From NCBI RefSeq assembly GCF_035083965.1, contig NC_089732.1, positions 5,409,383 through 5,473,382 of the forward strand: a DNA stretch of 64,000 nt, in the 5' to 3' direction. The notes below the pieces were generated by a model that saw nothing but the letters and a program-made list of their open reading frames with translations, had not been told where the DNA came from and ran no database searches. Source of the stretch: Branchiostoma lanceolatum (taxonomy: Eukaryota; Chordata; Leptocardii; Amphioxiformes; Branchiostomatidae). This document shows, one piece after another, positions 1-64,000 of this stretch. Made by a program: the position numbers and the translations under genes. Within the stretch, counting starts at the first letter, position 1. Each line of letters starts with the position of its first letter.

Positions 1-1603
1 AGAGGCCAGAAGCCTATACGGCTTTTCGGGGGCTTTCAACATGAACAGGAATTATCAAGGCTTTTTATAGAAAGGAGTGATTTTCATGTTTTAATTGTTG
101 CCCTACTTGTGAGTGTATTTGAAATATGAATAAAATGAACATTCCCAGACGACATTGCTGTATTAAAAGTGTCCACTTTCCTCTAATGAACTTGACCTTC
201 CTTTGCACAACCACTACAAACCTACCAAAAATCATGAAGATTCATCAAAGGTTTCTCAAGTTATGCTCTTCACATACATACAGACCCACCCTACAGCTGG
301 CGTAACCGAAAACATAATCTTCTCGGCGAAGATAATAAAACGAATCTTTTTAAGCTTTGTGTGTTTTGTTGTCTTTTTGGTCATACTAATGATATTCCCA
401 CTATAAAGTCAAGGGTAACACAAATCCAGTTTAGGACGCTGCCAGCATGCTGCGGGGCCAGTGAGAGGGGGGCTTAAGATGTCTAAACTTCAAGATTAAC
501 AATTGAAGATGCTGACAGCCACATCAAGTCTAAGGTGTTTATTAAGTACAACAGAACTAAAGATCAGTTGCTTATTTTAACAATGATCAGGGGAAAACAA
601 TCACTAAATGTGTTACCACTTTAAAACCACAATTTTCTAATGATTAATACAAAAGTAACATAGTAGTTGTAAATATAGATGGAAAAGCTAATACAGGAAG
701 TGAGCTGATACATAGAAACTTAACAACATCCAATAAGTGCTTAATGTTAATTGTCCAACATTCAACAAGTGTTTAATGTTAATTGTTTAAGACAAAGCTG
801 AAGAAGAAAGTGTACTACAACTACATGTATATATCTATGACAACAACACTGTATTCTTTGTTTTAAACTCATACATGTAAATATCTTGATTGCAGATTTT
901 AAAGATGATGTTTAGGTGAAGAAAAAATAGACTATGCTGCATTATAAATCAGTAGATTTCTGTTTCTTCCACATGCGAATATTCTTAATCTCGCAAATTA
1001 CGATAGATTGACTTATCAATAGTATCTTCTTTTTACCAACATTGTATATAATTCACATCTTGTAAAGTCTGAAGTCACTTCATAATCAACTGTGCAACAT
1101 GATGAAGTCATCAAAGTAGAATTACAAGTAGCATCTTGTGCGAAATTTGTGATCATTGAATACATGGAGGTTTTGAAACATCTTTGGTCAGTGCAAAATG
1201 GAATGTGCTCAAATTAATCCAATAAATTGCTCAAATTGCTCAAATTAATCGACAATCATTAACAAATCATGGGTAACTACCTAATTACTGTGATTGATTC
1301 TATAATATAAATCTACATTATCATCGTAATCATATAAAGCTATAGGTGCCAATACTGTAAGTTGGTGAAAAAATATCAAATTTATTCTTCTGATCAATCA
1401 AATTCATCCATTTTCAATATCAGAAGACATGTTAGGTCTGTGTACAATATGAGACACCTGGATTTCTTAATAATTAATGTTATCTTTGGCCTTATCATTA
1501 TAGTACATATTTGAAACAATGTTTCTATTAATTTGTTTTAAGTTTAGATGTTTGGAAAACATTTTGGCATCAAGACACGACTAGTCAGTCGTTGTTGCCA
1601 GGT
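1..1603. other. 3' flank of DPYD, no gene seen
   Basis: No open frame here resembles a known protein. The stretch holds the presumed 3' UTR of the minus-strand DPYD gene and AT-rich spacer. Bases about 225-345 belong to a dispersed repeat that reappears near 47140-47235, with the shared end cgaaaacataatcttctcgg. The rest is featureless to my eye. Confidence 0.6.
1381..1386 (-). promoter_or_regulatory. Candidate poly(A) signal of DPYD
   Basis: TTTATT on the plus strand reads AATAAA on the minus strand, about 220 bases after the DPYD stop codon. Another TTTATT near 537 could serve instead. No transcript data are available. Confidence 0.3.
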
Positions 1604-4600
1604 TTAGTTGACCCTCACACCATCGTGGGTCGGAACAGGGCGGGAAGAGCCCTGCGGCTCTGTGGCCAGCGGGATTCCACGCTTGGGGATGTACGGGATG
1701 GAACGCGGAACCATCTGGATGCAGTCGATGATGGGGCAGACGCTGACGCAGAGCGTACACCCGGTGCAGTCGTCCGTGACGTGAGGCAGATGGGTCTCTG
1801 CGTCAAATGTAATGGCCTGGTAACCTGTGGGGGTTCATCATATAAAACATTAACACCTAATGCACACGATACAGGAATGATCCATACGACCCTGCACTAT
1901 TAAGTATCTTCTAATATGCTTGGTGAGGTATTGACTGTGTCATCCCTAAAAAGTGTGATGATTCTGTGGATCATCCTTGAGTTTTACACTTTAGTTAGGT
2001 AGACAGCAACAAATTTCAGAGCATAATAATTATACAGTAAAATTGTAATGGTGATGATGATAGACGTAGACCAGGGCTGTCTCCAAGACCTGTCCCAGGA
2101 CGGACATTTGCTAGTTGGCAAAGACAAAAATGTCATCCTATCCGTACCCATAGTCTCTGTATCGTGACATGAAATTGATGAAAATTAACAACATGGGCTC
2201 CCAAACGTGGGACGGAAAAGAATTTAAGCTGGAGACAGCCCGCCCTATGATAGACAGAGAAAGCTATACTACCCACCGGAGTCATTAAGTTATGACACAT
2301 TTTCCATTTCCTTGTCTATCAGTGCAGGATTCATCAAAATAACTGTCCTTGATTTTGAATGAAAAGAACATTACCAACTGAATGTTATTCCTACACACAC
2401 ACACACAAACTCACACACACACACACACACACACACTCACATACATACAAAGAATGAAAGCTAACCACCCACCTGAGTCGTTACAGGTCATGTAACATTT
2501 CCCACAGTTGATGCACATCTCCTCATCAATCAGGGCCACGGCCTGCTGCTTGTTGTCCAGCTGGCTGTAGCTGGTGATGGTGGACAGGGCGCGGCCAATC
2601 ACATCCTGTCATGGCAGCATGGGAGAAGCATCAATACACTACATTCTACTAGACTCTACAGTGGTGCTAGACTGAATAAAAGTTCCAAATGGGAACTATG
2701 CAGCTCCTGTTGTCTTACTGTCAGGTATGACTGCGGTGTGAAAGATGTCGGTTAGCTTGAGGAATGAATCCGCTCTACTTTATACAACAGTCTACTATGG
2801 TCAACATTTCATTTTATTCAAGAATATTTTGAGGGCCAATCCACAACAAGTGGTCATGAATCAGTGGTCAAGTTATGCAAAATGAATTGTTCATTTTTAC
2901 ATAAGGGGGAAGGTTCAAGAAGCATTTGCATACAGGAATGTACAAGCCATATATACAATCTTGTATAAGATTCAACAGAGAGATCTTTGACATTTCCTAG
3001 GAGTTCTACAATGATAATGGATCCGGACTGCTTTAACCTTCTCCCTGCTGCCTAAGCCCATAATAAATAGAGAATTAGTAGTTAGACGGCTTCTTCAGTG
3101 TGCACTTTTTCTTGCTTCAATGAAATGTTGGCAATGGATTCATCTAGTGCCTACTGGTAGTGTTAAGCTACAACAACGAGAGCTCAGGGCTCGAAATACT
3201 GGGTGCATGTGCACCTGTGTGCACCCAAAATTGGAGCTGTGCACTTAATTTTTGACTGTGGGTGCACCAGTGCACCTAGATATTTTTGTAGGCTATAGGG
3301 TAGGGATACTATTGTACACTGGTATACAAAACATTCTTGAAATTCAAGTATCTGAAAAAGTAATATAACCTTTGTTGTACTTTGTTTGATACATTATTTG
3401 TTTGAAATTTTGAAGTTAGCTATAGAATTACAGAGTGACTATTAAACTTAAATATGTTTTGCTGACATTCAGCTTTATTTTATGTGGTGCACCCAAATTT
3501 CTGTCTGTGCACCTAATTTTTTTGGTTGGGTGCACCAGTGCACCTATATCCAAAAATGAATTTCGAGCCATGGAGCTGATCATGAAAATCCCACCTGGAG
3601 AGACGGTACGGGTTTGTCCGGCACACGTGCTGGGCGCTGTGGCTGAGGCATGTTCTGTTCCGCGAGGATGTCCGACGTTTCGTGATGCTTGGCGATGATG
3701 TCCTCACGCTGGGCCATGTAAGGTCCGAAGGAAGGCAGGTGCTACATGAAATAAACAACATTATCACATTAATTGTTTAAATGCTGAAAGACATGATAAG
3801 CTTCCTATCACGTCAAATGACAGTTACTCAAGCAACTGGATAAAATGTTGACATTTTTTCATAATCTTGCTTTGAGTAACTGTCTAGATGTCTAACCTTC
3901 ATTGAAGCTTCCTGTCACTTTGCATGTTCATCTAAGTGACCTGTACTAAATGCACATATTAGCAGACCTATGGAATGGGACACTCAAATGCCCTTTACTT
4001 CACAAGTATCTCAAACATATATAGTCTGCAGTAGCAACAACAAAAGTTCAAATCTTCTTGCAGTAGGAATTGCAGCCGAAGAAATGGGAAACCTCCACCA
4101 CTACAAGTATTTCCATCAGTATGCTTACTATACACATGTAGCTTCCTTAGAAAAAAGAAGAGAACTCATACAATCACACCATACCACTAAGAACTTCCCA
4201 CATTTAAAATGCATGACCATGCTTATCATAAGCTTAAAACGTTCTTTCACATATCATTAGCAGAAGTTGCTTGAAAAAAATGTGTTTAACTTATTGAGAT
4301 ATAAACCAATTTTCTTAGTTTTTCTATCTTTAAAACCATCTACTGACAAAACTCAAACCCGCTCAGAATTGTACCTTTCCGATAACGTCCGCGACCTTGA
4401 CAGGTTTGCCCTTCTGGTGGCGGAAGGTCGGAGGGCTCTGTCCGTCCCAGTCTGCCAGGTCGTCCAGACTCTGCAGGTACAACATGGCCTTCAGCCCGGT
4501 GATGTAGTCCTCGACCACAGTGAAGTCCTGGTTCTGTATGGCACTGCACACCTGGGGGGGGGAGGGGGGCAGATAGTCATCAGATCTGATATTTCACTCA

Positions 4601-7600
4601 CACACGAGAGGATACAGAAGACAAAAATAGCTTTATCATTTTAACTTCTGAAGATGAGCTGAATCTTTATCCAACATTGATGAAGGTTAGACATCCAGGT
4701 AATAAGATATGCCAAATAGCAGTTATTCAAGCAACTGGATATCCAAAATCATATTCAGTTGCTTGAGTAACTGCTAGTTGGTTTATCCAAAATTGTTTCA
4801 TACAAGACAAAAATAGTTCTATCAATTACTTCTGAAGAGCAACTGTATCTTTATCTAACATTGTTTCACATGTTAAACAAGATGTACCTAATAAAGTATG
4901 TTACTTTCAGGACTCACTTTGTGCTGTTTGTTTAGGAATTAAATTAGAGCAAGTCATCCCTAAAAATAAAACTTCACTTGGCTTGTAGCTAAGCAGATAC
5001 ACATTCAAAAACATATTTTTAGATTACAGCACTCTTGTGCAGTCTACTTAGGAATTTAACTAGACCAAGTCATCCCTTAAAGGAGAAGCTCTAGATGGCT
5101 TGTTGTGACAAAGCAGACACAAAGTACAGCCCGTCACCTGCAGCACAGAGGCCCCACAGTGCAGGAACTGCAGACCAGCTTCGGCAGAGTCGATGCCACC
5201 GGTCGCCAGGATGGGGAATCCAGGCAGAGCGCGAGCAATGGCGGACACGGCGCGGAGAGCGATGGGACGGATGGCGTTACCGGAGACGCCGCCGTACGTG
5301 GTGCGCATCTCCTTTCCGACGGCGGGCCAGGCGCGTGCGTTGGACTTCAGTCCCATCAGACCTGACACGGTGTTGGTGGCAGTCACGCCATCAGCCATGC
5401 CTGGGGGGACAGGGAATGCCAAGGTCAAGGTCAACATTCAAGGTCAAAGGTGAGCTGATCACAGACACTTCAACACAACTGCATCTCTACTTCTGTTACA
5501 TATCAACTCTAGCCAATCTTTAAACTTCAACCTGCTAAGGTAGCTGTTTGGCACCAAATTTTGTATTAGCTATGCGGTTAGGCAGCAGGGAAAAGGTCAT
5601 AACCACAACGACATATATGATACATCTGACGATCAATGCAGTTGTGGTTCAAGGGTACAGCTTAGTAGAATACATGAGACTGTAAGACCAGGCATAAGTC
5701 TCAGTATTGCAGCTCCTTATCTGTCTGACTCTCTGTCTGCCTCCCTGTCTTACTCCTGTCCTGTCTGGTTGGCTCTCAGTCTGTCTGACTCTCTGTTTGT
5801 CTGTCTCTCTGTCTGCCTGTCTATCTGTTTGGCTCGCTGTCTGTCAGACAAACAGAAAACCATGATATCATATTCAAAACTTATGGGGCAGATTTACCTT
5901 CCTTGGCTGCCTGAGCTATGACAGTGACATCGGTGATGTTGGGGGTCATCTTGGCGAAGAAGGGGATTTTGATGGCAGACCTCACCCAGCGACAGATGTT
6001 ACGCACCAACTCAGGATCCTGTGTTGAACACAAACATTAAGTGTTTTTTGATCGATAATTTAATGTATGTGTTACACTTCTGTACGTTTGGGACCACATA
6101 GTGATGTCATCTCCTGTGATTGTACATATGTAAATATTTTGCGTTTGGGAATGCATCTCATTATGTATAAGCAGCAACACCTGTGCTGCATTACTATGTG
6201 AACCAGTCAGAATTGCCTTGATGGTCACCGAAACGTTGGTGGAATAAATCTCTTGGTTGTGTAAAAAGAATCTTTTTATTCATTAAGTGTAAAAACTTTT
6301 AAAAAATTGGAACATACTGCTTTCTCTGCTTAGCACTTATCAGAAAGAGTATGGGGTCTGAACACACACCACTACCAGAGGACTAGCCCTCTGCTGCCTT
6401 TAGTGCTTTCACAACTGTGTGGCCCAATGGCTATATAGAAACGGAGATGAGCATTGCCTTATACATGGTGTGGGGAAAATTTCAACTTTTAAACTTAAAC
6501 ACTCACATGCTTGTCTTTTTTATAATTTTTACGTCTTATAAGTCTACAAAGTGTTTTCTGGGACATTTTCCAAATCATTATTTTCATTTTGCTCTGTTAC
6601 AACACTTTTAAGTTGCAAGAACCCACCTGTCCACATGCCAGTCCCATTCCCCGTTCCCCCATAACACCTGTAGTACCCACCTGTCCACATGCCAGCCCCA
6701 TGCCCTCCCCCATAACACCCGTAGTACCCACCTGTCCACATGCCAGCCCCATGCCCTCCCCCATAACACCTGTAGTACCCACCTGTCCACATGCCAGTCC
6801 CATGCCCCGCTCCCCCATGCCGTGGGGACAGGACAGGTTCAGCTCCAGGGCATCAGACCCCGCCTTCTCGGACATCTTGGCCAGTTCAATCCAGTCATCC
6901 TTGTTATAACTACACATGATGCTTGCTATCACAATCTGGAACAAGGAAAAAAAATCACATTTCAGAACAGGATTGACACATGATAGAATATACAAATGTA
7001 CATCAAGGTTATAACTTTTTCTTCAATACAAGTAAATGTCCATTGCGCTGATAATTTCATTTCTGCACTGCCACAATTTTCAATTTGAAAACAACCTTTA
7101 AAAGAACACTGGATCATGGAATTGGTTGGCTTTGCCAAATGTTGTGGTTGTGGTTAACGTCATAGCCTGTTGCTTCATCGCTGGTTCGAATCTGAGTTTC
7201 CAAAAGGTTGATTGGACCCAGTACCTGGACTGGTGCAGGTTAGGTGCAGGTAGACATCAGAAATACCTGCCCAACTCGAATTTTACCTGAACTAACCTGC
7301 ATATACAAGTTGTATTTCTTGTGAGTGAGTCTTCAATATTGTTTCCAAAAGCTACAACATGCACTTATATATATACTAACATTTAAACATGACCCATTGC
7401 AGGTTAGTGCAGGCAAGCATCAGAAATACCAGTTTTACCTGCACTTATATCTACATAATGCAACTGATACTTCAAGCCCTGAGTTCTCAATGTAATGTAC
7501 AGCACAACACACACTTAAGCACACACTCCCTACCTTATCAGGGAAGTCCCTCTTGAGCTCAGTGACAGTCTGGCACCAGTAGGCTGCCGTTTTCTCACTG

Positions 7601-10600
7601 ATGAGTTCGATGTTGAGGAAGGAACCCTGACCGGGACCGTAGTGGTACCCGGAGGTGGTCCCCTTCACAATTCTGGGGGACACGTTGGTCACAATATCCT
7701 GGACACAGAAAACAGGAGAATTTTAAAGAAAACAAACTGATATCAGTTACTCACCAGTCCTGATTATACTTAAGAATACAACTATCTAGTCATATTTCAT
7801 AACTTCCATCCTATTCTCTAAGCTCTGGTTTGCTCCAATAATCGCTTCTATGCATACCAGTAATAGTCTGGCACCAATTAAAGGTTTGGCCCTTTGGTAT
7901 TATTTGGGAGTCAAATATTTACTAGCCTGGATGCCAGACCCCCAATCTCTAAAATATCTATCATGTGGGGTAGATATTTTAGAGATTGGGGGTCTGGCAT
8001 CCAGGCTTAATATTTCGCAGAAGCTGTGCAACAGGGTTGAACTTCCCAAAGCCTGTTTGAACCATGTTTCAAGGGCCATGTGACTTGGAGCCAATCAAAA
8101 TTCTCACCTATCTTTTAGGTGAATATTCAAATGCCAATCATTTGTCTATTAACAAGCAATGAAAAGAGTGATTGGACCTACTTGTAGAATAGAATGAATA
8201 CCAGGCTATAACTTATAGCATCCTTAAATCCTTGTACCTGTATGCTTACAAACTGAATACCACCTTAACATCACAGAGTACTGTCACAAAGAACAACGCA
8301 CCTTATCCAGTGCAAGCAAAGGAGTGAATGGAGCTAGAAAATTGTGATCCTTGCAACTGAAACGCATACAAATAATAGCACTGTCTTCAATATCACAGAT
8401 ATTGTCGACCATGCATTTGTTATATTTCCAAATGACCCCTTGACATTCCTCCCAACTCGACCTCAATGAAAGCGGCCCTGATGGCTGCATAGAGCAATTT
8501 CGAGTGTAACTAAAGGCACATTAACAAACAGAATACTGTCTCAAAAAAAGAACACCACACCTTGTCCAGTGCGAAGGTTTTGGTCAGCGCGAAGCCCCAG
8601 CCGGCCTCGAACGCCCTCCTGATCATGGGCGCGCTGGTGGTGGGCGGGGCGCTGGCCAGACCGAAGGGATTGGGAAACCTGATCCCGCAGACGTCCACAC
8701 TCAGGTCAACCAGGTCGATGGGAGTGTAGAACTTGGGAAGGGCCGGCTCAGTGGGGACGAACAGGCCATGCAAGGACTGCGGGAGGGGGGCAGAGGGGAG
8801 GGGGGTAGAGGGGAGGGGGGTTGAGACACAATGTCATAGTTAGTTGTTGGTTCATTTCAGCAAGAAAATGGCTACTCTTGATATTTCTTACAAGAAAAAC
8901 AGCCTTTAGTAGGCCTGAAAGGATTAACTTGATTGGTCAACTTGAGCTTCAATGAATCAGACTTCAGGTCACAGAAAAAGTGAAGCCTTATACAGAAATG
9001 ATATCTCATACGGCAATAGACACAAAGACAATGATTGTGAAAAGAGAAAATCACAGAAGGACCTAAGTTGTTACTGTTGCAAACCTTAGGCGGTAATATG
9101 TGTCACTTCTTTCACATCTGCATGGAACTGTCCTTAGGATAGCTTTGAGAAGAAAGATACACAGATGCAACAGGAAGAAGTTGAATTGTTATCAGATTGA
9201 CAGAATTAGGATTAGACAGAAAAGTGACGAGAAATCACAACAGACGAATGATAAAATCTACAGTTCTTTCCTAACAACATCATAAAAGATGCTGGAAGAC
9301 CATGATAAAAAAGGTCAGAAGCCAACATATTAAAGATTTCACATTTGTGCTCCAAATACTATGCTGCGCACCCACCCAGAATTCGTATACAGCATATTCG
9401 GAAAAAGGGATAAAACCTTAAAGTTTGCTGTATTACTTATTTCAAATGTCAAACATCAAGCTGCAGAATTTGGGTTAATCACAATTTGAAACTGTGAGTA
9501 TATTTTGCTGACATTCTAATTTCATTTTAGGCTGTGCATCCAGTTTTATTTCTGTGCAACTAAAATGTAGGCTAGGTGCACCAGTGCATTCCCAACAATG
9601 AATTTTGAGCCTTACACATGAAAGACCTCTATACATAAGCTGTACCTGTAGATACTTGTGTAGATGCCAGGATGCCTGTTTGCCATCGTTCACGCACTCC
9701 ACCGTGGTCTGTGCCACCCCGGCCAGATCCCCCCCACAGAACACCCAGGGTTCACTGGTCTGCATGGTCTCAGGGTCGACCTCGGGTAACCCCCACTGGT
9801 TCAAATTCACAGGGGACAGGGCTGAGACAACTGGGGGAAAACAATACACAAAAATAAACAATAAACAATAAACAAAACAGAATAGCAAAGTTCTTTTATT
9901 CACAACCAAGTCTTTACATGAGCCAACGTTTTGATGACCATCTGTCATCTTCCTCAAGGCAATACTCATTGAAACGTTGGCTCATGTTAGATACTTCAGG
10001 TTGTGAATAAAAGAACTTTGCTATTCAGTCATTCTCCAACCTGACAAAATTATTCACGGAATAAACAAAACTATTAAACTTTACAGGCGACAGGGCGGAG
10101 ACAACTGGGAACAAGAATACACATAGATAAACAATAAACAATACAATTCAACATTACATAAATAAGTGATAAACAATACAAAGAACAGTTCAACTTTACA
10201 GGAGACAGGGCTGACACAACTGGGGACAACAGCTCACACGTATTTGTAAAAATGAACCATAAATCATATTTCTTTGCTCTTTAATCGTGAAATAGTCTTT
10301 CTGTACTTTCAGGGTATCCAAAAGTTTGACAATCTATTTTAACACATCGGGGCTGTCTCCAGCTTTCAATTTTTTCAGTTCCACTCATTGTAAGAGATAC
10401 AATGTTTTAATTTTTGTTGTTAAATCTGTCATCTTCAGCCTACAAAAGTGCATTTTCATCCATTCTATGTCATGAAGTTCCCATTTCTGGGACAGACAAG
10501 GTGAATTTTTTTTTTCCGTCCAAAAAAGCAAATTTCCGTCCTGGGACAGAGGACGGGTCCTGGAGACAGCACTGCAACACATACACTATCTGGATTAAAA

Positions 10601-13600
10601 CAATACATATAATGTGATGTGCAACGCAATACTAGTAAGTACACAAAAATGACAACATCAGCTACCCAATAAAAATGTCCCCACTCACCCTGTGGTTCAG
10701 ACAGGGTGGACCCGAAGGCGGAGATGATGTAATCAGCCTTCAGCTTCACCAGCTGGTCCTCGTCCACGTGCCAGTTCCCGTCGTCGTCCTGCTCCGTGCG
10801 ACAGAACTCCATCCCCGCCACACGCCCGTTCTTCAGCACCACCTTCCTGGGCGAGTGGAACGGCATGAACTCACACTTCTCCTCACGGGCCAGCTCCATC
10901 TGGGGACATATATGTATGCACTTATTCGTTTGTATGTATGTATGTAGTAGACCTTACGAAAGTCGCTGTGCTTTTGTTGTGTCAATAAAGATCTTCTTTT
11001 TCTTCTTCATACATGTATATGGAAAAAAAAGGAGGGTGATCTTGATCCAGTTTAGCTCACTGAAGACCTATCCTTCCACCGGTCTTGACAGAGAAGACAG
11101 ACACTATGTCAGTATGTACAGTATTTCCAGGTTCATTGTACCAGGGAAATTCCTCCAGCTCTTTTCGACACACATCTGGGTCACTACAGCAAGGGACTAG
11201 TCCACTACTATTGGCCATTCAACTACCATACTCGTTATTCTGAGTGCTAAGCACATATAAGAACTGCCGGGGGTTTGACTCTGAACCCACAAGCTTCCAA
11301 ACACAGAGTTAAAAACATGGCCTGACCTCCTCTGGCACAGCCCTGATGGTAGTGAAGCCTTTACGAAAGACGATGAAAACTCTGCGTGCCCCACAGCGCA
11401 GGGCGGACGTGGCGCAGTCGAACGCGGTGTCGCCCGCTCCCAACACTATCACGTTACCCGACAGCTGCGGCAGTTGAGACTTGCAGTTGCACATACCTAC
11501 AGGCGGGCAAATTGTTAATGGTTAGGAAATGTACATCAATAAGAAAATAATAGGTGTACAAGGATATGCGCAGATCTGAAATATTTTCCATGCTTATTAT
11601 GTATGGAAAGGGGGATGCTGGCCCCTAAGCCCTCCACACCCTAAAAATTGATACTCATGCATTCATTTTTACAGCAGTGTGTGAAAACGTTGTCACTTCT
11701 GTCTGATGATGCCTTCCTAAACATAATTCTGAAGAAACCGTAACTATAGATTTTGTATCATATTTCTTTTTATCATAGACACAATATGCAGCATCATCAA
11801 TGGTCAAAAGACAGATAGCAACACATATACATGTAGATGGATAGAATTACACAATCTTCTCTGCATGTAGAGTACAATAATCAATATAAAAGTCTGTACC
11901 GGGCTTGCTGGCAGCAGCCACCAGTGGAAGGTAGTCCTTAGAAGTGTAGAAGCCCTGCTCAACTGTCAGGCCCTGGAACATGGCATTCCGCTTAGCCTGG
12001 GGAAGACCTGAGCACAAAACAACAGCCATGTTTGAGCTCTTGATATTCTTGAACAAAGACTTCCAGTACTATTTGGATACTTTATTAGTACTCAAATAAC
12101 TTTTAAGATATGTAGGTATTTTTTTATTTGTCATTTCTATTCAAAGAAACGTCAAATAATACAAAGAAATGGACGAAGACGGTGACGGCAGACTCAAGTT
12201 ATACACAAATTATATTCTCGCCACCACACAAGAGTATGCCACTTATCAAATTTCAAACTAGAATTCTATTAATGTTACATTTGACAGTCGGCACTTCTAT
12301 ACGGAACTTCTGGACAAGAAGGTCTTCTACATCTACTTACAAATAGATTTCTACCTGATTCCTACTCAAATGAGTTAAGAATTCAATATATGATGGCCAA
12401 GAAGAATTTAGATCTAGCACTGTAAAGAAACAATAATGTTCATGATCGAAGAGCAACCCAAAGCCTTACCAATTCCAAGGAAGACAGCCTCGTATCCAGC
12501 TTTCTTCAGCGACTGCAGTGTCCAGCCCCCCTCCCCACCTAGAGCCTTTCCACATACAATCTGGGAAACAGGAAAACTTGTCAGTATATCAAGAACCTCC
12601 AAACATGGGCCTACATTTCATGTTATGATATCATTATACAGCAACGTTCAATGCTACTCAAACTTGACAATGGAAATCAACATTATTTGTCACCCAATCA
12701 AGGAACTTATGTCATAACCGATGATGCAACTCTGACAATATTTTTGTTTGCTATCAAATAAAATGAATGAGACTCTTAAGGCAAATACATGTTAGCTACA
12801 TCATATCTTTATTTCAATATACTGAGCCCAAACCTCCCCAAGACACGTCTCTCACCTTGACTCCTAGATCCTTCATCTGGTCCACTTCAAATGCCACCAC
12901 GCTGTACGGCAGGCGGAACTGGGGGATCTCTGAAGAACTGAATTTGGGGCCGGAAAAAAGTTTCAGAATCCGACATTTACTACAAATTAAAGTTTCTTTG
13001 ATATGGATCCCACATGCTCTCTTCTCTGAAAATTCTCAGCTTCACACAATAGTAACAATACCTGTTACATTTTTATGTCTTCAAAGAAAGTCAAGCAACC
13101 TGCAAATGTACATCACGAGAACTAACAGTGGATGACAGAACCTGACAAATAAACACTATTACATAGACACTATTACATAGACACAATGCACAATGCAATT
13201 CAGCCAAGATGCTTCAACAACAAACCACTCCATTCATTCATCTATAAATGTTTACCTCAGTCCTCCTATATGGTTGTCCCTCTCAAAGATGGTCAGATCG
13301 GTGTAGCCGAGACGCGCCAGGAACGTAGCGCAGCTGACACTGGCAGGGCCGCAGCCAATCAGAGCCACCTTAGCCTGGTAGCTCTCCGGTAGATCGTCCA
13401 GCGCCGGGAGGCTGGGATCACGGATCTGCGGGATCTTCATCGCCATGAAAGTCTGGATTTAAAAAGAAAAGGAACTTATAATAAGTAAACCTTGCATTGC
13501 TTTTTATCAAACTATCTAAATTAGCTACATGCACCATTGTTACTTAGCTATTATTGTACATAATAAAATAGTAAGGCTGTGTGGACCAATCATGATAATG

Positions 13601-16600
13601 ATATTTTATGACAAATCTATTTAGTCGCTTTTCCCTTGTTGTTTACAGTAACATATAACGCCTACAGCCACCTAATAAACCACTGAGTTTTTTTCACTCA
13701 AAAAAGGCAGAACTAAGTCGGCATCATTCACTTACCTCGGTGGCAAACTGCTGGAGCCCCCCTATGTTGATTGGTCCCTCCTCCGAGGCGAACAGGTTAC
13801 ACCCTCCCACGCACAGGTCACTGGTGGGGCAGACCATACCACACGTCAGGCCAAGGGGGTTGTCCGAGAAAATGGCCTTGGCTGATCCATAGTAGTTCTG
13901 TTGTTGTAAACATTAAAATACATGTATTTTCATTAAGGTCACCGCATCACTGATACCAGACCTTCTGTTATTCTATGGATAATTTGATAGTACAAATTAA
14001 ATATACTTATATTTATATCATTCTATAGGATGGGGACGTAAAGCCGTCGGTCCCGTGTATGAGAGAGCTTTAGGCCGTCAAACCTCTGCACGTAACAGAG
14101 CACAACAACCTTATCGAAAAGAATAGGGTGACCTGGTGCGTAGCGAAGCCACATTGCACTATGTACAAGCTAACAAAAAGTTGTGCTCCTTCCTCAGTCT
14201 CTCAAGTTCGACCATATCTCTTGTGTTACACTGAATTTATATCAAGTTATACCTAACTGACCTGTAATTTTGTTTCTGGACTGAAGCAAGGACCTGAAAT
14301 ACACATCTACCTTTCTAGGGGGCGCTATTTTGTTATTGCAGGATTCATTGTCCACGAGTCCATTGTTATCATTATATAACAGGACCTTTAGTTGACCTCT
14401 TGAACAAATCGAAGGACATTCAAGTTGTTTTGTTATTCCTTGCGTGTGACTGATTTGTGGTGCCTCCTTTTTTAGGTGGCTTGGAGCCTGACAAAACTAA
14501 ATGCTAAATGTTAGTAGTTTCTAATGTTTTAAGTCTGTTTGAGCATGTTTCTAACAGATCACGAAGCCAGTACCTTGGTATACTATTACTATAGAGCACA
14601 AAAACCTTTCTTTGGGAAAACATGCAACTATTCAACACTTTGTTTCCAGGCAGGTCGTCTCTTTGGCATAAGTCACTGTGCCTTTAGCTGTATAGAAACA
14701 GTCCCGAAGAGACAGATTTATAGTCCTTGCTGGGTTCCTACCAACAGGGGGTAAATACATACCAGTAGTCAAACAGCACCCCTGAATGGAGTTTTGTTCT
14801 CATTCACTGTAAATGCATTTAAGTTCGCTTGGTTTTTATTTCGCGCTGAGGGGAAGTTGGCGTGTTCGCGGTTGTTTTAAGATTGCGGCAGCCCTACTGT
14901 ATAGTCTTGGACAAAAATGTTCGCAAAGGTTTTAAGTTCGCGGTGAAACAGTCGCAGAAAAAAACGCAAACATAAAACCACAGCAAACATTTCTGCATTT
15001 ACAGTATTTGTTCAGACTGTTTGTTTGTTTGTATCACGTACCTGTGTAACACACCAGGTTTGTACTAAACAGCTGCATATCTGGAAAGATTCATTTCATT
15101 CACTCACACCCGGAAGGATCCCTATCCTTTTGACAAGTGTGTGGGTTCTTTAACATGCTCGAGGTGTGGCTCTTCTAAAACACAGGACCTTGATTTAAAT
15201 TTTAACGTCCTATCTGAGGGACGTCCAAAGCCGAAGGTATATACTCATTTTCACCCGAGTGAAGTGAGGAGATTGCTGTAAAGTGCATGTCCCAAGGACA
15301 CAACGTTGGGGCATGTCAGGGGATTTAAACCCAGGACCTGGGTTCTGGGCCAAACACCATACCATTACCCCGCGTGATGCCACACTGTGACATTCTTAAC
15401 CTTTTCCCTGCTATGGTAGGCGTTTGGTCCCGAATTTGTGCAATTCATGAGATCAAGCAGTAGGGAGAAGGTTATAAAGCCATAAGTATATCATTATAAT
15501 GATCATCCCATATCACACACTTATTGAAAAGAGTAGCGGTGACCCAGTGTGCTATGAAAAAAGCATCGAGCTTTGCCCTCTTTCTGTGAGCTGGCACTTT
15601 TTATTGTCACTGCAGCTGAGACTTTGAGATCAGATAGGCAATGCAGGGTTTTTTCTAGAAAAATTGAATAAGAGGGAGCACACACAGGCAATTGAGTGAA
15701 TTCTATGTATTTATGGAAGAATCCATTGCTGAGTGAAGGCTGTATGCTGGGGGTTAAGCTAAAATCTGAATTCGACAAGGGGGCACTGGGCTGAAACAAG
15801 AGGGAGCAGCGCCCCTCTTTCCCGCTTTAGATGATCCCTTGCAATGTGCCCCAAAAACCTTTCAAGATAAGATAGATTTCAATGTTGATTTAGCCAATTG
15901 TATCCCTTCTTGAGTAGTAGCAGCTGCCAAGTCAAGACAAACTGGACTTTGATCACATCCTACCTGTTCATTATTTATTACCTTTGACGGAAAGGATATG
16001 TTTTTGGTAGCATTTGCGGATGTGTGGTTGAATTTGTAAATTTGTGGTTGAACAGCGCAACTCGAGAAGCTATTTATGGATTGTGTAATGATTGTTACTA
16101 TATATGCGTGGGAAGGTGTTAGCAATAGCAGGGCTTAATACAGGAAAGGCCCGAGACGGAAATTTGCGTATTGGGATGGACAAAATTTCACCCCATCCCT
16201 CCAAGAAATCTAAACTTTGTCACATGGAATTGATGGCAAAGGTATTTGCATACACTTTATAATGTCAGATTTAAAAACGACTTAAACTTAAGTTAAAGTT
16301 AAATGGGCTCCCAAACAATGAGTGGGATGGAAAAAAATAATAGAAGCTACAGACAGTTCTCTGCATACTTCAGAGCTGCCATGTGGGATTTTTGCAACAT
16401 CAGGAAGAAGCTATAAATTTCCTCTTTAAACAGCAGAAAAAGATGTCGCCGTCACAATATTGACAGTCCTGATATTGCAATATTTCATGTGTAAACTGGG
16501 CCTGTCTAGTCTGGACTAGTGCCTGGCAGCCTTGCTTTTGAAGGGTTGTTTGTGAATGGGGGAGGGGTCTTAGTGGTTGACTTCTTCTCTTTGAGTTTTC

Positions 16601-18945
16601 AATTCAACTCCAGAAGTGTTGAGTAAATATGTCCATTGGAAATCAAACAAAGTACGTGGCAATGAAAACATTTTAGAAAATCTGCTCTCTTACACCTGTG
16701 ACAGCACAAAATCTGTGCTTTCTTGACAGCACAAAATCTGTGCTTTTGTGACATCACAAAATCTGTGCACTCAAAACATGTGAGTACATCTATGTCATGT
16801 AAATTGGCTGGCTTGTGACTTATTCAGTTATGTCATTGGTTTGTTATCATTATGGCAAATTCATTAGAGAATACTTGTAATTAACGGCACAGTTTTGTCA
16901 CCTTAGTTGAGATGCTGCTGATGAAGGTCTTGACGTCCAGCTGCGTTGGACAGCTCTTCTGACAGGGGGCGTCGGCGCACTTCAGACACCGGGCAGCTTC
17001 CCGCAGAGCGCCACGCTCGCTCAGCGTCGTGTGTTTGATGTCATCAAAGTTCTTGGTCAGATTGGCCGAGCCACACGACTGCGAAATGGGAAACAAAACA
17101 TTTTTAAGTACAGATCAACATTGTCTTGACTTTGTCAATTTTTTTTTCCTATTGGACTATACTGTACTTAGTAATTCACTTTATCTTCACGGTAGCAAAA
17201 TTTTGCGTTGTAAGGATAACAGACATTTTCTCTGAACTTTAACTTCACGGCGGCGGCAAGTGATTTACAGAACGATTGTGTGAAGGAACAATAAATAATT
17301 ACATTTACAACAGGTTTTTCACGGTGATGATAAGTTCACGGTACAGAGATGACCGTGAAAACAGTGAACATATTTACAGTGAAAGAAACAGGAATCACTG
17401 TATACCCACGTTACAGCCTTTGTCTCCATTCCTCTTCCAGTGTTTCTTGTGAGCTTTGGTCACCTTGGACGCCTTCAGGGTGGCATGGTGAGTAACTCGG
17501 GGGTTCAGCGCTAGGATATTCTGTACAAAGAAAGTAGTAAGCTCCATAAGTCACTTACATAATCTAAAGGTTACTCCTATCTGTATATTCTATATGATAG
17601 AATGCCAGTGTGAGGCCAGCATAAAGAAAATGGAGCATGTGCCAAAAAGGTCACATTTTTTTCCAACAACCTCTGCTTGGAGAGTAGTCCCTGCGTGACT
17701 CATTGGAGAGGATGTTCACTTCAGCAACACTAAATGGTTACTTTAAACTTTCGTAGTATGTGGTGACCATTACAACGATAGCTTTAAAGTAACCATTAAT
17801 TAACCTCCATGCGATTATTTATTAGTACGTTTTTACTTCCGGATCCTAATAGTAATAGCTCAGTAGGCATCCCTGCGGCATACACTAAAATGGCTTGTAT
17901 ACAAATTACAACTCATTACACGGTTCAAACGAGGACATGTGACCTGGGGCTAAAATAGAGCTGCACCCATTTCACACCTGAGTGGAGCCAGTGATAGCTT
18001 ATATCTCTGTGTTTTTCGACGGACATAATAACATAATGTTAGCTACTGAATTCAGGGACTTCTTTTGTCCTTTGGGTAACTTAATTCTCCAGGTAGGCAT
18101 TATACTTTGCCCTGTATAAACCTCGATTATTGTTTTCAAAAGGCATATTTGGCAATATTTGTTAACGCCTCAGTCAAGCTGAAACACAAAATGAGTCACA
18201 TTTGATGAATGATGATACAGTTTTTGGATGCACCATAGGCATAGCATTTCTAAGTACTGTACCAGATTCAGGGGCTGGTTATAGCTTTTGTCTCTGTGCT
18301 TTTGAATAGACATAATCTTCTTCCTTTGTTGAATACCTCTTTTGTCCTTTTAGGTTACAATAGGTAACATTATTCTCCAAATAATAGGCATTATACCTTG
18401 TCCTATATATAATCAAGGAGGTTCAATTGGTCAAGCTAAAATACATGGCAATTCATATCTGATATTATTACAGTTTTTGGCTGTTTTGTTAAATCTCAGT
18501 GTTTTTCTGCTTACATAATCATTTCCAGCTGGTGCTGTACTGACGTCATCAGTTATGGAATCCTCCCACCCCCCAAGGAGGTTTTTGCACAACTCCAAAT
18601 TCAGTTTTAACTGCCTTTTAAATGCAAAATTCCACACTTAGAGAAAGAAATGTTGGAAGGTGCACAGATAAACAGGCTTGGATTAATCAACAAAGTCTGT
18701 TGTTGGCGCCTGAAAACTTTTAAACGATCAGAAACTTGAGTTGATCGAAAATTATGTAGGGCACCGCTACTGTTGGACCGTGCGACCTGGATCAGTCCAC
18801 GTCAACGTATAAAACTACAAGCGAGACAAATTTCCCTTCAAGTTGAAAGATCCAGTAACGTCTAACAAGTATCTGGCACCTATAGGAAGATTAAAAGTAC
18901 CTCAATATCCGGAGGATCCCTGCTCAGAAACTTCTGAGACGCCAT
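1604..18945 (-). CDS. DPYD: Dihydropyrimidine dehydrogenase (NADP+), 20 exons, complete
   Basis: Cytosolic flavoprotein that catalyses the first, rate-limiting step of uracil and thymine breakdown with NADPH. Exons, 5' to 3' on the minus strand: 18901-18945, 17410-17520, 16902-17078, 13736-13897, 13256-13452, 12856-12937, 12470-12560, 11900-12007, 11327-11496, 10689-10899, 9646-9830, 8561-8776, 7534-7698, 6783-6935, 5898-6018, 5138-5400, 4375-4551, 3595-3741, 2473-2605, 1604-1824. They sum to 3135 nt (1044 aa; human 1025). Seen in order: N-terminal Fe-S cysteines ([14 protein letters not shown]), FAD-binding GCGPAS, NADPH-binding [12 protein letters not shown], the FMN/pyrimidine domain with catalytic Cys about 676 in [14 protein letters not shown], and two C-terminal 4Fe-4S motifs ([22 protein letters not shown]). 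The start ATG gives [15 protein letters not shown], close to the vertebrate N-terminus. Exon 18 is the least conserved part. The donor of exon 14 is repeated in tandem (see 6621-6827). Confidence 0.96.
2074..2241. repeat. Short inverted-repeat element (MITE-like) in DPYD last intron
   Basis: The ends are inverted copies, GGGCTGTCTCCA on the left and TGGAGACAGCCC on the right, about 168 bp apart. A related element lies at 10350-10570 with the same ends. There is no coding capacity, so it is probably a non-autonomous DNA transposon. Confidence 0.55.
2394..2440. repeat. CA/AC microsatellite
   Basis: An imperfect run of ACACAC dinucleotides lies 33 bases inside the last DPYD intron, just after the exon 19 donor at 2473. 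Confidence 0.85.
3187..3569. repeat. Dispersed element with GGGCTCGAAAT ends
   Basis: Left end GGGCTCGAAAT and right end ATTTCGAGCC are inverted. Inside are several copies of gtgcaccagtgcac-like palindromes. It sits about 25 bp past the donor of DPYD exon 18. A partial copy lies at about 9340-9612 and ends in ttttgagcc. Non-coding, family not identified. Confidence 0.5.
5700..5850. repeat. CTGT-rich simple repeat
   Basis: Imperfect runs of ctgtctgtct, ctctgtctg and related tetramers lie in the intron between DPYD exons 15 and 16. Low-complexity DNA with no gene. Confidence 0.75.
6621..6827 (-). repeat. Tandem array of an exon end plus splice donor (4 copies, about 51 bp)
   Basis: Units begin at 6621, 6675, 6726 and 6777 with periods of 54, 51 and 51 bp. 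The last unit covers the real 3' end of DPYD exon 14 (codons for MGLACGQ) and its donor CAG|GTGGGT at 6783/6782. The three other units lie in the intron and each repeats these codons and the same donor. All shifts are multiples of three and the exon frame stays open through all of them. Confidence 0.9.
7924..8007. repeat. Perfect hairpin, 37-bp arms
   Basis: Arms 7924-7960 and 7971-8007 are exact reverse complements, starting AGCCTGGATGCCAGACCCCC, around a 10-base loop. The flanking AT-rich bases extend the pairing imperfectly. It lies in the intron between DPYD exons 12 and 13. The perfect match suggests a recent fold-back element. Confidence 0.85.
8276..8330 (-). pseudogene. Decayed copy of the DPYD exon 12 donor end
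   Basis: On the minus strand this reads codons for LALDK followed by a GT donor and intron bases similar to those after the true exon 12 end (FALDK, donor at 8561/8560). The likeness spans about 45-50 bases only. It is probably a partial local duplication left in the intron and not a working exon. Confidence 0.4.
9880..10026. repeat. Long hairpin element in DPYD intron
   Basis: The ends gaatagcaaagttcttttat and ataaaagaactttgctattc are reverse complements. Inner arms around agccaacgttt and aaacgttggct pair as well. Related ends and the cgaaacgt core occur at about 6190-6275 and 23897-24240, so this is a small family of fold-back elements. Confidence 0.7.
10350..10570. repeat. Second copy of GGGCTGTCTCCA inverted-repeat element
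   Basis: Starts GGGCTGTCTCCAG and ends CTGGAGACAGC. It shares ends and the phrase cctgggacagaggacg-like interior with the element at 2074-2241. Non-coding. Confidence 0.5.
11032..11290. repeat. Dispersed SINE-like repeat
   Basis: Shares long stretches with 31805-32095: ttagctcactgaagacctat against ttaagctcactgatgagcta, then cagtatgtacagtatttcc, then accagggaaattcctccagc. The far end resembles a tRNA-derived head on the minus strand. Probably an old SINE. Confidence 0.5.
14806..15006. repeat. TIR element, actgtaaatgca family, copy 1
   Basis: Begins actgtaaatgcatttaagt and ends catttctgcatttacagt, so the ends are inverted. The interior repeats phrases such as gttcgcggt and ccacagcaaacat. Other copies: 27483-27690, 38124-38350, 39001-39215, and diverged traces at about 17157-17402 and 63820-63885. 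Non-coding MITE-like family found in introns of several genes here. Confidence 0.65.
15110..15400 (-). repeat. tRNA-derived SINE, copy on minus strand
   Basis: On the minus strand an A-box-like ggtaatggtatgg and a B-box-like gggtttaaatccc are spaced as in a tRNA, followed by a body about 200 bp long with cgaggtgtggctt on the plus strand. It is the same family as the plus-strand copy at 25057-25430. Confidence 0.65.
15640..15840. repeat. About 200-bp repeat, cagggttttttctag family, copy 1
   Basis: Nearly the same sequence recurs at 26973-27172. Both start cagggttttttctagaaaaa and run through gagggagcacacacaggcaa to gcgcccctctttcc. Its open frames are repeats and not genes. The short inverted ends cagggttt/aaacccctg in copy 2, with a gtgtt duplication, suggest a MITE. 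Confidence 0.7.
16698..16769. repeat. Three tandem copies of a 23-25 bp unit
   Basis: The unit tgacagcacaaaatctgtgc occurs three times in a row with small changes in the DPYD intron between exons 3 and 4. A short minisatellite. Confidence 0.85.
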
Positions 18946-20700
18946 CTCGATGCCCGCTCGCTCACACCACCGCCGATCAGCTGACCTCGAGTGAACTTAT
19001 TTACACGGTGTCCACATCCCCTACTGATTTGCATATGCCTTACATGATGACAGCTCAGCAGCGACGTCTTGCGGTTTTAATCAAAACTGCGGCACAATTT
19101 ACAGTGAGCACTTCTTTGATCCCTGATACTAGTACTTAGTAATGCTGCATTGCATTTTATAAAATGAACCGAAGCAACTTTTCAAAGAAGGAAGAAAAAA
19201 CTTATACAGTAAACTTTCCGTGTTTAAAGTGTAATTTTGAGATCATAAGTTGATTCTAAAAACATTGACCATATGGAATGCATAATTATCGCCATATGTT
19301 GACATGTTCTGTAGAACTACATTAGATTTAGAATTAAAATCCTTGCAAACGAATCCCAAATTCAGTTGTTTGACCTTTTGTCCTCAGTCTACAAAGGTGC
19401 ACAAACTAGAAAAGTCAGGAAACAATGTAGCTGGGACCTTTAGTTTATCAAACACGGCGGCGCAATAAAGTAGTGTGTATAAAACATACGCTCTGTGTTT
19501 GCATTGAATTGCTATAAATATAGTCCAGATTGTGCGCCCCCTTATAATGGCAACGCCCCGTTTCATGGTGTGGCGTTTTGAGCGTCCACATGTTCATACG
19601 ATTTGCCGTGGTACATATACGTTACATGCTTTGATGCCTAGCAATACTGGACGACTTTAACCATGATCTTGCACTCAGATAGCGTACGCCATACCAGTAT
19701 AATGTATTGAACCAATGCCCTTGATCGAACTATGCATATGCCCGCCCGGGCCAACTTCAGTCTCGACAATCGATTAGATCGGGGCAAGTGCTGCGTAGGG
19801 GCGGTTCATTGTTTTCTACAAACGGAGCGAAAGAAAGAAAAACTCGGGCAAGAATTGGCACAATAACATAACAGGTAGCTATTTAGAGCGTGTGAATGCC
19901 ACTAGCAAAAGAAACAAAACGGGAATACATTTACTAGAAAGGAACGGGATTGGCACCAAGAATGGATGCATATAAAGCATTCGCAAAGTCTCAGAAGCTA
20001 CTATTATAAGTGTAAAACGTTATTTGTCAACAGACTATAAACTGCATAATCGCGCTAAGACTTAAATCAAGGTAAGTTTAGCTTAGAGTTCATTAGTGGG
20101 GCATTAGCAAACATTATGATAATCCTTTTTTCACATCAGACAAAAGAACGCCTCAGAAAAACGTGTGGGTTTAAAGTATGTTGTTATTGTATCACAACGA
20201 TAAAGGGTTACTGTTTAATCTTTACCCGGCATGTACCGTCATACAAACCTTTACAACGGTCGCTATCAGTCATAAAATGTCCAGTGTATGTATACTGAAT
20301 TACTGTAAATATTTTCAAAACCAGATGACGTATACCTTTAAATGGCATCAGTACCCCTTCAATCAAACATTGTCAATGAACAACCCCAGACTTTGACACC
20401 AGCACCCGACCCTATGTATCGTGCATGTTTGGATACAGGCTACACAGAACGCTCTCAGTTACTTCAAGTTGAGCGAAGAATATGTATCAATCTTCAGCTG
20501 TAGCCTCTCCAATGGCGTTCCAGAATGTAATGCGGGTATTTTAACCAGAGATTCCGTGTTTGTTTGTACCGATTGAGCACTAGAACAGTTGTGTTGTCGT
20601 GCTATACTGGACGTGACTGGCTGGTGTGAGGTACTTTAAACTACGGTCCAACCGAAAACAGGTGGTTGTGAAGAACTAGGCACTACAACAGCAACAAGGC
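18946..20700. other. Spacer between divergent DPYD and the 99-aa gene
   Basis: This stretch should hold the promoter and 5' UTR of DPYD (minus, starting 18945) and the promoter of the gene at 20701 (plus). I see no convincing TATA box or coding exon. Open frames at 19384-19566 and 20116-20396 are not recognisable and lack splice support. Confidence 0.5.
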
Positions 20701-21842
20701 ATGGACAACCACAGCCAGACCAACCTAGGAGGCTTACTTGCTCTCAAGGATGAACTGGTGGGTAGCTACGTACGATCAGTTTGTTTGGTTATGAAATGAT
20801 TTATTCGTCATGGAATAAATCTGATTATGAAACAGCATGGGGATATTGATTATGTTAAAGGCCAGAGCACGATGCTTGAATTTCTCTTGTGACTGAAAGG
20901 GTTAGGTTTCTGTCACGGTGTGTGTGACGCGTACGTTTTTCATAAAGTGACAAACGTACGCGTCACACACACAGCCGATGAATATCTTTATTTGTTTTAT
21001 GTCAGAAACTGAATACACAATGTACATTGTATACTGTTCACACAAACCGCGCACTCTACGAGAAGCTCAAACAAAGAAACGCTCGTTTCCAGACATACGC
21101 ATTCAACTCTAGTCTGGAATATCGATGGACTTTGAATACACATATACAAGACACATTCGTAGATAATACTACTAGTACTAAGGCGTGATTACCATATTTA
21201 CATGTATGTGTTATAGCGGGAATCAGCTAGTCTGACTCACCGTATTACTCACAATGAACATGACGTCACGTCTGACGTTCCCGCTGGGAAAATTTACAAA
21301 TGGTATACATAAAGCTCTGAAAAATGTACAGATGGTAAACATAAAGCTCTGCAAAATGTACAGATGGTAAACATAAAGCTCTGAAAAATGTACAGATGGT
21401 ATATATAAGGCTCTGAAAATGTAGAAATGGTATGTAAAGCCCTGGAAATGTACAAATGGTATATAACGTTAAAGCTCTAAACTATGAAAACGTACAAATT
21501 GTATGTAAAGCTCTGAACATGTACAAATGGTATACAAAGCTCTGAACATGTACAAATGGTATATAAAGCTATGATAACAGATGCATGCATCCATTCCAGG
21601 CTAACTTACAACAGGGCGACCGTCGAGTGCTGACTCACTCGGCAGAACTTGAGGAGGTCATCAGCACTCTACAACAACTGCATTTCAACAAGATTCCGCA
21701 GAGCGGCGCAGTTCGTCCCCCAGCAGAGGCCACTTCACAGGCGAACGTGGAATATACTAGCCAGGACCAGATTCGAAATAATGACACTAAACCTGTTCAA
21801 CCCTTAAAAAGAGTCAGATTTGTTCGTAGTAAGAGAAAATAG
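20701..21842 (+). CDS. Unrecognised small coiled-coil-like protein, 99 aa, two exons
   Basis: Exon 1 is 20701-20757 (MDNHSQTNLGGLLALKDEL) with donor CTG|GTGGGT. Exon 2 is 21600-21842 after acceptor CATTCCAG. The total is 300 nt with phase 0 on both sides. The middle part (about residues 10-50) has leucine-spaced heptad character with DRRVLTHSAELEEVISTLQQ, and the tail is basic (KRVRFVRSKRK). I do not recognise the family. Further 5' exons cannot be excluded. The intron carries a minisatellite (21292-21575) and a hairpin (20918-20972). Support comes from matched splice sites and the coding look of exon 2, not from homology. Confidence 0.55.
20918..20972. repeat. Perfect inverted repeat, 21-bp arms, CpG-rich
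   Basis: Arms GTGTGTGTGACGCGTACGTT and AACGTACGCGTCACACACAC (plus one more paired base each) are reverse complements around a 13-base loop, 160 bp past the donor of the 99-aa gene's exon 1. No flanking duplication is evident. Confidence 0.85.
21292..21575. repeat. Minisatellite, unit about 35-40 bp
   Basis: Roughly eight copies of a unit like tgtacagatggtaaacataa followed by agctctgaaaa occur, becoming shorter and more varied to the right. It ends about 25 bp before exon 2 of the 99-aa gene. Confidence 0.85.
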
Positions 21843-22803
21843 ATAGTCAAAGCAGAAGATTGAAAAGTGCGTCTGAATGAGTATAGAAATCGAATATTTG
21901 TCATGCAATATGCTGTTTTCTCCTTACTGTAAGAGTAACTTTGTACAACATGTACGAAATGATAAAGACTGGCACTGTTCAGTGGAAAATTCATGTCAGT
22001 CGCATTTTTCCTTTCAAGTTTGTGTCAGAAATTACAGTTTAACCTGCTACAGAATTAACTATACCAACACAGATGAACTTTCAAGTTAACATATAGTGAC
22101 AAACTCTAACACATTCAATGTCGAAAATTTGTTACACCCTTCTACTGCAGCTGCCACAAGAGGTAGCGTATGATGAAGTTCACTTTGCTGTCATTCAAAT
22201 AAAACCACATGTACACACAGAGCACGACTCTTTGTCCCTATTTCTGCCGTACACTTGCACATAGAGAAAAGCCTACATGATAATTTGATTCTCCCATCAG
22301 TACAACTAATAGTTTGGTGAAAATCGTGATCATGTAACGTTACATCTACTAGTGCAACAATTATACTAGTACATGTAACCGTTACCGTTATTAACCGTCC
22401 AACATAAGCAAGCAAGAAAGTATGATCGCGCATGTGACTGCCAGTGTGATGTCTCGTATTTAAAGTTCACGCGTGTGTTACTAGTAAGTCCTAATTTGCA
22501 CTTCATTATGTACGTCTCTGTCTAAGCTATCTGCATACTAAATATCATGGAAATCCGTTGTTCCTTAGTTCAATTATTCTCCTTGGAAGATTGGACAGGT
22601 GAATACTAGTACATGAACATGCTCTGAGTCTTTCTTACCGTGCAGCAGCGCCCCTAGTCAGACATTGACGTACTGCAGAAATGAGCCAAATCCCATTGCA
22701 TGACGGGAAGGAAAAAAGGTCACTTTTTGTGGGCGCCATGTTGGAGACCTTGTAGGAGGAGTTGTTATTTTTCCACCAAAATAAAAGGCGTCTTTACACC
22801 ACC
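21843..22803. other. Spacer upstream of NDUFB7
   Basis: Contains the 3' end of the 99-aa gene and the presumed NDUFB7 promoter and 5' UTR. No coding exon recognised. The open frames are shadows or noise. Confidence 0.5.
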
Positions 22804-24467
22804 ATGGGGGCCTTGGTATCCCACAACTACAAGGCCTACTTCGGAGAGGTGGACTACACTCCGGATCCGGAGAGTATGCCGTCTTTTGACCCCAATTTTG
22901 GCTTCCAAGAGCCGAGAGAAGAACGAGGTAAAAAATGTTAGGGTCACAGGACGTGTATAACGTTGTAATACTTGTATAGGACTTTTTATTTTGTCGTAGA
23001 ACAAATATATCGTGTGCTTTATACAACCATACATGGTTCTACGTAACTCAAGAAAAGTCATGTACCCAAGAATAAAAATAATCTTTTCTATGACGATCTT
23101 CTGAAATTTCAAGTGTATAGATATAAAACCTCCTTGATAAAATCTTTGTGACTGCATGAAAACTAGTGAGTACCAAAGATCACAAAATCAAAAAAATTAT
23201 AACTAAGATTATGATAAACAGCAGTAACAAAAAAGTCTGGTGTTGTTAAAGTTGAGCAACTAATTATGTTTTATAGTTATAATTTATAATATGTTTTACT
23301 CAATTCTTGTCAGTTGTCAACCATCAATGTCAGTTGTCACATTGTCAGATGTCATTTTGAACTTCAACCAACCTCCTTGCTTCAACATATCAAAGTTTAA
23401 TAAATGTTCAATTCATTTAGTTAGTAAACTTACTGTAGAGGATCATGTAGAAACAGAGTAGTAGTCCTTTCAACCTAAAACAAAAATGAATTTGTGTACG
23501 TCTCACTTTACTCCAACACAGTGATGGTAGCCACACAGAAGGAAATGGCGGATGCGAGGGTGCCGATGAAGCTACGGGACTACTGCGCCCACAAGTACAT
23601 GGCCTGGATGATGTGCCGACGCGACCATATGCCAAACATCTTCGCCTGCAAACACGAGAGGCACGACTGGGACCAGTGTGAATATGACGAGTAAGCCAAG
23701 TGATAGCCGTGGCGACTGTGACAGGGCTTACTTTTACTTGCTGTCTTGTACATAGCCGGTATAACATACAAGACAGCAAGTAAAAGTACCGGTAAGCCCT
23801 GAAACAGTGGCCACGGCTAGTCAAGTAAAAGATTGAAAACTGTGCAAAGTGATTAAACATTTGAAGTTGGGAGATGGATAACATTAACAAAGTTCTTTGT
23901 ACACCGCCAAGGAGGTTATAATGATATCCTTGATAATGACAAAACCAAGTTTTTTATTTGACTTCAAAGTTCAAACCGATGTTTCGGTGACCGTCTGTCA
24001 CCTTCCTCAGGGCAATACTGACTGGTTCTAATTGGCACTGCAACTTGGTGTTGCTGTTATCAAGGAGGTTCCTTGCTGCTATCTTTAGGGACTACATCTG
24101 TTACCAGTGTTAGCAGGGACGCCAAGCTGCATTGCAAAATAGAATCTGCCAGTATTGCCCTGAGAAAAGTGACAGACAATCGCCGAAACGTCGGCTTGAA
24201 AGATACACTTGACTTGGTTGTGTACAAAGAACAGTGTTATCCAGTAACGTACGCTGCAAGTTTTCAAACCTTCCTTATTTAATGATTTGATAGCCACTCC
24301 TTCAGTAAATGCTACTAGCTATTGTGTATCTATTGATCAAGCAGTCACTTTGATTCAAATTCTTTGTGTTTTTCAGTTGGGTCCATCGCATGAAGGAATG
24401 GGAAAGGGAACGTCGGCTACTAAAGCGGCAGCAGCTGAAGAAAAGACTTGCAGAAGAGGAAGAATAA
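22804..24467 (+). CDS. NDUFB7: NADH dehydrogenase (ubiquinone) 1 beta subcomplex subunit 7
   Basis: Accessory subunit of mitochondrial complex I, placed on the intermembrane-space side of the membrane arm. Exons: 22804-22927, 23522-23690, 24377-24467; 384 nt, 127 aa (human 137). The first ATG follows cacc and gives MGALVSHNYKAYFGEVDYTP. Residues about 60-95 form the twin CX9C (CHCH) fold seen in the family: C-AHKYMAWMM-C and C-KHERHDWDQ-C, each with nine residues between cysteines. The exon 2/3 junction makes Asp from GA+T, then WVHRMKEWERERR, matching the vertebrate RMKEFERERR. The C-terminus is basic then acidic (KKRLAEEEE) and shorter than in mammals. Intron 2 contains two hairpin elements. 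Confidence 0.96.
23706..23817. repeat. Fold-back element in NDUFB7 intron 2
   Basis: The arms gccgtggcgactgtgacagg and ccctgaaacagtggccacgg pair imperfectly, and the inner arms acttttacttgctgtcttgt and acaagacagcaagtaaaagt pair exactly. It starts 16 bp past the exon 2 donor. Confidence 0.75.
23897..24240. repeat. Inverted-repeat element of the cgaaacgttgg family
   Basis: Left part has acaaagttctttgtacaccg, gatgtttcggtgaccgtctg and cagggcaatactgactgg. The right part has the inverse: ccagtattgccctgag, cgccgaaacgtcggc and tgtgtacaaagaac. It is related to 9880-10026 and to 6190-6275. Non-coding. Confidence 0.6.
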
Positions 24468-24849
24468 TGAAGACAACTGCTGTACTCTCTATCCCTCACT
24501 CTTTACATAATGATATATCATTCAATACAGAAGATCTAAAAGGTTATGCATTTGCTATGTGTAAAACATCATTTTCCATACACAAAATGCATCTAGATAC
24601 TACCGTCCGATTCTTGGCAGATGTCAATTTACAGTAGAACAATACATTTAAACCATTTAGATACATACCAACTCCCTCTGTTAAGAAAAATTACTTCTTC
24701 ATGGAACAATGAATAAGTCTTTTTTAGTTTACCGAGTATGACACATTGAACTCTTGTTCTAAAGTAGTTGTGTGCCTCCGTTGTTGATGTGCAGGTGTAA
24801 TTTCTCATCTACCTGTTCATGTATAAAGTATGGTGTGTGGAGTCAACAC

Positions 24850-24855
24850 AATAAA
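24850..24855 (+). promoter_or_regulatory. Poly(A) signal AATAAA of NDUFB7
   Basis: AATAAA lies about 380 bases after the NDUFB7 stop codon, followed by a GT-rich stretch. Confidence 0.65.
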
Positions 24856-25056
24856 ACTCTATTGAAATGGGTGTGATGCTGTTATCTATGGTTTGTGCTT
24901 TATTAACAACATAGAGCAAGTTAGAATTAAGCTGAATGCATCAGTTTTATGCAAAGTTGATGCAAGAGGCGCTGTATCTTGTACAGAAGCTGTTTAAACA
25001 TTGTATATTGCTTGTGAATCAGTCCTGTGTTGCAACAACAACAAGTATTACAAGAT

Positions 25057-25430
25057 GTGGCATTGCTGTGGTATAATGGCAGGGTGTTTGGCCAAGAACC
25101 CAGAGGTACTGTGTTTGAATCCGGGGTCCCCTGACTTGTCCCATTGACTTTGTGCCGTTGGGAATTTCCCCGCTTCACTCGGGTGAAAGTGAGTACCTAG
25201 CTTTGGATAGGGACATCCCTCAAATAGAGGACCCATGTTTTAAAGCCACATCTCAAGCACGTAAAAGAACCCACCGCACTTATTGAGAAAATTAGGGGTC
25301 CTTCCTGATGTGAGTGGATTAAATACATTCGAATATGTAGCTTGCAATTGTACTCTTCAGTACAAAACTGGTTTGTTACGCCATGAGGCGGTTTACCAGG
25401 TGTGCAATGCAAACAAACAACACTCACATA
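25057..25430 (+). repeat. tRNA-derived SINE
   Basis: The head has an A-box-like tggtataatggcagg near 25070 and a B-box-like tgtttgaatcc near 25112, spaced as in a tRNA. The body contains cccgcttcactcgggtgaaa and is shared, inverted, with 15110-15400. It does not fold into a clean tRNA, so it is a SINE and not a tRNA gene. Confidence 0.7.
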
Positions 25431-25537
25431 AATGTTAAGTTAGCAATGGGTCAAAGGTGTTTTTTTTCCCTTCAGTATTTTCCCTTCCAATGTCCTTCTT
25501 CAGTGCATAATTTCAGGTCCAAAAAATTATGTGTCAG

Positions 25538-25559
25538 CAAGGAGGTTTAAACCTCCTTG
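25538..25559. repeat. Perfect 22-bp palindrome with CAAGGAGGTT arms
   Basis: The palindrome is CAAGGAGGTTT followed at once by its exact reverse complement. Half-sites aaggaggtt or aacctcctt also occur near 18416, 23907, 24063 and 54755. Confidence 0.7.
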
Positions 25560-26790
25560 GTGTCAGTTATCATGAACACAAAACAAAGTTCTCAATTCAA
25601 AATTCAGTGAACCTGATATTTTCTTGTTTGGGAGAAAATACGAAAAAATTTCAACTGCCATCATGTCAGTCACCAACATAGATGAGCTTTGACTTTCAAA
25701 TTTTCAGCCTTTTTTAATACTACAAAAGTTTGCCCCCTCAAACACTTCCGTAATGGAATCGTCCTCCGTGGTTGCTTTCGCCCTTTCCATTAAGTTATGG
25801 GGGCGAAGCCAAATTCTTTTCAAAGTTCTTCATTTGGTAAAAAGTTGCTGAATTAATGTATGAGGTAGAGAAAATAATGTGTATTTCACAGAACATTACG
25901 GTCAAGGATGCATTTTTCAACATTATTTTTTTTTAGGATAGATAAGACATTATATGTAGTTATTACGCGCCCCTAGTGTTCGGAATGAGATGATCCAGAG
26001 TTTCGTGCGGTCAGCAGACGAAGATACTGCCAAGAGTTTCCACTCAGGTGCGGACTTATCTGCGGTTATTTACGTGACCAACTAGACTGTTGGCATCTGT
26101 AAAGGTATTTTTAATATTTGCACTTACGGCTCTGTGCGCCCTGCCTTCAATTATTGGACTTTGACCGCCGATCCAAAGGCATGTCGTTTCTGGAAACGTG
26201 TTACCCTAACGTCGCTTGGTCGGACCAACTTAGGAGCTTTATAACGGTCCCCTGGCTAGTTTTGGTTACTCTGTAGGTATGTTTAGAGACGATTGTTTCT
26301 TTGGGTTGATCAGGTCTTGGTGCTTTCAACATGCATGAAAAAGATGTTTATGTGCCTATCAAAAATACAGCCGCCCAACCAAACCGGCGAACGTTACACT
26401 TTGACCCCACAGATCTCTTCAAGTTCAAGTAGATGTAAGGTAGAATATTTGGAGTTTAAAGACTAGTTGGGCTTCTCAGACAGACTCTATGCGTTCTTCA
26501 ATGCGAATCTTTTATATACAGCATACAGAGTTGTATCATTTAGATGTAATTCTTCTTCGTCCCAAGCATTGCCTCAAGTTCAACTGAAGAAGAAGTCCTC
26601 TTCGATTCATGATCTGGGAAACAAATAATTTTTCTGTGTATCTTTAGTTATAAAGATTATGCATGTTCTAAGACCTTATCATTAATCATTACTATCTTCT
26701 AAAGACAACCTTGACTACAATTTATCTTCTCTTCCAAAATGCTGTCAGTCAACTCATAAGTTCTCATTTTCCCTAGCCTAGCGGAAAACG

Positions 26791-29700
26791 ATGACGACCA
26801 TTCTGCATGATGCTGCTGACTATTACACCAGGATGGTGGAAAATGGGGGTATGCAAATAATATTTAAATCATGTATTAAAGTTTTATTTGAATATTATTG
26901 AAGTAACGTTATACGAAAACAAGTTTATTGTTTAGAACATTACAGTTTTGATGTTGATATTTATTGATGGTGTTCAGGGTTTTTTCTAGAAAAATTGAAT
27001 AAGAGGGAGCACACACAGGCAAGGGAGTGAATTCTATGTATTTATGGGAGAATCCATTACTGAGTGAAGTCTGTATGCTGGATATTAAGCTAAAATCTGA
27101 ATTCCACAAGGGGATGCTGGGCTGAAACAAGAGGGCGCAGCGCCCCTCTTTCCTGATTTAGATAAACCCCTGGTGTTATTTAAGCTTTTTTGCTGAATAT
27201 TCTTCTTCTGTTTTCTCTGCAAACATATATTTCAGATCCACGGACAGACCCTTGGTTCCTGGTGTACAGCCCCCTCCCCATTTTTGTTCTGTTTGTTCTG
27301 TACGTACTACTCTGTGTCTACGGTCCAAGGGTTATGGAGAAGAGACAGCCCTTCAACCTCAAGACTATCATCATTCCATACAACTTTGCCCTGGTGGGTC
27401 TGTCTGCGTACATGTTTTATGAGGTAAGTGTGAAGTTTCAAATGATTATGCATCTAAGAGTTCTGTCACAGTGTTATAACGAGTACTATAAAGGCAGAAA
27501 TGTTCGCGGTGGTTTTATATTCACGGTTTTTGCCGTAAGCTCTTTGCCGCAACCTTAAAACCTTTGCGAATTTTTCCCCTTCTACCCCCTTGTCTACTAC
27601 TGTCTTAAACGAGAACTTACAACCACCGCGAACACTCCATTTTCTCCTTAACCCGAAATCAAAACCACGCAAACTTAATCTGAGCTGCCTTATCGCTTCT
27701 AAAGGTTGCCCTGTAAAGGAATTCCCACCTTATAGATTACATTGCATCAAAAATAAGTATTAGTTTCCTGAGTAGAAATTTTGCATTATTAGTTTTTCAA
27801 GTATTGAAGCTGTCTCATACCTTACCTGAATGTGTGTGCCATTTATATAGTGTTTTGTACTATTTTTAAGGTTAAGTTTATTGTTCTCTCTCCCAGATCC
27901 TGGTGACAGCCTGGTTGTCTGGGTACAGCCTGAAGTGCCAACCTGTGGACTACTCCACCAACTATCTTCCTATGAGGGTACAGCAAGAGCTTTCTAATTT
28001 AGCCTCCTTTGCAGGCCTTCTGGGCAGCACCGGCATTTATTTTTTGGGGGAGCGCTGATTCACAATTTCTCCAGCTAAAGACCCTGGCCGCCGGTTAAAG
28101 GTCACGAGTCAGCGCTCCCAAAGAAAATAAATGTCGGCTCAGCCCATCTATCTATTTGTTATGTGCAATTGTGGTCCTTCACCTCACTTCAATCATTCAT
28201 TTTATGGCACACTTGCATCTTAGTTATCCTGCTTTGGTTTGATGAGTTTCGACTTGGTGTTTTATAAGCGGTACTGATGGTGTCTCTATCTGCAGATGGC
28301 AAGGGTGTGCTGGTGGTTCTTCTTCTCCAAGGTTATTGAGTTGATGGACACAGTAAGTTGATCAGATACACTCACACTGACTGGGTTTGCGGATTCGATG
28401 GGGTGGTCTACAGGGGTGGGCTAGTGGGGTGGGCTACCTCAGCATCTACCCTTTCTGGACCTCAAGGCTGTTCATGGGGGTTTGGCCTCTTATGGAATTT
28501 CCTTGAAGAGGATCTGGGTCAAGCTGTGGGTGGGCTAGAGGGAAGGTAACAGCTGATCATATGGCAGGTGGGGGGGGGGTTAAGTTGCACCTGAAGACTG
28601 GTAGAAAAGCCATTTATCATAAACAAACTTCTAAGTACTCAGTATACAATTAGGATTTTGGGGAAGAGGTACAAGGGGAAATAAACTGGAAGTTGCATAG
28701 GACAGCTAGGGAATGAGAGAGCCTTTGTTTGACAAAATTCAAAACAATGTATGTCTCACATTTAGACTAGAATGTACTTGAATGCATGTGCTTGCATACA
28801 ATGTACAATGTATTTGTGGTTATGTGTGTCAGTGTGCATGAGCGTGGGTTAGAATGTTGTATCGTTAAGTGTGTGTGTTTGTACAATGTATAGTGTTGCT
28901 TTTGTTGCTCATTTCTTTCTTGTAGCCACAATGCTACTGTCCTGTTGGCCTGATTGAGCAGTATATAAAGGAACAGGGAACATAGTCCTCCATGTTTAAA
29001 AATCTAAAACTGGGGATAACAAACTCCTGCACAATGTAAATGTATGCAGCATGCTCATTGCCCACCTCCACCCCCCACTGTAGCATCAAAGCAATATGAT
29101 CCTTCAGCAAAATAAAGCATTCTTTCCGGCCCTCCCACAGAGTGACCCATCTTTTCCTCAAGGATATTCCATTCAATGCTAAACCCCCATGCACAGCCTT
29201 GAGGTCCAGAAAGGGTAGATGCTGAGGTAGCCCACCCCACTAGCCCACCCCTGTAGACCACCCCATCGAATCCGCAAACCCACACTGACTCGCTATATCC
29301 GGTTTAACGTCTTCTGTTCCCCATCACCTGAGGGTTGGACACACTTTTCCTCAGTGTAATAGGGGTATGCCTAAACACCTCACCCGACCTCATCCGACCT
29401 CACCCGACCTCATCCGAGTCTAAAATGCAGTGTATACGGGGCAGGGACATTATTTGACGTTCTGGATACGTTAAATATGCAATTATAAATGCAAAACAAG
29501 CAGCAAACTTGAAGTATTTACCAGTTTTTGTAGGTAACGGGAGGTCAAGACGGCCGGCGCAATGAATACACACTGCGTGCGTGTATTCGGGGCTGAAAAA
29601 CACTTTGTGTACAGTTATTGTGTACACATACTGTGTACAGTTATTGTGTACAGTTTCTATTAGTGGTTTGTGATGAAAATGTAATTAGTACCCACCGTCT

Positions 29701-32700
29701 TATCGTCCTGTCGGACAAAAATGAATAAAAAAGGTATGAAGAACTTCCCCATGTAGACCCCAACAGTGGCATGATCCAATATGGCGGCCAGAAATCTTCT
29801 ATCATGGAAACGAGCGGAGTAACTTATAAAAACTGGTAAATACTTAGAGGTTGCTGCTTGTTTTGCATTCATAATTGCATATTTAACGTATCCAGAACGT
29901 CAAATAATGTCCCTACCCCGTATACACTGCATTTTAGACTCGGATGAGGTCGGATGAGGTCGGATGAGGTCGGGTGAGGTGTTTAGGCATACCGGTGTAA
30001 TAGCATTCTTGAAAATTGTTCAGCTAAAAGATTATGTATAACTTATGATGTGTCAATATCAAAGATTCAACTGTCAAACATAAAGCTATAGTTGTTGCAC
30101 CTCTTAGAAATTTAACAACTCCAACAAGCTTCATCTGTCCTGTTCTGTTCTGTGTTGTCACATACATCTAATATGGCTTTCAGGTTGCAATGTTTTGACT
30201 GTTATGGATGACAAACCTAGGTGTTTTACTTATACAAAAATATGAAGCTCTGCTGCAGTACCAAGGTCACATACTAGGGGGCCCAAGATTGACCATGAAT
30301 TACGGCTTCACAACACCCGCCCACATACCAAATATCATTGTAATCCATCCAGAGGTTCTTGAGTTATGCTGACTACAATAGTCCGGAAACACACACTCAC
30401 CGACAGACAGACAGACAGACAGACAGACACGCCAAAAACAATATCTCCATTTTTCATGGAGATAATCATTCAGGCAATCAATCAGAGTTAAGATGAATGT
30501 ACATGTATGTTACAGGTGTTCTTCATCATGCGGAAGAAGTCTAACCAGGTGACCTTCCTGCATGTGTATCACCACTGCACCATGATCATCAACTGGTGGC
30601 TCGGGGTCAAGTATGTTGCTGGGGGACAACGTAAGTGATTCGTCATTGTGATTTGTTGATCAGTCAAATTGCCTGCTCTCTTTTCTAACTGGACAGAGGC
30701 TCACTAATGTTTCAGAGGTGCTTGCAGCTGTGAGACTGCTTAGTAATAAAGTTTATTGCAAGTTCCTGCCCTTAGGCTAATTGCAAGTACATGCAACACA
30801 GAGAGGATGGACAGACAATGATGAACAGTATAACATGTGACTACTGTAGTCTTAACTACTGACACTAAGTTCTAACTTATTGGGATTGACTTCTTTTTCC
30901 GAGACAGTGGAAGACGAATGATCCCACTTTTTCTGTGATGTGTGGGTTTGTGATGTTAAGAGGAGAGTAGTTAATGATTGTCAACTGCACCCCAAGGAAG
31001 TAACATATTGTTTTTGTGTGTCTGTTTCTGCAATTTCTGATATACACAATGCAGCTTTGCCATACATCCCCAGTGCTGATGTATTTATGAATGCCTGATA
31101 CTGAATTTAAGAGTTACAAAGCAGTATGGGAAAGGGGATGAAGTCTGCCTGGTTAGGATGTTGTAATTGGTTCTTGCTGAGGCAATTTTGTGTAGTCTGT
31201 AACAAACGTAGTCGAACACAACATTTAACAACATCGCCTTTTCCAAAGATGTTTTAAATGTAGAATAAGGCCACACCAATTTAATTTCTTGGTTAACGGA
31301 TTTTTTTTTAAATTTTAGCACACGGAAAATCATGAAAACAGTAAGGCTGGGTTGAAAACTTGCACCTGACCCTGTTCACTCCCTGAAATTGTGTGCACCA
31401 AAGTACAAACTTTCCTCTGATATTCTGTTTTCCTGTTGATTTTCCAATCTAACATTTTTTTTTAAATTCTGTTAACCAAGAAATTAGAATGGTGTGTCCT
31501 AACCACTGCTTTTTTTTTCTGCAGCCTTCTTCCTGGCCATGTTGAATTCCTTCATCCACACTGTGATGTACCTGTACTACGGCATGGCCGCCATCGGACC
31601 ACACATGCAGAAGTACCTGTGGTGGAAGCGGTACCTTACCTCCATGCAACTAGTGAGTACCACTGTCATTCTGTTCTATAGATTATCATATAGAATAATA
31701 ATAAAAAGAAACAGAAGCTCAAGAAAAACAGCATTATGTCATACACCATTATGTTTTTTTTAAATTTTGTTTCTAAGTATTAAACTTAGGCCTTTTTTCT
31801 GCTCATTTGAAAGTAAAAGTGGTCTCAATCCAATTAAGCTCACTGATGAGCTACTCTTACACTGGTTGTGACAGAGGAGACAGACGCTATGTACAGTATT
31901 TACACATGTACCGGTTCGGTGTACCAGGAAAATTCCTCTAGCTCTTTTTGACAACAAACAGTGCATCACAGCTTAATGTCCTGTCCTATATGGACTGCGA
32001 CCTTTTCCAACAGTGTGCAAGTCAGGTGAGTGACAAAAGCCAGGATTAAAACTCTTGGTCCAGAGGCAGGATCACTAACCACTAGACTATGCACGCTACG
32101 CTACAATACACTGCTATCATTTATACTGACAGGTATAAAAATTAAGTTAACAGTAACACTTTCTTCTTTTTATTTCCTAGATGCAGTTTGTAGCCATCCT
32201 GACTCACACAATTGTGAACTTCTTCTCAGACTGTGATTTCCCACAAGGTTTCAACATCGCTGTCATGGCCTACATGGTTTCACTCATTATTCTCTTTGGC
32301 AACTTCTATTACCAGGTAAGTTTTGTAGGCTGAAAATTAAATCAAAGGACACAACATTGACAGAGGGGTTCATCCACAGAATATGTTTGAAAGCTTTTTC
32401 ATGTTCGCAGTATAGTAGTTGTGGGGTCGTGTGGCGTAACGGCAGGATTTCCGACTCAGAACCAAGGGGTTCCGGGTTCGAATCCCTGCTGCCACCGATC
32501 TTGTGCCTTTGGGAAAAATGGTACTTAACACAATTTTCCCCACTCCCAAGTGTAAAAATCGGGTACATTATGTGTGTGGGTCACGATATCAGCAATAGCT
32601 GCCTGTGTCCCACGTGTATTGCACTGTTGCAATTCCAATAAATCCAAATCCAAACCAAGAACAGTGTATTGTACTTTCTTTGTCTAATTTGATACATTCA

Positions 32701-33030
32701 CTTTGCATGATTTTATCTGAATTTTAGAATTTCTCTCGGCTGCTTTCTGTTCACAGAAAAATTGAATGCTTCAAATATTGTGGTTACAATTCTTCCTATC
32801 ATACTACCTTTAAGCTCTAAATCACATCAGCATGTGTCCTTTATTCATTTCAAGTTGGGCGTTTTGTAGTAAGGTGATGACATTAATTGGATTAATGAAA
32901 CAAAATTGATAATGCTAAACACCTCAGGCTCTCAGAAGCACTCTCAGTCTAAATTTTCACAATTTTATGCTGATGATCTGATTTTCTTTTTCAGGAATAT
33001 GTGAAAAGAGCCAGGCAGAAGAAGAAGTAG
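26791..33030 (+). CDS. Very long chain fatty acid elongase, ELOVL1/4/7 type
   Basis: ER membrane 3-ketoacyl-CoA synthase that adds malonyl-CoA-derived carbons to long-chain acyl-CoA. Exons: 26791-26848, 27236-27423, 27897-27977, 28296-28352, 30516-30630, 31525-31652, 32181-32315, 32995-33030; 798 nt, 265 aa. The family signature is complete: SKVIELMDT (about 119-127), [19 protein letters not shown] with the catalytic HxxHH at 144-148, and [20 protein letters not shown]. Several hydrophobic spans fit the usual seven-TM fold. The tail ends KRARQKKK, a lysine-rich ER-retention type. N-terminal phrases [15 protein letters not shown] and MARVCWW resemble ELOVL7/ELOVL1 more than ELOVL4, but assigning one subfamily needs a tree. 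Intron 4 (28353-30515) holds two TIR elements. Confidence 0.95.
26973..27172. repeat. About 200-bp repeat, cagggttttttctag family, copy 2
   Basis: Nearly identical to 15640-15840. Flanked by gtgtt on both sides, with short inverted ends cagggttt and aaacccctg. It lies in intron 1 of the ELOVL gene. Confidence 0.7.
27483..27690. repeat. TIR element, actgtaaatgca family, copy 2
   Basis: Starts gtactataaaggcagaaatg and includes ttcgcggtggttttatattc. The right half contains ccaccgcgaacactcc and aaaaccacgcaaac. The ends are more worn than in copies 3 and 4. In ELOVL intron 2. Confidence 0.5.
28382..29282. mobile_element. Long-TIR non-autonomous DNA transposon (hAT-like by TSD)
   Basis: The left arm (28382 to about 28550) and right arm (about 29100 to 29282) are inverted copies, ends tgggtttgcggattcgatgg and ccatcgaatccgcaaaccca. 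Both sides carry cactgac, a 7-bp flanking duplication (8 bp if one mismatch is allowed). The interior of about 550 bp has no transposase frame. It lies in ELOVL intron 4. The open frames in each arm are the same non-coding sequence. Confidence 0.75.
29363..29994. mobile_element. Long-TIR element with 9-bp target duplication (Mutator-like)
   Basis: Arms of about 170 bp are inverted copies. The outer ends are gggtatgcctaaacacctca and tgaggtgtttaggcataccg and contain tandem cggatgaggt decamers. The 9-bp gtgtaatag flanks both sides (29354-29362 and 29995-30003). Long TIRs with a 9-bp duplication are typical of Mutator-like elements. It has no transposase, so it is non-autonomous. It lies 80 bp from the previous element in the same intron. 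Confidence 0.8.
30401..30430. repeat. (GACA)n microsatellite
   Basis: About seven GACA units inside a dispersed repeat whose end is atctccatttttcatggaga, just upstream of ELOVL exon 5. Confidence 0.85.
31805..32095. repeat. SINE-like repeat, second copy of the 11032 family
   Basis: Shares aagctcactgatgag, gacagaggagacagacgcta and accaggaaaattcctctagc with 11032-11290. The right end read on the minus strand, tagtctagtggttagtgatc then ggttttaatcc-like bases, resembles a tRNA head. In ELOVL intron 6. Confidence 0.55.
32421..32655 (+). repeat. tRNA-derived SINE with AAATCC tail
   Basis: A-box tggcgtaacgg near 32432 and B-box gggttcgaatccc near 32475 fit tRNA promoter spacing. The tail is ccaataaatccaaatccaaa. 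The acceptor-stem halves do not pair, so this is a SINE in ELOVL intron 7 and not a tRNA gene. Confidence 0.75.
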
Positions 33031-33437
33031 GCTGTGGGTTTTTTTTCTATTACAGTCAGACCTGATTTATACCTCAGTTCCATCAACATGAGCCAACCAA
33101 TTTTGTCATGAATAAGTCACATAATTGTACCAAATTTAGATTGTGTCATAATTTGCAGGTCATAAAGGATGGTTGAAGATCATGCTTAATGTTGTAAAAA
33201 AATGTCTCTTTTTCATACACCAATAAGATTTTCTATCTGAATTCCTTATTCTTGACTCATCCAATGATTGACAACTTTTGGAGGTATGATATTTTGTATA
33301 TTGAATAGTAGGTTTTGATTGAATTAAAGTGCATTTTGTGAAAGCTTGTAAGATGTTTATACTATTATGATGTACAAAGCTGATATGAAGTTATTCTGTT
33401 ACTGTTTTATAGTGAGTGATGTATAAATAGACTGAAA

Positions 33438-33443
33438 AATAAA
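33438..33443 (+). promoter_or_regulatory. Poly(A) signal AATAAA of the ELOVL gene
   Basis: AATAAA lies about 410 bases after the stop codon, followed by a GT-rich tract (gttgtgtcatatgtc). Confidence 0.65.
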
Positions 33444-33554
33444 TTTCAAACTCTTGCAGCAAAGTTGTGTCATATGTCAACTTGTTTTTCATCAGCCAGG
33501 ATAAGTCGAACAAAGAATGGAAAACACCATGCAACACGTCACTGAAATAGACCA

Positions 33555-33560
33555 TTTATT
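33555..33560 (-). promoter_or_regulatory. Candidate poly(A) signal of CFAP91
   Basis: TTTATT on the plus strand reads AATAAA on the minus strand, about 580 bases after the CFAP91 stop. If used, the ELOVL and CFAP91 transcripts end tail to tail about 110 bp apart. Confidence 0.35.
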
Positions 33561-34139
33561 GATGTCTTTTATATTGCTATTCACTCACACAATTTTATAC
33601 AACTTGTTAGACTTCCACGGAAGACTGTATACTTCATAGTTTGTATGCCTAAGACGAACAGTGAGAACCTTCACAAATATATACATTTAGTGCTATTTTT
33701 TCCCTGACCATATATACACATTTTGTTTAAACAATGATAAGTTTTTTTAATGATAAATGGTTAAAACAACCATTTGCGATAATTGTATGCTTGAAAACAA
33801 CCAGTGAGAACCTTCACAAATATATACAGTCAGTGCTATTCTTACTTTTTCTCTGACATATATACAGATTTTGTTCAAACAATAAGTGACAAATACTTTT
33901 GAGGATACAGTCAAGAGTGCATGGACTATCAAGCACTTGCATGTGCTGTTAATGGTGCAAACAAAAATGGTCAGAAGATAGGCCTACATAAAAATTCGTT
34001 ATGTGTTATAGATCGTGTTAGACCTGAAACTATGGCATGAACTTGAGTATGACTTTCCTCAATAGTATAACAGCATTTACATAAATCATGAGGATAATAC
34101 ATTGTATGAGAGAGACAGTATTATTGTTTGTTTTTCACA

Positions 34140-37072
<2,933 letters not shown>

Positions 37073-37526
37073 GTTGCCGTAGACTTGAACGACCCGGTCA
37101 AAATGCCAGAAAACGCAAAACTCGTCCTATTTTTCCTGTAATGTTTCTAAACAACGACCTCTCAATGGAACATAGAGAAGACGTATTTATCCTGTAGCAC
37201 CGCTCCCATGGAGACCGGGCATGCGCACAAAGCTCTGACGTAACATATTTTTGGCCGTGTGATTGGTGAAAAATCTTTTCTTTTTTCCTGACGATCAGAT
37301 TTTGAACCAATCAATGAGAACATATTTACCTCAAAGCACCAATCATATTTCTATATTTTGAGGATTCCACACTTTGACGCTCGGGACACATCAGGTGGGC
37401 AAGACAAAGTCGCGTGGGCCAAGAATATTTGTGAAAGCACCAAAACTTGTTTTTTAGGGCCACGTTACGCCCGAAAACGTAACGAATTTAGCTCCGAAAG
37501 GTTTATAGAAGGAGCAGAGGCACACC
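37073..37526. promoter_or_regulatory. Bidirectional promoter region of CFAP91 and SNRPA1
   Basis: Only 454 bp separate the two ATGs. It contains CCAAT boxes in both orientations (attgg near 37261, ccaat near 37307 and 37340) and no clear TATA box, as is common for divergent housekeeping promoters. Transcription start sites are not visible. Confidence 0.6.
37202..37215 (-). promoter_or_regulatory. Candidate RFX X-box upstream of CFAP91
   Basis: On the minus strand GTCTCCATGGGAGC matches 13 of 14 positions of the X-box consensus GYYNCCATRGNAAC. It lies about 130 bp before the CFAP91 start codon, a usual place for RFX sites in cilia genes. The match was judged by eye only. Confidence 0.45.
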
Positions 37527-40500
37527 ATGGTCAAGCTTACACCGGAGCTAATCGCGCAGTCAGCGCAGTATGTCAACGCGGTCCGAGAGTATGAACTCGA
37601 TCTCAGAGGTAAAGTGGACGTCATTTTTCGCGCGCATGCTACAAAAGATGTGGTGTTTCTTTCCCTCCCCTGATGCCAAACAATTATAAAATATGTAATT
37701 TATGATCTAATATAACTCCCCAGACTTTTAACTACAGCTTTTTTACTGTATTGCTTCGTAAAATATATTTGACAGACTGACAAAAATTATAAACGTATAC
37801 AACGCATGAATGGGGAGGGGGGGGGGGGGGTACCTGACTGTTGTTACAACCCCAACATCTGCTTGGAGATTACTGAAACTAAAATGTTTAGGCAAAAGAT
37901 AAGATTTGTTGTCATCACTTCCCAAAGTTCCCATCCATAATTCTACTCCAGGTTACAAGATCCCAGTGTTGGAGAATCTTGGAGCAACTCTGGTGAGTAT
38001 AGTAATATTCATATCCTAAGTTGTTATAGATTGCAAAATTTATTAACATCAACGTCACAGTGTTGTAATTGCAGAATCACATTTTTTGCCCAACTACTAG
38101 TTCTAGGGAACAAATAATTGTAATACTGTGTAAATGCATTTAAGTCTCTGTGGTTTTTATTTCGCACTAAGTAGAAAATGGAGTGTTTGCGGTGGGTTTA
38201 AGTTCACGGCAGTGCTATAGTCACTTAGTACACGCATACTGCTACATTATTGGACAAAAATGTTTGCGGTGGCTGTAAGTTCGCAGTGAAACGTTCCCCG
38301 CGAAAACAGCGAACATAAAACCACCGCAAACATTGCTGCATTTACAGTATTCGATTTTAACCGTTTTCCTGTCATTAAAGTTAAATCTGTACTTACTTGT
38401 TTTCACTTTTCAGGATCAGTTTGACACCATTGACTTCTCGGACAATGAGATCAGGAAGCTGGAAGGTTTTCCCCTGCTGAAGAGGCTGCGCTCTCTGCTC
38501 ATGAACAACAACAGGATCTGGTAGGACTCAGACCTGACCTAACATACTTCACCCTTTCTTGATCTCAAGTCAAGGGGGTATAAATTTGTGTGTAATGATG
38601 ATTATGTATGCCTTACATGAGCAACTTGTGAGGCTATTGGCTAAAAAGTGGCATAGTCATCATTGCCATTTTTGTTTTTTAAATCTTAAGTGTTTTTTTG
38701 TCAATTTGGCCATGCTTTTTTCATAAAGCTGTTCATATTTTTACTACACAATGCCATAAATCGTCTGCTCAACTCCTGTTATTCTTTGTTCCTAATCATC
38801 ATTTCCTTGTGCTGCATTGAAGAAAAAAATTGTGAAGTGCAGTTAGTGGCATTACATTGTCTTACCATCTAAGATTGTTAGTAACATTTGATTACTTTCT
38901 ATGGTTTCTACAATATTTTATACTCTCTTCCAAATACCATTCTACTCTATCAGTCCATGTATGTATTTTATGTATACATGCACACGTGATGTGTGCATAC
39001 TACTGTAAATGCAGAAATGTTCGCTGTGGTTTTATGTTCATAGTTTTCGCGACAAAATCTTCAGCACTAACTTAAAAACTGACCTCAAAACTTGTGCCCA
39101 CCTATGGCTGTAGCGCTACTATTGTTTCAAACGCAAACTTGAAACCATTGCGAACACGCCATTTTCTCCCTTACCGCGAAACAAAAACCCAGCAAACAGT
39201 TCTGCATTCACAGTATTCTGCAATACCGAGCCAACTCCTGCGTACTAACCTTTACCCCCTGTTGCTGATCTCCTACAGCCGTATCGCTGAGGGTCTGGAA
39301 CAGAATCTGCCACGTTTACAGGAATTGATTTTGACCAATAATAATGTACAAGAACTGGTAAGCTGGCAAGAACAGATACCAACTACACTTGATACTACAT
39401 ACACTGCCCTATGGTCACGGAAGCGATATCCTTCTAGTATGAACTGTACCATACTTGAAAAACATATGAAATTAATTGTGTATCTACACATACTTGTGAA
39501 GTGAGAAAATTCTAGTTTGAGTTTGGAACTTTTGTGGATATACAATGTACCGTAAGCTGTTTGTAAAAAAAAAAATCTCAAGGAAAGTACTGAAAACCAA
39601 GAAAAAAGAGCTATGTTGTAACCACGTAAGATTTTTTTTCTTTCAGCTAGAGTTTAGTTCTTGTTGCCAATTTGCCTTCCTTTTCTTGGATGTTCTTCCT
39701 TTGCATTTCTACTCTAGGGAGATCTGGACCCACTTGCAGCATTCAAAAACCTGACACACCTTAGGTAAGTCTGTTCACTGCCTACTGGTGCCATACTTGA
39801 TTTGAAGCTGTAATAATCCATTTACGGGTATCAGAGTAAGTGTCACATTGGATAATGGTCCCATTTACCCAAACATTGGGAAATCACCAAGCAGATTTAG
39901 AGCTCAGTGTTTTGGGCATGTTTTTGTGGCATTTTGTACATCTTAAAAGTAATCCGAGTGGGCTGACAGAGTGAGTGTAAGTAAAAGTAATCCACAGTTT
40001 TAGCCTAGACCTAGGGCTTAGGCAAGGGCTGCAAAGACACACCCAAAACACTCAGCCTGAACCCTACATTACCACAGAGTACTACCATTGACAATTTTAT
40101 GTAACATATCATTTGTATGCAAATTTTTCCTCCACAGTTTGCTGAGAAACCCAGTGACCACCAAGGAACACTACAGGCTGTACGTGATCCACAAGATCCC
40201 CCAGCTCAGAGTACTGGACTTCCAGCGCATCCGTCTCAGGGTGAGTGTTGCAGCTCACAAAATTACAACTGTCCATGGTGTTAAGTTTGTTTGGAGGCAT
40301 CTTAAATCAAAGACTATGATATTTTTTAGAGAACTTCCCTCATTCGGTGTAATGAAATGTCAATAGATATTTAGTCTTAATAGATAAGTTAAAGATTTGG
40401 TCCATAGAGAGCAAATGTTTGTTTGAATCTTTGTTCATTCATGAGAAGCTCAAATCGGCATGCGGGCCGCATTTCATTGAGGTCATGAGGGAAGCGGTAA

Positions 40501-41661
40501 AGGTCAGATAACGTATAACAGAGGTGCAGATTACATCATTTAAGTCCTAGTAACTCTATCAACGGATCATTACCTATACATGGTACAAAACATATAGCAG
40601 AGTGAAGGCTGAGAAGAATACTCTTTGCTTTTGAGGCAAGTGAAAATTTCTGAAAACTGTTTTCCCCGGAAGATCCACCACACCGAAGAAAAAAGTATTG
40701 TCTGCAAGGACTGTTCATTTTTCCTTCTAGGAGCGAGAGGCAGCTGAAAGAACATTCAAGGGCAAGAAGGGAGAGAAACTGGCCAGGGAAATAGGCAAGA
40801 AGTCAAAAACGTAAGATTTAAGAGTTTCTAGTATTAATCCTTTGAATGATTATTTATGGATCCCCAACGTTGGAAAACTGTCTAATCAACTCAACATTTG
40901 GCAATTTTTTTTCAATCACCTTTATGTGAATGTGTTAATTGATGTGTGATGTTATTGCTGTTAACATTGTTCAATGTTTGTGTGAAGCTTTACCCCAGGA
41001 GCTCCTATTGCGGGAGTGAAGAGAACAGGACCCTCACCGCAGGACGTGGAAGCTATCAAGGTAAACGGGTCATGTTCCAATTCTTTTTTGTCATTGCCTT
41101 ACTCTTTCAAAAAGCCACAATTCTCACAAACATGCTAGAATGGTGTCAATTTTGGTTCATTTCTTTGGATACTGCGGTCATAAAACTTAAAATCACTGCT
41201 AGTATTGTTGGCTATGACCAACTGACTCTCATGCCAACAAGATATTCTATTAGACTCATCTGTTCACATGTTGAGCACCTTGTTAAATGTATTTAATGTA
41301 TTTTCTGTCTGGTGATGTACAGAAAGCCATAACTGAGGCGACATCGCTGGAGGAAGTAGATCGTCTGCAGAGATTACTGCAGGCTGGACAGGTACCAGGC
41401 AAGGACAAGAGACATCCGAGGGCTGAAGGTATCCTTTTAACTTAAGTGTGTCTCTCCAAGACTGTAGATTTTCAGACATACAAATTTCATTATGACACTA
41501 TTATTAAGAGGTTCATATGTATTTAAAGAACTCATTGATGCATCTAGTACTCGTCTCATGGTTTTCACTTCATTTGTTACTTAACTTTGTGTTTTTCTTT
41601 CAAAGGTGGTGTAGAGGAAGAAGAGGAGGAGATGGAAATGGACATGCAGAATGGAAAGTAG
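37527..41661 (+). CDS. SNRPA1: U2 small nuclear ribonucleoprotein A'
   Basis: Spliceosomal protein whose leucine-rich repeats clamp U2 snRNP B'' on stem-loop IV of U2 snRNA. Exons: 37527-37608, 37952-37992, 38414-38520, 39279-39357, 39718-39764, 40138-40240, 40731-40810, 40988-41060, 41323-41428, 41606-41661; 774 nt, 257 aa (human 255). MVKLTPELIAQSAQYVNAVR begins the LRR domain, followed by IPVLENLGATLDQFDTIDFS, NEIRKLEGFPLLKRL, LILTNNNVQEL, GDLDPLAAFKNLTHL and LLRNPVTTKEHYRLYVI. The C-terminal half has a basic KGKKGEKLAREIGKKSKT, the conserved GPSPQDVEAIKKAI and an acidic tail. All phases close. Introns carry two TIR elements. Confidence 0.97.
38124..38350. repeat. TIR element, actgtaaatgca family, copy 3
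   Basis: Begins tactgtgtaaatgcatttaa and ends acattgctgcatttacagta. The interior has tgcggtgggtttaagttc and ccgcgaaaacagcgaacata. In SNRPA1 intron 2. Confidence 0.7.
39001..39215. repeat. TIR element, actgtaaatgca family, copy 4
   Basis: Begins tactgtaaatgcagaaatgt and ends cagttctgcattcacagta, a nearly perfect inverted pair. In SNRPA1 intron 3, about 60 bp before exon 4. Confidence 0.7.
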
Positions 41662-42140
41662 TCATCAAAGTTTTTGTTCACTAGTATTTTGACCAACTAG
41701 ATGGAAACAGGTTACTTTGATTAACTGAAAACTTCAGTTTGATATATTGATAATTTTCTAACACAAATTCGACATGTACAAAGTTAGTTTTGTTCTTTTG
41801 TATTCTATGTTGAGTTTGGTTGATTAACAATCGGTATCCTTTTGAGTAGATTGATCATGCCTGCTTAAAACCAGTTGTCAAATTTATTCTCAAATCAAGC
41901 CCTGTAAGGGTACTAGCCAGCCAATGCCTAAGTTTTGTCAACTATTTGAGATAGAGAAGTACAAAGAGAAAACTTATTTTTTTCGCATTATCAAAGTGTA
42001 GATGAGAATGGCATTGTATATGCAGATACTACAGGTGGTGATGTAAGTCAATACTTTTAGTTTCCTTTGTTACAAGATACACCATCTTCAAGCTTCACAA
42101 CTATCCATTGATGAATTGTAGTAGGAGTAGGTCTGACTAA

Positions 42141-42146
42141 AATAAA
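42141..42146 (+). promoter_or_regulatory. Poly(A) signal AATAAA of SNRPA1
   Basis: AATAAA lies 480 bases after the SNRPA1 stop and is followed by a GT-rich stretch (ccttttt gttgtgttgtg). Confidence 0.6.
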
Positions 42147-42896
42147 GACATCACATAAGATGTAAAAGTCCTTTTTGTTGTGTTGTGCATATGTTGGTTG
42201 GCTGCCTATCACGGACCATTTCCTCACCTATTCAGCTTGCTGTTATGTTTAACTGCACTCATACTGTGTTAGTGTAGACCAGGTTTGCTACATGTTGATA
42301 CAAAATGCAAGTTCAAGAAGGTAGCAAAGGATGGTGGACCACTGAATGGTGTTGGGGTCTAACAGTAACAGAACGTTTAGGTTGGAATGTAGGGAATGAT
42401 ATATAGAAACACAGTTTTGGGCCAATGATCACTATTTGAGTCAAATTGATACTGATATTGGACTAAGAAATACACCACCATTTTCACGCGTACACTCACA
42501 CTACAATCAACGATAGTATGACAATTAGCGGTTTGACCAATGAGAGAGTGGCTGCATGTTGTCAAATATTTGCATTTTTTTACATGTCAAGAAAACCAAA
42601 TGGTAGTATAAAAGTATAATAATCTCTCTCTCTATCCAATTTAACGTCTTTTGTTCTCCATCATGTGGGGGTTAGACGTGCTTGCACATGGATGGGGAAG
42701 CCCCAGAACTCCTCATCAAGTGCAAGTCCTTTTTTGTAGCAAGAGTTTTTACGGCTGGAATAATGTATATGCATATACATGTCGTGCTTCACTGAACATT
42801 GTCACCATTCTTCACGCCATACTATTGTTTGTACTTTCAAAGATTATAAAGCAATGAGATGTTTGATACCACACTTTCATAATGCAACCTGTCATG

Positions 42897-42902
42897 TTTA
42901 TT
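42897..42902 (-). promoter_or_regulatory. Candidate poly(A) signal of Roc-COR-Death copy A
   Basis: TTTATT (AATAAA on the minus strand) lies about 285 bases after the stop. The same motif is kept at 49329-49334 in copy B. Confidence 0.45.
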
Positions 42903-43184
42903 TAAATATGTTTATCCAATATAAAGAGGCTGTTATTCAATAACTTGTTAACATGGGAACATAGTCCTACCTGCAAACAAGTGAAGAAATGTTACTTATC
43001 ACCTATCCACGATTACGTAAGCAGAAATAACTCTACTCTCATCCTGGTGTGTACACAAATGATCTCCCACTCCAACACGTTTTAGCTGATATAATTTACT
43101 TACAATATTGCAGAATGTGAATATAGAATAAATCCCATACTCAGCTAAGGTACAATCTCTAGCTCTGGATTTACAATCTGTTCA

Positions 43185-46100
43185 TTAAGTCGTTTCTTGT
43201 GATTCGACACTAGTAGGTAGAAGCAGTTCAGCGGCATCCACCCTGTCTATGTCTAGCAAAGCCCTGTGGATCTGGTCTGAGTTAGCTGTTGGTGTGTTCT
43301 TATGATACATTTCCAGAACCATCTCTGTCGGGTTGTGTTTGCTCTCGATGTAGCAGATGTCCTGGAAGCACAGCCCCAGTTCGTCAGCCAGTGCCTTCCA
43401 GTTGTTCCCAAAGATGGGTGCGGGAGGGTCCAGGAGGATGGACAGGTGTTGAAGCGTCTTGGGGTCCACGAGGCCACTGCCACCTGTGAGGGAGCAACAA
43501 CTTCTATCTTTAGCCTGAGAAAACATGCTGTTGCATCAAATAGATATACACCATTCTATTTATATAATATGTACTATACAGGCAACTCTGTTTTCGATAG
43601 GACAAAAATCAAGCTTGTATAAAATAAGAAAAAGCTACTTACTTTTCTGTTCAGACGTTTTACTGCTTTCTTCTGCACTCGTCGATAGCGCAACATCCCA
43701 ACTTGACTGCTGTAAGAATGAACGGTTCTTTTGTAGGTTATTCTATATCTTACTGGACGTATATACGTTGGGAAAGGAATTGAAAGAAAATATGCTAATT
43801 GCCAACGGTTAACAAATACCTGCATCAAACTTCACACACCACACTTCTGGCTCAATGTTAAATTACTAAGATTAAAACCACTGAGAGTACTCACATTTTC
43901 TCCGAGGTCCACCTTAAAGGCATTGCCTCGGCACATCAGAGTTGTTTTCTCCCCGGGTCGTGGGAGCTCTTCGTCATGTCCTGCTACCCTCAGGATGTGT
44001 GGAGGAGGACGGTCTTTCTCTCCTTTGCGTTTGTTGAGTGATCTGCATGCTGGGCATGGAAGCCCCACTGTGTAGTTCAGGTAAGGGAAGTCTCTGTCTC
44101 GGATCTGCTGCAAGTCCTTGTGAAGTCTGGACAGTAGAGAATGAGGACCTCTGTTTGGAGCACATTTGACGGTGACCTGGATCATGTTCTGCTCCACGGA
44201 TGGACACACGATCTCCACGTTGTAGTAGAAATCATGTCCCTGATAGAATCTGCCCACATTTCTGTAGACATCTCGGTCGGCACCACGACCAAGGTCATGG
44301 GTCTTCTGTGATATTGACAAACATCGGGCAAGCAGGCGGAGGAAGATGGCCTCTGGATGGAACTTGTAGAATTTGAAGTAGAGAACCGTGTCCGATTCTG
44401 CGGTGTCCCAGAATGCTGAACCACCATGGTCAGTCTTCTCTTGCTCGGTGCCTTTCTTGGGCATGATCTCTTCATTAGTCTCGAGAAGCAAGGGTACGAG
44501 ATACTGCTCTTGATCGATGGGGCACAGAATGTCATATCTCTCGAACAGGGCGATGGCGGAAAGGAAATTCTCTGCTGTCAGGAATTTCCATACTCTGCGC
44601 AAAGAACTGACGTGAACGATTCCAAGCTCATGGTCATCACAATCAAGCTCCACAAGCTCTACGACAAGCTGAACCAACGCTGTCAGATCCAAGACTACAA
44701 CATCACCCATGACCTTAAGCTCTCCGATTTCATCGTAAAACTTCAGCATCTGCTCAAAATCTTCTCCCTCATCTTTTGCCTCTACAACACCTTCCTGTCT
44801 CAGCTTGTCGAACAAAGTACGTTTGTCCAGTAGACACGTGGCTTTGGAACTGCATTTGTACTTGTTGACGAAGTCGCTGACTTTGAGCCACTTGATAGGA
44901 AAGTGCCTCTTGGATTGGAACGACGAAGCGGTGACTTCCATGATGGTTTTTCGCAGGAGACGCGCCTGGGGATCTTGACGGAGTGGTAGAGAGTTCTCCA
45001 CAGAGAATAGAATGTCTTTGTTGTTGTCTGGTTTCCCCACAATCAACTGAGCGAAGTTTTCATTACTAAGCAATGCCTTGCTCACCTTGCTCGATAGAAA
45101 CTTTCTTCTCTCTATCGGCAAACTGTTTGTATGTGTTCCGACAATGAAAATGTGAGGATTGGGGTTTTGTACGTGGACTATCACAGACTGGACCCAGGAG
45201 CAAATACGCCTGATGTAGTCTGGCTCCTGTTCTAATCGTTCCATGTTGAAGACAATGAGGTGAATGGAGAGATTCGATAAGAACAGATGGTGTGTGCAAT
45301 GATAGACAGTATCTCCAGCAAAATCAATTAGGGTAAACCTAAGAGGCAAATCCTTGACTTGTTTTAAGGATTTGATGGTCCTGCCAACTAGAACTGCCGG
45401 ATAGCTTCCCGTTTCTTGATTTGCCCAATACACCCTTTGTCTTTCTTTATGTACAAGAATAAGCATAGCAACCATGTTCGGCACCATGTAATAAGAATCT
45501 TTCCATGTGGATGGTAGAACCATCCGCCAGCCAAAGAACCACTGACCCATGGCAATACCGTAGACAAAACCTATTGGGCCCATGAAGATCTTTAACTGAA
45601 GACCACGAATTTGGGAATTGCATAGTTTTTCAATGATATGATAGCACGCAGTGTCTGTTGCACCAAATGCAAAACCACCTATAAAACTGAGTATGTAATC
45701 TATATGTTGGCTGACGTCGATCACAACATTCGCGATACCACAAAATACCGGTAGCAGCACTACTAATGTCAGAGCTAAGTATCTGTTATATGACATGACG
45801 CCCAATAGACCGGCGGCAGCGAAAAGACATGTTGGCCCATCTATATTCCAGTGTGTAAACCACTGGTATAGATGTGAAGGTATGTCGTCGTAAAGTAGTT
45901 GTGTAGGCGGGCACATGAGGCAGAAGGCCATGGCTATGCCAGGTTTTACCCCCATCGGCCATGGAATTACAAGGACAAACGAAATGATCACTGTGGCCAT
46001 TGCAAACATAAGATACTGAAGACAGGGGTACCCTACTGACTGCTCGTTCCCGAATAAGAAGAAGATATTGAGAAAGCCATTTCTTCTTACATACCAATCG

Positions 46101-46676
46101 ACGATGGTGTGTATTATACTTATATAGATTCCATCATTCTTTCTTTGGCCGAACAATTTCACAATCCCTGTTATCAGTAAAAATGAGACACCAAATCCCA
46201 GTTGAAAACCGACTGATCCCGGAACTATGGTGATCATCGCAACGGTTAGCGCATAGTTCAACAACGCAGTCACGACTGGAAGATTCACTATGGACCTAGC
46301 CTGTTTAAAAATTTCTTGGGCTACATACAGGGCGCGGCCGGTATTATATCTACTGTAAGGTCCTTCTTTTACTGTTTGCCAAGCTCCATTGACCTCCGTT
46401 ACATCTTTTTGTACCAAATCAAACTCAAGTCCTTTAGTCGCTTCTTCAGCGGGATTAAAAGACTTATCGAGCAGGTGTTTTTCCAGACTTGTCTTGCCAG
46501 CTCTGGCATCTCCGAGGAACGAAACGGTGCTGTGTCGGGCTGGTAGGCTTGCATTAGGGGCATCTTGTTGAAAAACGTCCCTCACAACAGTGGAGCGTGC
46601 TAGACTATGAGTCGGGAGGAAGTTCAAGTTGAGTTCACTGTTGACTGTCTGCCACGGTTGATTTGCTATCAGCGAA
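43185..46676 (-). CDS. Membrane Roc-COR GTPase with Death domain, copy A (5' end uncertain)
   Basis: Exons: 43895-46676, 43643-43709, 43185-43483, plus an uncertain first exon (see 48789-48868). Order of parts: Roc P-loop GDARAGKT (46490-46513) and switch-like EATKGLEFDLV; then a hydrophobic insert of about 280 residues (45449-46282), probably eight or nine membrane spans; then G3 LIDFAGD (DFAG 45314-45325), a G4-like FIVGTHTN, and a COR region (FPIKWLKVSDFVNKYK, LFDKLRQEGVVE, VVVLDLTALVQLVVELV). A 22-codon Ser-rich linker exon and a Death domain (LSILLDPPAPIFGNNWKALA, SKHNPTEMVLEMY) resembling those of UNC5 and NF-kB follow. In Roco proteins Roc binds GTP and COR dimerises, while Death domains recruit partners. 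A role as a membrane immune or death-signalling receptor is inference. No ATG lies in frame ahead of the P-loop within the big exon. Confidence 0.82.
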
Positions 46677-47577
46677 CTTCTTTTGGTTGAGCTGCATGGC
46701 GTAAGAAGAACAAAATGTTTGGTGGTGTGAAGTGTTCATAAGAAGAATAAGTAATCGGAAGTATGTACCAAGGCCAACTTCATCTTAATTTTATGGATAA
46801 CATCCGCTCGGCTCCACGGAAATCCTGAACTTGCCGACTCATATTGCCGCAAAAAGCCAGCATTGTGCCGGCTTGTCGTAAAACTCGTTATGTACTATTA
46901 CAAAATACGACGTCAGCATCAAAGTGAAAACTGGGGGCGTAATTGTGGATTGGTATGCCATCGACGTTGGCGTTGTTTGCTTGATACAATGTTTTCTGTT
47001 GTTCAATTCGCAATACCAGCTATGTAGTCCTGTGGTTTAGCAGCATTTATTCGCTGATTTCCCCCCCCCCCTCGCATTAGTTTTAGGATATCCAGAAGAT
47101 ATCATCCATAAAACTAAGATGGTGTGGCCTAAGGAACAAATTCATCAAAGGTTTCTCGAGTTATGCTCTTGACATACATACAGACCCACCCTACAGCTGG
47201 CCCAACCGAAAACATAATCTTCTCGGCGAAGATAACTACAAACGAACCCAGGGATCCCAAACTTCCTCCAGGATAGCGTCAAGCATGTCTCGTGATGGTT
47301 GAAATCTTCATTTTTTCGGATCCGTGTGTGTCCCAAAATGTGATAACTTTTCTTGGCTTTTCTTTGCTTGGCTTGACTAGGGAAATCTATATACATTTTC
47401 ATTTGTTATGTTCCTATCCACGTGCACAAGCCAGAAACAAAACACTGATGACAGTAAGCATGACGTAGTATTGATCTTAAATGATTATCAAAAGAAAGCT
47501 GCGCTCTTCCGTGTTGTTTTTTTAGGATAGAAATAGAGACGTGTGTACGAGTCGTTCACATTGTCACGTTACCAGTG

Positions 47578-47628
47578 CCATTAAAAAAAGCAGAAGTGAA
47601 TTCCATTTCACTTCCGCTTTTTTAGTGG
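47578..47628. repeat. Hairpin with near-perfect 22-bp arms
   Basis: ccattaaaaaaagcagaagt pairs with acttccgcttttttagtgg with two mismatches, flanked by further pairing of cacgtta and gatcacgtaa. A small fold-back element or structured spacer. Confidence 0.6.
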
Positions 47629-48788
47629 TTTTGATCACGTAACTATGTGAACTAGCTTTCGACAAAGAACCGTTAACATAAACCTTTCCCGTTTCGTATT
47701 TTGAGTCCTCTCATCATGAGACACACGTATTCAGAACTTTTCATCATTAATTATGCAAATTGGGTTATGATTTGAGGAATTAGCATATCGCTGTGTTTAT
47801 TATTACCTAAGGTATCTATATGCCAAAAACCATCATGATGACACTTCATCATCTCTTTCCTGTATATCATATTCTCCTCCAAAGTCTCCATCAAAAACAG
47901 CCCCTGCAGTTCCACAAAAGGTGCACGGGTATCCAAATATATACCACTTTTTTTCTTTCCGAGACAAAGAGCTATCTGCAACCTAAAAGACTGACCACAA
48001 GATATCCAACAGAGAGCGGCTATATGGCCATACTTGAACTTCGTTTTGCTGACACCAACTCGTCACCAGATATCGTAAATATCATTCGCAACGTCTCATG
48101 TTTCTGCAATAGTTGCCACGACTGAGACCGGTGTACTGTAAATCCTACATGACAATCTGCGCATCACTGTAAAAGACACCACATGTGCATTCCGGTATTA
48201 TATATAATGCAATACAATCGACACGGTTACAACGCACGTACCCAAACTCTTGTGTAAGGTTTAGTTTCAATCTGTCGGTCAATCAATAAATAGTTTCTAC
48301 CAACGATTGGCAACCATTCGGTGTAGTGAAGTACATGCGATTCTCCGCATTATGGCACTGTACGTAGCATTTGAATTAATTATACCATCACCCTGACTTG
48401 AATTATCACATGAACTTGGGGAGGGGTTGAAACACGGAAGCAAGAGAATATTTCAAACTTCGGCAGAGGGAAAGGTAGATAACGACAGAGAATATTTGAT
48501 ACCAACGCTAACAGTTTATCAATCTCTCGTTGTCTTTCTTGTGACGTGACGTACGTGATCGTATACTCACTTATCTCCTGTGTCGTGCGTCCCTGGTGCC
48601 TTTACACCTACTGATTTCCTTACAGCAGCCCGATCTTGCTAAAAGATCACACGTCACCCGCAAACCTCGTGACTTCTAGTTGACAAGTACGGTGCGTCAT
48701 ATCAGGAAGTGTTTCTCATTGTCGTTGAAAAGCATGATGGTAGGCAGGTATCGAAACCTGTCGAGAAGTTTTGAGGAAATCTACTTAC

Positions 48789-48868
48789 TTAAGTTCCTCA
48801 AACTTCTTGATAGGTGTCAAGAGCTGCGACACGTAAATTCGAACAGCAGCTCTTATTTTGGCAGCCAA
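48789..48868 (-). pseudogene. Candidate first exon of Roc-COR-Death copy A, ATG replaced by TTG
   Basis: Read on the minus strand, GACAAG-TTG-GCTGCC aligns with GACAAG-ATG-GCTGCC at the start of copy B. The frame stays open for 26 codons plus two bases to a donor AA|GTAAGT, the phase the big exon of copy A needs. Joined, the coding length would be 3228 nt, a multiple of three. There is no in-frame ATG upstream before a stop. A second relic matching the end of copy B's exon 1 (ACAGGAGATAA|GTGAGT) lies at 48571. Either the start was lost, or translation begins at TTG or in an unseen exon. Confidence 0.4.
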
Positions 48869-49156
48869 CTTGTCAGGAAGAGAACAAGGTTGAACTGGCG
48901 TTTCTACGTTAACTTAGTGACAGTGGCGTCGTACCGTTTGCTTTTTCTTCCGCGCCACAACCCGTTTTGCGACCGATCCATGATTCTCAACCATAAGGGG
49001 GGGGGGGGGGGGGGGGATATCAGGTCAGGTCGCCTGAAATTGCATCTATGAAGAGGTTAACGTTATTTTTCCTGTGTTATGCTATCAAAATTTCGCCCTT
49101 TTTCTCATGTCATGATTGTATATTGGTGAAAAGTAAATCCTGTCCCCAACATTCCA

Positions 49157-52100
49157 AGAAAACTAAGTGGTAGTATAAAAGTACATGTATAATAATGTAC
49201 ATGCATATACTTGTAACGCTTCACTGAGCATTGTCACCATTCTTCACGCCATACTATTGTTTATACTTTCAAAGATTATAAAGCAATGAGATGTTTGATA
49301 CCACACTTTCATAATGCAAACTGTCATGTTTATTTAAATATGTTTATCCAATATATAGAGGCTGTTATTCAATAACTTGTTAACATGGGAACATAGTCCT
49401 ACCTGCAAACAAGTGAAGAAATGTTACTTATCACCTATCCACGATTACGTAAGCGGAAATAACTCTACTCTCAACCCGGTGTTTACACAAATGATCTCCC
49501 ACTCCAACACGTTTAAGCTGATATGATTTACTTATTACAGAATGTGAATATAGAATAAATCCCACTCCCAGCTAGGCTACAATCTCTAGCTCTGGATTTA
49601 CAATCTGTTCATTAAGTCGTTTCTTGTGATTTCACACTAGTAGGTTGAAGCAGTTCAGCGGCATCCAGCCTGTCTATGTCTAGCAAAGCCCTGTGGATTT
49701 GGTCATTGTTAGCTGTTGGTGTATTCTTATGATACATTTCTAGAACCATCTCTGTCGGGTTGTGCTTGCTCTCGATGTAGCAGATGTCCTGGAAGCACAG
49801 CCCCAGTTCGTCAGCCAGCGCCCTCCAGTTGTTCCCAAAGATGGGTGCGGGAGGGTCCAGGAGGATGGAGAGGTGTTGAAGCGTCTTGGGGTCCACGAGG
49901 CCACTGCCACCTGTGAGGGAGCAACAACTTCTATCTTTAGCCTGAGAAAACATGCTGTTGCATCAAATAGATATACACCATTCTATTTATATAATATGTA
50001 CTATACAGGCAACTCTGTTTTCGATAGGACAAAAATCAAGCTTGTATAAAATAAGAAAAAGCTACTTACTTTTCTGTTCAGACGTTTTAGTACTGCTTTC
50101 TTCTGCACTCGTCGATAGCGCAACATCCCAACTTGACTGCTGTAAGAATGAACGGTTCTTTTGTAGGTTATTCTATATCTTACTGGACGTATATACGTTG
50201 GGAAAGGAATTGAAAGAAAATATGCTAATTGCCAACGGTAAACAAATACCTGCATCATACTTCACACACCAAACTTCTGGCTCAATGTTAAATTACTTAA
50301 ATTAAAACCACTGAGTACTCACATTTTCTCCGAGGTCCACCTCAAAAGCTTTGCCTCGGCACATCAGAGTTGTTTTCTCCCCGGGTCGTGGGAGCTCTTC
50401 GTCGTGTCTTGCTACCCTCAGGATGTGTGGAGGAGGACGGTCTTTTTCTCCTTCGTGTTTGTTAAGTGATCTGCATGCTGGGCATGGAAGCCCCACTGTG
50501 TAGTTCAGGTAAGGGAAGTCCCTGTCTCGGATCTGCTGCAAGTCCTTGTGAAGTCTGGACAGTAGAGAATGAGGACCTCTGTTTGGAGCACATTTGACGG
50601 TGACCTGGATCATGTTCTGCTCCACGGATAGACACACGAGCTCCACTTTGTAGTAGAATTCATGTCCCTGGTAGAATCTGCCCACATTTCTGTAGACATC
50701 TCGGTCAGCACCACGACCAAGGTCATGGGTCTCCTGTGATATTGACAAACATCGGGCAAGCAGGCGGAGGAAGATAGCCTCGGGATGGAACTTGTAGAAT
50801 TTGAAGTAGAGAACCGTGTCCGATTCTGCGGTGTCCCAGAATGCTGAAGAACCGTGGTCTGTTTCTTCTTGCTTGCCTTTCTTAGCTGTGGTCTCGTCAC
50901 TTGTCTCGAGAAGCAAGGGCACGAGGAACTGCTCTTGTGAGATCGGGCACAGAATGTCATATCTCCTAAACAGTGCGATGGTGGAAAGGAAATTCTCTGC
51001 TGTCAGGAATTTCCATACTCTGCGCAAAGAACTGACGTGAACGATTCCAAGCTCATGGTCATCACAAACAAGCTCCACAAGCTCTACAACAAGCTGAACC
51101 AAAGCTTTCATATTCAAGACTACAACATCGCCCATGACCTTAAGCTCTCCGATTTCATCGTAAAACTTCAGCATCTGCTCAAACCCTTCTCCCTCGTCTT
51201 CTGTCTCAACAATACCTTTCTGTCTCAGCTTGTCGAACAAGGTACGTTTGTCCAGTAGACACGTGTCTGTAGAACTGGATTTGCACTTGTTGATGAAGTC
51301 ACTGAATTTCAGCCACTTGATAGGAACGTGTCTCTTGGACTGGAAGGACGAAGCAGCCACTTCCATGATTGTTTTTCGCAAGAGACGCGCCTGTGGATCT
51401 TGACGGAGTGGTAGAGAGTTCTCCACACAGAATAGAATGTCTTTGTTGTTGCCTGGTTTCCCCACAATAGACTGAGCAAACTTTTCATTACTAAGCAATA
51501 CCTTGTTCACCTTGCTCGATAGAAACTTTCTTCTCTCAACCTGTAAAGTGTGTGTGTGCGTTCCAACAATGAAGATGTGAGGATTGGGGTTTTGTACGTG
51601 GACGATTACAGACTGGACCCAGGAGCAAATACGCCTGATATAGTCTGGCTCTTGTTCCAATCGTTCCATGTTGAAGACAATGAGATGAATTGAGAGATTC
51701 GATAAAAACAGATGGTGTGTGCAGTGATAGACAGTATCTCCAGCAAAGTCAACCAGTGTAAACTTGAGAGGTAAATCCTTGACTTGTTTAAAGGCTTTGA
51801 TGCTACTACTAACAAGTCGCACCGGATAGCTTCCCATTTCTTGATTTGCACAATGCACCCTTTGTCTTTCAACTTGTACTATAAGGCATATGGTGATTAT
51901 GTTAGGCAATATGTAATACGTATCTTTCCATGTAGATGGTAGAACCATCTGCCAACCAAATAAACAACCACATCCAAGTCCGTAAATAAAACCTATTGGA
52001 CCCATAAAAATTCGTAATTGAAAACAACGTCGATAGGAACTGCACAGATTTTGTACAATATGATAGGATACGTCACCTGCTGCGCCACTTACAATACCAC

Positions 52101-53110
52101 TAATCAAATGCAGCATGCAATCTATCCTGTCATGAACGTCCATCGCGTTTATGATACCCCATGCAGTCGGTAGCAGAAAGATTAACATCGAAGTGAAGTA
52201 TCCAGTAGATGACGCTACGACGCCCAAAAGAGCGGCCACACCGAAAATATATGATAGCCCATCTATAGTTAACTGACTATTGGAAGCGAAGTCGTCGAAA
52301 TGTAGCTGAGTAGGTGACCACATAAGACAAAAGGCCAGGGCTATGCCAGGTCGTCCTCCCAACGGCCATGGCACTATCAAGACGAACGAAACTACACCTG
52401 AGGCAATTACAAACAGTACGTATTGAAGATAAGTAGCGTTCCCAGTTGACTGCTCATTGCTTACAAGGGAAAATATGCTGAGTAAGCCATTCCGTACATG
52501 CCAGTCCATAATCGTGTATAATACAACTATATCTATACCATCTACCCTTGCAACATGGTAGGTTTGGCCGAACAGCTTGAAAATCCCAATTGATAGTAGA
52601 ACCGGGACGCCAAACCCCAGCTGAAAACCGACTGACCCTGAGACCATGACAATCACTGCAATGCTTAAACTATAACTCAACAATGCAATCGCGGCTGGTC
52701 TTGGGAAAAGTGGGGGGTTCAACATCGTTTCAGCTTCTTTCAAAATCTGGAGGGCTACATACTGGGCGCGGCCGGCGTTATACCCACTATAAGGCCCTTC
52801 ATGTACTGTTTGCCAACCTTCATTGACCTCCGTTACATCTGTCTGTACCAAATCAAACTCAAGTCCTTTAGTCGCTTCTTCAGCCGGATTAAAAGACTTA
52901 TCGAGCAGGTGCTTTTCCAGGCTTGTCTTACCGGCTCTGGCATCTCCGAGGAACGAAACGGTGCTGTGTGGGGCTGGTAGACTGCCCTTAGGGGCATCTT
53001 GTTGAAAGACGTCCCTCGCAACAGCGGAGCCTGCCAGGTTAACAGGTAAGTAGAAGCCCAGGTTGAGTTCACTGTTTACAGTCTGCCACGTTTGACTGGC
53101 GAGAATAGAC
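49157..53110 (-). repeat. Tandem duplication unit B (Roc-COR-Death copy B)
   Basis: Matches unit A from about 42592. Across the two introns between the big exon and the Death exon I count only about six differences in some 360 bases against unit A. Confidence 0.85.
49329..49334 (-). promoter_or_regulatory. Candidate poly(A) signal of Roc-COR-Death copy B
   Basis: TTTATT (AATAAA on the minus strand) lies about 280 bases after the stop, at the same relative place as in copy A. Confidence 0.45.
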
Positions 53111-54150
53111 CTCCTTCACACAGGACAAGAGAAACGGAAATTGTCAGTGATATACATGTACTAATAAGGTGTACATTAGATGCATTCACTTCTTATCATT
53201 TCAAAACTATTTTATTTTGTAAAGAGACATTCCGATTTTGACCACTGTTCGAACCAGCCACCTGTTTGACGTTAGTAGCATGCGTCGTGGCAAAATCTTC
53301 ACGGCTCACCGCCACCGGCGAAATGTGTGTCGCTTTGATATTGAGCACTTACAGGAAGTAGGAACACAGTCTGATAATTTCAAGTTCATCGCCCAATTAT
53401 GAGTAGGGCCAAAATTATCAATATGAATACACAACGTGGTCGCTAGGGCAGCCATGTTTCAGCTAAAAGAAACAAGATAAGCTCAAGCTCGGTCATACAA
53501 TAGCAACAGTGCAAACGTGGCAATATTGATTACACGACACAGCCAAACATAGAGAACTGTTGTTCAGCCAATTTTGTCAACTCCTACTATTTTTCATAAC
53601 GGGGGAGTCTAGTGGGGACTTCTTTGGTAGTTACATACTACTGAACATCGTTAAAGTGCTTAAAAACAAGAACATTTACTGAATGTTGCTGTGGCTACGC
53701 TAAGACCCGTACCGCCACAAAACCACGGGCTGCTACCGAAAACATAACCTTTGTGGTGAAGGCAACAAAGGAGTATGACTTTCAGACGTGAACGGCGTCC
53801 CAACCGTCCCGCAAAACAAACTGGCGTTGCCAGCTCTCAAATCTCCCGGACAAAATGCGTGTCGCAATTTTGTTGACGCCTAGCCGCCCCAAGCAGGATG
53901 AGACCATCATTTGACGGTCGGACGCCCCTCTGGCTGAAACAATATGAATCTGTGTCATCATAACTGTAATGTACAGTCATGTTGGCCGATTCGTGACAAG
54001 ATTTACAGGTCTCCTTCCTCTCGCGATACATGATCTCTTTATTTTCAGTGAATTTATGGTGCTATATTAAATGAATACTCACTTGTCTCCTGTCTCCAGT
54101 GTCTCGCTTGTCTTTTCAACTTGACCAGCAACTCCTACTTGGGCAGCCAT
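49612..54150 (-). CDS. Membrane Roc-COR GTPase with Death domain, copy B (complete)
   Basis: Exons, 5' to 3': 54083-54150, 50323-53110, 50070-50139, 49612-49910; 3225 nt, 1074 aa, with all phases matching. ATG gives MAAQVGVAGQVEKTSE. P-loop GDARAGKT is at residues about 78-85 (52924-52947), followed by ATKGLEFDLV. The hydrophobic insert spans about residues 162-436 (51871-52695) with spans such as YVLFVIASGVVSFVLIV and YIFGVAALLGVVA. G3 LVDFAGD is at 477-480 (51739-51750). The G4 position reads FIVGTHTHTL, with no Asp. COR follows (VPIKWLKFSDFINK to LVQLVVELVELV). Linker and UNC5-like Death domain lie at about 976-1074. The soluble parts are nearly identical to copy A and the membrane insert is much less so. 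The function is unknown. A cytosolic GTPase/Death scaffold anchored in a membrane is inferred. Non-Roco alternatives are unlikely given the P-loop, DxxG and COR order. Confidence 0.87.
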
Positions 54151-55187
54151 CTTGTCAAGGTCACAGGTTTCTACAGGGTCGTCATGTTTGTTTTTATTTC
54201 CGCCTAGCATCACCTGTTTCGGACCGATCCATAAGGGGGGATCTAATTATAAATTGTTCTCAAATTTGTCTTACTATTAAAGTTAAAGGTGCCCTACGCG
54301 ATTTCAGGGGGGGGGGGGACTGGAAGTATTCTGAATAAGAGAATCGGTATGAAATTGACATTTACTTCCCATACTAGCACATTGCATCGTTATTTCATAC
54401 TTGTGTTTAAAAAGAGCGCCGCGAAACAAGTCGCAAAAGGAGTATTCATTAATTGATACCAACCAGTAATCAGCCTAGGATGTTACCGGTGACCGTAGCT
54501 TTCTGCATATTCAGAACAAACCTACAGTTCAGTGTTATGACACTGTTAGTGACACCATGATCTGGGGTAAAGATCTGCCATTGTCCCTGGATCACCTGGA
54601 TGGACACTGCACTCTAACTGTGCCCAAAGTCTAGGACTAACCGTGGTAAACATGTTTTTCATAGCTAATTGTTCACAAAAGACCTTAGGTTTGTAACAAT
54701 TGTTTCTGAATGTAAACTTGAGCTTAAACTTAAAACCCTAAGAGGTTTTCACCTCCTTGATGTGAAAGCTGTACGTTGGACATAGAAGGTGTATGTTGAT
54801 CCTCCCAACATCTGCTTGGAGATTTGTTAATGCCCATATATACTAACGTTAGCACTGTACTACATTTATTTCATATCATTAAAAAGTTTCGCAGTGCACG
54901 CGACGTGTGCACTGAATTGAATTGGGACTACATTATACATTATTAGCTTCATAAAATTATTCACAATTGCCTTAACTTATATACAAGGTTTTCAGAACAT
55001 TAAGATAGGTGTAGTGAAAATATTTTTTTATACAATACGATAATATATCCGGGTACATTGTATTAACAATATAGATGCATAAACAGGACATGTTTCAGAT
55101 ACAATACAATTACATTACAGAAACCGCATCGGTGCTTAATCTATGCAGTAAAATAAAATAACACTCAGGTACTGGTACTTTTCGTTG
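54151..55187. other. Upstream region of copy B, no gene seen
   Basis: Presumed promoter and 5' UTR of copy B, a 10-base G run at about 54307, an aggttttcacctcctt palindromic half-site near 54735, and a copy of the dispersed phrase cccaacatctgcttggagat near 54808. The right end may be the 3' UTR of the adjacent LINE. Confidence 0.5.
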
Positions 55188-56099
55188 TTATTGACAGCAT
55201 GTTGCTGTTACGGGTCTCTTATTTAGTAATGATACCATGTATGGTATCGGGCTATTTCTATAGCGTGCTGTTCTGGTTTTAATAGTGCTCAACTGTTGAC
55301 TATTGCGCGTATTCCTGCCGCTGACTTCTTGTCGGGTTGGCGGGAGCCAGTCGCAGAAGGTGGTAGAGTGAAGTAGCTTTCTGGCGAAAGATTCACAGAG
55401 GTAGTCGCGTCTTTGCTGCAACGTCGTGAGACCCAGTGTGTGGCAAGCATCCGAGTAGTTTGTATAGTGGGTCCCTAGGATAGTTCTGACTGCTCTACGT
55501 TGTATCCTCTCCAGTTGAAATCTCTGGGACAGCGTTATACCAGGTTGCCAGACCGGTACTGCGTATTCACAGGTCGGACGAATAAAACTCGTATAAATGG
55601 TGACAAGGTCCTCTCTGGTTACTCCAAATGACTTAAGTCTCCTCAGGAAGAAAAGTCTCTGGTTTCCTTTCTTGACCATGTGGTCGACCTGGGTAGTCCA
55701 TTTTAGGTCATCCTGTATGTGAAGACCCAGAAGTTTTGCCACTTTGACTTGAACTAGGGGGTAGTTGTCGATTTTCAGCGAGGGTAACTGTGGTACGGAT
55801 CTTGAGAAGCAGAAAAACATTACTTTGCATTTTTTGGGGTGCAGGCTCATATTCTGTTCGGCTGACCACTTGCTAAGGTCGTCGAGATCCTGTTGTAAGA
55901 GGGGAGGATCCCCAACCTTTCGGCACTCGACTAAGTTTAGGTCGTCGACGAATTTCCATCTCCTTGAGGTTGCGTGTTCGGCAGCGCTATTGATCAGGGC
56001 TAGGAAGACAATCGGCCCAAGTACGGTCCCCTGTGCATTGTAGTACGTGTTGAGTGGCCAGTTGTCCTTGTAGGATTGTGATTTTGTGAGACGTCTCAA
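55188..56099 (-). mobile_element. 5'-truncated non-LTR retrotransposon (CR1/Jockey-like LINE)
   Basis: A 303-codon open frame encodes the second half of a reverse transcriptase. It has motif 4 (QGTVLGPIVFLALIN), the catalytic box as FVDDLNL (usual F/YADD, here Val for Ala), the DLSKWSAEQNMSLHPKKCKV segment, KLLGLHIQDDLKW, and the thumb/C-terminal YTSFIRPTCEYAVPVWQ and RIQRRAVRTILG motifs typical of the CR1/L2/Jockey group. The endonuclease and the first RT motifs are absent, as expected for 5' truncation. An unbroken frame suggests a young insertion. No target duplication could be placed. Confidence 0.85.
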
Positions 56100-57380
56100 G
56101 CCAGATGATGGACAAGGACAAGAAAAAAAATTACCATTCTATGAAATGTTAAACCAAGGACATTAACGTTATATATACTGTCCTTGGTTAAATGTAACGT
56201 CCACGGTCTGAATTCCTTTGTCATTTTGTACACCATACGGAGAAGAATACACTTCTTGTGTTCATCTGGACACCAACGTAACGCCCAAGGTCAAGGTCAT
56301 TTCTAGGGAATTCGGAGCATAGACTGAACTATGATAATGCATGAGGGAGGGGAAGGTAGTGACAGGGAGAAGCTCAAAACGTAGTCCGAGTCCGAACTCC
56401 ATCGCACCTTTTACTTTTAGCAAAGTAAAATTTTCTTCTCTCCTTGTTCTCTCTGAACACATACAATTTGGTAACCGCATAACAAACCTCAAGATTTTCC
56501 ATAGATGATAAAAAATGATCCAATTGTTTTGTAAATATTTAAAAAGAAAAGAGTCCAAAAATAGTTTTGAATATGCTATGGACTCTTACGAAATGCATGG
56601 CCGTGTGTCGGAACATTTACCGATCGCGATACTGCGAGAGGGATTTCGGATTTATAACAGTTTTCAGACATAGGTGAAGCTTGGGGAATGATTATTCGGT
56701 ATCTTCAATGGGGTTAAATCTTCAAGGACATTATTGAATAATATCATTGCGGCTGCATCATTGCGTATCTTCAAGTTCAAGGGGGTTTAAAATCATTTCT
56801 TGAAGTTCATATACTGAGGTAATAGACTTGGGTTTCCGGGCTTCATGTGCGAACTGAATTTTATATCGCTGCGTCAGCTAGACACAGAAAATGCAAACAG
56901 GCAAACACAACACGCTCATGAATTCTTACTCCACGTGGACCTGAATGTGACGTGGCACTGATTTGCATCCATCCCCGCAAAGCATCAACGATTCCCCGCT
57001 GTCTAATCGTCCCCACATGGAGACATAGTAGACTGAACCACAAAACGATGTTTTATCTTTTGTTATTTGTCATATTTGAGCTAATAAAAACACTCAGCAC
57101 ACAAATACTACTCAATTGTTTGAAATTAAGTAGAGTTGTTAGATTTTAAGGGTTAGAGACGTAAATCGGCGTTCAATAACTAGACATTTAAAAAACAAGT
57201 CGTGTACAAACACCCCTATTGTAAACATTAGTGGTTTGTCCTGGGGTCTGTTCCCCGTCTGCGGTTTTGGAAACCGGACACCACAGACTGATTTGCATGC
57301 AGGGTAAGCTGACACAATCTGACTTCCCTCTCTCCAGAACAGACAGCCATCTTTTCTCGCTCCACCAAACGTCCCTAAAA
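56100..57380. other. Spacer between LINE and FKBP gene
   Basis: Contains an inverted repeat at about 56148-56192 (ttaaaccaaggaca and tgtccttggttaa) and the presumed promoter and 5' UTR of the FKBP gene. No coding exon recognised. The open frame at 56262-56558 has no family features. Confidence 0.5.
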
Positions 57381-60300
57381 ATGGTCTTCATGGCTGCGAT
57401 CCTCGCCGCCGTCGTGCAGGTACTGGCGGGCCTGTCTGCGGAAGAAGTTCAGGTTGAAGTGACGTTCACGCCGGTGAGATGCAACTTCAAGTCCGAAGAC
57501 GGTTTCTTCCTGAGGTACCACTACAACGGGACCTTCCCAGACGGCAAGAAGTTTGACTCCAGGTTGGTAGAGAGAGAGAAGCCTACGTGGCACTCGTGTG
57601 GGTATGGGGGAGGGCTCTGAACATCTGAAAACGGTCTCCTGCAACATTTGCCCCGACTTTTCCTCGCAAAGTTTTTCCCCTTCGTCCCGTTATGTCTAGC
57701 GTTTATGAAGAGTACTTCGCGTTTCGCCCACGGCGTCGTCTGCTTTTTAATTTTTCACAGATTTTTGACGTTTTGGCTTTGTAGAATAGGATTCAGAAGG
57801 GACGTTTGTCCCGACTGTTATTCTAGTGTCAAAGGGACCGCTTTTAGTGCCAAGAAAATGGTAGGAATCAATCGGCCAGCTAGTGAATAGATTTTTGTCT
57901 AGACCAGAGCCCCGGAAGAAGATGGGATGTCATGTAGACAAACTTTTTTAATTGGGGGTCAGTCCAGGTAATGTTTTACTGGCCCTTTTAAATGGCGCTT
58001 CCCTTCGTCTTTACATAGTCTGCAGTCTTAGCATTTATGTTTTAATCCCAGACGTTTTGTTTCTTTTGCTTTAATACGTGTACACAAGCGCCCCCCCCCC
58101 CCCCCCCCCCCCGCGGTTGCCTTACACTTCCAGTGCCACATACGCACTTCTCTGACCCCCGTGCAAGGAAACCCCGCAAGCGGAAATAATGATCCGCCCC
58201 GCCGCATTCTTTTCCAACTTTCAGACTCAAGTGCCTCCGCGATTGCCTTTGATTGCCCACTTTCAGTAAAACTTTATACAAATTGAATTATCAAAAAGTG
58301 AAAAACTACCTCAGTTCTTTTCTTTTCACCAAAGTGTCATGTCAAATTTTGTGCCCTTGTATGCATTAATTATCATGTTGACTGTCTTCAATTAACGTTA
58401 ATTGGGATATGTTAATTTTGGCCAGATGCCCGCTATCTTTAAAGTTATACAAGTCACACATTCCTGTCAGCCCTAATGGCATGTCTATTTGCTTTTGCAT
58501 AGATTATGCAGTTTCTCCACATTTCTCAACACTTGAAACTGCATTATGCATAGGCTTCCTATGCATGGGGTAGGAAATTGTATATGTGGCACCATAGAAA
58601 ACCATAGGGGGGATTTTCATGGATGCAAAAATTTACCAGCTTGCAGTATTTTTTCAACCTAGCATTTAGACGAGTTTTGATTATCTTTTAAAACTGGAGT
58701 GTCCCTTAGATACTGCTTTTGTTTGAAAAGGGAAATTACAAACAGAACTTTCACACACTTTCTCTCCAAGCAGATGTAGGGTTGGCCTCTATTTGTTTTA
58801 CACATTTTTTTCTTCTACATTTCTACTATTTTTTAGTGGTCCCTAATCTTATCTCTTTATCTCCTGGGATTTGAGTAACACAGCCTGCTATTAATTACAA
58901 AATCTACCATACTGTGACAATTACTACATGATTTAAATAACCATGTAACTGTAACAACGACAGCAGACTGTTTAATTATCTCTCCATGCACCCGTTCCTG
59001 CCTTTTGTCCACAAATACAAATTATGTAGCATTGTGTACCCAGTGCTATTTACTGTGTGTGCAGTTATTTGTTAATCTCCAATCAAATCTATCAGTGACA
59101 ATGACAGTGTCCAAAGTAACTAATAACAGCCACTGGGCCAAATTTATGGTTTTGCCCTTTGGATACTGTCATTTGCTACCAACAGATCTGCTTGGAGACT
59201 AGTTATTTGAAACAATGCATTTTTTCATTGCAAATCACACTGACAAAGCAAACATAGCCTGCATTTTTAAAACTTCTTTAGTTGCATTATGATGTCCAAC
59301 CTCAAGCAGATGTTTGGATGAAAACATTTTCTTGATACACCTTTTGGCTTTTGTCTAACATGCAACCAACCCACCCAAATGTTTAGAAAATGTTTCTTTT
59401 GTGCTGGGTAGAAAAGCTAATTTTCATCCCAGCATCTGCTTGGAGATCAGCTTCATCAATCAATCATTCTGATATCTCTACACCCATCCACATCAACATG
59501 TAAAGCTGGCTCTGTTTCTCATTGCTGTCGCACTATCTGATATTTAGTGTTCTGTGCACGCTAGATAAGCAAACATATTTGGCACCAAGGCTCTCTGCAT
59601 TGCTAAATTTTCATCGGTCGTCTCAGTTTAGATTTAGAGGAGCAAAGTTCCATGCCCAGCATGAAAACTGCTAGGGGTTGGAAAGTTTTGTAATTTTAAA
59701 GTTTTGATTTTTGGTCTAGCTGTTAAGGATGGTTAGTTCATCCCGAGGAGCAAAATTCTGTCCAAGTGAAGAATGGACACTACAGAGAGTTCTGATTGGC
59801 ACTGAATATAGCATAGATTACTGTAAACCACTTAAATATAGCGGCAGGAAAATGTAGTGGTTGGGGGAAAATGGAGTAGGTCACAGCACTTGATTTTAAC
59901 GGTGGGAACAAACATTACATTAGTGATCAAATATTTGCGATGATGACCTTTTAGCTGTTGACTAGTGACCGTTAAGTCAGCTAAAATTAAGTTTACAAAT
60001 CAAGAATTACTGTAGATTTTTGCAAAATTAACCTTGCTTCTGTTGCTAATTTGGGTTTTACCTTGTTGTGTTTTCCCCACAGGTGTCTGAAATGTTGTTA
60101 AATCCCAGTTGACCCCATTTTTGTTCAGCCATGACCGCGGCAACACCTTCGACTTCACCCTGGGCAAGGGGGAGGTCATCAAGGGCATGGACCAGGCACT
60201 GAGGGGGATGTGTGCTGGGGAGAAGAGGAAGATCACCATCCCTCCTCATCTGGCCTACGGAGACTCTGGAGTCGGTATGTAGTTTTTATTTAGTTACTAA

Positions 60301-62359
60301 TATTCTTTGCATCAGGCCAGGGCCCATATTAAAAACAACAAAGGAAATATGCAGACATTTACATTTAGCACTGCTATATGTAAATTTCTGTACATTGTCT
60401 TTGTTGTTAAATAGCACAGTCTTTGTAGTGTTGCCCAAATTTTTATTTTGATCTTGACTTGTGTTTCTCGAATGGAGATCTGAATAAAACAATTCTCCCC
60501 ACCATCAAACGTTGTTGATTCATGTATTTCACGACATTGTGTCATCCTGTTTGGTGCCACCATGAATATGATGCTGTTGATATTTCATCAGAATGTGTGA
60601 TTCTGTCTGGAGCTACCTATGAATATGTATATGTCAGGCTAGAGATCGCAATCTGGCAAGTTTTGCAAGAACAATCTGTGATTCTTGCAAGTACAATCTG
60701 TGATTCTAACAGTACAATATACAATCAGCGATTCTACAAGTAGAGATCCCAATCAGAGTCTATGTCAACAGTCTACGCAATCTCATACTAGCCGGGCCTT
60801 CCTATGGGGGTATAAAAAAGGGAATGATATTAATCAGTAGAGTCAGCCAATGGTAAAGTTAATATTTCACCTGCGAATGAAACCCTCCATGGCCAAACTC
60901 CCCTGGCAAATATTCTCCCCATAGCCGGCGCGGTTAGTCTGATAGAGACTTATCTCTACCAGTAGAATCACTGATTCTGAGACATTGCAATCTCTACACT
61001 AGCATTAATATCAATTGATATCGCTTTCATGCAAATATTAATAGGAATGTTGTTGTTTTTCCCCCTCAGACGGAGTGATCCCATCGGGAGCGACCCTGGT
61101 GTTTGATGTGGAGATGGTTGAGGTCAGGGACCCGACCGAGGAGGTGCCCAACGTGCTGTTCTGGTGGCTGGGCGAGACTCCCACAGACGCTTTCGGCGAC
61201 ATGGACTCCAACAAGGACAAGATCGTCACCAAAGACGAGGTAAACCAATCAACAGCGTTTGTTTTATTGAGATCTCCATTAGCATTTTATTCTAACAAAT
61301 TTCACACTATTCTTCCTGGAGTCCACTTACACATTTAATACATAAAATACAATTACATGTAAATTAAATGTAAAGAGCAAAAACATATGCATTTCTCACC
61401 CTCTGTTATTCCTGGACCTAAGCCTTTTCAGCTGCATCAATACTATTGATTATTGAAATGGCAACACCCCCCTGTGTTCTGACAACCCTATGTTCTGACA
61501 TCCCTAACATAGTTGTGTCAAACTGTAGGGGTGTTAGAAGGTAGAGCTGTTTTTCAAACACTACCAGAGTGGGCAGATAAGAATCATTAGGGGGGACGAA
61601 ATAAAAATGGTACCAACAACAAATGTTTACTACTAATTACGGTTGTCAACAAAATTTCCCAAATGTACACATTCCCTAATAGAAAATGTCATGCCATCTG
61701 ATGACTGAATGGAGAGTGGGGATTTTGGGTTCCATGTTTTCCAGTTTTAGGCAGCATAACCATTACAAACAACATTGTTACCTCCATGAAAGGAATTTTC
61801 ACTGGAGGTATTGTTTATGGTCTCCCTGTCTTGTGTCCCTATACTTTGCAATGATGTGTGGCATACGAACACTCCTTCTTTCCCCATACCATCCCCCAGT
61901 GGAATACCCTGCCTGGCATGGTTGCGACGGCTCCCACCGTTGAGGCGTTCTGTGCCAGGTTGTAGGCCTGCCCGCCTTAGCCGGGGCCTCAAAACCCCCC
62001 TCCCCATTACTTTGCCCCTGAAGGGGCTATTTGGGGGTATCGAAATGTAGATATGTAGATGTAGGTATGTGGTAAAGTCTTGGGGAGACAAAGATTCAGT
62101 CAATTTGGGGTCTTCTAGTAGCTTTCCATGTTTTACCATGTTTTAGCAACCCTTACTTCAATGACACGCTCTGTCTTCGTTCTCTTTCCAGTTCACCAAG
62201 TACTGCTATGAGCAGGTCAGCGAGGAGAAAGGAAAGTTCCTCCCCGGACGCAGAGAAGTTGACCTCATCGAGGACATGTTCCACTTCCAGGACCAGGATG
62301 CCGACGGCGTCATCTCCTTTGCAGAGTTCTCCGGCCCCAAAGATCACGACGAGCTCTAA
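57381..62359 (+). CDS. ER-lumen peptidyl-prolyl isomerase, FKBP14/FKBP7-like, with EF-hands and HDEL
   Basis: Folding enzyme of the secretory pathway that catalyses cis/trans proline isomerisation. FKBP14 in vertebrates acts on procollagen. Exons: 57381-57562, 60129-60274, 61070-61239, 62192-62359; 666 nt, 221 aa (human FKBP14 211). Signal peptide about 1-20 ([19 protein letters not shown]). The FKBP domain (about 30-128) keeps most active-site residues: Tyr in HYNG, Phe-Asp in KFDSS, Arg and Phe in [16 protein letters not shown] (Met at the usual Trp), AYGD and LVFDVE. Two EF-hand loops follow: [12 protein letters not shown] (155-166) and [12 protein letters not shown] (200-211). The C-terminus is HDEL, an ER retrieval signal. 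Between FKBP domain and EF-hand 1 is an unusual LFWWLGETP. Intron 1 is 2.6 kb. Confidence 0.94.
57563..60128. other. FKBP intron 1
   Basis: About 2.6 kb without a recognisable exon. Holds a poly-C run at 58090-58112 and several short inverted copies of a catctgcttggaga motif (58765, 59175, 59300, 59435). The open frame at 57648-57890 has no coding support. Confidence 0.6.
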
Positions 62360-64000
62360 CTATCGACCGATAAAGTGTCTCTGCCACTGAACATCTATGT
62401 AAGATAGATATTCAGCTATAGTTTAGCAAGGACATTGAGATTAGGTAACAAGTAGCGATGTAAGTGAGAAAAAAAATCCACAATGTCTTGCAGCTCCCTG
62501 TCAATTTCAAAATGTTTTCAAGCTTTTTTTGTTCTGTTATCCCTTCATGTTTGAGTTGGAACAAATGTTCAGAGAGTAAACAATAAGAAATTTTCGTCCG
62601 TCTTACCCCATGATTTTGATTTGTACACATCCCCACTTTTTATTTGCTTTGTCAAGACTTTATTTTTTTGTATTTGTGAAAGCCCCCTTTCTATTTTATT
62701 TTAAGTTGATTGATTTTAGTTTCAGACCATGCCCAAATGTACTACTTTTGCCAACCCACACTTTAACTTTGCCCTCTCTAAAATGTGCTCTTTTCTGTAG
62801 AATTACGTTTGTTATCTTGCAGAAGATACCTTTTTTGTGATTAAAGAAACTGTTAGATAGAGGCTTTAAAAAAGACTACATGCTGCAGAAGTGCAAACGA
62901 TATCTGTATATTAATGAGTCAGTATTATTGTTAACACTTCTCTCTTGCTTGAGCAATTATCTTCGATCATGTTGTTTGATTTCTTTTAATTATAGAAGAG
63001 TTCTTCATGTTCGGTTGAAAAGCCATAGTTCTAGTTTTGAGACCGTGAGACTGAGATTTTTAACATGGGGAAAGAATGGGAATGTTGTTGCGATAAGAGG
63101 AAATATTGTAGTTTTCAAACAATATTTAACAGTGTGTGGCAGTCAATTCCTTTGTATTACTACATCAATATGTGAAAGTGAGAAATGGTTTGAGAGTAAC
63201 AGTCAGCTATCTTGTTGCTTGTAAGTAAAAGGCATTCCATTGTAGCAGGAGTATTCTGTAACTTAGAGCAATGCTCATGTTTCTAGTAAAGCCTAGTGTT
63301 AGTGTCACTGTGTTGCCTACCCAACTCAAACAATGTGTATGTTGGGTTTTCGAATTTGGTGCTACATTTCGTATTCAAGCTAACTCAGTCAAGGCAAAGT
63401 CTAAGCAGGCAGCATGAGATTGTGACATGACTTTTACTGCAATATTTTTTTTGTAAAGATGGCAGTGTTATTTTTTCTATCAAATTTACCAAGCTTAGTG
63501 GATAAGAATTGCGCAGTGGATTCGATGTTTTCTTCAAGTGTACAGCATTTCGTCTGCAGAGTGGTATTTTGGTAACATTTTGTACGTCTTTTTATATAGA
63601 AAATAAACAGGTCGAATCCTGCCATATCCTGTTTGTTCACAATTTATTTCTTACAATGGGGTCGATTGAGGTGACAGCACGCTTTGTACACCTATTGTGA
63701 CTACCTGCCTTGTAATTTAGATGACATACGAATGTCATTACATCACGAAAAACGAACACCATGACATCACATTTAATAGAGCAAAAAGATGTACATCGCA
63801 ACACAAGACAGCACATCTATAAGTGTTGACCACGAAAACCACGAACATAGAACCACCGCAATTATTTCACACAATTTATAGTGCTGCATAATTCTGAATA
63901 GCCAAGTTCAAATCGTGCTTCCCTAACAGTAGCAACTTTCCTCAGCCAATAAGATTTGACATACATTATACTAATTACTCGGTATGTTAATTACACAGTT
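62360..64000. other. FKBP 3' UTR and right flank
   Basis: AT-rich 3' UTR and spacer without a recognisable gene. A worn piece of the actgtaaatgca TIR family (ccacgaaaaccacgaacata) lies near 63820-63885. Confidence 0.55.
62840..62845 (+). promoter_or_regulatory. Candidate poly(A) signal ATTAAA of the FKBP gene
   Basis: ATTAAA lies about 480 bases after the stop. A canonical AATAAA near 63602 could be used for a longer 3' UTR. Confidence 0.4.

What the first reader, a model, noticed from the sequence alone, without database searches (positions are those of the whole stretch)
45314..46513. Multi-pass membrane segment inserted inside a Roc GTPase domain (copy A)
In one uninterrupted exon the P-loop (GDARAGKT) and switch-like EATKGLEFD are followed by about 280 mostly hydrophobic residues before the DxxG motif (LIDFAGD) and COR. 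In known Roco proteins the P-loop and DxxG lie only some tens of residues apart in one compact fold. Here the G domain would have to fold around an eight- or nine-span membrane bundle, so both halves must meet on the same membrane face. I know of no described Roco protein with this arrangement.
Basis: partly seen in the sequence, partly recalled or inferred. Interest (0 to 1): 0.88.

Follow-up and report, generated by a model that had tools for sequence, protein, structure and literature searches.

The report
GTPase switch split by membrane bundle
In the European amphioxus, a gene encodes a Roco-family GTPase whose switch domain is interrupted by about 290 mostly hydrophobic residues predicted to cross a membrane about ten times; sea stars, a brittle star and an acorn worm encode the same arrangement, which would wire a membrane domain directly into a GTPase switch and likely on to a death domain.

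Summary
The window is Branchiostoma lanceolatum; both copies lie on the minus strand, each as one open exon: P-loop half of Roc, about 290 mostly hydrophobic residues, DxxG half of Roc, COR, then a death domain in later exons. In 23 of 38 retrieved proteins (the window's own included) P-loop and DxxG lie 339-429 residues apart, in amphioxus, sea stars, a brittle star and an acorn worm; four other hits have 51-161 and 11 are partial models. Amphioxus and ambulacrarian inserts are homologous by profile comparison (probability 97.4%; reversed and shuffled controls at most 0.5%). The block lies between switch I and DxxG. AlphaFold2 predicts that both halves close into one Ras-like fold and that the block forms about ten membrane helices; no stand-alone relative was found. 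Two insert groups pair across amphioxus species, while the Roc-COR parts of three B. lanceolatum paralogues group together. I propose, as inference, that the bundle senses something and moves the switches, with COR and death-domain output. Copy A lacks its expected start codon; copy B is the intact exemplar. New variant of Roco; loose precedent, KAP NTPases.

The parts
43895..46679 (-). copy A, large exon 2: N-half of Roc, membrane insert, C-half of Roc, COR
   Evidence: open frame; donor GTGAGT directly after 43895; tblastn of P0003 and P0006; acceptor at 46680/46681 or 46677/46678 read from the sequence
46490..46513 (-). P-loop GDARAGKT (G1), copy A
46286..46549 (-). N-half of Roc with beta1, P-loop, switch I Thr (TKGLEFD) and the stretch up to the insert, copy A
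   Evidence: Pfam Roc profile 2-44, model
45410..46285 (-). membrane insert between switch I and DxxG, copy A
   Evidence: hydropathy, AlphaFold2, profile homology to ambulacrarian inserts
46199..46276 (-). predicted span 1
   Evidence: model helix 136-161
46154..46195 (-). predicted span 2 (short)
   Evidence: model helix 163-176
46088..46132 (-). predicted span 3 (short)
   Evidence: model helix 184-198
45968..46027 (-). predicted span 4
   Evidence: model helix 219-238
45893..45946 (-). predicted span 5, broken, within the stretch G-x-x-x-G-[IVM]-A-x-A-F shared by most members
   Evidence: model helices 246-255 and 259-263; invariant A, F, P in 18 sequences
45788..45838 (-). predicted span 6
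   Evidence: model helix 282-298
45728..45778 (-). predicted span 7
   Evidence: model helix 302-318
45623..45715 (-). predicted span 8
   Evidence: model helix 323-353
45536..45613 (-). predicted span 9, with Gly invariant in 18 sequences
   Evidence: model helix 357-382; invariant G389 and G402 in P0001 numbering
45410..45505 (-). predicted span 10, running into the C-half of Roc
   Evidence: model helix 393-424
44912..45409 (-). C-half of Roc: beta3, DFAGD (G3), VGTHTNSL (G4 without Asp), VENS (G5-like)
   Evidence: Pfam Ras 459-537, LRRK2 matches, motif table
43895..44911 (-). COR-A and COR-B, copy A
   Evidence: Pfam COR-A and COR-B, both under cut-off in copy A; model matches LRRK1, LRRK2 and prokaryotic Roco
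43185..43709 (-). last exons of copy A with the death domain (death part about 43185-43484)
   Evidence: tblastn of P0003, PF00531 in P0003, sequence
48570..48629 (-). exon-1-like stretch of copy A, no ATG in frame
50314..53115 (-). copy B, large exon 2 (P-loop 52924-52947; insert about 51850-52731; DFAGD 51736-51750)
54082..54150 (-). copy B exon 1 with start codon
   Evidence: tblastn of P0006, 100% over 23 residues
49615..50139 (-). copy B last exons with the death domain
   Evidence: tblastn of P0006, PF00531 in P0006

Best explanation
The gene encodes a Roco GTPase whose Roc domain is interrupted between switch I and the DxxG motif by a block of about 290 mostly hydrophobic residues, which is predicted to form a membrane bundle of about ten spans and would likely act as a sensor that moves the two switches directly. 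Shown: the open frame, the Roc and COR matches on both sides, the death domain in the same database gene models, the shared and homologous insert in amphioxus and ambulacrarians, and the insertion point between switch I and DxxG. Predicted: about ten spans, both halves on the cytosolic face, one joined G fold. From general knowledge of the Ras fold, that point is the beta2-beta3 (interswitch) hairpin. Inferred: a change in the bundle (ligand, lipid or membrane state) shifts this hairpin, changes nucleotide state or switch geometry, rearranges COR dimers, and exposes or clusters the C-terminal death domain to recruit a death or NF-kappaB type output. In amphioxus the bundle is the varied part and the Roc-COR part looks homogenised between some paralogues, which fits a receptor with a variable input and a constant output.
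Against: No biochemical, localisation or RNA evidence. The G4 Asp (THxD) is absent in all 17 amphioxus rows that show a G4 motif (of 19 amphioxus rows, P0003 repeating copy A) and in 8 of 9 sea star rows; it is kept in 3 of 30 rows, P0029, P0033 and P0036, so guanine binding is uncertain. Full-length model pTM 0.50, residues 80-137 and 422-445 at pLDDT under 50, and no regular beta2 strand formed, so the hairpin itself is not well modelled. Single sequences pass a strict hydropathy threshold at only 3 to 8 places in the insert (15 proteins). In absolute K+R, internal loops of sea stars (5.4 v 5.7) and the acorn worm (4 v 4) show no bias. Compared with one ambulacrarian lineage at a time, insert homology is weaker: 86.6% sea stars, 78.2% acorn worm, 76.6% brittle star. 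In the Roc-COR tree the fourth B. lanceolatum copy, P0009, lies outside the clade of the other three, and in the insert tree copy B pairs with P0009 of its own species. No insert fold match, so nothing says what it senses.
Confidence: 0.5

Rival explanations
1. The bundle is only a permanent membrane anchor and the Roc domain is a weak or nucleotide-free scaffold; the protein holds death domains at a membrane.
For: G4 Asp missing in 17 of 17 amphioxus rows with a G4 motif and in 8 of 9 sea star rows; DFAGD has Asp where the four non-inserted hits have Gln; insert evolves fast.
Against: G1 Lys/Thr, switch I Thr and the Asp and Gly of DxxG are invariant in 18 and in 8 aligned members; a simple anchor would not need about ten spans inside the switch (inference); G4 Asp is kept in an acorn worm, a brittle star and Asterias rubens.
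Confidence: 0.25
2. The bundle is a channel or transporter that the Roc switch gates, so information runs from GTPase to membrane.
For: About ten predicted spans with conserved Gly and Pro and a G-x-R-T-G-x-A stretch in ambulacrarians; many of the weak, non-significant resemblances are to transporters.
Confidence: 0.15
3. The hydrophobic block is a retained intron or gene-model artefact.
For: Some database models lack the block or part of the flanking Roc (P0020, P0023, P0024; P0021, P0022, P0035 lack P-loop or DxxG).
Against: Open in both copies, dN/dS 0.40, no strong splice sites at its edges, kept in 23 of 38 models from several lineages, homologous over 227 columns across phyla.
Confidence: 0.03

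Closest known systems
Roco (Roc-COR) proteins: LRRK1, LRRK2, prokaryotic Roco
   Same: Roc and COR domains, predicted Roc-COR arrangement like LRRK2, LRRK1 and Chlorobium/Methanosarcina Roco
   Different: Roc is interrupted by a predicted bundle of about ten spans; no LRR or kinase family listed at E 0.1 in the five proteins scanned
DAPK1 group of Roco (Roc-COR plus death domain)
   Same: C-terminal death domain
   Different: no kinase or ankyrin family listed; P-loop to DxxG 399 residues in copy B against 58 in the amphioxus DAPK1-like hits P0038/P0039
KAP P-loop NTPases (Kidins220/ARMS, Tmn)
   Same: membrane spans inserted inside a P-loop NTPase domain; Kidins220 has four (PMC4632323, passages), Tmn two (PMC11846954, passages); the 2004 founding paper is not held and was seen as a reference title only
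   Different: different NTPase class (no KAP family listed at E 1 for the two copies), two or four spans rather than about ten
Arf/Arl GTPases with an interswitch toggle
   Different: no such inserted block is known to me in Arf (recalled)

Membership tests
Roco | Roc domain | tested here: met
   PF08477 48.0 and 49.6 bits, cut-off 27
Roco | COR directly after Roc | tested here: met
   COR-B 27.5 bits in copy B against cut-off 27, 25.2 in A; COR-A under cut-off in amphioxus (17.5, 15.2) but above in two of three echinoderm proteins scanned (36.3, 42.1; 30.4 in P0029; cut-off 35.3); model match to Roc-COR structures
Roco | one continuous Roc domain | tested here: not met
   gap 339-429 residues between P-loop and DxxG in 23 of 38 proteins; continuity is usual, I do not treat it as defining
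Roco | guanine-specificity motif G4 (THxD in LRRK2) | tested here: not met
   THxN/H/S/K in 17 of 17 amphioxus rows with the motif; Asp in 3 of 30 rows, P0029, P0033, P0036; not treated as defining
Roco | GTP binding and hydrolysis | not testable with these tools
   needs purified protein
DAPK group | death domain | tested here: met
   PF00531 40.4 bits in P0006, cut-off 22.6; not listed at E 0.1 in the sea star and brittle star proteins of that call, though P0032 and P0035 carry it
DAPK group | N-terminal kinase | tested here: not met
   no kinase family listed at E 0.1 in P0003, P0006, P0025, P0027, P0029
KAP NTPases | KAP NTPase domain | tested here: not met
   no KAP family among Pfam matches at E 1 for both copies
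known membrane-protein families | insert resembles a known membrane family | tested here: inconclusive

The most novel reading that the evidence does not exclude
A deuterostome receptor class in which a polytopic membrane sensor is built into the interswitch hairpin of a GTPase, so that sensing and nucleotide switching are one mechanical unit, with a varied membrane input and a Roc-COR-death output kept uniform by gene conversion.
Probability: 0.35. Interest if true: 0.92.

Novelty: new variant of a known kind. Interest (0 to 1): 0.8.

Why it matters
LRRK2, the best-studied Roco protein, is described as partly cytosolic and partly at membranes (PMC6337361, passages); how its membrane contact and GTPase cycle are coupled is, to my knowledge, still debated. 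Here a membrane domain is inserted between the two switches of a Roc domain and, on the evidence of homologous inserts, has been kept since before chordates and ambulacrarians split (inference from vertical descent). It gives a natural protein in which membrane state and Roc switching should be coupled, and a candidate receptor family in animals known for large innate immune gene sets (recalled).

Tried and rejected
Intron or artefact reading: rejected. Chance hydrophobic frame: rejected. A stand-alone source of the insert: none at E 0.001 among 7999 scored candidates, none in Pfam above chance or in PDB sequences; fold searches of the insert gave only non-significant matches, which does not show a new fold. 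Phage records: no match to P0036. NCBIfam and PADLOC (P0006, P0025, P0036 only) gave under-threshold or P-loop matches. Gaps between copies A and B look in frame, but that alignment was made on proteins, so I do not use it as evidence. The absolute positive-inside count is mostly carried by the terminal segments, so I rate it as weak. Whether sea urchins, tunicates or vertebrates have the family is not tested: they did not appear, where only the 7993 and 7994 candidates sharing most words were scored. A scan of prokaryote and virus contigs for the insert did not run.

Full report
Where it is. The best database match to copy A is a B. lanceolatum protein, 100% identical over the 82% of the queried region that it covers (P0003), and copy B is 99.7% identical to P0006 of the same species over 934 residues. 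Both lie on a contig of the same length, 19,392,235. No whole genome is held for the window. Both copies are on the minus strand and lie in tandem.

Gene structure. Copy B: exon 1 54150-54082, large exon 53115 to about 50314, last exons 50139-49615 with the death domain. Copy A: large exon 46679-43895, last exons 43709-43185. Upstream of copy A an exon-1-like stretch (48629-48570) matches the first exon of P0007 (63% over 19 residues, E 3e-5 in a 3-kb target) and ends in the same GTGAGT donor; the codon where ATG is expected is CGG, preceded by CAA GAT and, before these, a TAG stop. The first Met of the large exon is at 46237, inside the first predicted span, which is where P0003 starts. So in this assembly copy A may be start-lost, or may use a start that I did not find; the frame itself is intact.

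Protein anatomy. Pfam finds Roc in two pieces (profile 2-44 before the block; 44-118 after it, seen in P0003), COR-A, COR-B and Death, some of them under their cut-offs. G1 GDARAGKT, switch I Thr, G3 DFAGD and a G5-like VENS are kept; G4 is THxD in 3 of 30 rows (P0029, P0033, P0036) and THxN/H/S/K in the 17 amphioxus rows that show it, so base specificity there is uncertain.

Distribution. Two of the three capped protein searches (one search found nothing) returned 38 distinct proteins, P0003 to P0040, which include the window's own copies as P0003 and P0006. In 23 of 38 the P-loop precedes DxxG by 339-429 residues; four are other Roc proteins (51, 58, 58, 161); 11 are partial or rearranged models. 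The 23 come from Branchiostoma (12, one being copy B), sea stars of the genera Patiria, Acanthaster and Asterias (9), the brittle star Amphiura filiformis (1) and the acorn worm Ptychodera flava (1). Identity of the inserts across these phyla is only 12-20%, so I tested homology by profiles: amphioxus (14 sequences) against ambulacrarians (11) gives probability 97.4%, E 1.4e-11, 227 columns, against 0.5% for the reversed and 0.2-0.4% for five column-shuffled controls; against sea stars, acorn worm or brittle star alone it is 86.6, 78.2 and 76.6%. Single ancestry of the insertion is therefore the simplest reading.

Where in the fold. In a solved archaeal Roco (4wnr_A) the sea star N-half matches residues 30-89 and the C-half 89-123: in an ordinary Roc the two ends of the insert are neighbours between switch I and DxxG. 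That this is the turn of the beta2-beta3 hairpin is from general knowledge of the Ras fold; the full-length model did not form a regular beta2 strand.

Evolution. Between copies A and B, dS is 0.40 before the insert, 0.79 in it and 0.22 after it; dN/dS is 0.34, 0.40 and 0.27 (Nei-Gojobori). The insert of A is 72.1% identical to B. floridae P0005 and 52.9% to copy B, while for COR the figures are 79.1% and 89.1%. Trees were built from 14 amphioxus sequences; P0003 and P0006 were left out as repeats of A and B, and P0004, P0016 and P0019-P0024 as partial, rearranged or shorter models. Inserts: A+P0005 (100/100), P0007 with P0012 and P0008 (100/100), but also B+P0009, both B. lanceolatum (100/99). 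Roc-COR: A+B+P0007, all B. lanceolatum (100/96), with P0009 outside; only 3 of 11 inner forks of that tree are well supported. This looks like gene conversion of the output half with inserts kept apart; a formal conversion test was not run.

Mechanism. From this anatomy I infer a receptor: the bundle is the input, the interswitch hairpin the lever, COR dimerisation the relay and the death domain the output. The Arf interswitch toggle is a known case where these strands carry information to the nucleotide site (PMC3012027, passages). No ligand, no direction of information flow and no GTPase activity is shown.

Known work. Ten literature searches of the open library were run; each listed only 5 to 20 of the 5 to 2070 papers that it found. 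Among the rows listed I saw no title or abstract start on a Roc domain with inserted membrane spans. I saw passages only of PMC6337361 (Roco review; 'transmembrane' does not occur), PMC11378527 (brown algal Roco with non-conserved insertions in Roc), PMC2575513 (amphioxus death-domain genes; neither 'GTPase' nor 'Roc domain' occurs) and PMC8195603. Most subscription papers and all supplements were out of reach. The closest precedent in kind is the KAP NTPases, seen through passages of PMC4632323 and PMC11846954.

Noticed in passing
48570-48629 (-): Copy A keeps an exon-1-like stretch with donor but without an ATG in frame; the database protein P0003 starts inside the membrane insert and lacks the P-loop.
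   Followed up: partly
43895-46679 and 50314-53115 (-): Synonymous divergence between the copies is 3.6 times higher in the insert than in the Roc-C/COR part, and trees of the two parts conflict, as if the output half were homogenised by gene conversion.
   Followed up: partly
about 45119-45145 (-), G4 motif: The guanine-specificity Asp of THxD is Asn, His, Ser or Lys in amphioxus copies and Ala, Glu or Thr in 8 of 9 sea star rows, but present in the acorn worm, the brittle star and Asterias rubens.
   Followed up: partly
35507-37126 (-): Large exon with a CFAP91 domain (PF14738, 211.5 bits).
   Followed up: no
55188-56138 (-): Reverse-transcriptase-like fragment about 1 kb upstream of copy B exon 1 (RVT_1 28.8 bits, just under its cut-off of 29.6; also PF09004, 27.9 bits, above its cut-off).
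   Followed up: no
P0004 (B. floridae C3YCK0): Database model with DFAGD before the P-loop, probably two tandem genes fused by gene prediction.
   Followed up: no
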